Assembly (NCBI GenBank): GCA_020350825.1
Contig: CP070724.1
Coordinates: forward strand, 1,523,922-1,587,921
Length of the DNA: 64,000 nt
Direction: 5' to 3'
Source: Thermoplasmatales archaeon
Lineage (GTDB): Archaea; Thermoplasmatota; E2; DHVEG-1
Positions 1-64,000 of the stretch are shown here, in pieces. Each line of letters begins with the position of its first letter. The first letter of the stretch is position 1. Under the pieces are notes generated by a model. The model saw only the letters and a list, made by a program, of their open reading frames with translations, was not told the origin of the DNA and made no database searches. A program made the position numbers and the translations under genes.

Positions 1-2
1 AT

Positions 3-161
3 ATTCCTAGAGAAACTTTAGAGTATATTACATGTTTTGATTTTCCTTGTATTATTAATTTTATAATGGGAATTCTAATAGAAATTGGACTTTCTATAAT
101 AGGATGGCTTACGAGTCATACTTGTTGGATGAATTGTAATACAATTGGTTGTGCCGTTTAG
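3..161 (+). CDS. C-terminal end of a small hydrophobic protein (partial)
   Basis: An open frame enters from the left edge and ends at a TAG at 159-161, giving about 52 residues. The visible part has a hydrophobic stretch (FIMGILIEIGLSIIGWL) followed by three scattered cysteines near the end (TCW, NCN, GCAV). It could be the last membrane segment of a membrane protein. No family is recognised. The next gene has its own TATA box, so the two are probably separate units. It is possible that the frame is open by chance. Confidence 0.35.
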   Translation: MPRETLEYITCFDFPCIINFIMGILIEIGLSIIGWLTSHTCWMNCNTIGCAV

Positions 162-233
162 ATGATGATTCTTCTGGGCTAAAAACCAAAATTTTCAATA
201 CTTTTTTATACAACTATCAAAAATCATAACCAA

Positions 234-833
234 ATGACTAAAACCAAATCAAAAACTAGAAGTAGGCTATCTCCAGCGAAAAAAGCATGGATAACTCGAA
301 AGATCATGGGTGGGAAATCAAAGTATCAAACAGCAAAAGAACTAGGGCTATCTACAACAACAGTTTACCATATAGCAAAATCTTTTCCAAGTCGTCCATA
401 TGGATCACCAGGTATCAGAGGAGGAACGTTAAAATTGTTACAGGACATAGTGTTAAACGGATGTGCCTTCTATTCTCATGGTGATTCAGGACAAAAATAC
501 CAGATGTTAAAAAAATATTTTCCCAGTGTTTGTAAGATAAAAATGTACAATAGAACCATTTTCTTTCTTGAAGATAAGAAAGATGTTGCTGCTAGGGCTT
601 TTCTTGAGAATATAAATAGGAAAATAATCAGTTATCAGGAATTAAAACAAGTAACCAAGATTTTTGATATAAATCTGACTAGAAAAGAAAAACTAGACTT
701 CCTTGGCAGATTTAGATCTAAAAAATCCTTGAAAAATCAACGTTCTAAAAATAATTCTCTCCTAAAAAATGATGATTCCTTGGCATTTTTTTACATTCGG
801 AAGTACTGCCACAATCAAACCTTGATAAAGTGA
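234..833 (+). CDS. Helix-turn-helix DNA-binding protein
   Basis: A basic 199-aa protein. Residues 10-50 form a helix-turn-helix of the resolvase/transposase-like type (SPAKKAWITRKIMGGKSKYQ, then the recognition helix in TAKELGLSTTTVYHIAKS). The rest is a lysine-rich region that I do not recognise, with some resemblance to DNA-binding regions of archaeal homing-endonuclease-like or orphan HTH proteins. A TATA-like element (TTTTTTATAC, about 203-212) sits roughly 25 bases before the ATG and no ribosome binding site is seen, so the mRNA is probably leaderless. It is convergent with the peptidase gene that follows. A role in regulation is inferred from the HTH alone. Confidence 0.7.
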   Translation: MTKTKSKTRSRLSPAKKAWITRKIMGGKSKYQTAKELGLSTTTVYHIAKSFPSRPYGSPGIRGGTLKLLQDIVLNGCAFYSHGDSGQKYQMLKKYFPSVCKIKMYNRTIFFLEDKKDVAARAFLENINRKIISYQELKQVTKIFDINLTRKEKLDFLGRFRSKKSLKNQRSKNNSLLKNDDSLAFFYIRKYCHNQTLIK

Positions 834-839
834 GGAAAT

Positions 840-1544
840 TCATGATAAACTTGTTTTAATTGCTACTTTAACAGCCTCAATCATTTTCTCCAAATCCATA
901 CCATCAGGGTCCTGAGAAGATAAAAGTGGAACATGAATAAAACCTGCTTTTGTGGGTATTCCATATTCCTCAATACAACCTAACGTTCCATAGAATACAC
1001 CATTACATACATACAAGCCAGCAAAAAAACTCTGGCGTGAAGGAATTCCGGCCTCTCTTATATTCAATACAATTTCTTTTGTACGAAGAGGTGACAGACG
1101 AATAAAAGGACCACAAGGTTCTAATCTACGGAAGGGAAAACATATACTTGCATTTCGAGGCACCTGCCTTAGATTTATACCACATTTTTCTACATTAATT
1201 TTATGTGTACTGGGGGAAAGACCCACACTTATCACAAGTAAAGGATTGTAATCAATAATGGCCTGAGTGACAACTTCAACTGATTCGTTAAAACTTACAG
1301 GTAAAACAATACCAATTATTTCAGTTCCTTCAATATTCTGTCCATCAAGTGCTTCAGCAATTAACTGAGAAGGATTAATCTCATAGTTACTAAAAGGTTC
1401 AAAACCTGTAACTAAAACAATTGGTGTATCTGGTGGAAATTCATTACTAGTTGGAAAATTTGTAAAAGAAATACTACACGCTAAAGATGATGTGACGGTA
1501 AGAAAAATTGTTCCTACGATAACAATATTTCTAATTAACCTCAT
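840..1544 (-). CDS. pcp: Pyroglutamyl-peptidase I with an N-terminal export signal
   Basis: Removes N-terminal pyroglutamate from peptides (peptidase family C15). The hallmarks are present: VTGFEPF near residue 45, the glutamate in INVEKCGINLR, the cysteine nucleophile in AGLYVCN and the histidine in FIHVP, so the catalytic triad looks intact. What is unusual is the first 25-40 residues: a hydrophobic segment (IRNIVIVGTIFLTVTSSLA) followed by Cys and a short linker, which looks like a signal peptide or an imperfect lipobox (SLAC). Family members are normally cytosolic and start just before the VTGFEPF strand. Length without the leader is about 200 aa, normal for the family. The protein is probably anchored outside the membrane and acts on peptides there. 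Function is well supported; the location is inferred. Confidence 0.88.
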   Translation of the reverse strand: MRLIRNIVIVGTIFLTVTSSLACSISFTNFPTSNEFPPDTPIVLVTGFEPFSNYEINPSQLIAEALDGQNIEGTEIIGIVLPVSFNESVEVVTQAIIDYNPLLVISVGLSPSTHKINVEKCGINLRQVPRNASICFPFRRLEPCGPFIRLSPLRTKEIVLNIREAGIPSRQSFFAGLYVCNGVFYGTLGCIEEYGIPTKAGFIHVPLLSSQDPDGMDLEKMIEAVKVAIKTSLS

Positions 1545-1588
1545 CTATGTTTTTTATATGTAGACATCATATAAAACTATTACTATTC

Positions 1589-2071
1589 TCATTGTGTGAA
1601 GGTGATTGATATCCAAACACCTACATAATGTGTAATAACTATAACTATTAGTGCGATAGCGAGATGTTCTAAAATTGATTTCCAGGGTTTTGATTTTCCT
1701 AACTTAGCAGTGTAGTAGCTAAATATACTAATAAGAGAAAAACCCCAGATCAAACTAACAATCATTGCTGTTGAAAGTGACAGAAATATAACGGGAATAA
1801 CAAAAGAAATTGAAAATATAAATTTAGACACAAGAGTAGAGATTGTTGACTCCCATATCTCCCTACTATTATGCTTACACTCTGATTCCTCGCTAATATG
1901 AATGCCTACCGAATCTGATAAAGAATCGGCTATCGCTATAGTTATTATACCACCAATAATAACGATTCTTGAATGGGTTCCCGAATGTAAACCTACAATA
2001 AGTCCGAGTGTCGTAATTATTCCTGAAGTTAGACCAAAGCTAAATCCCGTTTTTAAAGAATGTTTCATCAA
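1589..2071 (-). CDS. Small VIT1/CCC1-like membrane protein
   Basis: A 160-aa membrane protein with about five hydrophobic segments. The first (SFGLTSGIITTLGLIVGLHSG) and the following IADSLSDSVGIHISEESE resemble the start of the VIT1/CCC1 iron/manganese transporter family, where a similar glycine-rich helix and an acidic cytoplasmic stretch bind metal. The central metal-binding domain of plant VIT1 is absent, as in many short prokaryotic members. Substrate cannot be told from sequence; ferrous iron or manganese is the family norm. It stands alone, with a 230-base divergent intergenic region before the DASS transporter. Confidence 0.65.
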   Translation of the reverse strand: MMKHSLKTGFSFGLTSGIITTLGLIVGLHSGTHSRIVIIGGIITIAIADSLSDSVGIHISEESECKHNSREIWESTISTLVSKFIFSISFVIPVIFLSLSTAMIVSLIWGFSLISIFSYYTAKLGKSKPWKSILEHLAIALIVIVITHYVGVWISITFTQ

Positions 2072-2303
2072 AAAATGCTTAACGTATTTAAATTAAATAA
2101 AGCTTTGTTAATCACAAATTTGTATTTAGTAACAATTTTAATAAAAATTACGTTAATCATTATAGACAAAAAAAGAAAAAGTTTAATTTTTATATCCATC
2201 CATAAGACATAAATTAACCAAGATTATTAAACAGTTAGACCATTTATGGCACACAAATTATGAAATAAGTGATGCAATGAGAATTTGAGGTGGGTTATAA
2301 AAG

Positions 2304-3758
2304 TTGAATAAAGATAATGAAAAAAAAGAAGAAGAGTACAAATTAATAAAAGGAAAAGTCCCCACTTTTACCAAAAGAAACGTCTTTATTATCATATTTG
2401 CATTTTCAGTAGTTGCAATACTTTATTTTCTCCCTACCCCTGAAGGTTTATCTCAAAGTGGGAAAATTATGATTGGTATTTTACTAATGGGAGGTATTCT
2501 ATGGGTTACTGAACCAATCCCATTAGCTGTTACTGGACTTCTGATAATAATAGTTCAGCCCATGTTGAATGTTATGCCTGCAAAGGATGTTTTTTCATCA
2601 TTTGGTAACCAAGCAGTTTTTTTCTTAATAGGTGCTTTCATTTTAGCTGCTGCGTTAGAAAAACATGGGTTACATAGAAGAACGGCATTGAAATTACTAA
2701 GTTTTTTTGAAAAAAATCCTAAGATATTTACTCTGGGAATAATGTCTTCTTGTGCATTTTTATCTTTTATAATGCCTGCAGTTGGTGTAGCTGCCTTGTT
2801 TTTACCTATTGTGGCATCTATCTTAATCGCTATGAAAATAACCCCAAGGAAAAGTAATTTTGGAAAAATAAGCATGTTATCAATTGCATATGGATGTTCA
2901 ATTGGTAGTCTAGGTACACTTATAGGTGGTGCTAGAAATCCATTGACCATTGGTATTCTTTCTGACTTAAATCCACCAATAATTTTAACTTTTTTTGATT
3001 GGATGATATATTCCATGCCAATAGTATTTATTGCCCTGCCATTGGTTTGGCTTGTTCTACAAATCTCTTTTCCAATAGAAATAAAAGACATTACAACTGC
3101 AAAAAGAGAAATTAATAATCAAGTAAGTATGGCAGGAAAAATGGGAAAATATGAAATAATAGTTATATGTATTTTATCTCTAACTGTTTTTCTGTGGATA
3201 TTCTTTTCGGTGCCACAATATTTTGGACTTGCGGTCATTGCAATTTTGGGGAGCATCCTATTATTCTTCACAGGATGTATCACATGGAAAGATGTTGAAA
3301 AAAGAGTTCCTTGGGGAATTATATTACTATATGGTGGAGCAATAACTCTTGGAATAAGTATGCAAAAAACAGGTGCTGGTGCTTGGATAGCCCATAGCAT
3401 ATTTGATGTAATGGCCACCAATCCATATCTAGTTATATTTGGGCTAATTATTTTTACAATTTTGTTAACAAATATGATGTCAAATGTAGGAGCAGTAGCA
3501 ATACTGCTACCAATAGGACTTGCAGTTGCAACTGAAATTCCTGGAGTGAGCCCTCTGCTCGCTTCGCTAATAATAGCTCTTAGTGGAGGATTAGCATTTA
3601 TGTTTGTTATAGCTACACCAGGTAATGCCATTGCCTACTCGTCAGGATATTTTTCAAGCAGAGATTTGTTCAAAGCAGGAGTTGTTGCAAATATTATTTG
3701 CATAGGAATTATCTTTATCGTAGCAATTGTTTATTGGAAAGGGGTGTTAGGCCTATGA
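2304..3758 (+). CDS. DASS/SLC13-family anion transporter
   Basis: A 484-aa secondary transporter of the divalent anion:sodium symporter family (dicarboxylates, sulfate or phosphate). It has 11-12 hydrophobic helices. Two inverted-repeat hairpin motifs typical of the family are visible: ILWVTEPIPLAVTGLLIII near residue 70 with SFIMPAVGVAALFLPI, and the second-half copy LTNMMSNVGAVAILLPIG near residue 395. The SNT signature is altered (MSNVG in the second half), so ion and substrate preference may differ from studied members. The TTG start is chosen because GAGGTG lies 9-10 bases upstream and no ATG is close. A universal stress protein follows within about 40 bases, probably co-transcribed. Confidence 0.88.
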   Translation: MNKDNEKKEEEYKLIKGKVPTFTKRNVFIIIFAFSVVAILYFLPTPEGLSQSGKIMIGILLMGGILWVTEPIPLAVTGLLIIIVQPMLNVMPAKDVFSSFGNQAVFFLIGAFILAAALEKHGLHRRTALKLLSFFEKNPKIFTLGIMSSCAFLSFIMPAVGVAALFLPIVASILIAMKITPRKSNFGKISMLSIAYGCSIGSLGTLIGGARNPLTIGILSDLNPPIILTFFDWMIYSMPIVFIALPLVWLVLQISFPIEIKDITTAKREINNQVSMAGKMGKYEIIVICILSLTVFLWIFFSVPQYFGLAVIAILGSILLFFTGCITWKDVEKRVPWGIILLYGGAITLGISMQKTGAGAWIAHSIFDVMATNPYLVIFGLIIFTILLTNMMSNVGAVAILLPIGLAVATEIPGVSPLLASLIIALSGGLAFMFVIATPGNAIAYSSGYFSSRDLFKAGVVANIICIGIIFIVAIVYWKGVLGL

Positions 3759-3800
3759 AAGATACAAAAATTTTAGAGATAATGGAGGTTGTTTATTACT

Positions 3801-4658
3801 ATGTTTAAGAATATTTTAATCCCAATTTCTTCAGAGTTTTATCAAAAAGAAGTAGTTCAAACTGGTGCTTTTCTAGCTGAAAAATTTGACAGCGCAATAA
3901 CTTTAATATATATAATAGAAGAAAAAACTTTAAATCAAACAGATAAACGTTCAGATGTTTATAGAACAACTCATGAGAGAGCAGAAACAAAGAAGGAGAT
4001 AATTAGAAGATATGTACAATCGGCAGATAGGATTATTTTTAATGATGCAAAACTTTTTTTCAAGAATAAAAACATTGCTTTTAAAGAAGAAATAATAAAT
4101 GGGGAATTTAGCACAGTCATAAAAGGCCAGCTAAACAAAGAGAAATACGATTTGATTCTAATGGGTTTTGAGAAAGAATGTTTGTTAAATTATCGGCTTT
4201 TAAATGAAGTAAATATCCCCGTCTGGGTAGAATCTGGCTTTGAGAAAAACTCCATACTTGCGGTTTGTTCCAATCTTGCTCCCAATCAAAGAGTACCAGA
4301 TATTGGTATTAAGCTTTCTAAAATCCTAGGATGGGATTTAAATATGCTATATGTAGTTGATACACAAGATACTGTTGAAGTAGACAAAATGGGTAAGAGA
4401 TCAGAAAAAAAATCTGAAAAAATGTTGACTGACAGAGGAAAACAATTTGTTTCTGATATGCATAAAAATGGGATAGATGTGCGTTTGGTAAGAGGGAGTT
4501 TAGAGAACGAGATAGCTAAAGCAGCTGAAAATTTTGGTGCAAAACTTGTAATAATAGGAAGAGAGCAGAAGAAAAAAAAAGTGCTAGGTTTACCACTAAA
4601 AAGCATAAAAAGAAAGATGGTAGAAAAATGTAGATATTCGATATTGTTTATTAATTAG
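3801..4658 (+). CDS. Tandem universal stress protein (two UspA domains)
   Basis: About 285 aa, two Usp folds in tandem: residues 1-135 (FKNILIPISSEFYQKEVVQTGAFLAEKF) and 150-285 (ILAVCSNLAPNQRVPDIGIKLSKILGWDLNMLYVVD). The ATP-binding glycine motif near the end of domain 2 is degenerate (GREQKKKKVLGLPLKS), so nucleotide binding is uncertain. The ATG at 3801 is preferred over an in-frame TTG at 3789 because GGAGG at 3784-3788 is correctly placed only for the ATG. It directly follows the DASS transporter gene. Usp-transporter pairs are common in archaea, and it probably modulates that transporter. Confidence 0.85.
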   Translation: MFKNILIPISSEFYQKEVVQTGAFLAEKFDSAITLIYIIEEKTLNQTDKRSDVYRTTHERAETKKEIIRRYVQSADRIIFNDAKLFFKNKNIAFKEEIINGEFSTVIKGQLNKEKYDLILMGFEKECLLNYRLLNEVNIPVWVESGFEKNSILAVCSNLAPNQRVPDIGIKLSKILGWDLNMLYVVDTQDTVEVDKMGKRSEKKSEKMLTDRGKQFVSDMHKNGIDVRLVRGSLENEIAKAAENFGAKLVIIGREQKKKKVLGLPLKSIKRKMVEKCRYSILFIN

Positions 4659-4717
4659 TTTTTAAATATTTTTTATTGTCTTTAGAATAAAAAGGAGTAT
4701 GTATTATTAGTAAGAAC

Positions 4718-7081
4718 CTAGAGTCCTAGGAGGTTTCTGAGTATTGGAAATGCCCTTGGGAATCGCTCTAAAAACCTTAGGAACAATGAGTTTATTAATA
4801 CCTTGTTTCTTGGCATGGTTACTTCAAGTGTACCCCAGTTACTTTCTTCATCAAATATATCTTTAGCTTTTGCTTTGATTATGTAGGTTTTCTTTTCATC
4901 CCAGGTATGTGTAAGGATAACTTCTTCACCAGAACCAAAATAGTCTGTCCACTCAGTATTGCCGTCATCCCAGTCTATAAAGTATTTGACATTGTCCTCA
5001 TTTGGATCAGTTGACACGAAGGTATATTCATATGTCGTCCCTATGTTCCCATTAATTGTACCGTTTATATTTGGAGTATTTGGTGGATCATTTTCAATAA
5101 TGCTGACTTTCATATCTTCAAGCGTACTGAAATCTCCCCAGCCATGTTCAGCGTTATAACCTTTTACTTGATAATAGTAAGTTCCCTCAGGTTTGCCATT
5201 CACCTCGTAATAGGGATCTATGATATTATCTGAAAGGGTTGTTATTGATGCAAAATCGGCTATAGGTAAAATATCATCAACATAGAAACCTTCCTCTTGG
5301 GTATTTTGATCAGTCGTATATCTGAAACGTATGAAGACAGATTCGCCAACATAGCCATCTAAAGCATATTCCTCATAGGACCATCCACCTGATGAACCAG
5401 TGAATGTATCAAGTACTTCGTAGTATCTTCCATCTCGGCTTACTTCAACGAATGCGTAGTCCCATTCTAATTCGATATTGTACCAACACCAGAATGATAA
5501 TTTCATTCCAGATGTAACTGGTAATGGAGTAACAGTTGTCATAGATGAAACATCCTCGTTATTATGACGGGATTTGTAACTATGACTAGACGAATGAAAC
5601 CTTGATGTTGAAAGTGAGAATCCATCAAGTGCCCATGAATCTGAACCATATTCAGCATCATCAGTAATAAGAGATAGGTTAGTTAGCTCATCAAGTTGAA
5701 AATAATCCGGTTCTGCATCAGGATTTTGTTCCTCCCAAGAGATTGTATAGTTTCCATCTGGATCTGTATTCATTTCATCGATAACAGGAGTTATCACTCT
5801 TGGTACTACCGTGTTTCGGATATTTCCAGCTTCTTCAAGGATAAATAATGCACCATCAAAGTTTTCAGCACAAATCTGATCAAGATAACTCTCAGATGGA
5901 TGGTATGAGGAACATGCCTCAATGGTATATGCAAAGGTTGTTCGCCCCTGGATATAATGACCATATCCATATGCCCAATCTGTTGTATCTCCTGTGGTAC
6001 CATATAGGGTACAAGCTTGTTGGGGTGTATAGGTTCCTGATCCACTCTGTCGTGTTATTCGAGAAGCAATCTGCTGTCCAACTTGAGATATGTAAGTAGC
6101 ATCAGGGGCAGAACTAGGAGCATAACCCCACGGCCACAAGACAAGCTGACCATGAGTATGCCATGTAATAACAGCACATATGTCGTTCTGAAGAAATACA
6201 TCACGTATCGCTTGTGTTTCAAGCTCAGATTCAGGTCCAGGGCCACAATAGGTACTATAATCTGAGTTATGAGTAACAGAACCCGGACCAATTGATCCCC
6301 AAGCTCCCCAGGGATCTCCATTACTTGAGCCACCATAATTACGGTTATTATCAACACCATAAGTATCAAACTCCGGGAAATAAAACCGGTTCTTCCGCCA
6401 GTCATTTCCCTGATCATGGCAATAATAGTAACCATCAGGATTAACACAAGTAACAAGCCATAAACGCCGGTTATTTACTATATCAGTAATATCGGGATCC
6501 AACCCATATTTTGATGTGAGTTCATCTGCGATATGTAGGCAAATCTCAACAGTTGGCCATTCACGAGCATGATGTAGTCCCATAAAAAAGACGCCTGGTT
6601 CTCCTTCATCAACACCGGGATTATCAGTGATTTCTAAACACCAAATATCGCGCCCTTCAAAAGTTGTCCCTATACTATAAAGACTAGTGATACTAGGATA
6701 AGTACTTGCAATATTACTTAAAATATACTCAATCTCAGTAAGTGTATGATACTGGCCAGCAACACTTTGGCTATAAGCATCTACATCCCAAATAAGAATA
6801 GAATAATTAATTTTTAAGTTTGCAAGTTCATTGAGTCTGATCCGAGGAATAATAATATCAATCCATTCACCTGGTCTGCCTCCAACTGCTTCTACACCTC
6901 GTGGAATTAAAAAAGTTTCTTCTGTTGTATCGATTCTCACTAAAACATTAGTGAAAAATGGGTGGTAACTTAATTTATCTATAATCATTGATTCAGATGG
7001 TTGTTTCTTGCTTCCAATTACTGTTATAGAAATAGATATTAACAACGCAAAAATCAAAATGCAAATTAGTTTGGTTTTCAT
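4718..7081 (-). CDS. Secreted M14 zinc carboxypeptidase, multidomain, with LLGL-type C-terminal tail
   Basis: A large exported metallocarboxypeptidase. After a signal peptide (KLICILIFALLISISITVIG) comes an M14 domain at about residues 105-415. The zinc ligands are seen in HHAREWPTVE and WHTHGQ, the substrate-binding Asn-Arg in GVDNNRNYG and the catalytic Glu in AYTIEAC, so it should be active. A beta-sandwich of the immune-inhibitor/MAM type follows (about 470-610), then a fibronectin-like stretch and a PKD-like domain (YEYTFVSTDPNEDNVKYFIDWDDG). The protein ends in LFLRFLE..P..FPILR.LLGL, shared with the protein at 8474-10390. The ATG at 7081 is preferred over one at 7090 because GTGAT is properly spaced only from it. 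It probably scavenges amino acids from proteins outside the cell. Confidence 0.92.
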   Translation of the reverse strand: MKTKLICILIFALLISISITVIGSKKQPSESMIIDKLSYHPFFTNVLVRIDTTEETFLIPRGVEAVGGRPGEWIDIIIPRIRLNELANLKINYSILIWDVDAYSQSVAGQYHTLTEIEYILSNIASTYPSITSLYSIGTTFEGRDIWCLEITDNPGVDEGEPGVFFMGLHHAREWPTVEICLHIADELTSKYGLDPDITDIVNNRRLWLVTCVNPDGYYYCHDQGNDWRKNRFYFPEFDTYGVDNNRNYGGSSNGDPWGAWGSIGPGSVTHNSDYSTYCGPGPESELETQAIRDVFLQNDICAVITWHTHGQLVLWPWGYAPSSAPDATYISQVGQQIASRITRQSGSGTYTPQQACTLYGTTGDTTDWAYGYGHYIQGRTTFAYTIEACSSYHPSESYLDQICAENFDGALFILEEAGNIRNTVVPRVITPVIDEMNTDPDGNYTISWEEQNPDAEPDYFQLDELTNLSLITDDAEYGSDSWALDGFSLSTSRFHSSSHSYKSRHNNEDVSSMTTVTPLPVTSGMKLSFWCWYNIELEWDYAFVEVSRDGRYYEVLDTFTGSSGGWSYEEYALDGYVGESVFIRFRYTTDQNTQEEGFYVDDILPIADFASITTLSDNIIDPYYEVNGKPEGTYYYQVKGYNAEHGWGDFSTLEDMKVSIIENDPPNTPNINGTINGNIGTTYEYTFVSTDPNEDNVKYFIDWDDGNTEWTDYFGSGEEVILTHTWDEKKTYIIKAKAKDIFDEESNWGTLEVTMPRNKVLINSLFLRFLERFPRAFPILRNLLGL

Positions 7082-7367
7082 AGCTATCATATCACAACAA
7101 TTCTATTATACTAAATGTTGTATATATATATACTTTATTGTAATAAAAATCTTCCCTAATTTAGGAATGCCCTCCGATTTGACACCTTGAATCCTCTAGA
7201 ATAACAAATTACTCAACAGTTTTACAGTCTGAAAGGGGTGCTGCCAAGTCATTATTCTACAAATTATTAATAAGAAAAATATATTTACTGTTTTGTATCT
7301 ACAATAAATAAAATTGATAATAAACGAATATTTAATCTAAAGGGATTATCAATGGTATAATATTTTT

Positions 7368-8228
7368 TTATAAACGATTTGTGGATATTAGCTCTCCACG
7401 GATATTACCATTTGGCATATTAAATTCAATCTTAACAAGGTTCCCAACAGAAGGTGCATAATAATATTCAAAGAAATCCCCAATTATCGGGCGAATTCTA
7501 TATGCACTAAATATTCCTGCTGCGACAGCTATATCTTGCTTACCCTCACATTCAAATATTACCAAGGGGTAGTTACTATTGAAGTTAATTGGAATTTTAA
7601 TAAGTCCAAAAATACCACCAATAGTTAAGTCCATATTCGCATTCAAATTTAATATAAACCAACTCTGAGTTGGCTCTACCAACGGAAAATCAAATATAGG
7701 AATATCTTTATTAAAATCAGTTTCAAATGTTAATTTAAATGGAATTGGTAGAGGTATAGGGATAGGATAAATCTTAGCCACGCTTATTCCCTTTATTTCA
7801 GCAGAAATATCTACAATTTCCAAATCAGATTTGGTGAAAGTAATAGTCCCTGTAATACGAGTTAATGCAGATTTAAATGTTCCATTAATCCCTAATGTCA
7901 TAGAGGATAAAGGGAGACGGATTTCATATTCAGCAGTAGGTTTACCTCTAAAATCTACCTTATAATTACTTCCGCTAGTGTCTGTGACAGCCCATTTAAA
8001 GTCATCTATATTTCCATCCATAAATATCTTTTGACCGCCAACATTGTAATCAATGTTAATTTCATCTAATCTATATGTCCAGCTATCATCTTTATTCCAA
8101 CTAGGAACGTCATCGTTAATCATAATAGTTTCGTTCGATATCTGTTTAATCTCAATTGGTTCAGCTACAGATGAAATACTTAACATCAGTATCATACAAG
8201 TCATAATTCCCAGGATTTTAATTTTCAT
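7368..8228 (-). CDS. Secreted protein of unknown function
   Basis: About 286 aa starting at MKIKILGIMTCMILMLSISSVAEP, a clear signal peptide. AGGTG seven bases before this ATG decides the start over an upstream in-frame codon. The mature part is beta-rich, with alternating polar and hydrophobic strands and the phrase PSWNKDDSWTYRLDEINIDY, which is seen in archaeal exported proteins of unknown role. There are no catalytic motifs, no transmembrane segment apart from the signal, and no LLGL tail. It lies between two other large exported proteins. Function unknown. Confidence 0.7.
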   Translation of the reverse strand: MKIKILGIMTCMILMLSISSVAEPIEIKQISNETIMINDDVPSWNKDDSWTYRLDEINIDYNVGGQKIFMDGNIDDFKWAVTDTSGSNYKVDFRGKPTAEYEIRLPLSSMTLGINGTFKSALTRITGTITFTKSDLEIVDISAEIKGISVAKIYPIPIPLPIPFKLTFETDFNKDIPIFDFPLVEPTQSWFILNLNANMDLTIGGIFGLIKIPINFNSNYPLVIFECEGKQDIAVAAGIFSAYRIRPIIGDFFEYYYAPSVGNLVKIEFNMPNGNIRGELISTNRL

Positions 8229-8473
8229 AATCTTACACCTTGTATTGTTAATTATAGATATGTCTATATAAATATATGGAACGAATGATATCAATTATAA
8301 CTATTGTAATTGAGCTTATATTTCTTAAGAGAAGAATAGGGCTATAATAAATGTTGTAGAAGTGAAACCAGAATTTGGGATTGAAAATTGTTTCAGAAAG
8401 TATATTTAAAAGGAAATGTTTAAATAAAATTATTGTATTGTAATTTATAGATTTAAATTTCGGGAGGAAAAAA

Positions 8474-10390
8474 ATGAAAAAGAAAATATTAGTTATAATT
8501 GGTATAGCAATACTATTGTTTGGAGCTAGTGTCGTACCAAACATAAGTGGAAATATTGAAAAAGTTAGTAATGATAAAGAAGCAGCTCTACAGAAGCAGG
8601 TGGCAGGACAGAGTGGCACAGACGTTCTAATTGATCCTGATCCGACAAATATATTACAAAATGAGATATCTTTAGATCTTATTCCAGGTTCACCAGGTTC
8701 ACCAACTTTACTGGTTGCTGCTTATAATGACGATCCATATGCTGGTGGTCCAGGGCTTGGTGTAAGTTATAGTACAGATGCTGGAATGACTTGGACTGCA
8801 ACTCAACTTCAGTATCCAATGAATACCATTACTGGTTTGCTTATGGATGATATGTTTGATCCTACTGTTACAATTGATACCCTAGGAAATGTATTTGTTG
8901 GACAAATATCTTCAGATATAAATTGGTACAGCGGTATGTATGTTCATAAGTCAACTACCGGGGGTGTAACCTGGCTCCCACCAGTGAATATTGCTTTAGA
9001 TATTCCACCTCAATCTAATCCAGATCCAAACTTCCGATTTAATGATAGATGTCAGATAAAAGCGGATACTTATACATCTAGTCCATACACTGATAATATT
9101 TATGTGACATGGTTAAAAGATCGTGGATTTAACATGCCGCTACCAACTGGTGATATATATTTTTCATACTCGACTGATAATGGTAATACCTTCAGTGTAC
9201 CTATAACAATTAACTCATTTGCTAATGATCTTGCTAATATGCCAAATCCAGCAGTAGCTTCTGATGGAACTGTATATGTATCATGGCTGCATTATAATGT
9301 ATGGACAGGAGGAATTGGCACTATATTTTTAGATGTATCTACCAATGGTGGTGTAACTTGGGGACCAGATATTACTGTTGCTACAATAAATCTGCCACCA
9401 TTATCTCTAACCACTGGTGCTGGTCAACCCGATGTTGTATCTAAAGGAGCCCCTGTGTTAGAAGTTTCACCAAATAATCCAAATGAGCTTTATATTACAT
9501 ATGCAGCAGATCCTGACGGAGGTGGACCCGATGAATGTGATATCTTCTTTATTCGATCTACAAATGGAGGGGGTGTTTGGAGTGCACCTATTCGAGTAAA
9601 TGATGATACAACAACAAATGATCAGCATCTTCCATGGATGGATGTTAAGCCAGATGGAACAATTGATATTGCATGGTATGACCGTAGAAATGATGCGAAC
9701 GATAAACTCTGGGATGTATATATTGCTAAAAGCGTTGATGGAGGAATTACCTTTTCAACTAATTATAAAATTAATGACCAAAATTTTGCATCACCAACAA
9801 ACCCATGGGGAACACCTTGGATGGGGGAATATCTAGGTCTTGCATGTGATAGTAGTTGGGCTCATATTGTATTTACCTCATCAATATCAGATGTTTTAGG
9901 TGATGTATATTATGATAATATGGATAACGACGACATGGTAGTTCCACAAGCTGCAATAGACTGCGATGGTGACCTAACATGGACTGGAGTTAAACCAGGG
10001 GCAACAGTAACTGATAGTTTTAATGTATCAAACATTGGCGATCCAGGTTCGGAGCTTGACTGGGATATCACAGAATGGCCAGACTGGGGATCATGGACGT
10101 TTAATCCTTCAGGTGGCACTGCATTAAAACCTGAAGACGGACCAGTTACTGTACAGGTAACTGTTGTTGCACCCCAAGGGGTACCTAGAGTTTTACTACA
10201 ACCCAAAGATACAACGTATACTGGGACGGTAAAAGTAGTCAATTTAGATGATCCTAGTGACTTCTGCATCATAGATGTATCTCTTACAACACCGAAAAAC
10301 AAAGCATTTAACATAAACATGTTATTCCTAAGATTCCTAGAGCAACATCCAAATATATTTCCAATTCTAAGACAACTATTAGGACTATAA
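8474..10390 (+). CDS. Secreted BNR/sialidase-like beta-propeller protein with LLGL-type tail
   Basis: A 638-aa exported protein. The signal peptide is residues 1-30 (KKKILVIIGIAILLFGASVVPNISG). Residues 60-500 carry repeated Asp-box-like units (SYSTDAGMTWTA, HKSTTGGVTWLPP, SYSTDNGNTFSVP, DVSTNGGVTWGPD, RSTNGGGVWSAP, KSVDGGITFSTN), as in sialidase-type six-bladed propellers. Sialidase catalytic residues were not located, so a binding or other hydrolytic role is possible. A beta-sandwich domain (CDGDLTWTGVKPGATVTDSF, about 505-600) precedes the C-terminal tail LFLRFLE..P..FPILR.LLGL. GGGAGG six to seven bases before the ATG supports the start. A T-rich stretch at about 10406-10420 may be a terminator. 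Confidence 0.85.
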   Translation: MKKKILVIIGIAILLFGASVVPNISGNIEKVSNDKEAALQKQVAGQSGTDVLIDPDPTNILQNEISLDLIPGSPGSPTLLVAAYNDDPYAGGPGLGVSYSTDAGMTWTATQLQYPMNTITGLLMDDMFDPTVTIDTLGNVFVGQISSDINWYSGMYVHKSTTGGVTWLPPVNIALDIPPQSNPDPNFRFNDRCQIKADTYTSSPYTDNIYVTWLKDRGFNMPLPTGDIYFSYSTDNGNTFSVPITINSFANDLANMPNPAVASDGTVYVSWLHYNVWTGGIGTIFLDVSTNGGVTWGPDITVATINLPPLSLTTGAGQPDVVSKGAPVLEVSPNNPNELYITYAADPDGGGPDECDIFFIRSTNGGGVWSAPIRVNDDTTTNDQHLPWMDVKPDGTIDIAWYDRRNDANDKLWDVYIAKSVDGGITFSTNYKINDQNFASPTNPWGTPWMGEYLGLACDSSWAHIVFTSSISDVLGDVYYDNMDNDDMVVPQAAIDCDGDLTWTGVKPGATVTDSFNVSNIGDPGSELDWDITEWPDWGSWTFNPSGGTALKPEDGPVTVQVTVVAPQGVPRVLLQPKDTTYTGTVKVVNLDDPSDFCIIDVSLTTPKNKAFNINMLFLRFLEQHPNIFPILRQLLGL

Positions 10391-10522
10391 CGTCAACTAA
10401 AACAACTCTTTTTTCTTTTTCTAAAGTAACAAAGTTATTTTTAGTTTTGGACATAAATATCTTGCAATACTTCAAACCAATTACTTATAAGATTAAGATA
10501 GATTCAGACGTTGTGAATAATT

Positions 10523-10963
10523 ATGAAGATTTGTATTGTATACGAATCGAAATTTGGTAATGGAAAAGGATGTATGGAATATTTACAAGGCGTAATGAGT
10601 AAGAAAGATCATGATGTAAAAATGTTTTCAGTTCGTGAAATAGAGCCCACATCATTGCCATTGGCAGATCTTTATATATTTAGCTCGCCAACCCAAATTG
10701 GTAGCCCAGCAGGAAAAATGAAAAAATTTCTTAAAAAATTGGAAATTTTGCAAAAAGATGCAAAATATGTTCTTGTAGTAACTCATTTGAATCCTAGAGC
10801 GAATACTTTAGAAAAAATGGAAAGACTACTTCTATCGAAGGAAATATCTAGGGTCACTGAAGGTTTGATGATTAAGGTAACAGGTATGAAAGGACCATTG
10901 GAGAGTGGTTATGAGGAGAAACTTGATACATTTGCAGAAGATATTTTAAAAGCTATCGAATAA
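10523..10963 (+). CDS. Flavodoxin-like protein
   Basis: A 146-aa protein with the flavodoxin fold. The FMN phosphate-loop region is IVYESKFGNGKGCMEYL at residues 4-20 and the second flavin loop is FSSPTQIGSPAGKMKKFLKKL near 53. It resembles archaeal flavodoxin-domain proteins annotated as electron carriers or FMN-binding proteins. The phosphate loop has KFGNGK rather than the classic T/SxTGxT, so tight FMN binding is not certain. It is a single gene with its own upstream region. Redox role inferred from fold. Confidence 0.75.
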   Translation: MKICIVYESKFGNGKGCMEYLQGVMSKKDHDVKMFSVREIEPTSLPLADLYIFSSPTQIGSPAGKMKKFLKKLEILQKDAKYVLVVTHLNPRANTLEKMERLLLSKEISRVTEGLMIKVTGMKGPLESGYEEKLDTFAEDILKAIE

Positions 10964-11052
10964 AATTTTTAATTAAAAAAGATATAATTTTAGTAAAACA
11001 ACACCCCATCTTCCGCAACTTTTATATCCATGAACTGTAATAATATAATGAA

Positions 11053-11619
11053 ATGGTAAGCAATAACAGAAAAAAGCAACTGGACCAACAAAGAACAGAA
11101 TGGAGAAAGAGACATAGAACTCTCAATGGGAGAATTATCATTTACCCGGAGAAATCTCCAGAGCACATAAACGCTAGAGCTAGCAAGGCATATAACTGGT
11201 TCTGGAAAAAGATACTTTTAGAAATAGAGCCGCAAGAAATTCCAGCAATAATTTCTGGCATCAAAGATCAGATTAAAACTGAACAGGATATTAAGGAGAT
11301 ACAAGCATATAGAACAATGATTGGTATGGCAGAAGATGCATATCAACTCAAGAGATTGGAAGACATTAAAGATTATGACACAGAATTGCAATTAGGGAAA
11401 AAATCAATATATAATTCTGGGGAAGGAATTATCTATAATAGAGGAAAAATATACACAACTGATTATAATGAAGATGAAAGTAAAATCCTTTTACGGGACA
11501 TTGAGGGGATAATTATAGATGCACTCTCTTCGGAAGATAAAAAACAAAGAGAGATGATTAGAAATAACATTTATAAAAATTGGAAATATAACGAAAAAAC
11601 TGGATTTACCAGTAGATAA
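11053..11619 (+). CDS. Hypothetical protein, charged and mostly helical
   Basis: A 188-aa soluble protein rich in charged residues. The N-terminus is strongly basic (NNRKKQLDQQRTEWRKRHRTLNGR), suggesting nucleic-acid contact. No known domain is recognised. A TATA box (CTTTTATATCC, about 11019-11029) lies roughly 28 bases before the ATG and there is no ribosome binding site, so the transcript looks leaderless and the start is well supported. It is convergent with the CBS gene. Function unknown. Confidence 0.6.
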   Translation: MVSNNRKKQLDQQRTEWRKRHRTLNGRIIIYPEKSPEHINARASKAYNWFWKKILLEIEPQEIPAIISGIKDQIKTEQDIKEIQAYRTMIGMAEDAYQLKRLEDIKDYDTELQLGKKSIYNSGEGIIYNRGKIYTTDYNEDESKILLRDIEGIIIDALSSEDKKQREMIRNNIYKNWKYNEKTGFTSR

Positions 11620-11656
11620 TATATAGAGAAGATTTATTTTGAAAAAATTATTTTGA

Positions 11657-12088
11657 TTATTGTGATGTTTGTTCTACAGATTTCGAATTTTCAATTTCCT
11701 CAACTAGAAGTTTCGAGAAATCTGGTAAAACATTTGCAATATCAGTAATTGTAATGATTCCAAATATTTCATTGTTTAATATTACAGGAAGTTTCTTGAT
11801 TTTATATTCTTTCATAATTTCAACTGCTTTTTCTAAACTTGCAGAAGCGTGAACTGTTTTGATATTTTTAGACATTACCTCTTTTACCTTTATTTCATTA
11901 GGATTTTTTTGATCAATTATGACTCGCTCAATTATATCTCTTTCAGTAAGAATTCCAAGTACCATTCCTTCTTTCATGACAACAAGGCAGCCAACACCGC
12001 GATCTTTGTATATTTTACACGCATCTAAAACTGATTCATTACTTTCTACAGTAACTACATCTTTTGACATAATTTCGCTGACAAGCAT
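11657..12088 (-). CDS. Two-CBS-domain protein
   Basis: About 143 aa made of two CBS motifs: residues 1-60 (VSEIMSKDVVTVESNESVLDACKIYKDRGVGCLVV...GILTERDI) and 70-130 (KVKEVMSKNIKTVHASASLEKAVEIMKEYKIKKLPVI...GIITITDI). Such stand-alone Bateman modules bind adenosine nucleotides and act as regulators of partner enzymes. The start at MLVSEIM is preferred over an upstream in-frame ATG because GGTGGT lies just before it. No partner is evident next to it. Confidence 0.88.
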   Translation of the reverse strand: MLVSEIMSKDVVTVESNESVLDACKIYKDRGVGCLVVMKEGMVLGILTERDIIERVIIDQKNPNEIKVKEVMSKNIKTVHASASLEKAVEIMKEYKIKKLPVILNNEIFGIITITDIANVLPDFSKLLVEEIENSKSVEQTSQ

Positions 12089-12304
12089 GATACCACCACA
12101 ATGTATAAGAAACAAATTATTACTTAATAATATCTTCTATTATAATTATAAATTTAAAGCTTTTTTATAATGTTAATATTTTGGAAAAGATGTTTTAATT
12201 AAGAATGTAACACCATGAAAAATTGAATGTGTATTTACTTTAGAAAACAGATAAAATAAAGAAAAGTATAAAACATAATAAAAAATTCTTTTTATGGTGA
12301 GAAG

Positions 12305-12409
12305 ATGGAGGTTTTATTACAAGAGGATTGGGAAAAAACCTTTATTTATTTAACTACGCTATCCTTAGTTTTTATTACTGGTTGTATTCTAAGGTTTATA
12401 TTGGATTAA
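12305..12409 (+). CDS. Tiny single-span membrane protein (34 aa)
   Basis: A short frame from ATG 12305 to TAA 12407: MEVLLQEDWEK, then a membrane span YLTTLSLVFITGCILRFIL. The start has GGTGA five bases upstream, and a TATA-like GTATAAAAC at about 12266-12275 is well placed for a short leader. An acidic-aromatic head followed by one hydrophobic helix is typical of small membrane peptides. No family recognised. Shortness makes chance possible, but promoter, SD and membrane span together argue for a gene. Confidence 0.45.
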   Translation: MEVLLQEDWEKTFIYLTTLSLVFITGCILRFILD

Positions 12410-12655
12410 ACCGCCAATTCCAATGGTAGATTATATATCGATTAATGGAAATTCACTCTTTCATTAACGTTGCGCGAATATCCCCAATTTTGAATCCTTT
12501 TTCAATCATATAAAATAAAAAAAGTTTGGTTTTTAATTGCAGAGAATATTAAACGACTTTAAAAAATGAGATTACTAGATTATTTTTAACAAATGTTTTA
12601 CTAAATATATTTAAATTGAATATATTTGAGCTTTTAAGAAACATTTAAATCATTT
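12410..12655. other. AT-rich spacer, nothing recognised
   Basis: About 245 bases with no convincing frame, repeat or promoter. The only slightly GC-richer patch is around 12468-12500. The candidate small RNA promoter begins just to the right of it. Confidence 0.4.
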
Positions 12656-12689
12656 GCGAAAAGCTTAAATTGCTATCGCATCTTGCTTA

Positions 12690-12800
12690 ATATGGGGGCG
12701 TAGAGCTTAAAAGAGAGATATACCTTTTTCATCCCATCTCACTTTATCATCCTTTCCTCCTCTCCTCATATCAAAGCTCTACTACCCTTCAATAAATGAA
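12690..12800 (+). ncRNA. Candidate small RNA with C-rich anti-SD-like loop (copy A)
   Basis: A TATA-like element with preceding purines (CGAAAAGCTTAAAT, 12656-12670) predicts a start near 12690. The following sequence has a 9-bp stem, GTAGAGCTT at 12700-12708 with AAGCTCTAC at 12774-12782, closing a pyrimidine-rich loop with ATCCTTTCCTCCTC at 12749-12762. That 14-mer is identical to 58626-58639, and its first 13 bases occur on the minus strand at 40254-40242. The predicted 5' region TTAATATGGG (12688-12697) also matches the 5' regions of the candidates at 39.7 and 40.3 kb. No clear T-run terminator is seen, so the 3' end is a guess. Confidence 0.5.
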
Positions 12801-12849
12801 AAAAATAACAAAACATTATACAATTAAAATATATTATCTATTAAAACAG

Positions 12850-12943
12850 CAGAATAGTTTGAATGGGGAAGAGGAGGGAGGTGATTAAAAAAGGTATTAC
12901 TAATATTTACGGTTTGTTCCCCATTCCAACCACTGTATATTTA
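12850..12943 (-). ncRNA. Candidate small RNA whose loop copies the 16S anti-Shine-Dalgarno tail (copy B)
   Basis: On the minus strand a strong promoter (GAAAGATTTATATAATG, plus-strand 12961-12977) predicts a start near 12943. The transcript would contain GAATGGGGAA (from 12926-12917) paired with TTCCCCATTC (12870-12861), a perfect 10-bp stem extendable by wobble pairs. The loop includes AATCACCTCCCTCCTC. ATCACCTCC is the conserved 3' end of archaeal 16S rRNA. Read on the plus strand the same bases give GGAGGTGAT and a possible 24-codon GTG frame, but no promoter for that strand is visible. No protein-coding frame of note exists on the minus strand. Confidence 0.5.
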
Positions 12944-13032
12944 GGTTGTGGATAAAAATACATTATATAAATCTTTCTATATAATTTTTAAAATGTATTA
13001 TCCCGGAATTACTTTCTGCTGAAAAATAAGAA

Positions 13033-13494
13033 TTAGAACTGAAATTCTTTATTAAAAATTTTGTCTAAAATAAGTTTTCTAACAGTTTTCATATCTGAAT
13101 CTAGATATACAGCTCCAATCAAAGCTTCTAATGAGTTGGCAAGATTCGTACGATTGTTGGCTCCATTTTGTTTGATCTCACCTTTTCCCAATAATAGAAA
13201 CTTACCTATACACAATTCCTTAGCCTTATTAGCCAAAAAATTATTATTTACTCCAATAGATCTCCTGCGGGTAAGTTCACCCTCAGAGAAATATCTATTA
13301 CTCTTATAAAGTTGCTCTGCTACAATAAAATTAAGAATGCTATCTCCCAAAAATTCTAAACGTTCGTTATATTCGAGAGGGGCGTTTGCTTCAAAAGCAT
13401 AAGTTTTATGAGTAAGGGATTCTTCCAGTAATTTCTTATTACTAAATGCGTAACCTATTTTTTCCTCAAGCACTTTAAAATCGTTTTTTTTCAT
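13033..13494 (-). CDS. rnc: Ribonuclease III, catalytic domain only
   Basis: A double-strand-specific endoribonuclease. The signature NERLEFLGDSILNFIVAEQLY is intact, as is the second acidic site NSLEALIGAVYLDS, so the Mg-binding glutamates and aspartates are present. At about 153 aa it ends right after the RNase III domain, without the double-stranded RNA-binding domain of bacterial enzymes. RNase III is sporadic in archaea. The ATG at 13494 is used; an in-frame TTG at 13515 is possible. It follows the radical SAM gene on the same strand by about 20 bases, perhaps one transcript. It could process rRNA or the hairpin RNAs found nearby. Confidence 0.9.
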   Translation of the reverse strand: MKKNDFKVLEEKIGYAFSNKKLLEESLTHKTYAFEANAPLEYNERLEFLGDSILNFIVAEQLYKSNRYFSEGELTRRRSIGVNNNFLANKAKELCIGKFLLLGKGEIKQNGANNRTNLANSLEALIGAVYLDSDMKTVRKLILDKIFNKEFQF

Positions 13495-13533
13495 AGCAAA
13501 ATAGATATATGACAACCCTAAATTAAAGTATCA

Positions 13534-15267
13534 CTAAAAATTAATATATTTCAATATTTTTTTACCGATTTCTGAATCATCAAAACACTCGATTAATTTT
13601 TCTTTGTTCTTAAAAGGCCTTTTTGACATAATTCTAATGGTCCTTCTTTTACCAATATCTGGAATTGCCTCAAGGGTTTCTCGAGATGCAGTGTTTATAT
13701 CTAAAGGATAGGGTATGGCTGTAACAGACCTATATCCATAATCTACCATTTTTACATCAAAAAATCTGTGTAAAGGAAAAACACCAGGAATACCTACGAG
13801 TAATGGATAACTACCGACCTGTCTACCAAACGTCAATTTACCGTCATAGATCTCAGTATAAACATCTGTTAGAATTATTCCTCTAGGAATCATTCTTTTG
13901 AGCATGGGTTGTTCTATATTCTTACGTACTTTTCTTTTAAAACGTTGAAATTCTGTTTTATGTCTCTTAACACTTTTATTGCCAAATGTAAACATCTTTG
14001 TACCAGGAATTGGAATAACCTGACGAAGATTGATTCTTCTAATAAGTAGACCGTTATCATATATGTGCTTTAAAAAATCATAATCAAGTTTAAAGGTATT
14101 TTTTGTCTCACCCTTTAATCCAAAGACAAAATTCAAACCTGGAAGTAACTCAGGTAAACCATTACTGCCTCTCTTTGAGCCGACCTCATTTAAAAGTTTT
14201 ATTGCGACTAGTACTTCATCAGGAGAAGCTTTTAGATTATTATTTTTAATTACCGCAGGATCTGCACTTTCCACTCCAAAGGCAGCAACGTCACCAGGAG
14301 TGTGATATTGTATAATACTTTTTGCGATACGCTTACATTCTTCAGAATAACGGGCAATGACTCCGGGATTTGCATTGTCGACATGAAGGGTCTTTAAGTC
14401 TGGGGCAACAGTACGAATTCCTTTAAACAACTTTTCAAGTGCATCAGGATTTGGTGTCGGAAATTCTTGCTTATCTGCATCTTTTGCCATATACGAAAAA
14501 ATGCATGGTTGATTACCAATGCGAAAATGTCGAATTCCTACAGTGTATAAAGAGCTGATTTCGCCAAGAATATCCTCAATGGATCGAAAATTGGGGGAAC
14601 CTTTACTTGGTTCGCTACAAAAAGAGCAGCCACCAACTAAACTCCTTGGACATCCTCGATACGTTTCAATCTCGGTAATCAGATAATCAGGGAAAAAGGG
14701 ATGTTGCTTCACTATTTTTGAACCGCGCACAGCAAAAATTTTGAAATCAGTAGGATTTGATCTACACAAAGAAGAATCTGTAGTGTCATATACAAGATTG
14801 TTTCTCAACAATTCTGATATTACGATTTCACCATCACCGTCTACTAGCATATCAAAAACATTTTCAACAACCCTAGTATCTATAACCTTCTTACCTCCAG
14901 ATGTTCCAAAACCGTATCTTGCAGCTGGACCACAGAGCGCCTTTACCGGTTTTTTTAAACTACCTAGAAGAGATACCAGTTCATTAGGACTTACAGGAAA
15001 ACCAGATAAATACCGCCCTGGAACAGACATACCAGCAATGACAACAACCAAATCAGAATTTGACAGAATCCCTAGAAGAGACTTGTCACTACGAATTTGG
15101 TCAATGGTATAGTAAAAAATCTGAGCGTGTTTATCATAACACCAAACAGCACCTGCAATATAACGTGGATATGGGCAGATATAAGGTGGTACACCAAGAC
15201 AAGTAGGCTCATCTACGTAACCATCAAGTATTGAAATGCTCAACATTCTTTTATTGCAACCATTCAT
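13534..15267 (-). CDS. Radical SAM protein with C-terminal helix-hairpin-helix (COG1031 type)
   Basis: A 577-aa protein of the archaeal family that starts with ILDGYVDEPTCLGVPPYI. Residues 1-190 form a B12-binding-like alpha/beta region (PVKALCGPAARYGFGTSGG). The radical SAM cluster lies in TYRGCPRSLVGGCSFC near 207, with a wider spacing than the usual CxxxCxxC, as is normal in this family. Residues 515-577 hold a helix-hairpin-helix (DINTASRETLEAIPDIGKRR), which suggests nucleic-acid binding. The reaction is unknown; RNA or DNA modification is inferred. Two closely spaced ATGs (15267, 15246) could serve as start. Confidence 0.88.
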   Translation of the reverse strand: MNGCNKRMLSISILDGYVDEPTCLGVPPYICPYPRYIAGAVWCYDKHAQIFYYTIDQIRSDKSLLGILSNSDLVVVIAGMSVPGRYLSGFPVSPNELVSLLGSLKKPVKALCGPAARYGFGTSGGKKVIDTRVVENVFDMLVDGDGEIVISELLRNNLVYDTTDSSLCRSNPTDFKIFAVRGSKIVKQHPFFPDYLITEIETYRGCPRSLVGGCSFCSEPSKGSPNFRSIEDILGEISSLYTVGIRHFRIGNQPCIFSYMAKDADKQEFPTPNPDALEKLFKGIRTVAPDLKTLHVDNANPGVIARYSEECKRIAKSIIQYHTPGDVAAFGVESADPAVIKNNNLKASPDEVLVAIKLLNEVGSKRGSNGLPELLPGLNFVFGLKGETKNTFKLDYDFLKHIYDNGLLIRRINLRQVIPIPGTKMFTFGNKSVKRHKTEFQRFKRKVRKNIEQPMLKRMIPRGIILTDVYTEIYDGKLTFGRQVGSYPLLVGIPGVFPLHRFFDVKMVDYGYRSVTAIPYPLDINTASRETLEAIPDIGKRRTIRIMSKRPFKNKEKLIECFDDSEIGKKILKYINF

Positions 15268-15378
15268 TTACTAAAAAATTTATTGTAACAATAGATCACG
15301 GTGACTCAGTTAAAGTATTGGGAATAATATCGATATTTCAGGGAAAAAGTTTATGTTTTAATAATAGATTATATTTTT

Positions 15379-16467
15379 ATGGAAAAATTAAAATTACAAT
15401 TAGTCGCATTGTTTTTCTTTTTTATTCTGTTATTCAGTGGAATAACTGTTGGAGGTTTGAATCAGAAGGATAATATTAACCTAGAAAGTGATGAACGGTT
15501 TTTTTATACCGGCGAAAAAATTTCTGATAACTTCTATTTTGTTCATATCACTGATACACATTTATTACATAGATTATTTGACAGAAATGAAACAAGTAAG
15601 AAGAGACTCGATTCTGTTTTAAAGTATATCATCTCGTTTGATGAGAAGCCGACATTTGTAGTAATTACTGGAGACCTCGTAGAATGGGGGAGTGGTATTT
15701 CTGGTTCTATGAATTACAGAACTCTGATGAAATGCTTCTATGAAAAGGATAACCAGTATTATGCTGATTCAAATTATTCTATCCCAGTTTATTTTACTCC
15801 AGGTAACCATGATTATTATTTTGATTGGAATTTGATAAATTACCATAGATTTGTAGATAGAAATCATGTTCTTGAGAATGATCGTTATGTTGTAAATTAC
15901 GAGAATTTAACTCTTTTTTTCGTAGATTCTGGTAGTCATTTTATTTTAAGACCAAAAGAGTGGTTAGATGTTTTTGGCAGTGGTCTTACCAATCGAGATA
16001 TCAGATGGCTTGAAGATGTTCTGAGCAGTTATAGTTCCAGACATAAAATCATACTTATGCATTTTCCAGCTATCAATTGGAGAGATGAGAATGGTGAGAT
16101 GAATGGGGTTATTGTTCGTAATAGAGAATTATTTGTAGAGTTATGTGAAGAATATGAAGTTGATCTTGTTTTAGTGGGACATACACATAGTTCTGTGGTT
16201 ATTGATAGCGATGAGAATGTGTATGATGATCTTCCTTTGAATTGTAGTCAGTATCCTCCTCTTCATGTACAAACCGATGACTGTAAGCAGGGTTGCCATT
16301 ATAGGAACATTACGGTTTTAGGAGATGATATTTGGTTAGATAATTGTATGGAGATTCAGGTAGCTTCTGTAAACCTTAAAAGTACTGACATATGGTCTAA
16401 CTCCTTGGAAAGATTTCAGCTGGTAAATACCAAAAAACTTATTCACATACGCACCTCACAACAATGA
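15379..16467 (+). CDS. Membrane-anchored metallophosphoesterase
   Basis: A 362-aa calcineurin-like phosphoesterase. An N-terminal hydrophobic segment (LQLVALFFFFILLFSGITVGG) anchors or exports it. The metal-binding motifs appear in order: HITDTHL (about 57), VITGDLVEWGS (95), TPGNHDYY (143), ILMHFP (220) and VGHTHS (265), so the di-metal site is complete. Three cysteines after residue 290 may form disulfides, fitting an extracellular domain. Substrate unknown; nucleotides or phosphodiesters are usual. ATG follows a TTTATATTT stretch; no SD is seen. Divergent from the radical SAM gene. Confidence 0.85.
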   Translation: MEKLKLQLVALFFFFILLFSGITVGGLNQKDNINLESDERFFYTGEKISDNFYFVHITDTHLLHRLFDRNETSKKRLDSVLKYIISFDEKPTFVVITGDLVEWGSGISGSMNYRTLMKCFYEKDNQYYADSNYSIPVYFTPGNHDYYFDWNLINYHRFVDRNHVLENDRYVVNYENLTLFFVDSGSHFILRPKEWLDVFGSGLTNRDIRWLEDVLSSYSSRHKIILMHFPAINWRDENGEMNGVIVRNRELFVELCEEYEVDLVLVGHTHSSVVIDSDENVYDDLPLNCSQYPPLHVQTDDCKQGCHYRNITVLGDDIWLDNCMEIQVASVNLKSTDIWSNSLERFQLVNTKKLIHIRTSQQ

Positions 16468-16527
16468 CATTTAAATAGATAACTTTATAATAAGAACTAT
16501 TATTTGGCGTGAAAATTAGGTGGAAAT

Positions 16528-16767
16528 ATGATAAACGCATATATATTAACAATAATGCGCCCAGGACAAACAGATAGAGCAATTAAAGAAATGAGAAAAT
16601 TAGGGAATATTGAAAAAATATCGGTTGTCGCAGGTGAGTACGATATCGTCATTCGGGTACGTGTTAAAAGTCTCGGAAATCTTTTGAAGGTTACGGATAA
16701 AATACAACTTATCGATGGTGTAAAAAAGACAACCACTCAGGTAATAGAAAAAGAACTTGCACTATGA
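16528..16767 (+). CDS. Stand-alone RAM (Lrp/AsnC effector) domain
   Basis: A 79-aa protein that is just the ligand-binding half of an Lrp/AsnC regulator (YILTIMRPGQTDRAIKEMRKLGNIEKISVVAGEYDIVIRVRVKS). There is no DNA-binding helix-turn-helix. Such proteins form rings and bind amino acids or similar ligands. TAGGTGG lies five bases before the ATG. Its TGA overlaps the ATG of the next gene (ATGA), which carries the same domain at its C-terminus, so the two are translationally coupled and probably assemble together. Confidence 0.88.
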   Translation: MINAYILTIMRPGQTDRAIKEMRKLGNIEKISVVAGEYDIVIRVRVKSLGNLLKVTDKIQLIDGVKKTTTQVIEKELAL

Positions 16768-18005
16768 AGATTAGAAGAAAGTATCTATTTTATATATTAG
16801 CGTTTACATCTGCAATTATTGCTGCTGGTGTAGCAGCTATAGACGCCGTCATTAGTTCAGTTTACATACCTAATTCTTTGGCGTTTAGTTTTTCATGTTT
16901 TTTGGTAGGTACACTTATTTCACTTCTTATCCTTCTTATTTTTTCGATACCAATAAAAGGAAAAAGTTTGGGATCAAAAATTATTGACCCATCGTTTAAA
17001 CGTCTAAGATTGGTAAGAAAAGAAGAAATAAAATATCACATACCAGCAGGCATAGGAAATGCCATTCTTACCATCGGTTACCTTTCATTGCTATCCATAT
17101 TTGGAGACCCATCAACGGTTCTTCCGTTTTCTCAAATTGTTATTTTATATCTTGTTCTTATCGAATCCATTACGGAAAAAAATATCCCAACACTTTCAGA
17201 AATTCAATCTTCCGTTATTGTTACGTTTGGTGCCATGCTTGGGTCCATAAGTTTGACTGGAATCATCAATCTTGAATCTCTTGCGATTGTCTTTCTCGTG
17301 ATAAATCCCGCTTGGGTGATGTTTTCCATCTATCAACGAAAATTAAAAATGATGAAAATCGACAAACATCCAAATGATGCACTTAACATAAGATTTTGGA
17401 ATGTAATATTTGCCTGTCTCTTTACCGCCATTGTCGTTTTCATCTATGATTTTATCATGGGTACTAGCCATATCCTTGGGGGAATAACTGCATCAATTGA
17501 ACACTTTGGATGGGTTGCATTAACAATGGGTGTTACGTTCTTTTCCTATGTGTTCTATATACGAGCTCTTGGTATTGGAAAAGCAAGTGTTACCCAAGCT
17601 GTTCGCGCATCAACCTTTCTCTTTGCCATTCCATTCTCCTTAATGCTTTCCTATTTCAATATTATACCACCGTTCTCGACCGATCCCATCATGATCTTGA
17701 TTAAGATGATCAGCACAATTCTCGTCATACTTGGTATTGTCTCATTTGCACTAACACTCATCAAAGCGTATGTCTTCATCAATACTAAACCAGGTTATCC
17801 CATTGAAGAGATTATGCAAAAACTCTGGGAGATTGGTGGTGTGACACGAGTAACAGCAACTGCAGGTTACTATGATTTTATCGTAAAAATACGCACACGA
17901 ACTCTGGTTAAAGGTTATGAGAAAATCATTCGTAAACTTGATGAAATCGAAGCCATTAAAGAGTACAAATGGGAATCTGTTCTCAAAGAATGGGAAAATA
18001 TCTAG
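16764..18005 (+). CDS. EamA-type transporter fused to a C-terminal RAM domain
   Basis: A 413-aa fusion. Residues 1-330 contain about ten membrane helices in two halves of the EamA/DMT transporter type (drug/metabolite exporters). Residues 335-413 (YPIEEIMQKLWEIGGVTRVTATAGYYDFIVKIRTRTL) form a second RAM domain like the preceding 79-aa protein. The cytosolic RAM domain probably senses the transported metabolite, perhaps an amino acid, and gates export. The TM region uses more C-rich codons than its neighbours (for example around 17560-17720), which could reflect recent acquisition. Substrate unknown. Confidence 0.82.
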   Translation: MKIRRKYLFYILAFTSAIIAAGVAAIDAVISSVYIPNSLAFSFSCFLVGTLISLLILLIFSIPIKGKSLGSKIIDPSFKRLRLVRKEEIKYHIPAGIGNAILTIGYLSLLSIFGDPSTVLPFSQIVILYLVLIESITEKNIPTLSEIQSSVIVTFGAMLGSISLTGIINLESLAIVFLVINPAWVMFSIYQRKLKMMKIDKHPNDALNIRFWNVIFACLFTAIVVFIYDFIMGTSHILGGITASIEHFGWVALTMGVTFFSYVFYIRALGIGKASVTQAVRASTFLFAIPFSLMLSYFNIIPPFSTDPIMILIKMISTILVILGIVSFALTLIKAYVFINTKPGYPIEEIMQKLWEIGGVTRVTATAGYYDFIVKIRTRTLVKGYEKIIRKLDEIEAIKEYKWESVLKEWENI

Positions 18006-18065
18006 TTCGATCATTAGGAAAACTATTTCATTATTCTCTTTATACAGACTCTTGAAGGGATAGTT

Positions 18066-19172
18066 GTGATAGATAAAAGATTAAAGAAATTTGCTCATAT
18101 TTTAATTAATCATTCTTTAGAACTTAAAAAAGGCGATTTGTTTGTAATATCTGGTGGTTATATTGCAAAACCGCTGATTAAAGAAGTATATAAACAAGCA
18201 TTAGAATCTGGAGCACATCCATATACAAGGCTAGGTATCGACGGGCTTGCTGAAGTATATTATAAACATGCTTCAGAAAAACAACTCAAATATATGTCAC
18301 CTATTGCTAAATTTGAGACTGAACGAATTGATGCACGACTTAGTATAATAAGTCCAGAAAATACCAGGAGTTTGACAAATATAGATCCAAAAAAACAAGC
18401 AATAAGCAGTGTTGCTCAAAAGGAGATACATCAGATATTTCTTGATAGAGCTGCCAAAAAAGAACTGCGTTGGTGTGTTACCCAATATCCCACCAATTCT
18501 TCTGCTCAGGATGCCGATATGTCATTAGAAGAATATGAAGAATTTATATTTAAGGCAGCTCACATAGAAAAAAAAGATCCTATCAGACATTGGAAAAAAA
18601 TTTTTAAAGATCAGGAAAAAATTAGAACGCTACTTGACCGCAAGAAAAAATTGCATATTATTTCTAAAGATACTGATTTAACAATTTCTGTCGCTGGTAG
18701 AAAATGGATAAACTGCTACGGAAAAGAGAATTTTCCTGATGGTGAGATTTTTACGGGACCCACAGAAAACTCAGCAGAAGGTCATATCAGATATACCTTC
18801 CCAGCATCTCATGGTGGTAGAGAGATAGATGAGATTCAACTTTGGTTTAACAAAGGTAAGGTTTTCAAAGCAAAAGCTTCTAAAGGTGAGAAATTCCTAA
18901 ATTCCATGCTTAGTATGGATAAAGGATCACGAAGGATTGGGGAATTTTCCTTTGGCACAAATTATGGTATTGAGAAGTATACAAAAAACACCTTATTTGA
19001 TGAGAAAATCGGAGGTACAATTCACATTGCGGTTGGAAGTGGATACCCTGAAACTGGAAGTAAGAACAAATCAAGTTTGCATTGGGATATGATGTGCGAT
19101 TTACGTAAAAATGGCGAGGTCCATGCAGATGGCGAACTCATTTATAAAAACGGGAAGTTTTTGAATATATAA
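18066..19172 (+). CDS. Aminopeptidase, peptidase family M29
   Basis: A 368-aa metal-dependent aminopeptidase (AmpS/aminopeptidase T type). The dinuclear site residues are recognisable: Glu in GPTENSAEGH, Glu in GEFSFGTNYG, His in GTIHIAVGSGYPETG with the Tyr in GSGY, and His/Asp in SSLHWDMMCD. Family length is about 370-410 aa, so it is complete. GTG start with GAAGGGA upstream. Cytosolic; final steps of peptide degradation. It stands alone between the EamA gene and purF. Confidence 0.9.
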   Translation: MIDKRLKKFAHILINHSLELKKGDLFVISGGYIAKPLIKEVYKQALESGAHPYTRLGIDGLAEVYYKHASEKQLKYMSPIAKFETERIDARLSIISPENTRSLTNIDPKKQAISSVAQKEIHQIFLDRAAKKELRWCVTQYPTNSSAQDADMSLEEYEEFIFKAAHIEKKDPIRHWKKIFKDQEKIRTLLDRKKKLHIISKDTDLTISVAGRKWINCYGKENFPDGEIFTGPTENSAEGHIRYTFPASHGGREIDEIQLWFNKGKVFKAKASKGEKFLNSMLSMDKGSRRIGEFSFGTNYGIEKYTKNTLFDEKIGGTIHIAVGSGYPETGSKNKSSLHWDMMCDLRKNGEVHADGELIYKNGKFLNI

Positions 19173-19312
19173 TTTATAAAAAAAATACGCATTCTTTCTC
19201 TTTTTTTAATAAAATTTAGTTTCATTAGGATAAAACATGGAAGACATCATACACAAAATTAGAAAAATTTAACAAATAATAAAATTAATTATCTAATAAC
19301 TTTCTTTAAAAA

Positions 19313-19324
19313 ACTTATAAATAA
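19313..19324 (+). promoter_or_regulatory. TATA box of purF
   Basis: CTTATAAATA preceded by an A-rich stretch lies about 30 bases before the purF ATG, with no ribosome binding site between. This fits a leaderless archaeal transcript. Confidence 0.55.
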
Positions 19325-19348
19325 GGCCTTTTCATATCCAATTTTACA

Positions 19349-20782
19349 ATGTGTGGTATTATAGGCATCATAGGAGGAAGATCGGTCTCTCGTCTTATTT
19401 ATCATGGTCTGTTTTCCGTACAACATCGTGGTCAATCCTCTGCTGGGAAGCTAACATATGATGGAAATATCCATGTGACAAAAGATGCGGGATTAGTAAG
19501 AGATGTCTTTAATGAGGATAAAAGGATAGATACTCCGGGGAATATTGGAATTGGCCATACTCGATATTCTACAGCAGGCATGGACGATATTGAGTCATTG
19601 AAGAGAAATGCACAACCAGAATATTTGGTAAATCCTTTTTTGGCAACGGTTCACAATGGTAATATTTACAACTGTTTTGAAATGACTAAAAAAACCAAGA
19701 GGAAACCACGAACAGTTTGCGATATTCAATGGTTGTTATTACCTATGGCAGACAATTTATACAAAAAAGAACTAAACGCTGATATAATCTTTGATGCTTG
19801 TGAAAAAATAATGCAACAGTTAAAAGGCAGTTACTCTGCTTTGTATATTGCTGATTCGGGTGAAAATCCTTTTCTTTTTGCTATGACTGATCCTCGTAAA
19901 ATTAGACCTTTAGTACTGGGTCAATCTGATGGCATGTATTGCCTTACTTCTGAAACACGGGTTTTTAAAAAAATTAATTTTGACTATGTTAAAGATATTC
20001 CTGGGGGATCTGTAGTTGTAATTGATCAAAAAGGAAATTTCCATGAAAAAAGGATAATAAAAAAACAAGAGCTGCCATGTATGTTTGAATTTGTTTATTT
20101 TGCTAAACCTGATTCACGTATTAACGTAAGATCTGTTCATAAAGTACGTGATGAGATTGGTAGATTACTTGCAATAGAACAACCTATTGAAGCCGATATT
20201 GTTGTCCCGGTTCCTGATTCAGGAAGAAGATATGCTCATGGATTTTCCCGAGAATCTGGAATACCTATAGATGAAGGGATAATGAAAGATAAGGACGAAC
20301 GTTCATTTATACATCAAACCCAGGAGACTAGAGACAAAGTTGTTGAAGAAGGATTATCTTTTATACGTTCCGTTCTAAAACGAAAACGGATTGTGTTACT
20401 TGATGATTCGATTGTTCGTGGGACCAATATTAAAAAAATTGTTCGTGGTATTAAAAATGCCGGTGCGAAAGAAGTTCACGTGAGAATCGGTTGTCCACCT
20501 CTAATTGCTCCTTGTTATCTTGGAATAGATATGCGAAGTAAAAAGGAGTTTATAGCCCGAGATAAGAATGGTGAAATTAGGACTTGGAATCAAATTGCGA
20601 ATGAAATCGGTGCTGATTCTCTAGGTTATATAAGCATACCTAAGTTAAAGAAAGCCATAGGATCTGAAATTTGCCGAGGATGTATAGATTTTCCAGAGGG
20701 ATACCCCCCAGAAATGCAAAACGATGTAAAAAACCTCCTTAAAAGCGACGGAATGTTGGCAAGAGCCTACGAATGCATATAA
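19349..20782 (+). CDS. purF: Amidophosphoribosyltransferase
   Basis: First committed step of purine synthesis: PRPP plus glutamine to phosphoribosylamine. The protein starts MCGIIGIIGG, so Cys2 becomes the N-terminal nucleophile with no propeptide. The glutaminase domain covers residues 1-235 (HTRYSTAG, HNGNI) and the phosphoribosyltransferase domain follows with the PRPP loop VLLDDSIVRGTN near 350. A C-terminal CRGCIDFPEGYP holds two cysteines, as in enzymes with an iron-sulfur cluster. Length 477 aa is typical. The HTH gene that follows starts within about 30 bases. Confidence 0.95.
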   Translation: MCGIIGIIGGRSVSRLIYHGLFSVQHRGQSSAGKLTYDGNIHVTKDAGLVRDVFNEDKRIDTPGNIGIGHTRYSTAGMDDIESLKRNAQPEYLVNPFLATVHNGNIYNCFEMTKKTKRKPRTVCDIQWLLLPMADNLYKKELNADIIFDACEKIMQQLKGSYSALYIADSGENPFLFAMTDPRKIRPLVLGQSDGMYCLTSETRVFKKINFDYVKDIPGGSVVVIDQKGNFHEKRIIKKQELPCMFEFVYFAKPDSRINVRSVHKVRDEIGRLLAIEQPIEADIVVPVPDSGRRYAHGFSRESGIPIDEGIMKDKDERSFIHQTQETRDKVVEEGLSFIRSVLKRKRIVLLDDSIVRGTNIKKIVRGIKNAGAKEVHVRIGCPPLIAPCYLGIDMRSKKEFIARDKNGEIRTWNQIANEIGADSLGYISIPKLKKAIGSEICRGCIDFPEGYPPEMQNDVKNLLKSDGMLARAYECI

Positions 20783-20808
20783 AGGCCATATTTTCATGTT
20801 GGTTAATT

Positions 20809-21117
20809 ATGATTGAAATTGTAAAAGATACACTTGAAGAACAGATTATAATACTTTTACAGAAAAAATATCCAATAACTATATCTGACATCGAGAGTGA
20901 ACTTCATTTGTCAAGGAAAATGATTTTGAGAGTTTTACAAAAATTTCAAGTTAAAGGTATCGTACAACTAGAACCTTTATGTGATAAAACATATATTAGA
21001 TTGACGAGAAATGATTTTAGTTTTGTAGGTAAAAAAAGACAACGAAAGTTTATAAAACACCATTCGGGAAAGAAAAAACAAGAACAAGAAGATTATGAAG
21101 GTATAATGTATTCCTAA
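20809..21117 (+). CDS. Small winged-helix protein
   Basis: About 102 aa from the internal ATG at 20809 (MIEIVKDTLEEQIIILLQKKYPITISDIESELHLSRKMILRVLQKFQVKGIVQLEPLCDKT...). The layout is a winged helix: helix, SDIESELHLSRKMILRVLQKFQ as HTH, then a two-strand wing. The tail is very basic (KKRQRKFIKHHSGKKKQEQ) and may bind nucleic acid. An earlier ATG at 20773 would overlap the end of purF. It probably belongs to the purF transcript. Target unknown. Confidence 0.6.
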   Translation: MIEIVKDTLEEQIIILLQKKYPITISDIESELHLSRKMILRVLQKFQVKGIVQLEPLCDKTYIRLTRNDFSFVGKKRQRKFIKHHSGKKKQEQEDYEGIMYS

Positions 21118-21253
21118 GGAAAATAATCTTGTTTTTAATTATTCTTATTGAAATTTTACAAATAGAAAAAAAAGATAAACTAATAAATTGTTTTGGAATG
21201 AAATAAGGTTTTAAAACAAAATCTATATTACTTTGGAAAGTGGAAGGAGAAAA

Positions 21254-22969
21254 ATGGAAGCATCTAGTATAGAAATCAAAGAAGAAATGGAAAGTGAAGA
21301 GTATCTCAATTCAATCGGAAAACCAAAAATTGCTTATTTTTCAATGGAGATCGGATTAGATAAACACATACCTACGTATAGTGGTGGGCTTGGCATTCTA
21401 GCTGGCGATACATTAAAATCATGTGCAGATCTAAATATTCCAATTGTGGGAATTACACTGCTTTCCGAAAATGGATATTTTTATCAAAAAATTGATGGAG
21501 AGGGAAATCAAATTGAACTTCCAATTAATTTTAATATCAATGATTTTCTTACGTTACTCCCAAGCAAAACAAGTGTTATAATCGAAGACAGGAAAGTATA
21601 CGTGCGAATTTGGCATTACCTAATTAAAGGGATAAATGGATATCTAGTTCCAGTTTTTTTTCTTGACACCAATCTAGAAGAAAACAGTGAAGCGGATAGG
21701 GATATTACAAAACAGCTTTATGGGGGAGATAATAAATATCGTCTTGCTCAAGAAATTGTTCTTGGTATTGGTGGGGTTAGAGCAATACGGGCACTTGGCT
21801 ATAAAACAATTGATAAATACCATATGAACGAGGGTCACGCTGCTCTTGGCACTCTTGAGCTTTTTCGTGAATTAACGAATATTGAAAAAGTCAGAGAACA
21901 ATGCGTTTTTACAACACACACTCCAGTTGCTGCAGGTCACGATCAATTTGATCTTTCTTTTGCTAAACCTATGTTAGGGGATATACTACCAGATTCTATT
22001 CTCGATGAGGTTACATTTGAAAATAAACTAAACATGACCAGACTCGCGCTCTTTTTTAGTCACTATGTTAATGGTGTCGCAAAAAAGCATGGTGAGGTGT
22101 CACGATCAATGTTTCCCGGTTATTCGATAGATTCCATTACAAATGGTGTTCACACACCTACTTGGGTTTCAGAACCATTTCAAAGATTATTTGATAAACA
22201 TCTGCCAGGATGGCGCTCTGATCCCTACATTCTTAGAGCCACGTTTAGCGTAGAAAAACGTGAGGTATGGGCTGCGCACATGGAAGCAAAAAAAAGTCTC
22301 ATAAATTTTGTTAACAACAGATACAATGTTGGTATGAACTATGATCATTTTACTGTAGGATTTGCCAGACGACAAACTGCATACAAAAGGCCTGATCTGT
22401 TGATTTCTGATCCAGAAAGACTCAAACAAATCGCTGAAAAAACAGGACCTATTCAGATCATATACGCTGGAAAAGCACATCCCAATGATAGTTCAGGCAA
22501 AGAAACGATTAAAAAAATTTTTAACGCTATGAATGCAATAAAAGGGAATATAAAAATTGCCTACATCCACAACTATGATATGACTATTGGAAAAATGATG
22601 ACTTCAGGTGTTGATCTCTGGCTGAACACACCTCGAAGACCAAGAGAAGCTTCAGGAACCTCAGGGATGAAAGCTGCACACAACGGAGTTCCACAGTTTA
22701 GTACATTGGATGGCTGGTGGCTGGAGGGATGTGTTGAAAACATCACAGGATGGGCAATAGGACCAGAAAAAACTGAAGAAGAAGAATCTGACGACGAAGT
22801 CGATAGAAATGATCTTTACAACAAACTTGAAAATTGGATAATACCTAAATTTTACAACGATAGAGATAATTGGATAAGAACTATGAGAAGTTGCATAGCA
22901 ATAAACGCTTCATTCTTTAATACAAACAGAATGATTCAGCAATACGTTTTAAACGCCTATTTTATGTAG
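21254..22969 (+). CDS. glgP: Alpha-glucan (glycogen) phosphorylase, GT35
   Basis: Releases glucose-1-phosphate from glycogen-like alpha-1,4-glucan. The N-terminus KIAYFSMEIGLDKHIPTYSGGLGILAGDTLKS and the PLP site region EASGTSGMKAAHNGVPQFSTLDGWW near residue 470 identify the short archaeal/Thermus-type phosphorylase. About 571 aa is shorter than the 800-aa bacterial form and normal for this branch. The ATG at 21254 is chosen over an upstream TTG because AAGGAGA lies just before it. It is not in the glycogen operon at 25-29 kb but serves the same polymer. Confidence 0.9.
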   Translation: MEASSIEIKEEMESEEYLNSIGKPKIAYFSMEIGLDKHIPTYSGGLGILAGDTLKSCADLNIPIVGITLLSENGYFYQKIDGEGNQIELPINFNINDFLTLLPSKTSVIIEDRKVYVRIWHYLIKGINGYLVPVFFLDTNLEENSEADRDITKQLYGGDNKYRLAQEIVLGIGGVRAIRALGYKTIDKYHMNEGHAALGTLELFRELTNIEKVREQCVFTTHTPVAAGHDQFDLSFAKPMLGDILPDSILDEVTFENKLNMTRLALFFSHYVNGVAKKHGEVSRSMFPGYSIDSITNGVHTPTWVSEPFQRLFDKHLPGWRSDPYILRATFSVEKREVWAAHMEAKKSLINFVNNRYNVGMNYDHFTVGFARRQTAYKRPDLLISDPERLKQIAEKTGPIQIIYAGKAHPNDSSGKETIKKIFNAMNAIKGNIKIAYIHNYDMTIGKMMTSGVDLWLNTPRRPREASGTSGMKAAHNGVPQFSTLDGWWLEGCVENITGWAIGPEKTEEEESDDEVDRNDLYNKLENWIIPKFYNDRDNWIRTMRSCIAINASFFNTNRMIQQYVLNAYFM

Positions 22970-23065
22970 TTAAAGTCCCTAAATACATAAAAAAAATAAA
23001 TTAGGTTTTTAATTATTAATGTAAAAATACCAAAGATATACTATATTGTGGTAAGAGAGGCTTAT

Positions 23066-24997
23066 TTAAGGAGTAGTTGCATATTCTTTATTCTTTAAGA
23101 TGCCTAATTTTTTCCGATTTGTTTCAATATGTTTCAGGATTCCCTCGACCGCTTTAACTATGTCAGTTTCAACGTTTAATATACCACCAGTTACTTGTTT
23201 ACATTCTTCAGTCAAGAGTTTTACGAGATTTGGTGCTCCAGTGACCGTTGGAATAGGGTTAACATATGTATAGAGTCCTAATGCTAGAGCAAAAACTGCA
23301 TCTATTGTTGCTTTTTGTTCCATGTATTCAGGAGCAACAGCAGCTATAGGTAAGTCAGAAATTGGTACGTCTCCTAATGACTCTGATATCGAAGCTAATA
23401 AATCCGCTAACCGACCTGTATCAGTACATGTACCAAAACTTAAAACAGGAGGAATACTCAGTTTTTCACACACCTTCTTCAAACCTGGTCCAGCAAATTC
23501 TCTTGCCTCTGGTTTACATAAACCAGCAACCTGAACTGCTCCATTACCACAACCCATTGAAAGCACCAAGATATCCCGTTTAATGAGTTCCTTTACAATA
23601 AGGACCGTATGAACATCTTGTCCAGAATCTCTTAAAGAAGTACAAGAAACCATTCCTGCAACTCCAAATATACTTCCATCTTTAATTGCATCAAGGAGCG
23701 GAATAAATGTACCACCAAGAGCTTCAAGAATGCTTTCTGTTGAAAAACCTACAATAGCTTCATTAACAGGTAGTTGTGTTACTGGCTCTATCGCTCCTCT
23801 CCGTATCTTATAATTATCGATTGCCATCCGAAGAAGTTTAGAAGCTTGCTCCTCTACCTTCTCGGGGCTGTAGTTGATTCGTTCGTCAATACCTTCAAAA
23901 GCAACAACCTCACTAACAGGAATAAGCTTGAATTTATATTTCTCGGCATAGAGCGGATCGATTGGCATACAGCAGTTCATATCAGCCACAAAAAGATCTA
24001 TACAGCCACTAGCAAAAACTGCCTCCTGCATAATCCAATTTCCAGTAAAACCATAAAATGCATCATCCATTTCCCATCTTTGAATCATTTCTTGCCCCGT
24101 CTCTATATTTGCAATAACACGTAATCCTTTTGCACCAACAGATTTAGCTTTTTGTTGCCATTCTGGTTTTCGAGCTAGTTGAACCATAGCAAAACCAAGG
24201 AACGGTTCATGTCCATTTGGAAGAACATTCACATACTCCGGGTCAAGAACACCTAAATCTACTCTCATCAGATGAGGTTTTGGAACTCCATAGAGAATAT
24301 CCTGGCAATATTCATTTACAATCTGACTTTGATAAGCCATTGCTATTCCAAGACGCATAGCTTTTAACGCTAAACTCTTATAATAACCATCAACATTCGT
24401 GAGACATGAACTTGTTGATAACATCATCTCATTATAAATTCCGCCAGGGAAAATATCAAGCTTTTTCCAAATGTTTTTACGTTCATTCGTTGCTAGTGCT
24501 TCTACAATCTGACTTGGCTCGTAATATTTTCTATTGAAATCATTTTCAACAAAATTACAAAGACGAACAACAATATCATATACTGAGCCAGAGATATCAA
24601 CACCCAAGGTCTTTGCGAAAGTTTTCAATTTTTCAGATGCTTTGATTTCAAATGGTGTTTTCCCTTTAGCAGTTGCATGAAGCGTCTTTATAGTTTGGAC
24701 TGTGTGATAATGATATGTAGACGCGCCCATTACATTCCTAAGTAACATCATACGCATGGCCATTCCATCACCAGTGATGCCACACACTCCTCTCTTGTCT
24801 TTTTCTACATCTGCACGGCAAGGTCCATTGGAGCATAAATCGCATCGTACACCTCCCATACAAAAAGGACATCTTTTATCTGGGTCTCCGAAACCTTGAG
24901 CTTCATATCGGTCCCAAATGTTAGTCATATTGTCTTCTTTTATCCGTTTATAAAGCCTACGTATAGATTCATGGTAAGAAATTCTATTTTCATCCAT
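23066..24997 (-). CDS. cooS: Anaerobic carbon-monoxide dehydrogenase catalytic subunit
   Basis: A Ni-Fe-S enzyme that interconverts CO and CO2. The cysteine-rich N-terminus CPFCMGGVRCDLCSNGPC (Cys 43, 46, 52, 55, 60) supplies the B and D clusters. Downstream MNCCMPIDP, SMGCGNGAVQVAGLCKPEAREF and SFGTCTDTGR hold the C-cluster ligand regions. Length 643 aa is standard for CooS. No CooF, CooC or acetyl-CoA synthase genes adjoin it in this window, so it is an orphan copy here. Ferredoxin at 60.8 kb and a probable hydrogenase at the right end could be partners at a distance. Confidence 0.95.
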   Translation of the reverse strand: MDENRISYHESIRRLYKRIKEDNMTNIWDRYEAQGFGDPDKRCPFCMGGVRCDLCSNGPCRADVEKDKRGVCGITGDGMAMRMMLLRNVMGASTYHYHTVQTIKTLHATAKGKTPFEIKASEKLKTFAKTLGVDISGSVYDIVVRLCNFVENDFNRKYYEPSQIVEALATNERKNIWKKLDIFPGGIYNEMMLSTSSCLTNVDGYYKSLALKAMRLGIAMAYQSQIVNEYCQDILYGVPKPHLMRVDLGVLDPEYVNVLPNGHEPFLGFAMVQLARKPEWQQKAKSVGAKGLRVIANIETGQEMIQRWEMDDAFYGFTGNWIMQEAVFASGCIDLFVADMNCCMPIDPLYAEKYKFKLIPVSEVVAFEGIDERINYSPEKVEEQASKLLRMAIDNYKIRRGAIEPVTQLPVNEAIVGFSTESILEALGGTFIPLLDAIKDGSIFGVAGMVSCTSLRDSGQDVHTVLIVKELIKRDILVLSMGCGNGAVQVAGLCKPEAREFAGPGLKKVCEKLSIPPVLSFGTCTDTGRLADLLASISESLGDVPISDLPIAAVAPEYMEQKATIDAVFALALGLYTYVNPIPTVTGAPNLVKLLTEECKQVTGGILNVETDIVKAVEGILKHIETNRKKLGILKNKEYATTP

Positions 24998-25156
24998 TAT
25001 AATACCTCATGCCAGAATGTTTGTCATCTAGTAAGATTATTTAAAATTAATGGAGTAAAAGTGTATATTATTCTGTAAAATTTGATTAATACTAAATTTT
25101 CTCTATATGATGATATTTAATTTGAATGCATTACGATCGAACATCTATTAATCATA

Positions 25157-27043
25157 TTAGTGTCTATTAAATAACCGAGATTTGAACACGGCTTTATTTA
25201 GTAAAATATTTGCATATTTTGGAGATATGTTTTCTATATCCTCTACCCATGAGCGAAGTATTTCTGCTACACTCCATGCTTGTGTTATACACCCTCGCGG
25301 AAGATGAGGGCTGTCTCCATCGAATATTTCATATATGGTACCGTCCCAATTATTGCCAAAAGCATCAAACATTGGCCTTAAAAAATTCTGAAATGCAAAG
25401 TCTCTCCATGACAATTCATGATTTTTTATTTTAACAAACGCTTTGATAAATGGTCCCATAAGCCAAGGCCATACCATACCATTGTGATAAGCAATATCTT
25501 TGTTATAATTACCAAGATATGTTCCCTTATATCTTGAGTCATCTGGCGATAGAGTTCTCAATCCAAAGATTGTAAGCAAATTTTTTTGAACATCATTTAC
25601 AATCTTTTCTTGCAACCCTTTATTTATCATAGAAAAATCAAGAGAAACGAGAAGGATTTGATTGGGTCTAAACGACAAATCTTTGGTATCGATGATGTCA
25701 TATTGTCGATCAAATTGTTTATTAAAACTTTCTTTTACTTTTTCTGCTAAATCAGAATATGCATCATCCTTGTTTGATATGTTTGCTAGAACGCCCATAA
25801 TTCTAAGAGCATTATACCATAAAGCCTGGATTTCAACAGCTTTTTTTGAACGAGGGGTAGGGAAGTAATCTCCAATTTTTACATCCATCCAAGTAAGGCC
25901 TTCCGCATGACTTATGAGAAAATCATTGTCCATGTGAATATTATATTCAGTTCCATTTTTGTAACCATCAATAATAGAATTTAATGTTTCCCATATCTCA
26001 TCTATAATGTTTAGATCATTTGTATATTTTAGATATTGATATACTCTATCTACAAACCACAATGAAGCATCTACAGTATTATAAACTGCTTTTGAGTCTC
26101 GATCCATAAATGCGTTTGGAATTAGAGCATTTTTGCAGTGCTCACCAAAACTTAAAAGCATTTGTTTTGCATCATCAAACCTCTTCGTAGTTAGTGCAAT
26201 TCCTGGTAGTGATATCAACGTATCTCTGCCCCAATCACCAAACCAATGATATCCAGCAATAATGGATTTTTTATTACCTTTTTTTACAACAAAATTATCA
26301 GTTGACAAAACAAGTTTTTCAAACTTACTCGGAAGACATGCCTGTTTAAGTAAATTCTTCTTCCTCTGAATTTCACGTAAATATATTTCAGAAGGGTCAC
26401 TATAATCATTATTTTCGAGTGTAAATATCAGATAATATTCACTAGAAATCTTGATTTTCTTATAAAAATCACCAATATGAACACTATTGTCTATCCAAGA
26501 ATCATTTCTTTCACGATCCTTTTCATATTGAAATTCCACCCAATATTCTGTTGGTTTATAGATAGAATCTTTAAGTATAATTTTAAGTGTTTTATCTACG
26601 TTGCTTGATTTTATACAAACTCCGTGTTTAAAAAAATCCTGTTTAAATGATACAGATCCTGGTTCAGTTATATCATAAAAATGCCTTGAATTTATTACTG
26701 GATTATGGGTAACTGATATTGGTTTGTCTGTTTTAATTTCATATTTAATAATTGTGGTATTTTTTTGATACTCCATAAAAATTATTTTTTTGAATTTTAC
26801 TCCTTCTACATTATAAAGAAACGAGGGAAAAACATCAAAAACAAATTTACCTTTGTAGTTTCTTAAATCATAAACTTTGTCTTCAATATTTATTCTATCA
26901 TATACATTTGATATAACCATCCATCTTTCAGTCGGCGGATTCAAACTTGCTATTAATAAGCCGTGGAACTTTCTGATATTATCATTAGATTGAGTTAAAG
27001 AAGCATAACTTCCTAGACCATTTGTAACTATCCATTCTCTCAT
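25157..27043 (-). CDS. Glycogen debranching enzyme (amylo-alpha-1,6-glucosidase type)
   Basis: A 628-aa protein with the N-terminal sugar-binding domain (EWIVTNGLGSYASLTQSNDNIRKFHGLLIAS) and an (alpha/alpha)6 catalytic barrel (WFGDWGRDTLISLPGIAL at about 267, NTVDASLWFVD, HAEGLTWMDVKIGDYFPTPRSKKAVEIQALWYNAL and YHNGMVWPWL). It cleaves alpha-1,6 branches of glycogen. Last gene of a minus-strand operon with GH57 and a glycosyltransferase, separated by 22 bases. Confidence 0.92.
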   Translation of the reverse strand: MREWIVTNGLGSYASLTQSNDNIRKFHGLLIASLNPPTERWMVISNVYDRINIEDKVYDLRNYKGKFVFDVFPSFLYNVEGVKFKKIIFMEYQKNTTIIKYEIKTDKPISVTHNPVINSRHFYDITEPGSVSFKQDFFKHGVCIKSSNVDKTLKIILKDSIYKPTEYWVEFQYEKDRERNDSWIDNSVHIGDFYKKIKISSEYYLIFTLENNDYSDPSEIYLREIQRKKNLLKQACLPSKFEKLVLSTDNFVVKKGNKKSIIAGYHWFGDWGRDTLISLPGIALTTKRFDDAKQMLLSFGEHCKNALIPNAFMDRDSKAVYNTVDASLWFVDRVYQYLKYTNDLNIIDEIWETLNSIIDGYKNGTEYNIHMDNDFLISHAEGLTWMDVKIGDYFPTPRSKKAVEIQALWYNALRIMGVLANISNKDDAYSDLAEKVKESFNKQFDRQYDIIDTKDLSFRPNQILLVSLDFSMINKGLQEKIVNDVQKNLLTIFGLRTLSPDDSRYKGTYLGNYNKDIAYHNGMVWPWLMGPFIKAFVKIKNHELSWRDFAFQNFLRPMFDAFGNNWDGTIYEIFDGDSPHLPRGCITQAWSVAEILRSWVEDIENISPKYANILLNKAVFKSRLFNRH

Positions 27044-27065
27044 AGTCCACTACGTATTCTCATTA

Positions 27066-28250
27066 TTACATTACTTTCTGTTTTAAATCTTGGAGGATAT
27101 TCATATAGTTAATAAACCCTTCATAAGGGACATCGTAAGGGCTAAAATATGCGTGAACGTTACCATCCTCAAATCCTTTTGTAGAAACGTAATAAAGATG
27201 ATCAGACGTTTGTAACAGGCGCCAAGTATGTAATAAATCTTCGTCACCTTGTTTTTTCACCTGTCTTTCAATATCTCTTAATTCGTTGAAGCAAGCAATC
27301 TGCATATCATTACCAAGCCACGTAGATACATCGCGATCTTCATCAGCCCATGAGATAGCCCAAGGAACATCAATTTCTCCCATAGTATTATATCTATCAA
27401 CTACTTCGCTAACAGTTGCAAAATCAAGATGTTTATGTTTAAGAACCTCTCTAGGAATATGTTTAATAAAATCAAAAATTCCTGTCTCTGTCCATTGATG
27501 CTCTCCAAATGTTTCATAGTCAATAAAAAGATTTATAACATCCCCTTCACAATGTGACATCCAATATGCATATTTATCTGCAGTTAAAGGAAAACCTGGC
27601 CAGTCACGGACTGAGAATCTAAAGCCAACATCATCACTTAGTTTGTAATTTCTCATGAGTACTTTGAGATTAGCATTAAATGATTTATATAAAAAATTTG
27701 GTGAACGCCATCCTAAAACTTTTTCTGATCCCTCTGTAATAATTCCCTTGTAACCCAATTCCTCAATTTTTTTTGCGATGCGATTGTCATAAATTGCTTC
27801 TGTATTTCTGAAAATTTTTGGTTCATAATTAAATATTCTATTGATCATTTGACGGTGCATTTTCACCTGTTCTTCGAATTCATCGAGTTCATCATATAGT
27901 GATGATAGAGAATGATAGTATGTTTCTTCAATTAAATCAACAGCCCCTGTTTTATACAATTCTTTGAAACTATTAAGAACATCTGGCACAAATCGTTCAC
28001 AGTACTCAACAAACGTTCCCGTAAGGCTAAATGATATTCTGAATTTACCATCAAATTCATTAATTAAATCAAGTAATAATCTATTAGTGGGAAGATAGCA
28101 TTTTTTTGCTACTTTTTCATATATCTTTTGGTTTAATTTGCTATCAAAATATGTCGATAAAGATTCATCATTTTTACCGATATTAAAAACTGAAAAACGA
28201 TTCAATCGCATAGGCTGATGGACTTCGAAATAGAAGCAAACTGATGGCAT
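27066..28250 (-). CDS. GH57 family alpha-amylase/glucanotransferase
   Basis: A 394-aa glycoside hydrolase of family 57. The start PSVCFYFEVHQPMRLNRFS gives the HQP motif. ITEGSEKVLGW holds the probable catalytic glutamate and LFIDYETFGEHQW the conserved Asp-Tyr-Glu-Thr-Phe-Gly-Glu strand. It may hydrolyse or transfer alpha-1,4-glucan; the short single-domain form resembles archaeal alpha-amylases rather than GH57 branching enzymes. Its ATG overlaps the stop of the upstream glycosyltransferase by one base (28250), showing tight coupling. Confidence 0.9.
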   Translation of the reverse strand: MPSVCFYFEVHQPMRLNRFSVFNIGKNDESLSTYFDSKLNQKIYEKVAKKCYLPTNRLLLDLINEFDGKFRISFSLTGTFVEYCERFVPDVLNSFKELYKTGAVDLIEETYYHSLSSLYDELDEFEEQVKMHRQMINRIFNYEPKIFRNTEAIYDNRIAKKIEELGYKGIITEGSEKVLGWRSPNFLYKSFNANLKVLMRNYKLSDDVGFRFSVRDWPGFPLTADKYAYWMSHCEGDVINLFIDYETFGEHQWTETGIFDFIKHIPREVLKHKHLDFATVSEVVDRYNTMGEIDVPWAISWADEDRDVSTWLGNDMQIACFNELRDIERQVKKQGDEDLLHTWRLLQTSDHLYYVSTKGFEDGNVHAYFSPYDVPYEGFINYMNILQDLKQKVM

Positions 28251-29359
28251 TATGTTATTCCTCTGTAAACATCAAGTGTATTATCAGCAACTCTGTCCCA
28301 CGTAAATATGTTAATCTCTCGGTTACCTTGCTCAGCTAATGTTTTATGTAACGGTTTATACCTCAATAATGATATAATCTTATTTGCCATTTCATCAGTA
28401 TCCCAAAAATCAACACGAAGACAATTTTGAAATGCTTCGGAGACGCCGGCTGTTTTGGAGACAATTGTTGGAGTTCCAGCAGAAATAGCTTCAAGAGCAG
28501 TTATGCCAAACGGTTCACTTACTGATGGCATTACATAAACACTGGAAATCTGATAGATGTGCTTTACCTCTTCTTCAGTAAGTTTACCAGTAAAGATAAC
28601 TCGATTTGAAATTCCAAGGTTAATAGCTTGGCTTATCAGGCGAGGAAGCATATCTCCTATACCTGCGACAACAAACCGAGTATCCTCGTGCTCCAAAACC
28701 TTTTTTGCTGCTTTTAGGAAAAATTCTGGGCCTTTCTGTATGGTTAGTCTACCTAAGAATAATACAATGTTCTTTTTTTCACTCTCTCCGATTGGGTATA
28801 CAGCATTATGTACAACAGTAATTTTATCAGAATTTATACCGTATTTTTCCACAATAACTCTCTTTGTGAAATGACTTACTGCAATTATCTTATCGGCTTT
28901 TTCCATGCCTTCTTTTTCAATATTAATAAACCAATCATTGGGGTAAAGCCACCCTGATCTATCGTATTCAGTTGAATGAACAGTAAGAACAAGGGGGATG
29001 CCCATTTTTTCCTTCAATGCAACTCCTGCTTTCATTGTTAACCAATCATGACAATGAATGAGATCATACTTTCCACTTACTTTCTGAACTAGAAGATCAT
29101 TATATCTGTAAACACTTTCAAAAAATTGACCTGCAAGTTTTTTATCCTCAGGACGATCATAAGGAAATATTTCAGTTTCTCCAATCTCTTTTATAACCAA
29201 ATTATCCTTATCACTACTTGAGCCATGTTTGGTTTTTGGCATGTAGAAATCTATAGAAACATTTTTATCGGCAAGACTACGAGTAAGTCCATAACAATGG
29301 GTACCCAAGCCACCAACCTTAAAAGGTGGGTATTCCCATCCGATCATTGCAACTTTCAT
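28250..29359 (-). CDS. Glycosyltransferase GT4, probable archaeal glycogen synthase
   Basis: A 369-aa GT-B enzyme. VAMIGWEYPPFKVGGLGTHCYGLTRSL at the N-terminus is the acceptor-side glycine motif. VLFLGRLTIQKGPEFFLKAAKK and PSVSEPFGITALEAISAGTPTIVS form the nucleotide-sugar site with the E-x7-E pattern. Its position as first gene of an operon with GH57 and debranching enzyme points to alpha-glucan synthesis rather than lipid glycosylation. GGTGAGG lies ten bases before the ATG. Confidence 0.88.
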   Translation of the reverse strand: MKVAMIGWEYPPFKVGGLGTHCYGLTRSLADKNVSIDFYMPKTKHGSSSDKDNLVIKEIGETEIFPYDRPEDKKLAGQFFESVYRYNDLLVQKVSGKYDLIHCHDWLTMKAGVALKEKMGIPLVLTVHSTEYDRSGWLYPNDWFINIEKEGMEKADKIIAVSHFTKRVIVEKYGINSDKITVVHNAVYPIGESEKKNIVLFLGRLTIQKGPEFFLKAAKKVLEHEDTRFVVAGIGDMLPRLISQAINLGISNRVIFTGKLTEEEVKHIYQISSVYVMPSVSEPFGITALEAISAGTPTIVSKTAGVSEAFQNCLRVDFWDTDEMANKIISLLRYKPLHKTLAEQGNREINIFTWDRVADNTLDVYRGIT

Positions 29360-29504
29360 GATTTTTCATCCTCACCTAATGAAACGGTTTTCGTAGCTGG
29401 CAAATTGAGCCATTATGAGACTCACATCTCTCCTTTCTACTCTACTTCAAACTAGTATCAAATTTTCTAATCTAGTATGGCAACCCGTTAGCTGTAAAAC
29501 CTGC

Positions 29505-29566
29505 CCTTATCTATAAACTTTTCGTTTTTTAAACTTCGTTTTTAAGAGGTTATTATCGAATAACCT
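29505..29566 (-). promoter_or_regulatory. Predicted promoter and operator of the glycogen operon
   Basis: Reading the minus strand, CGAAAAGTTTATAGA (about 29512-29526) looks like a TATA box with its purine-rich BRE. Upstream of it is an inverted repeat AGGTTATT-ATCG-AATAACCT (29547-29566), a plausible activator or repressor site. The leader to the glycosyltransferase would be about 130 bases. The stretch 29360-29500 contains no gene I can support. Confidence 0.4.
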
Positions 29567-29715
29567 ACTCCCTTATAATCCTGATTCAATGGAATTTATA
29601 TATTACATCTCTGAATTATCTATTTCAACCGCTAATTAATTAATTAATGATATACTTTTTTAGAATATAATTTTATCTAAAAACTGTAACATTGCTGCTA
29701 TGAAATAATAATCTT

Positions 29716-29985
29716 ATGTCGCTGTCACCCAACAACACAAAGTGAGCTGGGTGTGGTTACAAAACCATCCTAATAAAGCAGCAGCAGAGTGGAAATGTAG
29801 CTCATATCGCGACAGATGTTCGATATCGTGGTTGTCCTCTTTTTCACATCTTGACATTTCGTCTGCTCGATCTTAGAGGGACCCTAATCGATATCAATTG
29901 TTGCCTTAATCTTGCTTCTCCAATCACAGATCATGGAGCTCTTCGAATCAAGGCTATAGAAACCATGATAAAGGTTCTTAATTAA
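29716..29985 (+). pseudogene. Small ORF interrupted by an in-frame TGA
   Basis: ATG at 29716 gives MSLSPNNTK, then TGA at 29743-29745, then 79 more open codons in the same frame ending in TAA at 29983. The downstream part reads like a real protein (RYRGCPLFHILTFRLLDLRG, LASPITDHGALRIKAIETM) and the stretch is clearly less AT-rich than the flanks. There is no ATG or GTG after the TGA before a TTG at 29851. A 6-bp inverted repeat (29726-29731 with 29748-29753) brackets the TGA. It may be a decayed gene, a recoded one (Sec or Trp at TGA), or a sequencing error. I do not recognise the family. Confidence 0.35.
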
Positions 29986-29999
29986 AGTTTCGCTCTCTT

Positions 30000-30821
30000 T
30001 TATCTGTATTTGTTAATTTCATTTCGAAGAGATAAGGCTTTTTTCCTAGAAATTTCCGAAAAATTTTCATTATTTCCAGCATGGATTATACCTCGGGATG
30101 AATTAATAATTGCCATTTCACCCTTGACATTCGTACCATTATTTACAGTATCTTTAACATCTCCACCTTGTTTACCTACTCCAGGAATAAGTAGAGGTAT
30201 GTCGTCACCAAGAATAGAACGTATTATCTTCAATTCATCAGGGTAGGTTGCACCAACTACTGCACCGCTATTATCGTTTTTATTCCACTCTTTTATTCTT
30301 TTAGCAACGATTTGATAAAGTGGAATTGTTGAAACAGAAAGGTCTTGAAAATCACCTGCCGAAGCGTTGGACGTTCTACAAAGAATAAAACTACATTTAT
30401 CTTTATATTCTAAAAATGGAGTGACCCCATCTTTACCTAAATATGGATTAACTGTTACAGCATCGGCTTTCAATATTTCAAATAAAGATTGGGCATATTT
30501 ACGTGCAGTATTACCAATATCGTTGCGTTTTCCGTCTAAAATAACAATAATGTCCTTTGGTATGTACTCAACAGTTTTTTTCAATAAAACAAAACCTTCC
30601 TTCCCAAAAACTTCGTAAAAGGCCATATTTAATTTATAAGCACAGGCAATGTCTTTTGTGGCATCTATAATTGATTTGTTGAAATCTAAGAATGGATTTT
30701 TACTTGTTTCAAATAAAAATTTGGGCATTTTATCTTTATCAATGTCTAAACCAACACATAATATGCTATTGTTTTTGTGAGAGACATCTAAAAACTTTTG
30801 TTTAAAATTTTTGTGGTACAA
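30000..30821 (-). CDS. pyrF: Orotidine 5'-phosphate decarboxylase
   Basis: Final step of UMP synthesis. LCVGLDIDKDKMP opens the barrel. VILDGKRNDIGNTARKYA holds the catalytic Asp-Lys pair and VNPYLGKDGVTPFLEY the dimer-contributed Asp and loop. LIPGVGKQGGDVKDTVNNG forms the phosphate site. At 273 aa it is the longer type 2 form, not the short 210-220 aa enzyme of most archaea. Single gene. Confidence 0.93.
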   Translation of the reverse strand: MYHKNFKQKFLDVSHKNNSILCVGLDIDKDKMPKFLFETSKNPFLDFNKSIIDATKDIACAYKLNMAFYEVFGKEGFVLLKKTVEYIPKDIIVILDGKRNDIGNTARKYAQSLFEILKADAVTVNPYLGKDGVTPFLEYKDKCSFILCRTSNASAGDFQDLSVSTIPLYQIVAKRIKEWNKNDNSGAVVGATYPDELKIIRSILGDDIPLLIPGVGKQGGDVKDTVNNGTNVKGEMAIINSSRGIIHAGNNENFSEISRKKALSLRNEINKYR

Positions 30822-31028
30822 TAGACTCTTGCCTCCAAATTTACGATACTTTTATCATCGAAAAACAAACCGTCATTTATATGCTTTTTTAACTTCAGGG
30901 CTTTCTACAATTATTGAAGAAAAAATACAAAACTTATGAGAATATGGTAGAAATAGTATTATAAACAACGTATTTGTTCAATTTACTTTACAAAATTGAA
31001 ATAGTGCTCATTAGGTATTAAAACAAAT

Positions 31029-31328
31029 ATGGTAGATGTAAAAATAGAAAACATTGTAACATCTACAATATTTGAAGAGAAATTAGACTTAGATGTGATA
31101 GCAAAATCATTAGCAGAAGCCGAATACGAACCAGAGCAATTCCCCGGGCTTGTCTATAGAGTAAAAGAACCACATGTCGCTGTGTTGCTTTTTGGCTCTG
31201 GAAAAATAGTTTGTACAGGTGGAAAAAACACGGAGGATGTATCAAAAGTAGTGGAGGAATTATTAGAAAAACTTACATCAATGGGGCTGCTTCACTCAAC
31301 CCCTTTTTCTTACACTCATAAACTTTAA
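31029..31328 (+). CDS. Single-repeat TATA-box-binding-protein-like protein
   Basis: A 99-aa protein that matches the first repeat of archaeal TBP: VKIENIVTSTIFEEKLDLDVIAKSLAEAEYEPEQFPGLVYRVKEP, FGSGKIVCTGGKNTEDV and EELLEKLTSMGLL. The second repeat (a normal TBP has about 180 aa and two) is absent: the frame ends after a divergent tail (HSTPFSYTHKL), and the next 25 bases lead straight into a converging gene. DNA-contact residues of repeat 1 such as the Phe in EQFPGLVYR are kept. It might dimerise to make a TBP saddle or act as a decoy. It lies about 0.7 kb from TFB. Confidence 0.85.
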   Translation: MVDVKIENIVTSTIFEEKLDLDVIAKSLAEAEYEPEQFPGLVYRVKEPHVAVLLFGSGKIVCTGGKNTEDVSKVVEELLEKLTSMGLLHSTPFSYTHKL

Positions 31329-31355
31329 TGTGTACGGTTTTTCGCTGTTAACCTT

Positions 31356-31694
31356 CTAATCCATATTAAAGAATCTTTTACGTGATTTCAACATAATGTC
31401 TGTGATTGAATCAAATAATTTCTTTTCTACATCCAACATGTTTTTTAAATCAGGTTTTCCACCACGAGCTTTTGAATGAGCAGCCTGAACTACCTTTCTC
31501 TCTCTTATTTCACATATTCTAATAAAGATTTTTTTAATATTTTGAATATCTTTTTCGGTCATGTTACTAGGATTTTTTTGGCACTCTAAAAGTTTGGAAT
31601 AAAACATATGCTCAATTTTTGTGAGCAGTGGAGATTTTTCTTCCTCCAGTTGGATCTTCCTAAAAATCATATAATCAGTGTCATCAAATTTCAT
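31356..31694 (-). CDS. Short GINS-type replication protein (A-domain only)
   Basis: A 112-aa helical protein resembling the alpha-helical A domain of archaeal Gins51: a helical start (LLTKIEHMFYSKLLECQ), then ICEIRERKVVQAAHSKARGGKPDLKNMLDVEKKLFDSITDIMLKSRKRFF, the most typical GINS stretch. The small beta B domain that normally follows is missing. GINS bridges MCM helicase and Cdc45/RecJ at replication forks. A full copy may exist elsewhere. Convergent with the TBP-like gene. Confidence 0.65.
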   Translation of the reverse strand: MKFDDTDYMIFRKIQLEEEKSPLLTKIEHMFYSKLLECQKNPSNMTEKDIQNIKKIFIRICEIRERKVVQAAHSKARGGKPDLKNMLDVEKKLFDSITDIMLKSRKRFFNMD

Positions 31695-31781
31695 TTTTTA
31701 ACCCCAGATAATATCGTAAAACAAGTTAAAATAGATATTTACTCTTCTATTGTCTTAATGTAGATAAAATGTAAAATGTAT

Positions 31782-31895
31782 CTAATATTTTTTACCAGAG
31801 AGTCTACTAACCATTCTTCTCACTACGAGTACTTGTGCAATAAAATCAATTTCATTTGCTTCTTGTTTACTTGATATATTTCCGACAACCATCAT
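31782..31895 (-). CDS. 37-aa small protein, leaderless, divergent from TFB
   Basis: Frame from ATG 31895 to TAG 31782: MMVVGNISSKQEANEID, FIAQVLVVRRMVSRLSGKKY. TTTATATAAAG (minus strand, about 31915-31926) lies 22-30 bases before the ATG with no SD, a textbook leaderless promoter. The C-terminal half is a basic amphipathic helix that could bind nucleic acid. No family recognised. The strong promoter and sense-like composition argue for a gene despite its length. Confidence 0.45.
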   Translation of the reverse strand: MMVVGNISSKQEANEIDFIAQVLVVRRMVSRLSGKKY

Positions 31896-31914
31896 CGAAT
31901 AATTTGTTCTTTTC

Positions 31915-31978
31915 TTTATATAAACATGTTATTGTTCATTTGTTATTAAAAATTCATGTGGGAGTATTTATATAATGT
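31915..31978. promoter_or_regulatory. Divergent promoters for the 37-aa gene and TFB
   Basis: Two TATA boxes face away from each other: minus-strand TTTATATAAAG at about 31915-31926, and plus-strand AGTATTTATATAATG at 31964-31978 upstream of TFB. The TFB leader would be 35-40 bases. Confidence 0.5.
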
Positions 31979-32037
31979 AGATTATTTCCTCTAGGCACTG
32001 TTAGATAAATTATAGGAGTTTTACAGGTTTGATTTAA

Positions 32038-32973
32038 TTGGCAAATAAAGATAAGCAAAAAGTGGAGGAAGTAATTGAATGTTCTGAATGTGGTAGTACA
32101 CATCTTAGTAGGGATTATTCTAGAGCGGAATTAGTTTGTGAAGACTGCGGACTTGTCATAGATGATGCTTTTATTGATCATGGACCTGAATGGAGGGCGT
32201 TTGACAGTGACCAGCGAGAAAAGAGAGCCCGAGTAGGGGCTCCTATGACTTATACAATTCACGATAAAGGTCTTAGTACCATGATCGGTTGGACAAACAG
32301 AGATGCTTACGGGAAATCTGTCCCAACTAGAAATAGAGCTCAGTTATTCAGATTGAGAAAATGGCAGAGAAGGATTAGAATTAGCAATGCTATGGAAAGA
32401 AACCTTGCTTTTGCTCTTTCTAATCTTGATAGAATGTCGTCGGGTATGGGTCTTCCAAGAACTGTGAGGGAGACAGCTGCTATGATCTATCGTAAAGCGG
32501 TTTCGAAGAATTTGATTCGTGGAAGAAGCATGGAAGGTGTTGCCGCTGCAGCCTTATATGCTGCGTGTAGACAATGTCATGTACCAAGGACACTTGATGA
32601 AATAGGTCATATGGCACATATGTCAAGGAAAGACATTGGGAGAAACTATAGATATATTGTCCGTGAACTTGGATTAAAGTTGATGCCAACATCACCACAG
32701 GATTATATTCCCAGGTTCTGTAGTGAGTTAACGCTCAGTGGCGATGTTCAAGCGAAAACATTAGAGATTTTAAAAGAAGCTACAGAACAGGAGCTTACCA
32801 GTGGGCGAGGTCCCACAGGTATTGCGGCGGCGTCTTTATACATTGCATCAGTACTTTGTGGTGAACGGAAAACACAACGTGAGATAGCAGAGACAGCTGG
32901 TGTAACAGAAGTAACCATTAGAAATAGGTACAAAGAGCTTGCAGAAAAACTGGGCATAGATATTATTATGTAG
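32038..32973 (+). CDS. tfb: Transcription initiation factor B
   Basis: Archaeal TFIIB homolog, 311 aa. An N-terminal zinc ribbon ([24 protein letters not shown], residues 14-37) recruits RNA polymerase. [18 protein letters not shown] is the B-reader/linker. Two cyclin repeats follow, about 115-205 ([35 protein letters not shown]) and 210-305 ([48 protein letters not shown]) with the BRE-recognition HTH at the end. TTG start; an AGGT lies about ten bases upstream. Length is standard. Confidence 0.96.
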
Positions 32974-33022
32974 GCTTATTGTTCAACCCATTTGCATATC
33001 TTTTTATGTAAATATTTTTCAA

Positions 33023-33196
33023 TTAAAAACACATTTCATGTGCTAAATTCTTCATTTGTAATGCTCTCATTACTAATTTTTTTTCTTTTACATCGGTATC
33101 TATAGAAAACCTGTTTCTCACAATTTCCACTGTATCTACCGCTGTACTTATTGATCTGTCTCTGGATATAAACATAAAACCTTGTTTAAAGGTCAT
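33023..33196 (-). CDS. Hypothetical small protein
   Basis: A 57-aa frame (MTFKQGFMFISRDRSISTAVDTVEIVRNRF, IDTDVKEKKLVMRALQMKNLAHEMCF). The frame stays open upstream with sense-like sequence (CICEDVKKLTGCYHSILEILFIFD), so a non-ATG start further up is possible, but much beyond that it would overlap the opposing glycosyltransferase start. No SD is visible. It fills an otherwise empty 300-base gap between TFB and the glycan cluster. No family recognised. Confidence 0.35.
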   Translation of the reverse strand: MTFKQGFMFISRDRSISTAVDTVEIVRNRFSIDTDVKEKKLVMRALQMKNLAHEMCF

Positions 33197-33279
33197 ACAA
33201 TCAAATATAAATAGAATTTCCAATATAGAATGATAGCATCCAGTTAGTTTTTTAACATCCTCGCAAATACAAAATTTAG

Positions 33280-34365
33280 ATGGAGATAATATACGGAATT
33301 TGCTCTTGGGGACTTGGACATTCAACACGATCCCTACCAATAATAAGGAAACTGATAAATGAAAATAATAATGTGACTATCATATCAAGTGGTAGATCCC
33401 TGGAATTATTGAAAAAGGAACTTGGAAAAAAAGCTCATTACAAAGATATTCCTGATTATCCGATGTTACTTTCAGAAAATTCTAGACAATTTATGGCAAA
33501 AAGTGTAATATATTGGCCCTTATTTATCAAGAGAATAGAATCGGGTTTGGTTGAACTTTCAAAATTACTAAAAGAAAAAAAATATGATCTAATAATTTCT
33601 GATGCTCGATATGATATGTATAGCAAGAAAATTCCTTCTTTTTTTATTTCTCATCAGATGCGGATTATGAATCCGCTTCGAATAAAGATGTTGGAATCTG
33701 GCAGTGAACTATTCAATCTCTTTTTTTTCAAAAGATTCTCTGGTGTAATTGTACCCGATTACATAGAAAATAGTATATCTGGAGATTTGTCACATAATCT
33801 AAAAAAAATTGATGAAAATAAGCTTCATTATATCGGTGCTCTTTCCGATTTTAAGAAAAAAAAGATGAAGAAAGATGTTGATTATTTGATATCAATTTCT
33901 GGTCCTGAACCTCAAAGAAGTATTTTAGAGGAGAGATTAGCAGTTCAGGTTCAGGATTTAGATGGCAATATTGTAATGACTTTAGGAAAGGTAGAGAAAT
34001 ACTCTAAGACTAGGAAGGAGAATATTAGTACCTATTCGTTTCTAACAAAAGAAAAAAGAGAAGAACTTTTGAATAGAGCAAAAATTGTTGTTTCACGTTC
34101 TGGTTACTCTACAATAATGGACTTAGGAGTAATTGATACAAAGGCTCTGCTGATTCCAACACCTGGCCAAATAGAACAAGAATACCTATCAGAGTATCAT
34201 AACAAAAAGGGCACTTTTTATTCTGTAAAGCAAAACGAAATAAACTTAAAAAAAGATGTTGAAATTTCAAAAAAAACTACGGGAATTAAAAGAAATTGTG
34301 ATGTGCATAAAACTGTAGAGAACTTTATGGATGTACTTAATTCAAGTATAGATTTTTCATCCTAA
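33280..34365 (+). CDS. Glycosyltransferase, MurG/GT28-like
   Basis: A 361-aa GT-B fold enzyme. IIYGICSWGLGHSTRSLPIIRKLI is the N-terminal glycine-rich acceptor loop (GxGHxxR). LLNRAKIVVSRSGYSTIMDLGVIDTKALLIPTPGQIEQEYLSEYH is the C-terminal nucleotide-sugar site seen in MurG-like and undecaprenyl-GlcNAc type transferases. It is the first gene of the 33-40 kb glycan cluster. Donor and acceptor unknown. No SD is visible; the N-terminal motif fixes the start closely. Confidence 0.82.
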   Translation: MEIIYGICSWGLGHSTRSLPIIRKLINENNNVTIISSGRSLELLKKELGKKAHYKDIPDYPMLLSENSRQFMAKSVIYWPLFIKRIESGLVELSKLLKEKKYDLIISDARYDMYSKKIPSFFISHQMRIMNPLRIKMLESGSELFNLFFFKRFSGVIVPDYIENSISGDLSHNLKKIDENKLHYIGALSDFKKKKMKKDVDYLISISGPEPQRSILEERLAVQVQDLDGNIVMTLGKVEKYSKTRKENISTYSFLTKEKREELLNRAKIVVSRSGYSTIMDLGVIDTKALLIPTPGQIEQEYLSEYHNKKGTFYSVKQNEINLKKDVEISKKTTGIKRNCDVHKTVENFMDVLNSSIDFSS

Positions 34366-34410
34366 AGATTTTAAATATTATAAATAATATACGAATAAGA
34401 GATGTAACTG

Positions 34411-36261
34411 ATGAATATACCACAACCTCGTAAGATAATAAAAAATTGGTTTTTCTGGTTAATTGTAATCACAGTTACAGCTATAATTATGAGATCACTT
34501 CCTGCTTGGACTAATGCTGCATGGGGATGTGATTTTGGGATATATTATGGCCTTACGAATTCCCTTGTGGATAGTCAAGAGTTATTTAATCCATATTATG
34601 GCTGGGGAGGATCTTATCAATATTTCCCAGTTTTATATGCTATAACTGGTGTCGCACATTGGATTACAGGTATCGATGTTTTAACAATTATGCCTAAAAT
34701 CGCCCCAATTTTTGGCGGTCTTTCTGTACTACTTTTTTACTTTGTTGCATACAAATTATTAGGTGATAGAAAAAAAGCTATCCTCTCTAGTCTTTTCCTT
34801 GCAGTCATGCCATTTCATGTTTATCAGACAAGCCACGCCTCACCCTTGACTGTAGGTCACTTTTTTATGATGCTTTCTATATATCTTTTCATAAAATTTA
34901 GAGAGGATACAAGATTTATAATCCCACTTTTTATCTCAACAACCCTACTCATTATGTCTCATCATCTTACAACATATTTTTACCTGGTTGCCTTAATTTT
35001 CATTGTTTTTGTTGAAAATGCAAGTACGAAAGAATGGATGTTTTCACTAAAAAAAGATGTTTTATACATATTAGCAACAAGTGGTATGATTTTTTCGTAT
35101 TGGATTTTTATTGCTACGCCAGTTTATGATAGTTTTATGAGAGGAGGGTTTAGTGTAGGGCCCATAACCATAAACTCCATTTACACAATTATTCTATTTT
35201 ATATGGTATTTGTTTCAATGTTTGGAATTGTTTGGTTGAAAAGGAGATTGAATTTATTCATTATTAGGGAAAAACCTACTGCTAGATCTTCATTTGTAAA
35301 GTTTTTTTTGACAATAGCTATAAGTTTGATTATCATGGGTATTTTTTCTGTAGTTAAACTACCCTGGACAAACTTCAGTTTCACTCCCTTATCAATTATT
35401 TATTCATTGCCCTTGATTCTTATTTTTGCATTTGGAGTTGCGGGTTTTAGATATACCAGATTCATACAAAATGGAAGTTTTATTAGAGGGTGGCTTTTAG
35501 CTATACTTGTCTCGTTTGTATATGGATTGCTAACAAACAACTCAACTATACTGCCGCATAGACATTTTGAATATATTATGGCACCTCTAAGTATTATTTC
35601 AATATTTGGTATAAGCGGAATATTTCTGAACCTAAATTATGAATGGATTACCAGATTTACTGAGAAAATTCATCATATCAGTAAACCGTCACTTTTTTAC
35701 TTTAAAAAATCGAGTTTATTACAAAAGCGGCAACTTATTTACATTGCAGTAATCTTCTTTCTTGTCACTGCAAATGCTGTATCTGTTTATCCTTCCCATG
35801 TAGCATTAAATGCATCATATGAGGTGATATCAGACGAAGATTTTACAGTCATAGAATGGATGAATGAGAATTTTGATAAAAACAGTAGCATTATAGCTTC
35901 AGATCATCGTCTTGCAAGGATTACTGAAGCTGTTGGATTTAACACTACCTTAGATGAATCGAGCATTATTTGGATTTCGGAAAATTTTACTGACTATATT
36001 TTTGAATTAGAAGGAATTGGTAAGAATTACAGTAAAATCACTCATGTGATAATAGATGACATAATGAAAGATAGGGTAGTACATGTTGGCTTTGGAAAAA
36101 TCTTCTATATGACAAATGAATCTTATGAAAAATTTTCGTATCAACCTTTTGAACTTGCATATAGAAATGCTACTTTAAATCAAGATATGGAAGAAGAACA
36201 TTGGGCAGAAGTTTATACTGTTAATTGGACATTTATAAAAGAAATTTTAGTAAATGTATAA
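34411..36261 (+). CDS. GT-C membrane glycosyltransferase (STT3/AglB- or ArnT-like)
   Basis: A 616-aa polytopic protein with about 11-13 helices. The first outer loop has WGCDFGIYYGL, the acidic motif characteristic of GT-C enzymes that use lipid-linked sugars. A soluble C-terminal part begins near residue 480 (VIEWMNENFDKNSSIIASDHRLARI), similar to the exposed domain of oligosaccharyltransferase-like proteins, but I do not see the WWDYG motif of true AglB/STT3. It is therefore more likely a dolichyl-phosphate-sugar-dependent transferase. The convergent GT4 gene begins its stop three bases further on. Confidence 0.75.
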   Translation: MNIPQPRKIIKNWFFWLIVITVTAIIMRSLPAWTNAAWGCDFGIYYGLTNSLVDSQELFNPYYGWGGSYQYFPVLYAITGVAHWITGIDVLTIMPKIAPIFGGLSVLLFYFVAYKLLGDRKKAILSSLFLAVMPFHVYQTSHASPLTVGHFFMMLSIYLFIKFREDTRFIIPLFISTTLLIMSHHLTTYFYLVALIFIVFVENASTKEWMFSLKKDVLYILATSGMIFSYWIFIATPVYDSFMRGGFSVGPITINSIYTIILFYMVFVSMFGIVWLKRRLNLFIIREKPTARSSFVKFFLTIAISLIIMGIFSVVKLPWTNFSFTPLSIIYSLPLILIFAFGVAGFRYTRFIQNGSFIRGWLLAILVSFVYGLLTNNSTILPHRHFEYIMAPLSIISIFGISGIFLNLNYEWITRFTEKIHHISKPSLFYFKKSSLLQKRQLIYIAVIFFLVTANAVSVYPSHVALNASYEVISDEDFTVIEWMNENFDKNSSIIASDHRLARITEAVGFNTTLDESSIIWISENFTDYIFELEGIGKNYSKITHVIIDDIMKDRVVHVGFGKIFYMTNESYEKFSYQPFELAYRNATLNQDMEEEHWAEVYTVNWTFIKEILVNV

Positions 36262-36263
36262 AT

Positions 36264-37439
36264 TCATTTGTTTTTATAACTCTCGATTACACTTACATAC
36301 ACTTTTTCAAATTGGCAACCTACATGGCTCATCGAATGGTTTTTAATTAATTCTAAACTATTCTTACTCATAGTATTTCTAAGATTTTTATCTGATAATA
36401 TCTTGATAATATTGCTTGCTAGTTGCTTGCTGTTTCTCGGTTCAAACAAAAAACCGTTATCTAAACTTACAAGCTCAGGTACTGCACCTTTATTTACCAC
36501 AACAGCAGGCAGTCCTGAAGAAATTGCCTCCATTGTTACAATACTTTGTAGTTCGGCTTCTGCAGGCATCACAAACAAATCAGCAAGTGAATATATATTG
36601 ATATAATCCTGCCAGTCTAAGAAATCTACGAATGTCGTACTACCTGACACATGCAATTTTTCTGTTAACTTTTTCATTTTTTGTTTATATCCCCCGCCTG
36701 AACCACAGAAGAGAAAATGAGCGTCTATTTCTTTGACTACGAGCGGTATGGCCTTTACCAGAACGTCTAGATTTTTTTCACTGCTCATCCTCCCAGTATA
36801 CAACACGATATTTTCTTTTGGTATATTGAATTTTTTTCTAAGATATTCTCCATTATTATTTGGGTTGAAAATCTCAGTATTTACTCCGTTTGAAATAGGA
36901 GTTATTTTTGTCTTTAGGCCCCTATCAATGTACATATTCGCTCCTGTTTGTGTCGGTGCAGTTGCCCAGTCGACCAAATTGAAAAAGTATACAAGATATT
37001 TCCATGAATATTTGTTCATCATACTATAATATCGAGAGTTTAAAAAAGGGGAAAGCATGTTTTCGGGTAAAATGTGAATAGAGCCGATGATTGGTATTCT
37101 ATATTTTTTAGCACATATCACAGTATTTGCACCTATTGGATAGGGAGAGCAAACATTTACAACATCTGGTTTGAATATTTTAATAATTTTATTTGATTGA
37201 AAAATTGGAAGCGGTGAAAAATGATACTTATTATTCATGTAAAATGGTAACGTTAGCCCCCTCGGCCTGAATATCGTTGATCCTTTATCTTGCTCAACAC
37301 AATTTTTAAAAGAAAAACTGGGTGCTATTACAGCTACCTCATTTCCACGTTTTACAAGTTCATGTACGAGGCGATGTTGGGCAATTGCCCCACCATCAAT
37401 GTTTGGATAGTACGACTCTGTTGCAAATAATATTTTCAT
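36264..37439 (-). CDS. Glycosyltransferase GT4
   Basis: A 391-aa GT-B enzyme. ILFATESYYPNIDGGAIAQHRLVHELVKRG is the N-terminal domain loop. VLYTGRMSSEKNLDVLVKAIPL and PAEAELQSIVTMEAISSGLPAVVVNKGAVPE form the donor site with an E-x7-E-like pattern. Similar to mannosyl- or glucosyltransferases that act on lipids (PimB/1,2-diacylglycerol type). It belongs to the surface-glycan cluster on the opposite strand from its neighbour. Confidence 0.87.
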   Translation of the reverse strand: MKILFATESYYPNIDGGAIAQHRLVHELVKRGNEVAVIAPSFSFKNCVEQDKGSTIFRPRGLTLPFYMNNKYHFSPLPIFQSNKIIKIFKPDVVNVCSPYPIGANTVICAKKYRIPIIGSIHILPENMLSPFLNSRYYSMMNKYSWKYLVYFFNLVDWATAPTQTGANMYIDRGLKTKITPISNGVNTEIFNPNNNGEYLRKKFNIPKENIVLYTGRMSSEKNLDVLVKAIPLVVKEIDAHFLFCGSGGGYKQKMKKLTEKLHVSGSTTFVDFLDWQDYINIYSLADLFVMPAEAELQSIVTMEAISSGLPAVVVNKGAVPELVSLDNGFLFEPRNSKQLASNIIKILSDKNLRNTMSKNSLELIKNHSMSHVGCQFEKVYVSVIESYKNK

Positions 37440-37516
37440 AACAATCGATATCCAGGTACTACCTCATGATCTCATGGTTGATAAATAATGTTTACTAAAA
37501 TTATAAAACTTATTAA

Positions 37517-38467
37517 CTACTTAAATAGGTAGGGACTAAACGAAGATGCAATTGAGGAGGGTGATGTAAAAACATCGGTTGCGAAATACTGGTACCAGCC
37601 ACAACTTCTATTACATTTTTTCATATCTTGTCTTGCTTGTTTTGCCTCGTCTGATTTTAAAAATTCCATAAATGGTCCTTCAGTGAAATTATAGATTCTT
37701 TTGCCCACGGTTCTGCAAGGATAAAAAAGACCACCGTCGGAGTCAATAATTATAGAAGATGTTGAACACCCATGAGGTTTGTTAATATTATTTAAAAATC
37801 CTTTTGGGGTGGTGATAGTGTTTTTATATACTTTTTTTAAGTGAATAATTTCGCTCCTAAATTTCTCGGGGTCTGGATAATAATCATCTGTCCCATCAAG
37901 GTGGCATGCTGGCATAATAACTGTTCTTGCTCCTGCTTTATATACTCTTTTTACTTTTTCTTCTATAGTGGATAGGGTATCCTTTGTCACCACAGTCTGG
38001 ATACATATCTCTGGACCGTAGGTTTGAAATTCTTCTAATCTATCAAAAAATTCTAGATTGTCATGCCCTTCATCGATGCTTATGTGAAGGTAATCAATAT
38101 GTTTACCATATTCCTCCATAGGTCTTTTGTCTAGAAGATGTCCATTTGTAGTGAAAAATAGATAAAATGGTTTTTTATGGGCATATTCTAGAATATCACC
38201 CAGATCTTTTCTTATAAGAGGATCTCCACCCTCAAGACTTAAGACAACGATGCTGGAGTTGTCTATATTATCTAATACTTTAAATACTTCTTCTTTAGAA
38301 AGATCTGGCGTTTTCTCCATCCATACATTACAGAAATTGCATTTAAGAGAGCACTTATGAGTAACTTTAAAGGAGGCATAAAATGGATAGATGCTTTCTC
38401 TTGCCAAATAATTTGAAAAGGCATATCTCGTTGTTTTTAGATATTTTTCTATTGGTAACTTTTTCAT
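37517..38467 (-). CDS. Radical SAM/SPASM-type protein
   Basis: About 316 aa from MKKLPIEKYLK; longer in-frame starts up to 38551 exist but have no SD. The radical SAM cluster motif is CSLKCNFCNVW (CxxxCxxC), followed by LEGGDPLIRKDLGDIL and FTTNGHLL. The C-terminus has further cysteines (HGCSTSSIIIDSDGGLFYPCR, CNRSCGW) that could bind an auxiliary cluster. Such proteins in glycan/lipid clusters often modify lipids or hopanoid-like heads (HpnH-like), but the substrate here is unknown. Divergent from the flippase-like gene. Confidence 0.8.
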   Translation of the reverse strand: MKKLPIEKYLKTTRYAFSNYLARESIYPFYASFKVTHKCSLKCNFCNVWMEKTPDLSKEEVFKVLDNIDNSSIVVLSLEGGDPLIRKDLGDILEYAHKKPFYLFFTTNGHLLDKRPMEEYGKHIDYLHISIDEGHDNLEFFDRLEEFQTYGPEICIQTVVTKDTLSTIEEKVKRVYKAGARTVIMPACHLDGTDDYYPDPEKFRSEIIHLKKVYKNTITTPKGFLNNINKPHGCSTSSIIIDSDGGLFYPCRTVGKRIYNFTEGPFMEFLKSDEAKQARQDMKKCNRSCGWYQYFATDVFTSPSSIASSFSPYLFK

Positions 38468-38575
38468 AGATTCACGATGGCCGTTGAGTAATATCTTACT
38501 ACACATAAGTTTTTTTATTCGCACGTTTAATTTTAGGACCACAAGAAACATAAACCATTCCCAAAATAAAGGCTT

Positions 38576-39643
38576 GTGGATTCAACAGAAAAAAAAACAA
38601 AAACAATGAAACTTTCCATAATAATTAGTCTAATACTAAGTATTGCAATTATTATACTTATTTTGTTTTTTACAATTGACGCAGAAACATTGGAATATTT
38701 ATCAACCCAGCAGATACGATATGAATTTTTCTTTGCCGCAATGGGAATTAATGTAATCTATTGGATATTATGGGGGGTAAGGCTAAGAATACTCAGCAAT
38801 ACAATTGATAAAAATGTGAGTATTAGTGTTTGGGAATCAACAAAAATAATTTTTGCGAATCTTTTTTTAGCAAACATAACGCCCTCAATGGCAGGTGGAG
38901 AACCAGTAAGAATTTATCTATTAAATAAGAAGGGTTTAAGTGTTGGTAATGCAACAGCATCAGTACTTGGTGAGCGGTTGCTCGATGTGATATTTCTTCT
39001 CTTGTGCGTTCCTTTTGCTTTTCTTATTTTTAGAGGGCGTATAGAGGTCGGGGCCTTAAAAGTTGGGCTTACAATAGCAATAGCTATTTTTTTATTTGCA
39101 GTGATAATTTTTGCTTATGCATTAAAAAATCCAAAGAAAACCAAATCTTTTTTGATTTTTTTAAGTAATAAATTAAGTAAATTTTCCAAGAAAAAAGATA
39201 GCGAGAGTACACGCATAAAGAAAATAAACAGTGCGGTAGACGATTTCCATAACAGCATGGTCTTTTTTCTTTCTACAGGTAAAAAGACTTTTTTAAAAGC
39301 AGGAATATTTACAGCTGTATTTTGGATAACAGGTTGGATGGTGCCTCCACTAATCCTTTTGGGACTTGGCTTCGATCCTTTTATAATCGAGTCATGTGCT
39401 GCTCAGGTACTCTTAATTATAATTATTATGATGCCGACAACACCGGGAGGGGCCGGTGTCACAGAAGGTGGTGCTGCAGTCTTATATAGTATATTTATTG
39501 GCTCATCATTAGTAGGGATTTTTGTTATTTTGTTTAGGTTTATTACTTATCATATGGGTCTTATAATTGGAGTGATATTTCAATATCGAATATTCAAATC
39601 TGTTGCTTCATTTTCATTGGATGTAATTAAAAAACAAAAATAG
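38576..39643 (+). CDS. UPF0104/LPG-synthase-like membrane protein (AglD/flippase family)
   Basis: A 355-aa membrane protein with about eight helices of the lysylphosphatidylglycerol synthetase TM-region family. Typical stretches are LFLANITPSMAGGEPVRIYLLNKKGLSVGNATASVLGERLLDVIFLLLCVP and MMPTTPGGAGVTEGGAAVLY. In archaea such proteins occur with N-glycosylation genes and are proposed to move or process polyprenyl-linked glycans. GTG start at 38576; an ATG at 38606 is also possible. It closes the glycan cluster. Confidence 0.85.
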   Translation: MDSTEKKTKTMKLSIIISLILSIAIIILILFFTIDAETLEYLSTQQIRYEFFFAAMGINVIYWILWGVRLRILSNTIDKNVSISVWESTKIIFANLFLANITPSMAGGEPVRIYLLNKKGLSVGNATASVLGERLLDVIFLLLCVPFAFLIFRGRIEVGALKVGLTIAIAIFLFAVIIFAYALKNPKKTKSFLIFLSNKLSKFSKKKDSESTRIKKINSAVDDFHNSMVFFLSTGKKTFLKAGIFTAVFWITGWMVPPLILLGLGFDPFIIESCAAQVLLIIIIMMPTTPGGAGVTEGGAAVLYSIFIGSSLVGIFVILFRFITYHMGLIIGVIFQYRIFKSVASFSLDVIKKQK

Positions 39644-39654
39644 CTCTTTTAATA

Positions 39655-39775
39655 ACATTCTTGTACAGGTAAGGGGAGGAAAAGGGGCTAATGTTTAAAG
39701 GGAGGTAGAATGGGGAGGAAGAAAAATGAAAAAGAAAATTTTCCCTTAATTATAATCCACCATATTAGCCCCATA
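39655..39775 (-). ncRNA. Candidate small RNA under palindrome control (copy C)
   Basis: Minus-strand promoter GTAATATAAAG (about 39797-39807) is followed by the palindrome 39776-39789 and then ATATGGGGCTAATATGG. ATTAGCCCC (39764-39772) pairs perfectly with GGGGCTAAT (39684-39692). An inner stem joins 39742-39747 with 39698-39703. The loop, read on the minus strand, is pyrimidine-rich (TTTTTCTTCCTCCCCATTC, then TACCTCCC). No protein frame on the minus strand. On the plus strand the complement shows GGGGAGG and a 7-codon ATG frame, with no promoter. Confidence 0.5.
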
Positions 39776-39789
39776 TTAACAATTGTTAA
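39776..39789. promoter_or_regulatory. Perfect palindromic operator TTAACAATTGTTAA (site 1)
   Basis: An exact 14-bp palindrome lying 3' of the TATA box, at the predicted transcription start of the small RNA at 39655-39775. A bound regulator here would block initiation. Confidence 0.65.
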
Positions 39790-39869
39790 TTTCTCTTTAT
39801 ATTACTTTCGCATAAAATCAATAAATTCATTAAATCTTATGCTACTTTTCAGGAATATAAGTACAATAG

Positions 39870-40091
39870 TTAGTTTAATCCTCTAGCTGAAAAAAGTGAA
39901 AACTGTCCTGGCTTAAAGTTATGATATTCAGTTATTTTTTCGAAATTTTTTATAGGTATTTTTCTACTCTTTCTTTGTTGTTTTCTTTGATAGGATAAAT
40001 TTTTCATTCTTTGAGAAATAAGGAAGATTTTTACGATATCTTCAATTTCTTCACTTTCTTCAGTATCTGAGGTTGTACCAGCGATATTCAT
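39870..40091 (-). CDS. Small basic protein, TSDxEE family, paralog of 55524-55649
   Basis: A 73-aa protein: MNIAGTTSDTEESEEIEDI, then VKIFLISQRMKNLSYQRKQQ and a long basic tail. Its first 41 residues align without gaps to the 41-aa protein at 55524-55649 (both IxGxTSDxEE...I..I..IF.I..R). The start is supported by GGTGA upstream. Promoter GTAATATAAAGG is followed by the perfect palindrome 40111-40124, so it belongs to the same regulon as the small RNAs. The basic C-terminus suggests RNA or DNA binding. Function unknown. Confidence 0.6.
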   Translation of the reverse strand: MNIAGTTSDTEESEEIEDIVKIFLISQRMKNLSYQRKQQRKSRKIPIKNFEKITEYHNFKPGQFSLFSARGLN

Positions 40092-40110
40092 CTCTTCATT
40101 TCACCATTAA

Positions 40111-40124
40111 TTAACAATTGTTAA
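40111..40124. promoter_or_regulatory. Perfect palindromic operator TTAACAATTGTTAA (site 2)
   Basis: The 14-bp palindrome sits between the TATA box (about 40132-40143, minus strand) and the ATG of the 73-aa protein, covering the predicted start site. Confidence 0.65.
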
Positions 40125-40194
40125 CACCCCTTTATATTACTTTCGCATCAAATCAATAAATTCCCTTTCTTTTTCTTAAAATCCTTCTTTTATT

Positions 40195-40306
40195 TGAAGT
40201 AGGGAAGGGAGGCGGGTTCTAACATATGAGGTGAGTAGGAAAGGAGGAAAGGATATAAAATGAAAAAGTCTCCCTCATATTCTTATCCATTGAATTAGAA
40301 CCCATA
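40195..40306 (-). ncRNA. Candidate small RNA under palindrome control (copy D)
   Basis: Minus-strand TATA (GTATATAAATG, about 40326-40336, overlapping the end of the regulator gene) and palindrome 40307-40320 precede ATATGGGTTCTAA. Outer stem: 40295-40303 (TTAGAACCC) with 40214-40222 (GGGTTCTAA), 9 bp perfect. Inner stem: 40273-40280 (CCTCATAT) with 40224-40231 (ATATGAGG), 8 bp perfect. The apical loop holds ATCCTTTCCTCCTTTCC (40254-40238 on the minus strand), the motif shared with copies at 12.7 and 58.6 kb. The two stems plus a shared loop are unlikely by chance. Confidence 0.6.
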
Positions 40307-40320
40307 TTAACAATTGTTAA
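40307..40320. promoter_or_regulatory. Perfect palindromic operator TTAACAATTGTTAA (site 3)
   Basis: Same 14-bp palindrome, same distance from the TATA box as sites 1 and 2, at the start of the small RNA 40195-40306. Confidence 0.65.
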
Positions 40321-40325
40321 TTCAT

Positions 40326-40658
40326 TTATATACTTTTCGGTTCTATAGTGGGAAAACTCTTTTTTTCCCTTAAAATCTTACAAATTCTACAAATTTCGGG
40401 TATGAAAACCGTCTCTCCATGTTTAACAATCCGTTCAGCAGATATATTGATTTCTATCTTTATTTTTTCATCTTTGATTTCAATCTTACCCCGTTTTTCA
40501 GAAATATACATACAGACTGACGCTGGTGTAATTCCCAATAATTTAGCTGTTTCTCTCTGATTTAATCCAAAATTATTGATTAGACACTTGGTTATTTCTT
40601 TCTTAATAAAAGGCACGCCATACCAAATCATGTATTCGCAAGGATGTTGTTGTTTCAT
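40326..40658 (-). CDS. COG2522-type HTH regulator with four conserved cysteines
   Basis: A 110-aa archaeal transcriptional regulator. N-terminal PCEYMIWYGVPFIKKEI is the family signature. The HTH is LNQRETAKLLGITPASVCMYISEKRGKI (about 32-59). The C-terminus ends in PEICRICKIL. Cys7, 49, 90 and 93 are conserved in the paralog at 58093-58431, so they may bind zinc or an iron-sulfur cluster and make DNA binding redox- or metal-sensitive. A TATA box about 24 bases upstream makes it leaderless, and a near-palindrome (40692-40705) just above suggests autoregulation. Best candidate to bind the TTAACAATTGTTAA sites around it. Confidence 0.82.
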   Translation of the reverse strand: MKQQHPCEYMIWYGVPFIKKEITKCLINNFGLNQRETAKLLGITPASVCMYISEKRGKIEIKDEKIKIEINISAERIVKHGETVFIPEICRICKILREKKSFPTIEPKSI

Positions 40659-40691
40659 TAATAAGAATAATATCTTTAGTACTATATATAA

Positions 40692-40705
40692 TTAACTATT
40701 GTTAA
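40692..40705. promoter_or_regulatory. Near-perfect operator TTAACTATTGTTAA (site 4)
   Basis: One base differs from the perfect palindrome. It lies just upstream of the TATA box (ATTATATATAG, minus strand) of the COG2522 regulator, overlapping the BRE position rather than the start site. Confidence 0.55.
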
Positions 40706-40851
40706 CATTTCAATGAGGGAGATACCATAAATACCAAAATCTGTTGTACACAATAATTAACGACAATTGGTTTTAACCAGGAGAATCTGTGAAAGAGGGG
40801 TAGCATTTATATATTGTTGTGTATATTTTATAAATTGTAAACTGGGGAAAT

Positions 40852-42288
40852 ATGAAATCTAAAATGAGAACTATTTCATTGATTATAGCATTGATAATGT
40901 TGTTATTAATAATTGATATTGCATCATCAAGTTGGATAATAAATAAACAATCTATTGATTCTACTTCATTTATAAAGATGCCAGAGAATTTAAGGATCGG
41001 CGATCTTCTATTTATTGAGAGTATTGCATTTTTTCATAATATTCGTGATTCTTGGGATCATGTTGCTATATATATTGGAAATAACATGTTTGTCGAAGCA
41101 AATAATTACACCACTTTACCACTCCCTTTTAAAGGCAAAGCAGGAATTCAAATTACACCTTTATTAAAATATAAGTTTTGGACTCAATATTATGCGTTTG
41201 GAAAGGTAAATGCCAACGAATCTCAAAGGCTTGCAGCTGTAAACTGGGCATTGTCATTAGTAGATATTGCAGGATATCAAGTCAGTTGGGATGGAGGTAG
41301 CTGGTGGGCAAATCCTGATCCAAATGATAAAAACGATCCAAATTCCAATAACTTTTATTGCGCTGAGTTAGTATGGGCTTCATATTATAACACATCCAAT
41401 GGAACTATCGATTTAGACATATCACCTGGTCCATTACTTCCACCTAGAGGAGATGGAATCCATTTAGCTGTAAGCCCAAAAGCAATTGCCAGATGCGTAA
41501 ATGTATCAATGTATACTGAAGAAGGAGCTCCATCAGCTCCTACGAAACCTAAAGGTGATCTCACAAATGTAACTATACCTCAGTTTGGAACATATTCTAC
41601 TACTTCCACAAATATTCAAACTAGAGGTATGTTTTATCAGTGGGTTTGGGGTGACTACTATCGACCTACCCGATGGGTTTTTATTCCTAGATTTCTAGAC
41701 AATGTTATAACCGCTAAGCATCTGTGGCTTAGAATAAATATCCATGATAGATTTGATAAAAACTACGCATTTGATGTACGAGTCAGGTGCAAAGATATAT
41801 TTGGGAGAATAAGCAACTGGTCTAATCCTTTACCAGTAGATGTGACACCTAATTTTGTAGAAGGAAATTGGATTTCACCTACAGGTTACATAGATTCATC
41901 AAGTTGGCAATATGAAAAAAAAACATATGATAATAAGCCTTATCTTACTTCCTCTATTTATAGAAAAATCAGTGATAACGAATGGTGTGATGAACCTCTC
42001 ATTTTAACACTTGACATCCCAACCATGATTAAGGGTTTTAGAATTCGTTCTAATAAGGGAATATTCCACGAAAAGATGGAAATAAAATTCTATAATGGTA
42101 CTAACCTTGTTAAAACATGTACTTTTACTAGCTGGCCACATTTACGTTGGAAAAACGTTGATTTCCATAGATATAAATATATAATGGATAAAGTTGAGAT
42201 TTATTTTCTTATGAAAGATTCATTATTTCGATTAGGATTCTATGCTCATCCTATTTATGTTTACGAGTTTTATTTCCAACAATCCTGA
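40852..42288 (+). CDS. Exported YiiX-like permuted NlpC/P60 cysteine hydrolase
   Basis: A 478-aa protein with an N-terminal hydrophobic signal (ISLIIALIMLLLIIDIASSS). Residues 45-215 match the circularly permuted papain-like fold: LRIGDLLFIES, SWDHVAIYIGNNMFVEAN with the catalytic His, and later NFYCAELVWASYYN with the Cys. His before Cys is the permuted order. The remaining 250 residues are beta-rich with many Trp/Tyr and probably bind a polymer or surface. Targets could be peptides, amide bonds in wall polymers or lipids; archaea lack murein. Single gene. Confidence 0.72.
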   Translation: MKSKMRTISLIIALIMLLLIIDIASSSWIINKQSIDSTSFIKMPENLRIGDLLFIESIAFFHNIRDSWDHVAIYIGNNMFVEANNYTTLPLPFKGKAGIQITPLLKYKFWTQYYAFGKVNANESQRLAAVNWALSLVDIAGYQVSWDGGSWWANPDPNDKNDPNSNNFYCAELVWASYYNTSNGTIDLDISPGPLLPPRGDGIHLAVSPKAIARCVNVSMYTEEGAPSAPTKPKGDLTNVTIPQFGTYSTTSTNIQTRGMFYQWVWGDYYRPTRWVFIPRFLDNVITAKHLWLRINIHDRFDKNYAFDVRVRCKDIFGRISNWSNPLPVDVTPNFVEGNWISPTGYIDSSSWQYEKKTYDNKPYLTSSIYRKISDNEWCDEPLILTLDIPTMIKGFRIRSNKGIFHEKMEIKFYNGTNLVKTCTFTSWPHLRWKNVDFHRYKYIMDKVEIYFLMKDSLFRLGFYAHPIYVYEFYFQQS

Positions 42289-42360
42289 TAATTAAATTTT
42301 TTAACTATTTAATAGTAGAACATTAATTTTTAATAATAGATATGTTATTCAGCACATCCT

Positions 42361-42525
42361 ATGAAAAAAGCTGAGAAATGCATAACATGCGGTAAAGGAT
42401 TGCTTGAGCGGGGTGCTACAACATTTCAATGTCCAACATGTGACGAAATTATTGGAAGATGTGGTGGATGTAGAGAACAAAGTGTAGATTATATATGTCC
42501 TAAATGTGGATTTAAAGGACCATAG
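42361..42525 (+). CDS. Zinc-ribbon RNA-binding protein (COG2888)
   Basis: A 54-aa protein with eight cysteines forming two zinc knuckles: [26 protein letters not shown] and [11 protein letters not shown]. This small archaeal protein characteristically precedes EF-1 beta, as here: its TAG is followed 12 bases later by the EF-1 beta ATG. It is thought to act in translation. The start is ATG 42361. Confidence 0.88.
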
Positions 42526-42536
42526 GAGGAAAGCAT

Positions 42537-42809
42537 ATGGGAGAAGTGGTAGCGCTTATTCGCCTAATGCCAGGTGGAGTAATAAGTGACGATGAAATGC
42601 AGACAATAATCGATGAAGTAAGAAATGTAATAAAAGAACCGGTAAAACTTGGTCGGGTTGAAGTGAAAAATATAGCCTTTGGTTTAAGGGGATTGAACGT
42701 GACTGTTTCTGTACCAGATTCTGAAGGTGGGTTAGATCCAGTAGTAGGGATTCTTTCAAAAATTGATAAAGTTGACAACGTAGAAGTAGTCGATGTTGGT
42801 AGAATCTAA
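42537..42809 (+). CDS. ef1b: Translation elongation factor 1-beta
   Basis: Archaeal EF-1 beta, 90 aa: EVVALIRLMPGGVISDDEMQTIIDEVRNVIK at the start and NVTVSVPDSEGGLDPVVGILSKIDKVDNVEVVDVGRI at the end. It exchanges GDP for GTP on EF-1 alpha. Its SD, AGGAGGAAAG at 42524-42533, overlaps the stop of the zinc-ribbon gene, so the pair is co-translated. That SD stretch is exactly complementary to CTTTCCTCCT, the loop core of the candidate small RNAs. Confidence 0.93.
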   Translation: MGEVVALIRLMPGGVISDDEMQTIIDEVRNVIKEPVKLGRVEVKNIAFGLRGLNVTVSVPDSEGGLDPVVGILSKIDKVDNVEVVDVGRI

Positions 42810-43489
42810 GTAGCTGGTTTATGAATATAATTATTAAAGTTTTCCAACGCTCCTATTCCAATTTCTGTTGGATAGTAAACTGGATATGCAGAATTACTTG
42901 TATCTCCCTCAATTAATTCTGCCATATACATTTTGTTGATATGCCATTTTACAACATGATGATTTAGTTTAAGAGCATGTGCTATTTCAAGAAGATGTTT
43001 ACCAGGATGTTCATGTAAATAGTGCATAATTTCTCGAGCATTTTTATTTCTAAGTATTGCCTCTGCTATCGCTTGTTTTCTGGATTCTATACCGCCTTCA
43101 ACGAGATAATAAACCTTTTTTCCACCAATATACCTGCTCCGAACAAGATTGGTCTGCTCCAATTTGCGAAGATGCCATGCAGCGTTACTTGGCTTTAAGT
43201 CAAGCTCTCTTGCAATTTCCCTAAGATGAGAACCTGGGCACTCATCAATATATTCATAGAGGTTTTTTCTTATTTCTGTATCAAGAACATTTTCAGGTGT
43301 GACATATTTTATGCCGCTTGCTAAGAAAAAGAAGGCAGCAATAAGAGCAATAACAGCTATTATTACTGTTAGGGTAACCATAACAGAGCTACTAGTGTCT
43401 GGCCTCCATGCAGAGGCAGTTGCATAATCTACTACAGCAAATATAGACAATATAAATAAAATTACAATTAATTTGTTTCTAAATAACAT
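42806..43489 (-). CDS. Membrane-anchored regulator with two winged helices
   Basis: A 227-aa protein. Two N-terminal membrane helices (IVILFILSIFAVVDYATA, VMVTLTVIIAVIALIAAFFFLASG) precede two winged-helix domains: residues 85-140 (CPGSHLREIARELDLKPSNAAWHLRKLEQTNLV) and 158-215 (HPGKHLLEIAHALKLNHHVVKWHINKMYMAELI). Membrane-tethered double wHTH proteins are frequent in euryarchaea. Its stop overlaps that of EF-1 beta by four bases (convergent). Target unknown. Confidence 0.82.
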   Translation of the reverse strand: MLFRNKLIVILFILSIFAVVDYATASAWRPDTSSSVMVTLTVIIAVIALIAAFFFLASGIKYVTPENVLDTEIRKNLYEYIDECPGSHLREIARELDLKPSNAAWHLRKLEQTNLVRSRYIGGKKVYYLVEGGIESRKQAIAEAILRNKNAREIMHYLHEHPGKHLLEIAHALKLNHHVVKWHINKMYMAELIEGDTSNSAYPVYYPTEIGIGALENFNNYIHKPAT

Positions 43490-43552
43490 TGATTATCCCA
43501 TCCTTTTGTTTGCATCCAGATCTTTGTATAAATATTAAAAAGTTTAAAAAGT

Positions 43553-45268
43553 TTACTTATGAGCAAAAAATCCTATAATGTTATTGTTCTGTCTTTCTAT
43601 TCTTACAAAGCCAAATCGCTCAAACTGAACAATTTCCCCTGTTTCTAACTGTGAAACTGCATCTTCTGCAAAACCTTCCACTTTCTCAAGGCTATTTGGA
43701 TTATAGTTGTCATTTTCATAAAGAAGTCCTGGAACAAAAACAATCATTTTAATAACTTTTTCAGCTGTCCATTGAATCTTCGCTGAATCAGGTATTAACT
43801 CTTCGCCAGCATATTCAGCGTTAATCTCTTTGTTTTTCTTCGTTATCATAATATTATATAAATCTTTTAATCGGAAAACATCTCCGATATTGAGATTTTT
43901 CATATCTGTTTTTGGAACGAAGAATATGTTATCGGTCTTTATGATTCTACTTCCAAGTTTTTCATCAGTTGGATGTAAACTAATCGTTTTTTTCATTGAT
44001 GGAGCATTATCAACTACAAGCTTTATTGGATCTTGCACGAAAAAATATCGTTTTGCTGCAGAGTCAAGGAGTTTTCTATTGATTGCTTCTACCAAGCTAA
44101 AGGCAGCAGAAGATTCAGCCTTAGAAATGCCTTGTGAAAATACAAACTGTTTGATAGTTTCTGGCAATATACCTCTTTTTTTCAATCCTCTTAATGTGGG
44201 CAGTCTTATGTCATCATATCCAGAAACTTTTCCTTGGTCAATTAATGGTTTAATTTTACGTTTGGAAACAGGCATACCTTCTATGGAAAGGCGAGCAAAT
44301 TCCATTAGATGTGGCTTTCTCAATTTTAGAAGTTCAAGAAGGCGAAAATAACATTCATCACGAAGTTCATATTCCTTTGTTCTAAATGGATGTGTTACAC
44401 CACTCAAGCTATCTTCTACTGCACCAGCAAAATCATACGTAGGCCATACTCGATATTTATCACCGAGTAGAGGGTGGGGCTTGTCAATAATTCGGAACAA
44501 TGTTGGATCGCGCATTGCCGTATTTACACTTTTCATATCTCCCTTAAGTCTTAGAACTGCACCTTCTACTGATGATGAAATCATGTCCTTCCAAAGATAA
44601 AGGTTTTTCTCATTAGAAACATCTCTGCAATCACATTCTTTCCCTTGAAAGCGACCATCTTTAATAGCATCTGAATGACATACACAGACATACGCATCTT
44701 TTTGCTTAATCAGCTTTTCTGCTAACTTGTAATGTTTCTCAAGATGATCTGATGTGTGATATTCTTCATCCCATTCAATACCAAGCCATCTTAGATCTTC
44801 CTTTTGTACATCAAAAAATTCAAGTGCTACATTCTCAGGGTTTGTATCATCAAACCGCAGAATGAATTTTCCGTTGTACATTTTTGCATATTCATAGTCA
44901 ACAATGGATGCTTTTGCATGACCAATATGTAAATATCCATTTGGTTCAGGTGGAAAACGAGTAATGACTTTTCCTTTTTCTGCATCAGGAAGTTCGGGTA
45001 ATGAAAAATCGCGTTCCTTTTTCTCTTTTTGTAGAAGCTCTGGAGCTGTTTTTTTCAATTCCGAGATTTGTTCGTTAAGAGGTATTCTATTAACTTGTTT
45101 AACTACAGAACTGACAACTGGAATAATGTCCTTTGGGGACAAATCTTCTTTTTTAAAAGTTGCAATTACTTTACCTACAACAGATTTCACATTGGCCTTT
45201 CCATTAAACTGAACTGCATTTTGAAGAGCATATTTTCGTGCCGTCTTTTGTATCTTTTCAGATGACAT
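43553..45268 (-). CDS. gltX: Glutamyl-tRNA synthetase, archaeal type
   Basis: Charges tRNA-Glu (and, in most archaea, tRNA-Gln as a non-discriminating enzyme). Class I motifs: FPPEPNGYLHIGHAKA (HIGH) near residue 108 and PVSKRKIKPLI (KMSKS-like) near 330. The C-terminal half is the beta-barrel anticodon domain of the archaeal/eukaryotic GlxRS branch. N-terminal 90 residues are the helical extension. 571 aa is standard. A single base separates it from the polyprenyl synthase gene, so it sits in the isoprenoid operon. Confidence 0.94.
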   Translation of the reverse strand: MSSEKIQKTARKYALQNAVQFNGKANVKSVVGKVIATFKKEDLSPKDIIPVVSSVVKQVNRIPLNEQISELKKTAPELLQKEKKERDFSLPELPDAEKGKVITRFPPEPNGYLHIGHAKASIVDYEYAKMYNGKFILRFDDTNPENVALEFFDVQKEDLRWLGIEWDEEYHTSDHLEKHYKLAEKLIKQKDAYVCVCHSDAIKDGRFQGKECDCRDVSNEKNLYLWKDMISSSVEGAVLRLKGDMKSVNTAMRDPTLFRIIDKPHPLLGDKYRVWPTYDFAGAVEDSLSGVTHPFRTKEYELRDECYFRLLELLKLRKPHLMEFARLSIEGMPVSKRKIKPLIDQGKVSGYDDIRLPTLRGLKKRGILPETIKQFVFSQGISKAESSAAFSLVEAINRKLLDSAAKRYFFVQDPIKLVVDNAPSMKKTISLHPTDEKLGSRIIKTDNIFFVPKTDMKNLNIGDVFRLKDLYNIMITKKNKEINAEYAGEELIPDSAKIQWTAEKVIKMIVFVPGLLYENDNYNPNSLEKVEGFAEDAVSQLETGEIVQFERFGFVRIERQNNNIIGFFAHK

Positions 45269-45269
45269 A

Positions 45270-46253
45270 CTATTTTTCTCTTTTTGTTGAATAATCAGCT
45301 AATCCCTTCAAAATTTCTTTTGCTTCTGAATCTCTAAGAATATTCAACGCATCTTTTGCTTTTTTGGTATAATTTAGTGCAGTATTTCTTGCATAGTCTA
45401 TAGATCCCATCTCTTTAAAAAGTGTAAAAACTTGTTTTATATCATCATCCGAGGCGTTTCTATTACCAAATATCTCATCAAGTAGCTTTTCATTTTCGCC
45501 AGTAGCGTTTTGTAGTGAATAGACTGCGATGAGTGTTTTTTTACCATTTCTAATATCATTTCCAATATCTTTTCCCAACGTTTTCTCATCACTACTTATA
45601 TCAAGATAATCATCCCATATCTGAAATGATAAACCTACGTGTATTCCATAGTCTGTTAAAGCATTGATTTCATCTTGATTTCCGCCACCAATTGTTCCTC
45701 CCCCTCTTGCTGCAAGTTCAAATAATGCTGCAGTCTTTTTACAGACCATGTTAATGTATTCTTCCTCTGTAATCATTTTTCTTTGCTCAAATTGTATATC
45801 AAGTTGTTGTCCTTCACATATATCTAAAACGCATTTTACTAGGCTATAATCTAGTTCTTTAAACATAGACAAATCGACAGATAAGTCATGTATTGCTTCA
45901 AATGATTTAGCAAAAAGAAAATCTCCTGTGAGTATTGCCGTAGGTTCTCCAAATTTGATGTGTACAGTTGGTAGATTTCTTCTCAAATCTGATTTATCCA
46001 TAATATCATCATGCACAAGTGTGAAATTATGTATTATTTCCAAGGCTACTGCGAAGGGCATCACATGCTCTACATTACCAAAAACACTTTCACATGCAAG
46101 CATAGCCATACATGGTCTGAGTCTCTTTCCGCCTCCTAAAATAAGATGTCGAGCTGCATTGTAAAGATCGGTTGGTTCGCCTTCTGGCAGATATTTTTGC
46201 AAGTATTTGTTAAAAGAATAGTATCTTTTTTCTAGTTCAGTTTTCAAGTCCAT
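45270..46253 (-). CDS. Polyprenyl (geranylgeranyl/farnesyl) diphosphate synthase
   Basis: Chain elongation of isoprenoid diphosphates for archaeal lipids. The two Asp-rich motifs are present: LVHDDIMDKSDLRR near 85 and QIWDDYLDI near 210. GGGKRLRP is the IPP-binding loop. The start at MDLKTELEKRYY overlaps the end of the isomerase gene by 17 bases; longer in-frame starts overlap more. Product length (C15 or C20) cannot be fixed reliably by eye. Confidence 0.92.
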   Translation of the reverse strand: MDLKTELEKRYYSFNKYLQKYLPEGEPTDLYNAARHLILGGGKRLRPCMAMLACESVFGNVEHVMPFAVALEIIHNFTLVHDDIMDKSDLRRNLPTVHIKFGEPTAILTGDFLFAKSFEAIHDLSVDLSMFKELDYSLVKCVLDICEGQQLDIQFEQRKMITEEEYINMVCKKTAALFELAARGGGTIGGGNQDEINALTDYGIHVGLSFQIWDDYLDISSDEKTLGKDIGNDIRNGKKTLIAVYSLQNATGENEKLLDEIFGNRNASDDDIKQVFTLFKEMGSIDYARNTALNYTKKAKDALNILRDSEAKEILKGLADYSTKREK

Positions 46254-47283
46254 ACTCCACTTCCACATCTGATAATTTTTCAACATTGTCTGCCCCAACT
46301 AAAAACATGGCAGTTCTCAGCTCTTTGATAATGACATCAAGTTCGAAAATTGTAGATTGTTTATCTTGCGTTGCAGGTTTCAAGAGAGTATGTGCAATAC
46401 CTGTAGCATTTGCTCTCAATGCTAATGCTCTTGCGACATCCAGTCCATTTCTAATACCACCGGTTGCAATAATTGGTAATTCCCAGTTTGTTGCTTCTCC
46501 AACCTCAAGAATCGATGTTGGTGTAGGTATTCCCCAATCCCAAAAGGTTTGTCCTTCCCGCATGTTATGTTTATCTCCTTTGATTTTAGCACGATAATAT
46601 TCTACAGCTGAGAAAGAAGTGCCTCCTGCACCGCCCACGTCGATACCTGCAATATTAGTTTTTTTAAGAGATTCGGCAACTTTATAGGAAATGCCAGCTC
46701 CACTTTCTTTTATTAGTATTGGCCTGCCAAACTCTCTTGAAAGCATATCAATGGTTTTTAAACAACCCTTCGCATGTGCTTCTCCCTCAGGTTGAATGAC
46801 TTCCTGTAAAAAGTTAAGGCAGACCGCAAGAATATCGGCATCTATCATCTCAACAATTTTTTCAGCGTTTTCTAAAATTTTTTTCTTGTCCCACAACACT
46901 ATTTGAGATGCTCCAATATTGGCTATCTTCAATGGGATATTGTAATTATTTATTATGCTATATGTATCCTTCAATACAGAATTTTCAAGAGCGGCTCTTT
47001 GGGAACCTACTCCCATAGCAATGTGAAATTTCTCTGCAGTCGCTGCAAGATTTTCATTAATCTTTTTACCTTTTGAAAAGCCCCCCGTCATAGCAGATAT
47101 AACCAACGGTGCTCCTAGCTTTTTTCCAAACAATTTTATAGATAAATCAATTTCATACTCGTTTATTTCAGGTAATGCATTATGAATGAGTAAAACATCA
47201 TCCCAATAATTATGATGTGCTGACACATTTTCTTTTAGTGATATATTGATATGTTCACGTTTCCTCTCTTCTGTTTGGTTCAT
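46237..47283 (-). CDS. fni: Isopentenyl-diphosphate delta-isomerase, type 2
   Basis: FMN- and NADPH-dependent IPP/DMAPP isomerase, 348 aa. Recognisable stretches: KREHINISLKE, PLVISAMTGGFSKGKKINENLA, GVGSQRAAL, VCLNFLQEVIQPEGEA and GVDVGGAGGTSFSAVEYYRA, a TIM barrel of the family. Its start overlaps the isopentenyl phosphate kinase stop by four bases. Confidence 0.95.
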   Translation of the reverse strand: MNQTEERKREHINISLKENVSAHHNYWDDVLLIHNALPEINEYEIDLSIKLFGKKLGAPLVISAMTGGFSKGKKINENLAATAEKFHIAMGVGSQRAALENSVLKDTYSIINNYNIPLKIANIGASQIVLWDKKKILENAEKIVEMIDADILAVCLNFLQEVIQPEGEAHAKGCLKTIDMLSREFGRPILIKESGAGISYKVAESLKKTNIAGIDVGGAGGTSFSAVEYYRAKIKGDKHNMREGQTFWDWGIPTPTSILEVGEATNWELPIIATGGIRNGLDVARALALRANATGIAHTLLKPATQDKQSTIFELDVIIKELRTAMFLVGADNVEKLSDVEVEYGLEN

Positions 47284-48074
47284 TTCCTTTCACCATAAAT
47301 TAACGTGTGCTTTGTTTCTTTTCCAATCAATGTATCGTATAATCTGTTATCTATATTACCATTCAACAAAATACTATCTATACCTAAATTGGCAATGTTT
47401 TTTATTGTTTCAATTTTTCCCTCCATCCCTTTGGTTACATCAGCATAACTATTAGAGTTGGTTGTATAGTTTTTTAATTCTCTTATTGTAGAGTTTTCAA
47501 TAAACTCAGCGTTTTTGTCAATCTTAGGATTTGATGTATATAAACCATCTTCATCTATTACAAATATTACTTTTTTTGGCTTGAAATGCTTTGCAAGCAA
47601 TTGTAAAAGAAGGTCACCTGAACAGATCGAAAAACCCAGTTTCTTATCTAATGCTACATCTCCAAATGTCACTGGAGTGAACCCTTTATCCAGATAATCT
47701 CCAAATACATCATAATTCATTTTTAACGGTTTATGATCCTCAAGTTTCAATATAACATGTGGAGGTATTGAAACTGCAGCAATTCCTTTATCATGTAGTG
47801 AGCTAAGAACCAATGAATTTAATTTTTGGACCATCGCATGTGTAAGAGAAAAACCTTGTAGCTGCTCATTATTTCTATACCCCTGGTTTAGCACATACTC
47901 TTTTGCAAGAATATGTCCAAATGACCCTGCTCCATGAACCAATATAATGTCCTTGTTTGCCTTTTTAATTTCTACGGATAGTTTATCCACTACCTCTTTT
48001 TTGAAAAAGTATTTTTTTGATTTGTCAGTAATTACGCTACCACCAAGTTTTACAACAAACATCTTCTCCCACAT
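47280..48074 (-). CDS. Isopentenyl phosphate kinase
   Basis: Phosphorylates isopentenyl phosphate to IPP in the archaeal mevalonate pathway. Amino-acid-kinase fold: FVVKLGGSVITDKSKK, HGAGSFGHILAKEY with the substrate His, ICSGDLLLQLLAKHFKPKKVIFVIDEDGLYTSNP, and VTKGMEGKIETIKNIANLG. 264 aa, normal length. The first of two possible ATGs is used (the second at 48062 gives MFVVKLGG). First gene of the run IPK, isomerase, prenyl synthase, GluRS. Confidence 0.93.
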   Translation of the reverse strand: MWEKMFVVKLGGSVITDKSKKYFFKKEVVDKLSVEIKKANKDIILVHGAGSFGHILAKEYVLNQGYRNNEQLQGFSLTHAMVQKLNSLVLSSLHDKGIAAVSIPPHVILKLEDHKPLKMNYDVFGDYLDKGFTPVTFGDVALDKKLGFSICSGDLLLQLLAKHFKPKKVIFVIDEDGLYTSNPKIDKNAEFIENSTIRELKNYTTNSNSYADVTKGMEGKIETIKNIANLGIDSILLNGNIDNRLYDTLIGKETKHTLIYGERK

Positions 48075-48135
48075 TCAACTAGCTATAAAAAAGGATTTTG
48101 ATAGTGTTTCATAACCTTTTTGCTTTTAAACCCGG

Positions 48136-48375
48136 CTATTTCCGTTTAGAAAACATCGGTTTATCTTTGTTTTGTTCATGTATTAGCCAAAGAGCAATTG
48201 GCATACCACATCCAGGTTTTTGCATTATGCTTCTTGACCATTCCGTTATATCATGTTCTGAGGTACTCTTGGAGCAGATTTCACATACAAAAATCTTACC
48301 ATCAAATACCAGCCCAGATTGATGATCATGTAAATGAAATTTATTTTGACATATACCACAAGTTTTTTCAGACAT
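48136..48375 (-). CDS. Small zinc-binding protein
   Basis: A 79-aa protein with TCGICQNKFHLHDHQSGLVF and VCEICSK, two CxxC pairs forming a likely zinc site with a histidine-rich loop between them. The C-terminal half (WSRSIMQKPGCGMPIALWLIHEQNKDK) is helical. No named family recognised. A candidate structured RNA lies about 80 bases upstream on the same strand. Confidence 0.6.
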   Translation of the reverse strand: MSEKTCGICQNKFHLHDHQSGLVFDGKIFVCEICSKSTSEHDITEWSRSIMQKPGCGMPIALWLIHEQNKDKPMFSKRK

Positions 48376-48455
48376 GTTAACTCCTCATTCGCCATTTTAA
48401 ATTTCTGTTATTCGATATCTTTAATGAATTTAAAGATTAAAATCTTTTGGTTAGA

Positions 48456-48557
48456 TAAAAAGAAAAAGAGAGGATGGGATGAATCTGAAAGTATAATTGG
48501 CAGAAATGCCAGCTTAGGAGGGTGCTGGCATGTCCCCCACATCTCACGTCTTATTAA
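48456..48557 (-). ncRNA. Candidate structured RNA with terminator (copy E)
   Basis: Minus-strand TATA ATATATAAAC (48576-48588) predicts a start near 48557. The transcript has a perfect 8-bp hairpin, ATGCCAGC with GCTGGCAT (48531-48524 and 48513-48506), with loop ACCCTCCTAA. A lower helix GAGATGTGGG can pair with CCCATCCTCTC. It ends at a pyrimidine run, CTCTCTTTTTCTTTTT (48473-48458), typical of archaeal termination. It could be a free small RNA or a terminating leader of the zinc protein gene 80 bases downstream. Confidence 0.55.
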
Positions 48558-48733
48558 TCCAGTAAAGTCTTTTTTGTTTATATATGTGAGAAGTGGATGA
48601 CTGAAAGTATTAATGGACATTGTCTTAAAAGTATTAAACCATTGTTACTCTTGTACAAAATTACTGGTATAATAAATTATGAAAAATATATGTTTATTAA
48701 CCAGATTGCTCATTCATTTTAAATCCATACGTT

Positions 48734-49510
48734 ATGGCGAAACATATGAAAATTCTGTCATGGAATGTAAATGGTATAAGATCAGCCAATAAAAAAGGAT
48801 TATTTAGTTGGTTTATAAAAGAATCACCAGATATTCTTTGTCTACAAGAGATAAAAGCCTTACCAGAACAAGTACCGTCACATCTAAGAAACACTCCGGA
48901 GTACTATACTTTTTGTAATTCTGCAAAAAGAAAAGGCTATAGTGGTGTTGCAACTCATACAAAAGGAAAACCTGTAGAAGTCTCCAGAGGTTTCGGCATC
49001 GAAAAGTTTGATAGTGAAGGTCGTATTCTCATAATGGAATTTTCGTCATTCACACTTTTCAATATCTACTTTCCTAATGGTAAAAAGAACAATGAGAGAC
49101 TAGATTACAAACTTGACTTTTATGATACCTTTCTTGCCTATGCTGACAACTTGAAAATAAAGGGAAAAAATATTGTTATATGCGGTGATTTTAATACAGC
49201 TCATAAAGAAATTGATTTGGCAAGACCGAAAGCAAACGAACACATTTCTGGATTTTTACCGATTGAACGTGCATGGATAGATACCTTTATTGATCATGGC
49301 TACGTTGATACTTTTAGACATTTCAATAAAGAGCCGAATCAATATACTTGGTGGGATTTAAAAACTCGAGCAAGGGACAGAAATGTTGGTTGGAGAATCG
49401 ACTACTTTTTTGTTAATAAGGAATTTCTGCAACATGTCAAAAATGCATATATCATGCAGGAAGTTATGGGTTCTGATCATTGTCCTGTTGGGATAGAAAT
49501 TGAAATTTGA
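48734..49510 (+). CDS. xth: Exodeoxyribonuclease III / AP endonuclease
   Basis: Mg-dependent DNA repair nuclease, 258 aa. Motifs in order: [24 protein letters not shown] (metal Glu), [23 protein letters not shown] and [14 protein letters not shown] (catalytic Asp-His). Cytosolic. It cleaves at abasic sites and trims 3' ends. The ATG at 48746 (MKILSWN) is an alternative start. Single gene. Confidence 0.94.
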
Positions 49511-49613
49511 ATGGTCGTGAACAAGATGAAAACCTATTGTAAAAGGTTAGATCCCAATTTATTCGTAATATATCCTAAAGATTAATACTTTTTTTAATGT
49601 ATGATTTTTTTGC

Positions 49614-50819
49614 TTACGCGCCAAATTTCTCCAAACGCATAGCATTTGCCAAAGCCAAAGGCATAAGATCCACTGCAGGAAGTCGAGGTCCAAGTCCACC
49701 AGTCATACAGGCACGTTCTCCAAAGTGATCTACATTATCAACTCGGCAATATTTAGACCATAGTATTACAGGCACTGGATGCCAGCTATGATACTTCAAT
49801 AATGATGGTGTGGAATGATCACCGGTTACTATGATAACATCAGGATTTAAGTCTATTAATTTGGGTATTTCTTTATCTACCTCTTCAATTGCAGCCACTT
49901 TACGTTCAAAATCACCATCTTCTCCAGCGCTATCAACTTTTTTTACATGCAAATAAAAGAAATCAAATTCATCCCATTTATCAGTTAATGTATTAAACTC
50001 ATCTTTTACGGTCTTACCAATTTCCAATATGTGCATTCCTAATAGCTTAGCAAGACCCCGGTACATCGGATATGACGCGATTGCCGCACTTTTAAGACCA
50101 AAAGCATCTTCAATTGTGGGCCAGTCAGGTTTTTTAGAAAATCCTCGTAACAACAACATGTTGGCCGGATGATGATCCCCCAAAATTTCACCTGCTTGAT
50201 CTAAGAACTGGGTTATCAAACTGGCTGTTTTTTCCGCTTCAGATGATAATGATTTTGGTTGTAGAGGCTTTTTCCCAACTTCTTGAGGATCAGTGTCAAT
50301 AATTTTATCAGAGAGTCCTTCACCTCGCAACACCAACAACATCCGATGTTCTTTAACCGTCTCTACAAAAAAATCTACACCCGGTAATTCAATCTCACGT
50401 AATAAATTACATAATTCTTCGTTCTTTTCAGTGGAAATACGTCCTGCTCGTCGATCTAAAACGTGGTCGTTTTCATCGATAGTACAAAAGTTACCTCGAG
50501 CTGCTACATCCTGAGGCTTTAGTTCAAAATCTATTCCTAGTGCTGACAATACACCTCTTCCTACCTGATATTTAATCGGATCGTAACCAAATAAAGATAG
50601 GTGTCCAGGTCCACTTCCTGGAGTGATTCCAGGATTTACAGGTTGTTGCAAACCACATATGCCTCTTGATGTCAAGGAATCTAAATTTGGTATATTGGCT
50701 TTTTCAAGTTCCGTAAGATTATCTGATTCTCTAGGTAGTCCACCTACTCCATCTATAACCAATAAAACAATTTTTGTTTCAGCAGGTTTTTTTAAATTTC
50801 GTATAAAATCTAAATCCAT
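49614..50819 (-). CDS. apgM: 2,3-bisphosphoglycerate-independent phosphoglycerate mutase, archaeal type
   Basis: Interconverts 3- and 2-phosphoglycerate. VLLVIDGVGGLPRESDNLTELEKANIPNLDSL, PGSGPGHLSLFGYDP with the phosphorylated Ser, AARGNFCTID, DRRAGRIST, HLHVKKVDSAGEDGDFE-like FFYLHVKKVDSAG and IVTGDHSTP identify the alkaline-phosphatase-type archaeal enzyme. The ATG at 50819 is favoured because GTGA lies seven bases upstream; a TTG at 50852 also exists. About 400 aa, complete. Confidence 0.94.
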   Translation of the reverse strand: MDLDFIRNLKKPAETKIVLLVIDGVGGLPRESDNLTELEKANIPNLDSLTSRGICGLQQPVNPGITPGSGPGHLSLFGYDPIKYQVGRGVLSALGIDFELKPQDVAARGNFCTIDENDHVLDRRAGRISTEKNEELCNLLREIELPGVDFFVETVKEHRMLLVLRGEGLSDKIIDTDPQEVGKKPLQPKSLSSEAEKTASLITQFLDQAGEILGDHHPANMLLLRGFSKKPDWPTIEDAFGLKSAAIASYPMYRGLAKLLGMHILEIGKTVKDEFNTLTDKWDEFDFFYLHVKKVDSAGEDGDFERKVAAIEEVDKEIPKLIDLNPDVIIVTGDHSTPSLLKYHSWHPVPVILWSKYCRVDNVDHFGERACMTGGLGPRLPAVDLMPLALANAMRLEKFGA

Positions 50820-51060
50820 ATCAAATTCACTTCTCTCCTCAAAATTAACCAATTTATTTTAATATTTAATACGTGTACTCAATCATTAAATTTCTTAATA
50901 AAGGTTATGATAAGTCATGAGCACTATTCATGTAGGTTTAATTCCCAATTCGTACATTTAATGAATAGATAAATCTGAATGACTGGAAGTTGCTTTGTGC
51001 CAGGTAAAACATAAATACTATTTTTTATATAAGCCTGCCTATTAAAAGAGATTTGATGTG

Positions 51061-52122
51061 ATGATTGAAAAGAACGTTCGTTGTCCGAAGTGTCATGAAA
51101 TAGTATCCTTTTCAGGTGAACCTGGTGAACGGATTACGGTTACCTGCCCAAAATGCGGTGCACAGGGAAAAGTCACATTCGAAAAATTAACAACAGATAA
51201 AGATTTTGCGATTGAGGTATCCCATCTAAAAAAAGTTTATGGTAATCTTATTGCAGTTAATGATATCTCGTTTTCCATCAAAAAAGGCGATGTGTTTGCA
51301 TTTCTGGGACCGAATGGCGCTGGAAAAACAACAACCGTCGAAATGATAGAATCGATCAGAATTCCTACTGCAGGGATGATTAAAATTCTAAGCAAAGATA
51401 TTCGTACAAATTTTGATGATGTAAAAAACGATATCGGCGTTCTACCGCAAGAATTTCATTCATTCGAACGACTGACAGTGAAGGAAACACTTGTCTATTT
51501 TTCAAATTTGTACAAAAAGCAAGCTAATGTTGATGAGATTATTGAAGCAATGGACCTCAAAGGAAATCAAAATCAGTTGTATACTAATCTTTCAGGTGGA
51601 CTGAAACAACGTGTTGGTGTTGCAATAGCATTAGTAAACGATCCTGAAATTATCTTTCTTGATGAACCAACAACCGGTCTCGATCCGAAAGCACGCCGCG
51701 AGGTGTGGAATGTTATCGCCGGACTAAAGAAAAAAGGGAAAACTATCTTTCTCACCACACACTACATGGAAGAAGCAGAATATCTTGCCGATCACATAGC
51801 AATTATTCACAAAGGAAAAATCATCGCCGAAGGATCGCTAGACGAATTACTCAATCGGTATGGAAAAGGGAAAATTCTCTATATTAAACGTTTAAAAACC
51901 AAGAACGTTAAAGAACTGCTCCAGCAAAAAGGATTTGAAGTTACATCTGAGGAAAATGGCGACATTGCAGTTAGAATTACTTATAAAGAACATGTCATCG
52001 AGGTCCTGTCAGCTTTACGACATGATTGTATAGATTATGGAAGTATTGATATTAAACGTTCTAACTTAGAAGAAGTCTTTCTACATCTTACCGGGTCAAA
52101 ATTGGGGGAGGTAGCATCATGA
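51061..52122 (+). CDS. ABC-2 transporter ATPase with N-terminal zinc ribbon
   Basis: About 353 aa. Residues 1-40 form a zinc ribbon (VRCPKCHEIVSFSGEPGE, VTCPKCGAQGKV). The ABC domain starts near 48: Walker A FLGPNGAGKTTT, Q-loop VLPQEFHSF, signature NLSGGLKQRVGVA, Walker B IIFLDEPTTGLDP and H-loop LTTHYMEEAEYL. The TATA box (TTTTTATATAAG, about 51030-51041) sits 20-25 bases before the ATG, so it is likely leaderless. Its stop overlaps the permease start (ATGA). Substrate unknown. Confidence 0.9.
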   Translation: MIEKNVRCPKCHEIVSFSGEPGERITVTCPKCGAQGKVTFEKLTTDKDFAIEVSHLKKVYGNLIAVNDISFSIKKGDVFAFLGPNGAGKTTTVEMIESIRIPTAGMIKILSKDIRTNFDDVKNDIGVLPQEFHSFERLTVKETLVYFSNLYKKQANVDEIIEAMDLKGNQNQLYTNLSGGLKQRVGVAIALVNDPEIIFLDEPTTGLDPKARREVWNVIAGLKKKGKTIFLTTHYMEEAEYLADHIAIIHKGKIIAEGSLDELLNRYGKGKILYIKRLKTKNVKELLQQKGFEVTSEENGDIAVRITYKEHVIEVLSALRHDCIDYGSIDIKRSNLEEVFLHLTGSKLGEVAS

Positions 52123-53237
52123 GGTTAAAAGTAATTGCCTCAGATTTTAAAGTAAATATTAAAGCCTGGTCACGAAGCAAGGGGACGTTGTTTTGGACAC
52201 TTGCATTCCCGGTGATGTTGATTTTGATTTTCGGCGCTATTTTTTCAGGAGTTGGCGAGGTAGAATATGAGTTGGATGTACAGGATTTAGATGATTCAGA
52301 AATGTCTCACGAGTTCATTAAAATTTTAGAAGAGACTGGTGTGATAAAAGTAATCAACGTATCAGTAAACGAGGATATTATGTCGTACATTGAAGAGAAT
52401 AACATTAAACGGTTGCTCGTTATACCTGAAAAATACGGGGAAGTTATCATTTCATCATTTGGCACAAATGCAACAGTTGATCTCTTGTTTTATTTTGATC
52501 AAAGTGAGCAATCATCTAATCAAGTTATTCGAAGTGTTATTTCAAATGTAATTCAATCAATGAATATGGAATTATCACATGGTAGGGACATCATTAAAAT
52601 TGAGGATATACCTACCATAACTGAAGATTTTGATTTCATTGACTTTTTTATACCTGGAATGATTGGATTTACCATTATGCAAACTTGTATATATGGAAGT
52701 ATCGAAAGGAATACAAAGTACAGAAAATATGGAATTTTGCGAAAACTTCTCACGACACCTATTACTAGGGCAGAGTGGATTTTTTCAAAAATGCTCTTCA
52801 TGATGTTTCTGTCTTTTCTTTCATCTGTGATAATTATACTAGTTGGCATACTTGTGTGGGGAATTACCATAACAGTCGATCCTCTGATGATTACTCTAAT
52901 GATTATTACTATCAGTGCCACAAGTTTTTTGTTTTCAGGAATGGGAATGTTAATCGGACGATTTGTTAAAGAAGAGGAAACTGCTGATACTGCAGGTGGT
53001 GCCATTAGTTTTCCGATGATGTTTCTTGCAGGAACATTCTTCCCACTAGACCAAATGCCGGAGTTTCTTCAGGAATTCGCACGAATCCTGCCTCTCTACT
53101 ATGTTAACGAAGGTCTACGCAATGCAATGATCTATGCGAATCAGTCAGAAGCATTACTAAACAGCTTCATAGTAATTATTTTTGCTAGTATTTTTTTCCT
53201 TGCGGGTGTGCTCCTGACAAAATGGAATGAAGATTGA
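52119..53237 (+). CDS. ABC-2 type permease
   Basis: A 372-aa membrane partner of the preceding ATPase. One N-terminal helix (GTLFWTLAFPVMLILIFGAIFSG), a 140-residue outer domain (VEYELDVQDLDDSEMSHEFI...), then five helices from residue 180 on, including the ABC-2 signature (FPMMFLAGTFFPLDQMPEFLQEFARILPLYYVNEGLR). It exports a lipid, polymer or drug-like compound; the sequence does not tell which. Confidence 0.88.
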   Translation: MRLKVIASDFKVNIKAWSRSKGTLFWTLAFPVMLILIFGAIFSGVGEVEYELDVQDLDDSEMSHEFIKILEETGVIKVINVSVNEDIMSYIEENNIKRLLVIPEKYGEVIISSFGTNATVDLLFYFDQSEQSSNQVIRSVISNVIQSMNMELSHGRDIIKIEDIPTITEDFDFIDFFIPGMIGFTIMQTCIYGSIERNTKYRKYGILRKLLTTPITRAEWIFSKMLFMMFLSFLSSVIIILVGILVWGITITVDPLMITLMIITISATSFLFSGMGMLIGRFVKEEETADTAGGAISFPMMFLAGTFFPLDQMPEFLQEFARILPLYYVNEGLRNAMIYANQSEALLNSFIVIIFASIFFLAGVLLTKWNED

Positions 53238-53244
53238 TTGCTTC

Positions 53245-55314
53245 TCAGGGTAATTCAAAATCCGTATTTTTAAAAAATGTAAAATCTAGATTGTTCCAAT
53301 CATCAAAATCTCCTTTACCATGAGAACCATCTGAATAATTAATTATTGAGTATGTATATCGATAGTTCATGCAACTTTTATAGTTTCGATATTTCAACCA
53401 TTGTCTGGTAAACAGTTTTGCTGCAATCATGTTGTCATTACCTCCATGGTCGTCAACAGTTAATCCAAAAGTATGTCCCAACTCGTGTAATGCACCTGCA
53501 ACTATCAATCGTCCTCTACTAAATATTGGTGAATCCTCTTGGAGTGTTTGTGCCGATATTTGAAAGGAATCAAGATGATTCCATCCTACAAAGGTAAAAC
53601 CTGGTCCAGCTCCATAGTCACACACCAGGCAGTAATGGAAAATTCCCTTCCTCGGATTATTTAGGTTATTATGCAGAAAGTATTCCCAGTAAATATCGCG
53701 GAGATCTGCATAAGAAAAATGCGTACCATATAAAATCTCTTCTCCTCCTTCCAGATTGCCGAGGTCAACATGAAGCGAAATATTTTGTTTCTCAAATACC
53801 GCTATCATTTTATCCACATAATAATCTGGAGGTTTATTGGAAGCATTATTTTGATTTTTTGCTATCACCCAATCAAACTCTAAAAATATGTCTTTATGAA
53901 ATGGATTTGATCCGTAATCGTCGGTATAGCATTCTTCAATGTTGTTCAAACCATCCTTATCAGGGTCAAGGTTTTTATGATCATTCCAAGAATTTGGTTC
54001 ATACCCCCATTTTTCCTCCCACCAATCTGGAACATGATCATTATCACTATCTATTCCTAGAAGTTCTATTTCAACATATCGAGAATTGTTAATTTCAACA
54101 TTGAACAATCCATAATCTATTTCCCAACTTGTACCAGCAGTATCAACTTTTTGCAATAGCCATGGAAAAACGGTTACGCGACCAAATTTCATAAGTATTT
54201 TATCTTTTGATTCCCGATCAAATAATGCCGGTCCAAAAGGTGAACCCCACCAGTTATACCTTACATCACATATTGAATGTATAGAATATAGTCCACAAAT
54301 AGAACTGTGAATATTGTTGTTCAGTAATCTAAATTTACTGTTTTTTACTTGTATTCCCAATCTTAAGTTTTCTGATAAATCACATTGTTCAACCATTATG
54401 TTTTCCGAATTTTTATTTACGTTAATTGCAAAATGTGTGTTCCAAAACAAATTACAGTTTGAGATGTATATAGTTGAACTATTCGAAATTTTAATTCCAA
54501 ATCCATTGTGATTAACATTACAATCGGAAATATTGATATTACTACAATAACTTAAGAAAAAACCACCTTGATTGTCATTATTGTTATATGCAGCACATCT
54601 TATCGATTCGATATTTGAAGAGTTATTAAAGAAGTAAGCAATGCCATTTGTGTGTGCATAACAACCGATAATTTTGATTTCATCAGAACTTCCAAGATTT
54701 AGTCCGATTCCATTATGACAAAAATAGCAATCACTGATTTTGCTGCTGTGTGATGATTTAAGATATATGCCCTCTCCATTAGTATGAAAGGTGCAGTTAT
54801 TTATTTCATTATAATAGGTCTCATTTACGTATATACCAGTTTTTGTCCTGTAAAAAATACATTCTGTTATTTGGTTATTCTCCGAATCAAGTTTTATGCC
54901 AGCGTTATGCATATATCCCCCAGAGTTTCTAATTGTAAAATTATGTACATTTACATGATCTGCAATTAGATAGACAACAAATTCTTTGTAAGTTCCATCT
55001 ATAATTGTACTGCTTTTATTCTCACCAATTATTGAAAGAGATTTGTCAACTACAACATTCTCATGATATATTCCGTTGAAAACGTAAACAACATCTCCTT
55101 CAGTTGCATTCTCAATGGCGTCTTGAATATGCTGGAAGGGGTGTGTCTGCGATCCATTCCATGGTCCACCCGTATTATTGCCATCAACGTATATCATTTT
55201 TCTGTTGATTACATCATTTGTTGTTTCAACCTGTTCGCCTATACTATTGATTACAGAAATATTAGTAAGTAAAAATAGTAGGATTATAATTAATGAGACG
55301 GATTTTTTTTTCAT
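53245..55314 (-). CDS. Secreted beta-helix protein with a C-terminal zinc metalloprotease motif
   Basis: A 689-aa exported protein. Signal peptide SVSLIIILLFLLTNISVINS. Residues 50-360 form a right-handed parallel beta-helix of NosD/PbH1 type with many short repeats (NxxISDCxxxxNGxGI). Residues 415-475 hold Ca-binding type Asp-rich loops (IDSDNDHVPDWWEEKWG, NLDPDKDGLNNIEE). The last 200 residues contain LHELGHTFGLTVDDHGG, an HExxHxxG zinc motif with a later His that fits a metzincin-like protease. Whether this is a genuine protease or a degenerate one is not certain. Probably cell-surface or extracellular. Confidence 0.8.
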   Translation of the reverse strand: MKKKSVSLIIILLFLLTNISVINSIGEQVETTNDVINRKMIYVDGNNTGGPWNGSQTHPFQHIQDAIENATEGDVVYVFNGIYHENVVVDKSLSIIGENKSSTIIDGTYKEFVVYLIADHVNVHNFTIRNSGGYMHNAGIKLDSENNQITECIFYRTKTGIYVNETYYNEINNCTFHTNGEGIYLKSSHSSKISDCYFCHNGIGLNLGSSDEIKIIGCYAHTNGIAYFFNNSSNIESIRCAAYNNNDNQGGFFLSYCSNINISDCNVNHNGFGIKISNSSTIYISNCNLFWNTHFAINVNKNSENIMVEQCDLSENLRLGIQVKNSKFRLLNNNIHSSICGLYSIHSICDVRYNWWGSPFGPALFDRESKDKILMKFGRVTVFPWLLQKVDTAGTSWEIDYGLFNVEINNSRYVEIELLGIDSDNDHVPDWWEEKWGYEPNSWNDHKNLDPDKDGLNNIEECYTDDYGSNPFHKDIFLEFDWVIAKNQNNASNKPPDYYVDKMIAVFEKQNISLHVDLGNLEGGEEILYGTHFSYADLRDIYWEYFLHNNLNNPRKGIFHYCLVCDYGAGPGFTFVGWNHLDSFQISAQTLQEDSPIFSRGRLIVAGALHELGHTFGLTVDDHGGNDNMIAAKLFTRQWLKYRNYKSCMNYRYTYSIINYSDGSHGKGDFDDWNNLDFTFFKNTDFELP

Positions 55315-55476
55315 TTTTCTAGCGATTATTTAAAGTATATTTATAATACATAAATATATCTATATAAAATAGCTTTCTTCTAAATTTTTATTAAAAATAA
55401 ATTAAAATTTTTATAATTTCTTTTTAAAATATAGAAAATTATTTATATTTATAATTACAAATATACTTATATGGAT

Positions 55477-55495
55477 AGTGTTGGCAATTAACACT
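55477..55495. promoter_or_regulatory. Inverted repeat at the promoter of the 41-aa gene
   Basis: AGTGTT-GGCAATT-AACACT lies about 25 bases after a TATA-like ATACTTATAT (55462-55471), so at the likely start site. It differs from the TTAACAATTGTTAA operators but takes the same position. Confidence 0.4.
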
Positions 55496-55523
55496 AAACA
55501 GATTGGTAAGAGATTGTGAAAAA

Positions 55524-55649
55524 ATGTTGATTGTTGGAAGTACTTCAGATATTGAGGAACAAAGAGATATCAGATCAATAGCAGAAATATTCATAATTGG
55601 AGAAAGATTTAGATATTTTGCACTCCGACAAAAAAACAAGAAAAAATAA
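55524..55649 (+). CDS. 41-aa basic protein, TSDxEE family, paralog of 39870-40091
   Basis: Frame from ATG 55524 to TAA 55647: MLIVGSTSDIEEQRDIRSIA, then EIFIIGERFRYFALRQKNKKK. It aligns over its whole length, ungapped, with residues 1-41 of the 73-aa protein at 39870-40091, with about 17 identities. GTGA lies just before the start, and a TATA box plus inverted repeat lie upstream. Conservation between two distant loci is good evidence that both are real genes. Function unknown. Confidence 0.6.
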   Translation: MLIVGSTSDIEEQRDIRSIAEIFIIGERFRYFALRQKNKKK

Positions 55650-55724
55650 AATTTTAAAGGATTATCTATAGATGAAAAACTAAATCTAATTTTGTTCGTA
55701 AAAATTCATGAATAGAAACATTTT

Positions 55725-55967
55725 TTACCCAGATAAACTCTTGGTTCCAATGAGTGTTTTTGTGTCCATTATACCTCTTGTTGACCGTATTTTGTTAATA
55801 ACGATACCACCAATATTATCGATATCTCTACACTCAATTTTTACGAGAATATCATATTCTCCAAAGAGTGGATGTACCTCTACTATTTCTGTTATTGTAT
55901 TGAGTTTTTCATATACCTCTTTTTCTTTTAAAGGGCTTATACTCAACAATGCAAATCCAATTGCCAT
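55725..55967 (-). CDS. Stand-alone RAM (Lrp/AsnC effector) domain
   Basis: An 80-aa ligand-binding domain without HTH: AIGFALLSISPLKEKEVYEKLNTITEIVEVHPLFGEYDILVKIECRDIDNIGGIVINKIRSTRGIMDTKTLIGT. This is the same domain type as at 16528-16767 but not closely similar in sequence. It probably forms a multimer that binds a small metabolite. Upstream lies an AT-rich gap; partner unknown. Confidence 0.85.
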   Translation of the reverse strand: MAIGFALLSISPLKEKEVYEKLNTITEIVEVHPLFGEYDILVKIECRDIDNIGGIVINKIRSTRGIMDTKTLIGTKSLSG

Positions 55968-56089
55968 GGTTCACCTGAATGCCATTTCTATATCTTATAG
56001 TTTTCTTTGTTTCTGAAACCTACTGTATTAAATAAATCGTAAGGATAACTTTTCTGTATAAATAGATATAAAGAAAAACAAGAGTTTCC

Positions 56090-56857
56090 TTATCCGTACA
56101 TGGAATGAGGAATTGGTGGCATTGATGGAGCTGTTGGCTTTGATTGCTCCAGGAACTTTCTTATATTTTTCTCTATCTCCTTTGCCTCCTTATACAAGGG
56201 TTTTGGATCAATTTTTATCCCTGGGAGCATTATGTCTAATTTATCCAATAAATTCCCAGCAGCCCTGGAATCCGGGTATGATGCATGAGCCTCTGCCAAC
56301 AGGCAGAGAACATCGTGTTTCATAAGAACCCCTCTAAATAAAAGGACACCAGTGACACCGGTAATCATGCCTTCTTGGGTTTCCATTATTTTATGCTTTT
56401 TAAGAATGCTTTTCATTTTAGGATTACTACCTACTCCCAAAACCTGTAATTCTTGTTTCTTTATATCACCCACAGCATGTGTTCCCTCTAAAGCAACAAT
56501 TGGTTTGCATCCTTTCTTATCTGACCATTCCAGAATGGTATCACCCAATAGCATTATGGTATCCATTGGTGGCATGAATTCGGATATTATCACGGTAATT
56601 TGCTCACAGGTGCCATCTGGTCCACAAACCTTATTTCCAGTATATATCCTTACAGGGGGAGAAGGAATAGATTTATGAATGACTGTAGCCGGCATAAAAT
56701 TTTTTGAAACGATTGCTCCTATTTCATCGAGTTTTAACGAATCAATGATAAAACGTCCAGCAATGGAACTAACCAATCCCACAGTTGGGAATGCAACAAC
56801 AAGCATGGAATTTGAAAGATCCACTTCTTTATATTCTACTATAGATATATCTTCCAT
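56090..56857 (-). CDS. PAC2-family protein (proteasome assembly chaperone-like)
   Basis: About 255 aa. The archaeal PAC2 family stretch is SNSMLVVAFPTVGLVSSIAGRFIIDSLKLDEIGAIVSKNFMPATVIHKSIPSPPVRIY, with later GVTGVLLFRGVLMKHDVLCLLAEAHASYPDSRAAGNLLDKLDIMLPGIKID. The fold is that of eukaryotic PAC2, which assists 20S proteasome assembly; the archaeal role is inferred. The ATG at 56857 is chosen because TTTAAATAC lies about 25 bases upstream, giving a leaderless start. Confidence 0.88.
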   Translation of the reverse strand: MEDISIVEYKEVDLSNSMLVVAFPTVGLVSSIAGRFIIDSLKLDEIGAIVSKNFMPATVIHKSIPSPPVRIYTGNKVCGPDGTCEQITVIISEFMPPMDTIMLLGDTILEWSDKKGCKPIVALEGTHAVGDIKKQELQVLGVGSNPKMKSILKKHKIMETQEGMITGVTGVLLFRGVLMKHDVLCLLAEAHASYPDSRAAGNLLDKLDIMLPGIKIDPKPLYKEAKEIEKNIRKFLEQSKPTAPSMPPIPHSMYG

Positions 56858-56964
56858 AGCTTCAAAATATGATATTTTGTATTTAAACATTGCTTGAGAT
56901 TTTAAAAATAACTGTTATAATATGATCATTATTTTTCTCTAAAAATAGTAAAAATATAAATACA

Positions 56965-57561
56965 TTATTCTACAATTTCTGTTAATTCTGATAGTTTTTT
57001 AATAGTATAATCGGCGTTAATATCAATACCAACAACAGTACAGCCTGCGGCTTTTCCTGCTTTTACATCATTCTCTGTATCTCCAACTAACAGCACAGTT
57101 TCTGGGGAAACATCTAAGCGTTTACAGGCCTTGAATATAATTTCAGGATCGGGTTTTGCTTTTCGTACATCATCACTTGTGATTAAATGGCTGAAACATG
57201 TTTCAATGTCGAACTTCTTTAGTATTTGCTTTGCACAGTCTCTAGGGGTATTAGTTATTATTGCCTTTTTGTACATTTTTAATTTTTGTAATGTATCTTT
57301 TGTATCGGTATAGATATGAACGGCATTAATATACTCGCTATAAATGGTGTTACAGAAATTCCCTATTTCAGGTTCAAGTTGCATCTTCTCTAGGTTATCC
57401 CGGAGATCGTGTCCCCAGTATATCTTAATAAATTCATCTCTGCTGATTTCTTTGTGATTAAAAGCTTTAAGAGCCTGATTGAGGGATTTCCACCAGGATT
57501 CTAATGAATCAACGAGAACACCGTCCATGTCAAAAAGAATCGCGCTTGGTTTTATTTTCAT
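56965..57561 (-). CDS. HAD-family phosphatase (phosphoglycolate phosphatase-like)
   Basis: A 198-aa haloacid dehalogenase hydrolase. Motif I AILFDMDGVLVDS, motif II AIITNTPRD, motif III Lys in RKAKPDPEII and motif IV LLVGDTENDVKAG are all present. A helical cap follows motif I (SLESWWKSLNQALKAFNHKEISRDEFIKIYWG). Similar to phosphoglycolate phosphatase and beta-phosphoglucomutase; substrate unproven. Confidence 0.88.
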   Translation of the reverse strand: MKIKPSAILFDMDGVLVDSLESWWKSLNQALKAFNHKEISRDEFIKIYWGHDLRDNLEKMQLEPEIGNFCNTIYSEYINAVHIYTDTKDTLQKLKMYKKAIITNTPRDCAKQILKKFDIETCFSHLITSDDVRKAKPDPEIIFKACKRLDVSPETVLLVGDTENDVKAGKAAGCTVVGIDINADYTIKKLSELTEIVE

Positions 57562-57652
57562 ATATTTACAGCCGAATTCAAAGTATATTAGAGTGACACA
57601 AAAATCTTTCCAATGGGATATAGTTTAAATATCTTGATTATAATGATTTTTT

Positions 57653-58057
57653 ATGAAGGAGTTAAAAATTCGTTCTAATATGAGAAACGAAATGATTGAT
57701 ATCACACATGATATTCAAAGACAGGTAGACGAGGAAAATTTAGTAGAGGGTATTGTCGTTGCCTATGTGCCTCATACAACCGCCGGGATAACAATTAATG
57801 AAGGTGCTGATCCAAGTGTTCAGCGTGACATTATTGAACAATTAAAAAAGATTGTACCAGAGAACGGTGATTATAATCATATGGAAGGAAATAGCGATGC
57901 GCATATCAAAGCAAGTCTCTTGGGATCATCTATCACAACTTTTGTGAGAAACAAAAAACTAATTTTGGGCACATGGCAGCATATATTTTTTTATGAGGGA
58001 GATGGACCACGAAACAGGAAAGTTTACCTGAATATGATATCACTAAAACAATCTTAA
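57653..58057 (+). CDS. YjbQ/UPF0047 family protein
   Basis: A 134-aa protein of the UPF0047 family: VAYVPHTTAGITINEGADPSVQRDI holds the conserved His, NHMEGNSDAHIKASLLGSS and LGTWQHIFFYEGDGPRNRKV complete the site. Members can replace thiamine-phosphate synthase weakly in bacteria, but their true role is unclear. The length is standard. Convergent with the second COG2522 regulator. Confidence 0.9.
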   Translation: MKELKIRSNMRNEMIDITHDIQRQVDEENLVEGIVVAYVPHTTAGITINEGADPSVQRDIIEQLKKIVPENGDYNHMEGNSDAHIKASLLGSSITTFVRNKKLILGTWQHIFFYEGDGPRNRKVYLNMISLKQS

Positions 58058-58092
58058 AAGAGATGCATATTGATCAATAACTATCAAAAATT

Positions 58093-58431
58093 TTATTCTT
58101 CACTTGAACATGAGGTACATGCTAGCGGAAACACGCCTTTTGATATTAAAATTCTACAAATTCTGCAGGTTTCTGGTACAACAACTGCTCCTTCGTTTTG
58201 AATAATTCTTTCAGCAGATTTATTAATTTCTATAAGTACAGATTTATCAACAATTTTGATCTTCCCACGTTTTTTTGATAAGTATTGACATACTGCTGCA
58301 GGTGTCACTCCAAGGTTTTTTGCAGCTTCTTTTTGATTCAATCCGAAATTATTAATCATACTCTCTGCAATCTCTTTTCTTATTACTGGCAATCCATTCC
58401 ACATCATGTATTCGCAAGGAGTACCCTTCAT
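58093..58431 (-). CDS. COG2522-type HTH regulator, second paralog
   Basis: A 112-aa homolog of the regulator at 40326-40658: PCEYMMWNGLPVIRKEIAE, HTH LNQKEAAKNLGVTPAAVCQYLSKKRGKI, and PETCRICRIL. Cys6, 48, 89 and 92 match the four shared cysteines. An extra CTSC near the end is unique to this copy. As in the paralog, a TATA box precedes a leaderless ATG, and a near-palindrome (58462-58475) lies above it. Probably binds the sites at 58.5 kb and shares targets with its paralog. Confidence 0.82.
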   Translation of the reverse strand: MKGTPCEYMMWNGLPVIRKEIAESMINNFGLNQKEAAKNLGVTPAAVCQYLSKKRGKIKIVDKSVLIEINKSAERIIQNEGAVVVPETCRICRILISKGVFPLACTSCSSEE

Positions 58432-58461
58432 ATGCTTTAAACAACTATTTTATACTTATAA

Positions 58462-58475
58462 TTAACGGTTGTTAA
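58462..58475. promoter_or_regulatory. Near-perfect operator TTAACGGTTGTTAA (site 5)
   Basis: Two central bases differ from the perfect palindrome; both half-sites TTAAC and GTTAA are kept with 4-bp spacing. It is upstream of the TATA region of the COG2522 gene, the same arrangement as site 4. Confidence 0.5.
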
Positions 58476-58573
58476 TAATGTGTAAAAAAATCTATATTGT
58501 TTTCATTTTACGATTAAAATACAGATAAAACTAAAAATAAAAATCATAGAAAAATTTAAATACCGAAGTTGTA

Positions 58574-58587
58574 TTAACAATTGTTAA
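58574..58587. promoter_or_regulatory. Perfect palindromic operator TTAACAATTGTTAA (site 6)
   Basis: Lies about 15-25 bases after a TATA-like ATTTAAATACC (58553-58563) on the plus strand, so at the start of the small RNA 58588-58690. Confidence 0.65.
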
Positions 58588-58690
58588 CTGGAGACGAAAA
58601 ACAGGGGATTTATTTTTTGTATCCCATCCTTTCCTCCTCCCTTACCAATCATTGCCCCTGTCTAATTTACGTCTCCTTTCATCCTATTTT
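58588..58690 (+). ncRNA. Candidate small RNA under palindrome control (copy F)
   Basis: Predicted start just after site 6. Outer stem GGAGACG (58590-58596) with CGTCTCC (58670-58676); inner stem ACAGGGG (58601-58607) with CCCCTGT (58655-58661), both 7-bp perfect. The loop carries ATCCTTTCCTCCTC (58626-58639), the 14-mer also at 12749-12762. The RNA would end near the T-run at about 58687 (CCTATTTTTATT). No plus-strand protein frame. It lies between the second COG2522 gene and the permease gene. Confidence 0.6.
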
Positions 58691-58833
58691 TATTGATATA
58701 TTATTGTTATTACAAAAGATATATCAAAAATCACAGAAAAATCAGATCTTAGCTTAGCTGAACTTGATATTTATCTCTGTTATAAGGAAATAGGCAAATA
58801 TTGAAATAATAAATTTACGATAAGCTCCAGCAA

Positions 58834-60003
58834 ATGAATAAAATTGATCCAATTTGTGGTATGAAAGGAACCATACCTGCTCATGGACACTATTTTTGTT
58901 CTCAAGGGTGCATCGAAAAATATGAAAAAGAACACAATATACCCCATGAGACCTGTACATCATGTTCAGTACCAGCAAAAAAATGGTATCAAGAGCGACT
59001 GTACGTCGTTGTACTTGTTGTCATAATATTAGTAACATTAAGCTTTTTTATACCACTTTTACAACCTTTTTTTAATGCATTTATCGACTATCTTGAATTG
59101 ATTTGGTGGGCTATCCTGCTCGGCTTTCTTATAGGTGGTTTCATTGATTACTTTGTACCAAGAAAATATATTGAAAAGTACCTATCCAGACATAGAAAAC
59201 GAACAATCATCTATTCAATTATCTTTGGATTTTTAATGAGCGCGTGCTCTCATGGTATTCTAGCTATAGCGATCGAATTGTATAAAAAGGGGGCAAACAC
59301 CTCATCAGTAATTGCATTCCTTCTTGCATCACCATGGGCAAATTTACCAATAACCATTCTTCTCTTCGGTTTTTTTGGAACTAAAGCAGCATTAATTGTT
59401 GTATCAGCTCTAATTATTGCTACGATCACCGGATTGATTTATCAACGGCTCGAACAACGTGGAATGGTAGAATGCGCGCAGTGTTTCCTTGGAGAAGATA
59501 CACCTGTATTAACTGATTTTTCCATAATAAAAGATATAAAGAAACGTTGGAATGTTTACAAATTTACAGCGAAAAATAATATGGCTGCTGTAAAAGGAAT
59601 AGCACGAGGGTCATGGTCATTATCAAAAATGGTTCTTTGGTGGCTTCTAATCGGGATGTTAATGGCAGCATTTGCACGTGCATATATACCTCACCATCTT
59701 TTTGAACAATACATGGGACCTACATTACTTGGATTACTTGTAACGTTACTTTTTGCAACTATTATAGAGGTATGCTCAGAAGGTAGTTCTCCACTTGCAT
59801 TTGAAATATATGATAAAACACTTAAGGCAGGTACACCTGCATTTGGAAATTCATTTACGTTCCTGATGGCAGGTGTAGCCACAGATTATACTGAAATCGG
59901 GTTAATATGGTCAAATATAGGGAAAAAAGCTGCCTTATGGCTTCCAATAATTACAGTCCCTCAGATATTAATTTTAGGGTTTTTGTTTAATGCTCTTCTA
60001 TGA
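58834..60003 (+). CDS. UPF0718 permease with N-terminal metal-binding motif
   Basis: A 389-aa protein. Residues 1-50 look like a YHS/TRASH-type metal finger (DPICGMKGTIPAHGHYFCSQGCIEKYEKE) followed by TCTSCSVPAKK. Eight to ten membrane helices follow in two halves, each with the permease stretch (ACSHGILAIAIELYKKGANTSSVIAFLLASPWANLPIT, EVCSEGSSPLAFEIYDKTLKAGTPAFGNSFTFLMAGVATDYTEI). ArsP-like members of this family export arsenicals; the Cys-rich N-terminus suggests a soft metal or metalloid here. A TATA-like element lies about 25 bases before the ATG. Confidence 0.85.
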   Translation: MNKIDPICGMKGTIPAHGHYFCSQGCIEKYEKEHNIPHETCTSCSVPAKKWYQERLYVVVLVVIILVTLSFFIPLLQPFFNAFIDYLELIWWAILLGFLIGGFIDYFVPRKYIEKYLSRHRKRTIIYSIIFGFLMSACSHGILAIAIELYKKGANTSSVIAFLLASPWANLPITILLFGFFGTKAALIVVSALIIATITGLIYQRLEQRGMVECAQCFLGEDTPVLTDFSIIKDIKKRWNVYKFTAKNNMAAVKGIARGSWSLSKMVLWWLLIGMLMAAFARAYIPHHLFEQYMGPTLLGLLVTLLFATIIEVCSEGSSPLAFEIYDKTLKAGTPAFGNSFTFLMAGVATDYTEIGLIWSNIGKKAALWLPIITVPQILILGFLFNALL

Positions 60004-60024
60004 TTACCAAATTAGAGGATTTAA

Positions 60025-60732
60025 ATGCAATATGAAGAAATTCTAAATAAACTGAAATCTTTGTCCAATCCAGAGGCAGTTAAAGGAATGGCGCGATATG
60101 GCATTAATCCCAAGAATAATCTTGGTATTTCAATATATAAGTTGAGGTCTATTGCTAAAGAGATTGGTAAAGACCACGAACTTGCCTTAAAGTTGTGGGC
60201 TTCTGGTATTCATGATGCTCGATTACTAGCCTGCTTTATTGATGATCCTACAAAGGTAACAGGGGAGCAAATGGATTCCTGGGCAAAGGATTTTGACTCA
60301 TGGGATGTTTGTGATCAGGCGTGTACTAGTCTTTTTGACTTAACCCCTCTTGCATGGAGAAAGGTTGTTGAGTGGGCGGAACATGACGAGGATTTTGTTA
60401 AGCGAGGTGCTTTTTCACTAATTGCTGGTTTAACAGTTCATGATAAAAAAGTTGGTGACAAAAAGTTTGAACAATTTTTCCCATTAATTAAGAAACACTC
60501 AATTGATGAACGTAATTATGTAAAGAAAGCTGTCAACTGGGCTTTAAGAAACATTGGTAAGCGCAATCTAGCCCTTAATAAACAGATAATAAAACTCTCC
60601 AAAGAGATTCTAAAGATTGATTCAAAATCTGCAAAGTGGATTGCTTCTGATGCAATTAGAGAGCTAACAAGCGAAAAAATACAGAAAAAACTTCATAATA
60701 AAAATAAGAAATTTAAAAGAATATTAATTTAG
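60025..60732 (+). CDS. DNA alkylation repair protein (AlkD-like)
   Basis: A 235-aa all-helical HEAT-like repeat protein. Typical phrases: YKLRSIAKEIGKDHELALKLWASGIHDARLLACFIDDP, AKDFDSWDVCDQACTSLFD, WAEHDEDFVKRGAFSLIAGL and RNYVKKAVNWALRNIGKRN. Family members remove bulky or 3-methyladenine-type lesions or act as glycosylase-like scaffolds. It starts 21 bases after the permease stop. Confidence 0.85.
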   Translation: MQYEEILNKLKSLSNPEAVKGMARYGINPKNNLGISIYKLRSIAKEIGKDHELALKLWASGIHDARLLACFIDDPTKVTGEQMDSWAKDFDSWDVCDQACTSLFDLTPLAWRKVVEWAEHDEDFVKRGAFSLIAGLTVHDKKVGDKKFEQFFPLIKKHSIDERNYVKKAVNWALRNIGKRNLALNKQIIKLSKEILKIDSKSAKWIASDAIRELTSEKIQKKLHNKNKKFKRILI

Positions 60733-60754
60733 GGTGTCCCCTTTTGGGAGGGTA

Positions 60755-60943
60755 TTATTCGCTTATTGCTTCAGTAGGACATTCATCGACGCATGTACCA
60801 CAGTCAATGCAGTTTTCTTCATCGATTTCTGCCGTTTCATCAACTTTAATTGCTTCAACTGGGCAAGCTTCTTCACATGCCCCACAAGCTGTACATTTTT
60901 CTTTATCTACATTTACTGCCATGTTTATCAACCTCTTTGGCAC
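60755..60943 (-). CDS. 2[4Fe-4S] ferredoxin
   Basis: A 62-aa electron carrier with two complete cluster motifs, CTACGACEEACPVEA and CIDCGTCVDECPTEA. The first about ten residues (MPKRLINMAV) may begin at the internal ATG. Acidic overall, typical of clostridial-type ferredoxins. It could serve CooS and the hydrogenase whose genes lie at each side of the window. Confidence 0.94.
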   Translation of the reverse strand: MPKRLINMAVNVDKEKCTACGACEEACPVEAIKVDETAEIDEENCIDCGTCVDECPTEAISE

Positions 60944-60990
60944 CGGATTATAGTTTTCATATTTATCTTTTACCCTTAAAAATTTAAATG

Positions 60991-61239
60991 TTATTTTGGC
61001 TTGAATTTTTCCATATTTTTGTTGGCCATCTTATTGGCTATTGTAAAATATAAATAAACTATTAATAATTCAATTCCAAAAATAAGTAAAAAATATCCAA
61101 ATGTTGAACCTATCTTTATTAAATCATCCATATTAGTTAAATCTAATCCATAAGTAATTGTAATTGAGACAAAAAATGGTATAAACATACCAATCAACAC
61201 AAGCGTTAGTATTTGTATTAAATCCTTATTTTTTCCCAT
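60991..61239 (-). CDS. Small two-span membrane protein
   Basis: About 82 aa from MGKNKDLIQIL, with two hydrophobic helices (LTLVLIGMFIPFFVSITITYGL and GSTFGYFLLIFGIELLIVYLYFTIANKM) and a basic tail. No family recognised. An ATG six codons earlier is possible. Confidence 0.55.
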   Translation of the reverse strand: MGKNKDLIQILTLVLIGMFIPFFVSITITYGLDLTNMDDLIKIGSTFGYFLLIFGIELLIVYLYFTIANKMANKNMEKFKPK

Positions 61240-61302
61240 AATTAACCATTGATACATGATTCACTATTAAAAATTTGTTTTTATCAATGAAATTATAAAA
61301 TT

Positions 61303-63495
61303 CTAGGAGGATAACTTATGACCAGCTATTACATTTTGACCTATTGCTATGCCACCATCTCCATTGGGAACACGGTTATGCACGGCTAGTTTCAATCCTG
61401 CCTCATTAACTCTTTTTTCTACCATTTCTGTAATAGGAATGTTGTATGAAACACCACCTGTCATGCCTATATGTTTAATGTTATTTCTTTCGGCATGTTC
61501 AATTGCGATATCTGTAAGTTTGTTAACAATTGTTTTTACAAAAGAATAAGAGAGGTTTGCCTTCTGTGTTTCTGTAACGTCATTCTTTATTTTTTCTTCA
61601 AGTTGTCTAAAAAGATCAATTGTACCAACAGTATCATCATTTGCTTCTATATCAAAAGAGTTATTATCTCTTCCATCAGCTAAATATTTTTCTAGTTTCA
61701 TTGCAGGTTCACCATCATACGTTCTTTTTGTACAAATATCAAAATAACAAGATAATGCATCTAGTACCCTCCCTATGCTACTTGATAATGGTGCCTTATC
61801 CATCAGCTTACTCAGAATAATAGCTTCATCCCCTTTGAAATACTTCTCCTTTTCAAATTTTTTAAATATAGCAAAGACCAATCTCCGTGGATCTTTAGTC
61901 GCCTTGTCACCACCTAATAAAGGTATATTTTCCAGATGTCCAACCCGCTTAAAGCCTTCAAAATCAGCAACGAGAACTTCTCCACCCCAAAATGTGCCAT
62001 CACTGCCATATCCTAGTCCATCAAGTGTTAACACAACACTCTCGTTTATGTTATTATCAACCAAAAGTGAAGTAGCATGTGCCCAATGATGTTGCACTTC
62101 AAAACATGGTACTGAAAACTCTTTAGAAAACTGTTTGGCCAGTCTCCTTGTGTCATATCCAGGATGCAAATCCATAGAAACAGCATCAATTTTCTCCTCT
62201 TTCATAGTAAGTTTCATCAAATGTCGTAGACTCTGATCTAGAAACTCTAAATTAGGATAATATTTTGAATTACCTATATACTGGGTAATATACACTTTTT
62301 TATCACACGAAACAGCCCCACAAATATTCTCTCCAGCGCCAACACTTAAAACTCGTTTATCATGCGATACCTCTAGTGGGTCCGGTACAAAACCCCGTGA
62401 TTTCCTCAAAAAGAAGGTGTTGCCTTTCCAAATTCTGACTACTGAGTCATCGATCCTGTTTGGTATATCGCGATTGTGCATTAGATACATGTCAGCTCCA
62501 AGTGAGAACACCTCATCGTTATGGATCATCATAGGTTCACCAGGAATATTTGCAGAGGTCATAATAAGAGCATTAGTCTCAAGGAATGAAAAAAGAAGAT
62601 GATGCAAGCCCGTATAAGGAAGATACAAGCCGATTGTGTTCAAACCCGGAGATATCTGCTCTGCTTTTTTCTTCTTTATTAAAACAATTGGCTTACTCTT
62701 CGATAGCATAATTTTTCGCTCATTCTCTGTAATACCTCCATATATCTCTGCGGTTTCAATATCTTTTATCATGACCGCGAATGATTTTTGAGGTCGGCCG
62801 TACCACTCTCTAAAACGCTGTATTTCATCAAGAAGACAGCAGATATGCATCCCGCCCCAAGATTTAATAACGCCAATCTTACCATCTTCAATGTATTCTG
62901 CAAAGCGTTTAATTGCATCTTTTTCACCTATATCATGTTGGTTTTTATCGTACAATTTATACTTTGGGCCACAACTTGGGCAAGATATTGTCTGCGCATG
63001 GTACCGGCGGTTCAATGGGTCTCTGTACTCTTTTTTACATGCTTCACATAAATTAAATTTATCCATAGATGTGCGTTCTCTATCGTAGGGAACATCTTTG
63101 ATTAGACTAAAACGGGCACCACAGATAGTACAATTTGTAAAAGGAAAATGATATCGCCTATCATTTGAATCAAATATCTCATTTAGACACTTATCACAGA
63201 TGCCAATATCAACGGGGATAAGTGAATGTCTCTCACCCTTTTTACTATGAAGAATGGAGAAATCTTCAAACTGTCTATCATCAGATTCAACAATAACATC
63301 AGTAATTTTAGCTATAGATGGCAGCTGTTTTTTTAACAGTTCTATAAACCTATCAACGTCTTTATCGACTACTACCTCTACTTCAGAACCCTTATTCAAA
63401 ACGTAGCCTTTGAGATCTAGCTTTTTTGCTACACGATAAATCGTTGGTCTAAAACCCACCCCTTGTACGATGCCTTTAAAGATAAGTTTCATCAA
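61303..63495 (-). CDS. hypF: Hydrogenase maturation carbamoyltransferase
   Basis: Makes the thiocarbamoyl group that becomes cyanide in the NiFe active site. 730 aa with all four parts: N-terminal acylphosphatase (FKGIVQGVGFRPTIYR), two zinc motifs (CDKCLNEIFD...CTICGARF, CEACKKEYRD...CPSCGPKY), the YrdC/Sua5-like domain (GVIKSWGGMHICCLL..., MTSANIPGEP) and the Kae1-like C-terminal domain (VQHHWAHATSLLVD, TLDGLGYGSDGTFWGGEVL, MTGGVSYN). Located ten bases downstream of a hydrogenase-type ferredoxin gene, hence probably the last gene of a hydrogenase operon. Confidence 0.95.
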   Translation of the reverse strand: MMKLIFKGIVQGVGFRPTIYRVAKKLDLKGYVLNKGSEVEVVVDKDVDRFIELLKKQLPSIAKITDVIVESDDRQFEDFSILHSKKGERHSLIPVDIGICDKCLNEIFDSNDRRYHFPFTNCTICGARFSLIKDVPYDRERTSMDKFNLCEACKKEYRDPLNRRYHAQTISCPSCGPKYKLYDKNQHDIGEKDAIKRFAEYIEDGKIGVIKSWGGMHICCLLDEIQRFREWYGRPQKSFAVMIKDIETAEIYGGITENERKIMLSKSKPIVLIKKKKAEQISPGLNTIGLYLPYTGLHHLLFSFLETNALIMTSANIPGEPMMIHNDEVFSLGADMYLMHNRDIPNRIDDSVVRIWKGNTFFLRKSRGFVPDPLEVSHDKRVLSVGAGENICGAVSCDKKVYITQYIGNSKYYPNLEFLDQSLRHLMKLTMKEEKIDAVSMDLHPGYDTRRLAKQFSKEFSVPCFEVQHHWAHATSLLVDNNINESVVLTLDGLGYGSDGTFWGGEVLVADFEGFKRVGHLENIPLLGGDKATKDPRRLVFAIFKKFEKEKYFKGDEAIILSKLMDKAPLSSSIGRVLDALSCYFDICTKRTYDGEPAMKLEKYLADGRDNNSFDIEANDDTVGTIDLFRQLEEKIKNDVTETQKANLSYSFVKTIVNKLTDIAIEHAERNNIKHIGMTGGVSYNIPITEMVEKRVNEAGLKLAVHNRVPNGDGGIAIGQNVIAGHKLSS

Positions 63496-63505
63496 ATCTT
63501 ACCAT

Positions 63506-63907
63506 TTATTCAACAATGAGATCCTTCGAATACTTGTCGGCATCAGCCAGTAAAAACTCATTGCTCATACTCAGACAATTTACAGGGCAGACATCATTAC
63601 ATTGTGAACAAAACGTACATCGTGCGAGATAAATCTTTATCTTCTTTTCCTCAGGTTTAGATTCTATCGCTCCAGATGGGCAAACCTTTATACAAAGGTT
63701 ACATCCGATGCATTTGTCTTTATCAAATTGAATTTTTCCTCGGAACCCCTCAGGTGTTTCTATAGGGGGAATAAGCTTTGCTTTACCTGCTCCAACAGCC
63801 TCTAAAAACTTAGTTGTCGAAGGTGGTGTGTATTTTGCTGGGAACTTATTGGTAAACGGTTTTTTAAACATCTGTGCAAAGACCTGAGGAAGCATTGAAA
63901 ATTTCAT
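63506..63907 (-). CDS. Ferredoxin-like subunit of an energy-converting hydrogenase/complex I
   Basis: A 133-aa protein with two 4Fe-4S motifs, CIGCNLCIKVCP and CTFCSQCNDVCP, after a 60-residue N-terminal arm (MKFSMLPQVFAQMFKKPFTNKFPAKYTPP) as in NuoI/EchF/MbhN. Its ATG overlaps the stop of the upstream partial gene by four bases. It would relay electrons from ferredoxin to the NiFe small subunit. Next to HypF, which fits a hydrogenase rather than a NADH dehydrogenase. Confidence 0.87.
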   Translation of the reverse strand: MKFSMLPQVFAQMFKKPFTNKFPAKYTPPSTTKFLEAVGAGKAKLIPPIETPEGFRGKIQFDKDKCIGCNLCIKVCPSGAIESKPEEKKIKIYLARCTFCSQCNDVCPVNCLSMSNEFLLADADKYSKDLIVE

Positions 63908-64000
63908 TTCATAAGCCTCCTTGTTTTCTCAATGCTCAAACGATGGAGCTCTTCTTTCTGCATTTCGTATTTTTTACTACCATCAGCAATAGCAACTCTA
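63904..64000 (-). CDS. C-terminal end of a probable hydrogenase large subunit (partial)
   Basis: The last 31 codons before a TGA at 63904-63906 read RVAIADGSKKYEMQ, then KEELHRLSIEKTRRLMK. In group-4 NiFe hydrogenases the large subunit ends soon after CxxC-x-R/E-R-V, so RVAIAD just after the edge is consistent, and the order large subunit, ferredoxin subunit, HypF is plausible. Only the tail is visible. Another subunit of the complex cannot be excluded. Confidence 0.5.
   Translation of the reverse strand, partial: RVAIADGSKKYEMQKEELHRLSIEKTRRLMK

Follow-up and report, generated by a model that had tools for sequence, protein, structure and literature searches.

A sequence-defined C-terminal tail on dozens of exported proteins in one family of Thermoplasmatota

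Why should two neighbouring secreted proteins of an uncultured sediment archaeon, one a carboxypeptidase and the other a propeller protein, end in nearly the same short peptide? The question is raised by a stretch of Thermoplasmatales DNA of 64,000 nucleotides, which is called the window below. It belongs to a MAG (G000, here the own genome) that consists of one contig of 2.32 Mb, is 89% complete and has runs of N at its joins. A preliminary description had pointed out the likeness of the two ends and suggested a tag for sorting, anchoring or secretion. Both open reading frames (ORFs), their ends (MPRNKVLINSLFLRFLERFPRAFPILRNLLGL in the M14 protein and TPKNKAFNINMLFLRFLEQHPNIFPILRQLLGL in the BNR protein) and their different domains could be confirmed (Table 1). 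Pfam finds Peptidase_M14 and an InhA-like MAM domain in the former, together with a weak PKD match, and BNR_2 in the latter. The M14 protein is built from a signal peptide, a pro-region, the M14 domain, the InhA-like MAM domain, a PKD-like domain, the hinge and the tail. The P[RK]NK linker said to precede the tail is present in both proteins.

Table 1. Features of the tail locus, with positions counted from the first nucleotide of the window
Feature	Position	Strand	Length, basis or remark
Secreted M14 zinc carboxypeptidase with tail	4718..7090	-	790 aa
PKD-like Ig domain bearing the tail in the M14 protein	4820..5089	-	Weak PKD_4 match; homologous domains modelled as beta sandwich, pLDDT about 97
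Hinge/linker PRNKVLINS, M14 protein	4787..4813	-	Sequence; identity 45-82% among congeners vs core 73-100%
Tail core LFLRFLERFPRAFPILRNLLGL, M14 protein, up to stop codon	4721..4786	-	Sequence
Secreted BNR-repeat propeller protein with tail	8474..10390	+	638 aa; Pfam
Second Ig-like domain (..IDVSLTT-PKNK), unrelated to the PKD-like one, bearing the tail in the BNR protein	9941..10291	+	Alignment A5; AlphaFold2 model of beta strands
Hinge/linker PKNKAFNINM, BNR protein	10292..10321	+	Sequence
Tail core LFLRFLEQHPNIFPILRQLLGL, BNR protein, up to stop codon	10322..10387	+	Sequence; AlphaFold2
Signal-like, tail-less window genes	840-1544, 7368-8294, 15379-16467, 40852-42288, 53245-55314		

The tail follows the consensus P[KR]NK..(N).LFLRFLE..P..FPILR.LLGL, with a core of 22 residues. 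Using the BNR tail as query against the own genome, the M14 tail was matched at E = 4.8e-8 (E-values are per genome), and 58 places were found at E ≤ 10, most of them at the ends of long ORFs; a 25-row profile of the tail gives 71 places. The likeness is thus explained neither by chance nor by a duplication of two copies. When the ORFs around the matches are read, the tail is seen at the end of 50 or more exported proteins that have nothing else in common. About 40 intact proteins carry what we call type I (..FPILR.LLGL), and about a dozen further ones a longer variant, type II (..FLQFLERLIQRFPLLE.. or ..LFLQFLERLIQRFPVLE..). Both types open with a hinge P-[KR]-N-[KRQ] and a helix LF-L-x-F-L-[EQ]. 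In addition, several tail fragments stand alone, interrupted or closely preceded by stop codons, and look like the remains of dead genes. Of 41 own-genome tails located by a regular expression, the LGL triplet is the exact end in 35, and the chain runs on for one residue in 5; in the relatives, the end is exact in 62 tails, one residue later in 10 and two residues later in 1. The kind of element suggested, a tag, is correct, and its extent was underestimated.

By a simple measure of charge plus hydrophobic core, a signal peptide is present in 40 of the 41 assessable tail proteins of the own genome, the sole exception being an ORF of 291 aa that is without its N-terminal part. The same lenient score is positive for 12 of 42 other genes in the window, polytopic membrane proteins being among these genes. 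For relatives with a readable 5' region the corresponding number is 59 of 70, and the remaining 11 are masked, truncated, gap-joined or begin with a start codon outside the set allowed by the script. With these cases explained, the tail is essentially limited to proteins with signal peptides. Cytosolic carriers were also sought, and the apparent cases turned out to be ORFs run together across scaffold gaps of 100 N. A dehydrogenase-like N-terminus (L149) and a membrane-protein N-terminus (602402) are both linked to the tail by a run of N as long as such a gap. The window also contains at least five genes with an N-terminal signal-like segment and without the tail (Table 1), which means that the tail marks a subset of the exported proteins.

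The carriers are diverse: 48 tail proteins match 42 Pfam families, such as PKD, Peptidase_C25, Peptidase_C1, M14, PAD_porph, PQQ/BamB-like propellers, NosD, FG-GAP, CBM96 and lectin-like families. Carriers with signal peptides, unrelated to one another, and an extreme C-terminal position are features of a C-terminal tag that are found here.

In most cases the tail is preceded by either of two unrelated Ig-like domains (..LEVTMP- and ..IDVSLTTP-), and each of them combines with every tail subtype; in alignment A5, a single domain type is joined to tails of the HP, WLFERFP and type II kinds. Neither domain stands before a few of the tails, for example 1653224 (..SVDVWLLKTDKRG..), 246045 (..YDFVLAPRNK) and L123 (..FITYWQKPRNR). 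Over the 15-codon tail core, pS is 0.57 as compared to a pN of 0.25, and the invariant arginine is encoded by AGG, AGA and CGA. Since F, P, R, L and G are fixed while the synonymous sites differ, it is the tail peptide that is under selection. An element at the DNA level was considered as the basis of the tail and rejected, because the codons diverge synonymously and a repeat found downstream of many tail genes proved to be a promoter motif of the following gene. In the M14 orthologues of G208, G258 and G146, the identity is 95–100% in the core, 66–89% in the PKD domain and 45–82% in the linker, and in the more distant congener G129 it is 73% in the core and 49% in the PKD domain.

In a survey of 293 genomes of the phylum, the tail was found at E ≤ 1e-4 in 39 of the 45 genomes of the same family and in one genome elsewhere. 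The latter (G228) belongs to another family of the same class; of its two tails, one is clearly of type I and the other resembles type II, and their carriers have a signal peptide and a PKD-like end. When 257 Gb of GTDB genomes were scanned with a pattern, 100 places were confirmed, and the 79 distinct loci listed among them are without exception in Thermoplasmatales, Thermoplasmata or Thermoplasmatota MAGs, SG8-52-3 included. From the SG8-52 names we infer that the tail-bearing family (SG8-52-type Thermoplasmatota) is MBG-D/Thermoprofundales. The type II profile matches most family genomes and few others; as it includes the preceding beta strand, its weak matches may be to the domain and not to the tail.

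Of the M14 orthologues in other genera, g5, g13 and g17 have a degenerate version of the tail (..PRKITINSILIRFLEKITEQLPLIKQLI..), and g2, g3, g4 and g19 have unrelated ends. The PKD proteins of G094 and G108, which are tail-poor and have no type I match, and of G123, which has 12 matches, mostly carry extensions of 17–30 residues that are hydrophobic, aromatic and cationic and have no fixed sequence, and in G132 several PKD proteins stop directly after the domain. Generic extensions thus occur widely in the family; what several genera, that of the own genome included, hold under selection is the strict consensus. Because the tail-poor genera have the same PKD proteins with a generic extension or with nothing, recognition of a specific sequence is not general, even among orthologues.

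As to its physical character, the tail is a short, hydrophobic and aromatic peptide. Its mean best 19-residue Kyte-Doolittle value is 0.59, below that of a classical transmembrane span, and the chain ends in ..LGL, which is not basic, so that the earlier statement that it is not of the PGF-CTERM or LPXTG type holds. The tail had also been called amphipathic, for which we find no support: of 25 tails, only 2 have an 11-residue hydrophobic moment above that of composition shuffles (p < 0.1). The Wimley-White partition is favourable, with a mean best 19-residue octanol sum of −6.7 kcal/mol. AlphaFold2 models were made for a PKD-plus-tail protein (34 sequences) and for the second Ig domain plus tail (23 sequences). 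The two models agree with each other, in that a confident beta sandwich is followed by a loose hinge and two short helices with a proline turn between them (105–114 and 118–126 in the PKD context, 126–135 and 139–146 in the other). The tail itself is modelled at a pLDDT of 56–76, that is, with moderate confidence. No Pfam, NCBIfam or PDB family covers the tail: its profile has no match in the PDB (best E 0.54), two consensus tails gave nothing against NCBIfam and only a chance match to Vps26 against Pfam (E = 0.15), and a literature search for the tail letters returned accidental matches only.

It is useful to compare the tail with known systems. Like PGF-CTERM and PEF-CTERM, it is C-terminal and occurs on many secreted archaeal proteins, with many targets per genome; it differs in having neither a long transmembrane span nor a basic end, and no archaeosortase was detected in the own genome. 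No NCBIfam CTERM model is among the matches listed for the 48 tail proteins (25 of 30 matched families). With the LPXTG/sortase system it shares the role of a C-terminal tag on exported proteins, but it has no LPXTG-like motif and no span plus basic tail, and sortase is present in 0 of the 45 family genomes. GlyGly-CTERM with rhombosortase (PMC3237569) and MYXO-CTERM with myxosortase (PMC11980579) are likewise short C-terminal signals with many targets, but the tail lacks their invariant Cys or Gly-Gly and their tripartite architecture. The only rhomboid detected is the near-universal single-copy one, in 39 of the 45 family genomes, tail-less ones included. The Type IX secretion CTD of Bacteroidota is likewise a C-terminal module that various surface enzymes have in common, gingipain-like (C25) peptidases and PAD-like proteins among them. 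However, that CTD folds into a beta domain of at least 70 residues, and the tail is helical, has about 33 residues and belongs to an archaeal host. The curated Type IX CTD model is not among the NCBIfam matches listed for the 48 proteins (again 25 of 30 families), and the PorU matches that do appear in tail proteins are presumably C25 peptidase domains. Finally, NCBIfam choice-of-anchor domains, which are named for preceding different anchors, occur in the same 48 proteins (J in 4, D in 2). They are expected companions of an anchoring signal, but they precede the tail and are not the tail itself.

What stands of the original proposal is thus a C-terminal tag of exported proteins, with dozens of carriers and their signal peptides, which may serve in sorting, anchoring or secretion. 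The reading that we favour, tentatively and at slightly less than even confidence, is that the tail is an uncleaved docking, retention or sorting tag of Sec-exported proteins in one family of sediment Thermoplasmatota. The one that comes next, although we judge it unlikely, is a cleaved sorting signal, where a peptidase or transpeptidase (cf. PorU, GPI8 and archaeosortase) would recognise the hairpin, cut near P-x-N|K and attach the protein to a lipid or glycan. The conserved P-x-N-K that separates the hydrophobic tail from the last folded domain, the strict C-terminal position, the many targets per genome and the divergent single-copy rhomboid of the genus speak for cleavage. However, the tail has neither the basic end nor the full hydrophobic span, the linker is its less conserved part among congeners, and the candidate enzymes are either absent or do not track the tail. 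Archaeosortase (PF09721) was not found at E ≤ 0.01 in the tail-rich genomes G000 (89% complete), G129, G208, G258, G154 and G246, and it is present in 22 of the 45 family genomes without clear relation to the tail number. For sortase (PF04203), the controls were positive. The C13 legumain-type peptidase (PF01650) is patchy (19 of 45) and absent from the tail-rich G129, G154, G181 and G246, and the rhomboid occurs also in all controls. Clustering of 731 ORFs from 120 stretches around tail genes revealed no partner gene at most tail loci; the only recurrent neighbours are a small secreted 'SPLF..R..RAI' family (16 ORFs at 13 loci) and a mixed cluster of secreted proteins.

Two further options appear to us less probable still, and about equally so. 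The tails could pair mutually or with a scaffold in multi-enzyme complexes, as dockerins do with cohesins. Such a docking module would suit a tail with fixed polar residues that is common to many hydrolases, propellers and carbohydrate-binding proteins, but the tail has no calcium-binding repeats like those of dockerins, and in the neighbourhoods of the tail genes we noticed no scaffold in which a partner domain is repeated. Alternatively, the tail could be a plain membrane-interface anchor that needs no receptor. In that case, any short aromatic, hydrophobic and cationic extension would suffice, and the tight consensus would reflect a recent spread by recombination. The similar length of the generic extensions after the same domain in sister genera, the favourable partition values and the repeated near-identical copies in the own genome point this way, but the synonymous divergence around fixed residues and the retention of FPILR.LLGL across several genera of the family speak against it. 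We have also considered that the tail has no function of its own, being the mere end of Ig-like domains with which it travelled. That most tails follow one of two such domains agrees with this, but the modularity disfavours it, as any subtype can stand after either of two unrelated domains, and tails are seen after other folds too. Given in addition that the core is more conserved than the preceding domain and is modelled as a separate helical element, we regard this last option as very improbable.

We return now to the uncleaved tag. The protein would be exported through its N-terminal signal peptide, and its last Ig-like domain, PKD-like or of the second type, would present the short P-x-N-K hinge, followed by the helix-turn-helix with its free ..LGL carboxyl terminus. 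This hairpin would dock non-covalently on the cell envelope, probably via a receptor, such that hydrolytic enzymes and adhesive propellers would be kept on the cell and not lost to the sediment. Since the polar and turn residues P, R and G are fixed, as is the distance to the C-terminus, a dedicated receptor seems more likely than plain lipid partition, although a tail so aromatic and hydrophobic would be well suited to the membrane interface. Against this reading speak the lack of a partner gene at most tail loci, the generic or missing ends of the same PKD proteins in tail-poor genera, a hydrophobic moment no higher than in shuffles and the moderate confidence of the modelled helices. The analysis shows how the tail is distributed over the genome, that its carriers have signal peptides, that it lies exactly at the C-terminus, is modular and under selection and is predicted to form two helices, and that the family has no sortase and the own genome no archaeosortase; the surface location, the docking, the lack of cleavage and the receptor are what we infer.

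In its behaviour the tail resembles an address label or anchor of surface proteins that has not been described before. It is possible, and we put this forward with more reserve than the uncleaved tag as such, that MBG-D archaea display their main extracellular peptidases by an uncleaved C-terminal hairpin (FPILR.LLGL), whose dedicated receptor would have no relation to sortases, archaeosortases or rhombosortases. With the tag, a list of surface proteins can be drawn up from genomes alone, and it points to a sorting or anchoring machinery outside the current family libraries. Who gains from the digestion depends on whether the enzymes are kept on the cell or lost to the sediment, and with a sequence-defined tag on C25, C1 and M14 peptidases this question of retention becomes testable.

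The secreted protein encoded between the two tailed genes of the window does not itself carry the tail. A close homologue of it adjoins the tailed BNR orthologue at L101, a locus of a relative, which means that this neighbourhood is conserved.

At L149:2951-4099 (a tail-matching locus on CP070712.1), a dehydrogenase-like protein and the tail domain form only an apparent fusion, as the ORF crosses a run of ca 100 N. Similar chimeric ORFs can thus enter databases as real proteins.

Tail fragments standing alone in the organism's own genome (G000) have a DNA stretch, AATCATCCACGGATGTTTCCAATA.., in common, and they look like remains of lost genes. For the fragment at 1317754, the downstream DNA is shared with the live gene that ends at 276569.

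Tail-bearing genomes also encode secreted proteins with another recurrent C-terminal module, ..GFG.T.ITVTA......(A)F.LLFFI.V.PGGG, possibly an anchor type distinct from the tail. A family of small secreted proteins of ca 200 residues recurs in the vicinity of tail genes, with 16 ORFs spread over 13 loci; in this SPLF family, a signal peptide is followed by the motif (A)SPLF.[VI]R..RAI, and the C-terminus is hydrophobic.

Coordinates of the features (C1, contig of G000; L-numbers, loci around tail matches)
Feature	Location	Strand	Remark
Secreted protein without tail	window 7368-8294	-	between M14 and BNR tailed genes
PGGG-module carrier	L100:3891-6528	-	
PGGG-module carrier	L110:1-1132		
PGGG-module carrier	L259		
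Fossil tail fragments	G000:C1:1403105, 1763754, 794283, 2031244, 634611, 1317754		
Promoter element GTTACAGATGTTGCA	G000:C1:1817945-1817964; 392172-392191		example sites
SPLF-family ORFs	L086:4347-5019; L078:6664-7270; L068:5452-6040		examples among others

Finally, a promoter element, GTTACAGATGTTGCA, is scattered over the own genome, with 54 sites at up to 3 mismatches compared to 0 for the reversed control. A TATA-like box, TTTAAA, lies ca 20 bases downstream of it and the start codon ca 75–90 bases downstream. The genes that follow encode signal-peptide proteins in most readable cases. The sites look like a regulon of secreted proteins that overlaps in part with the tailed set.
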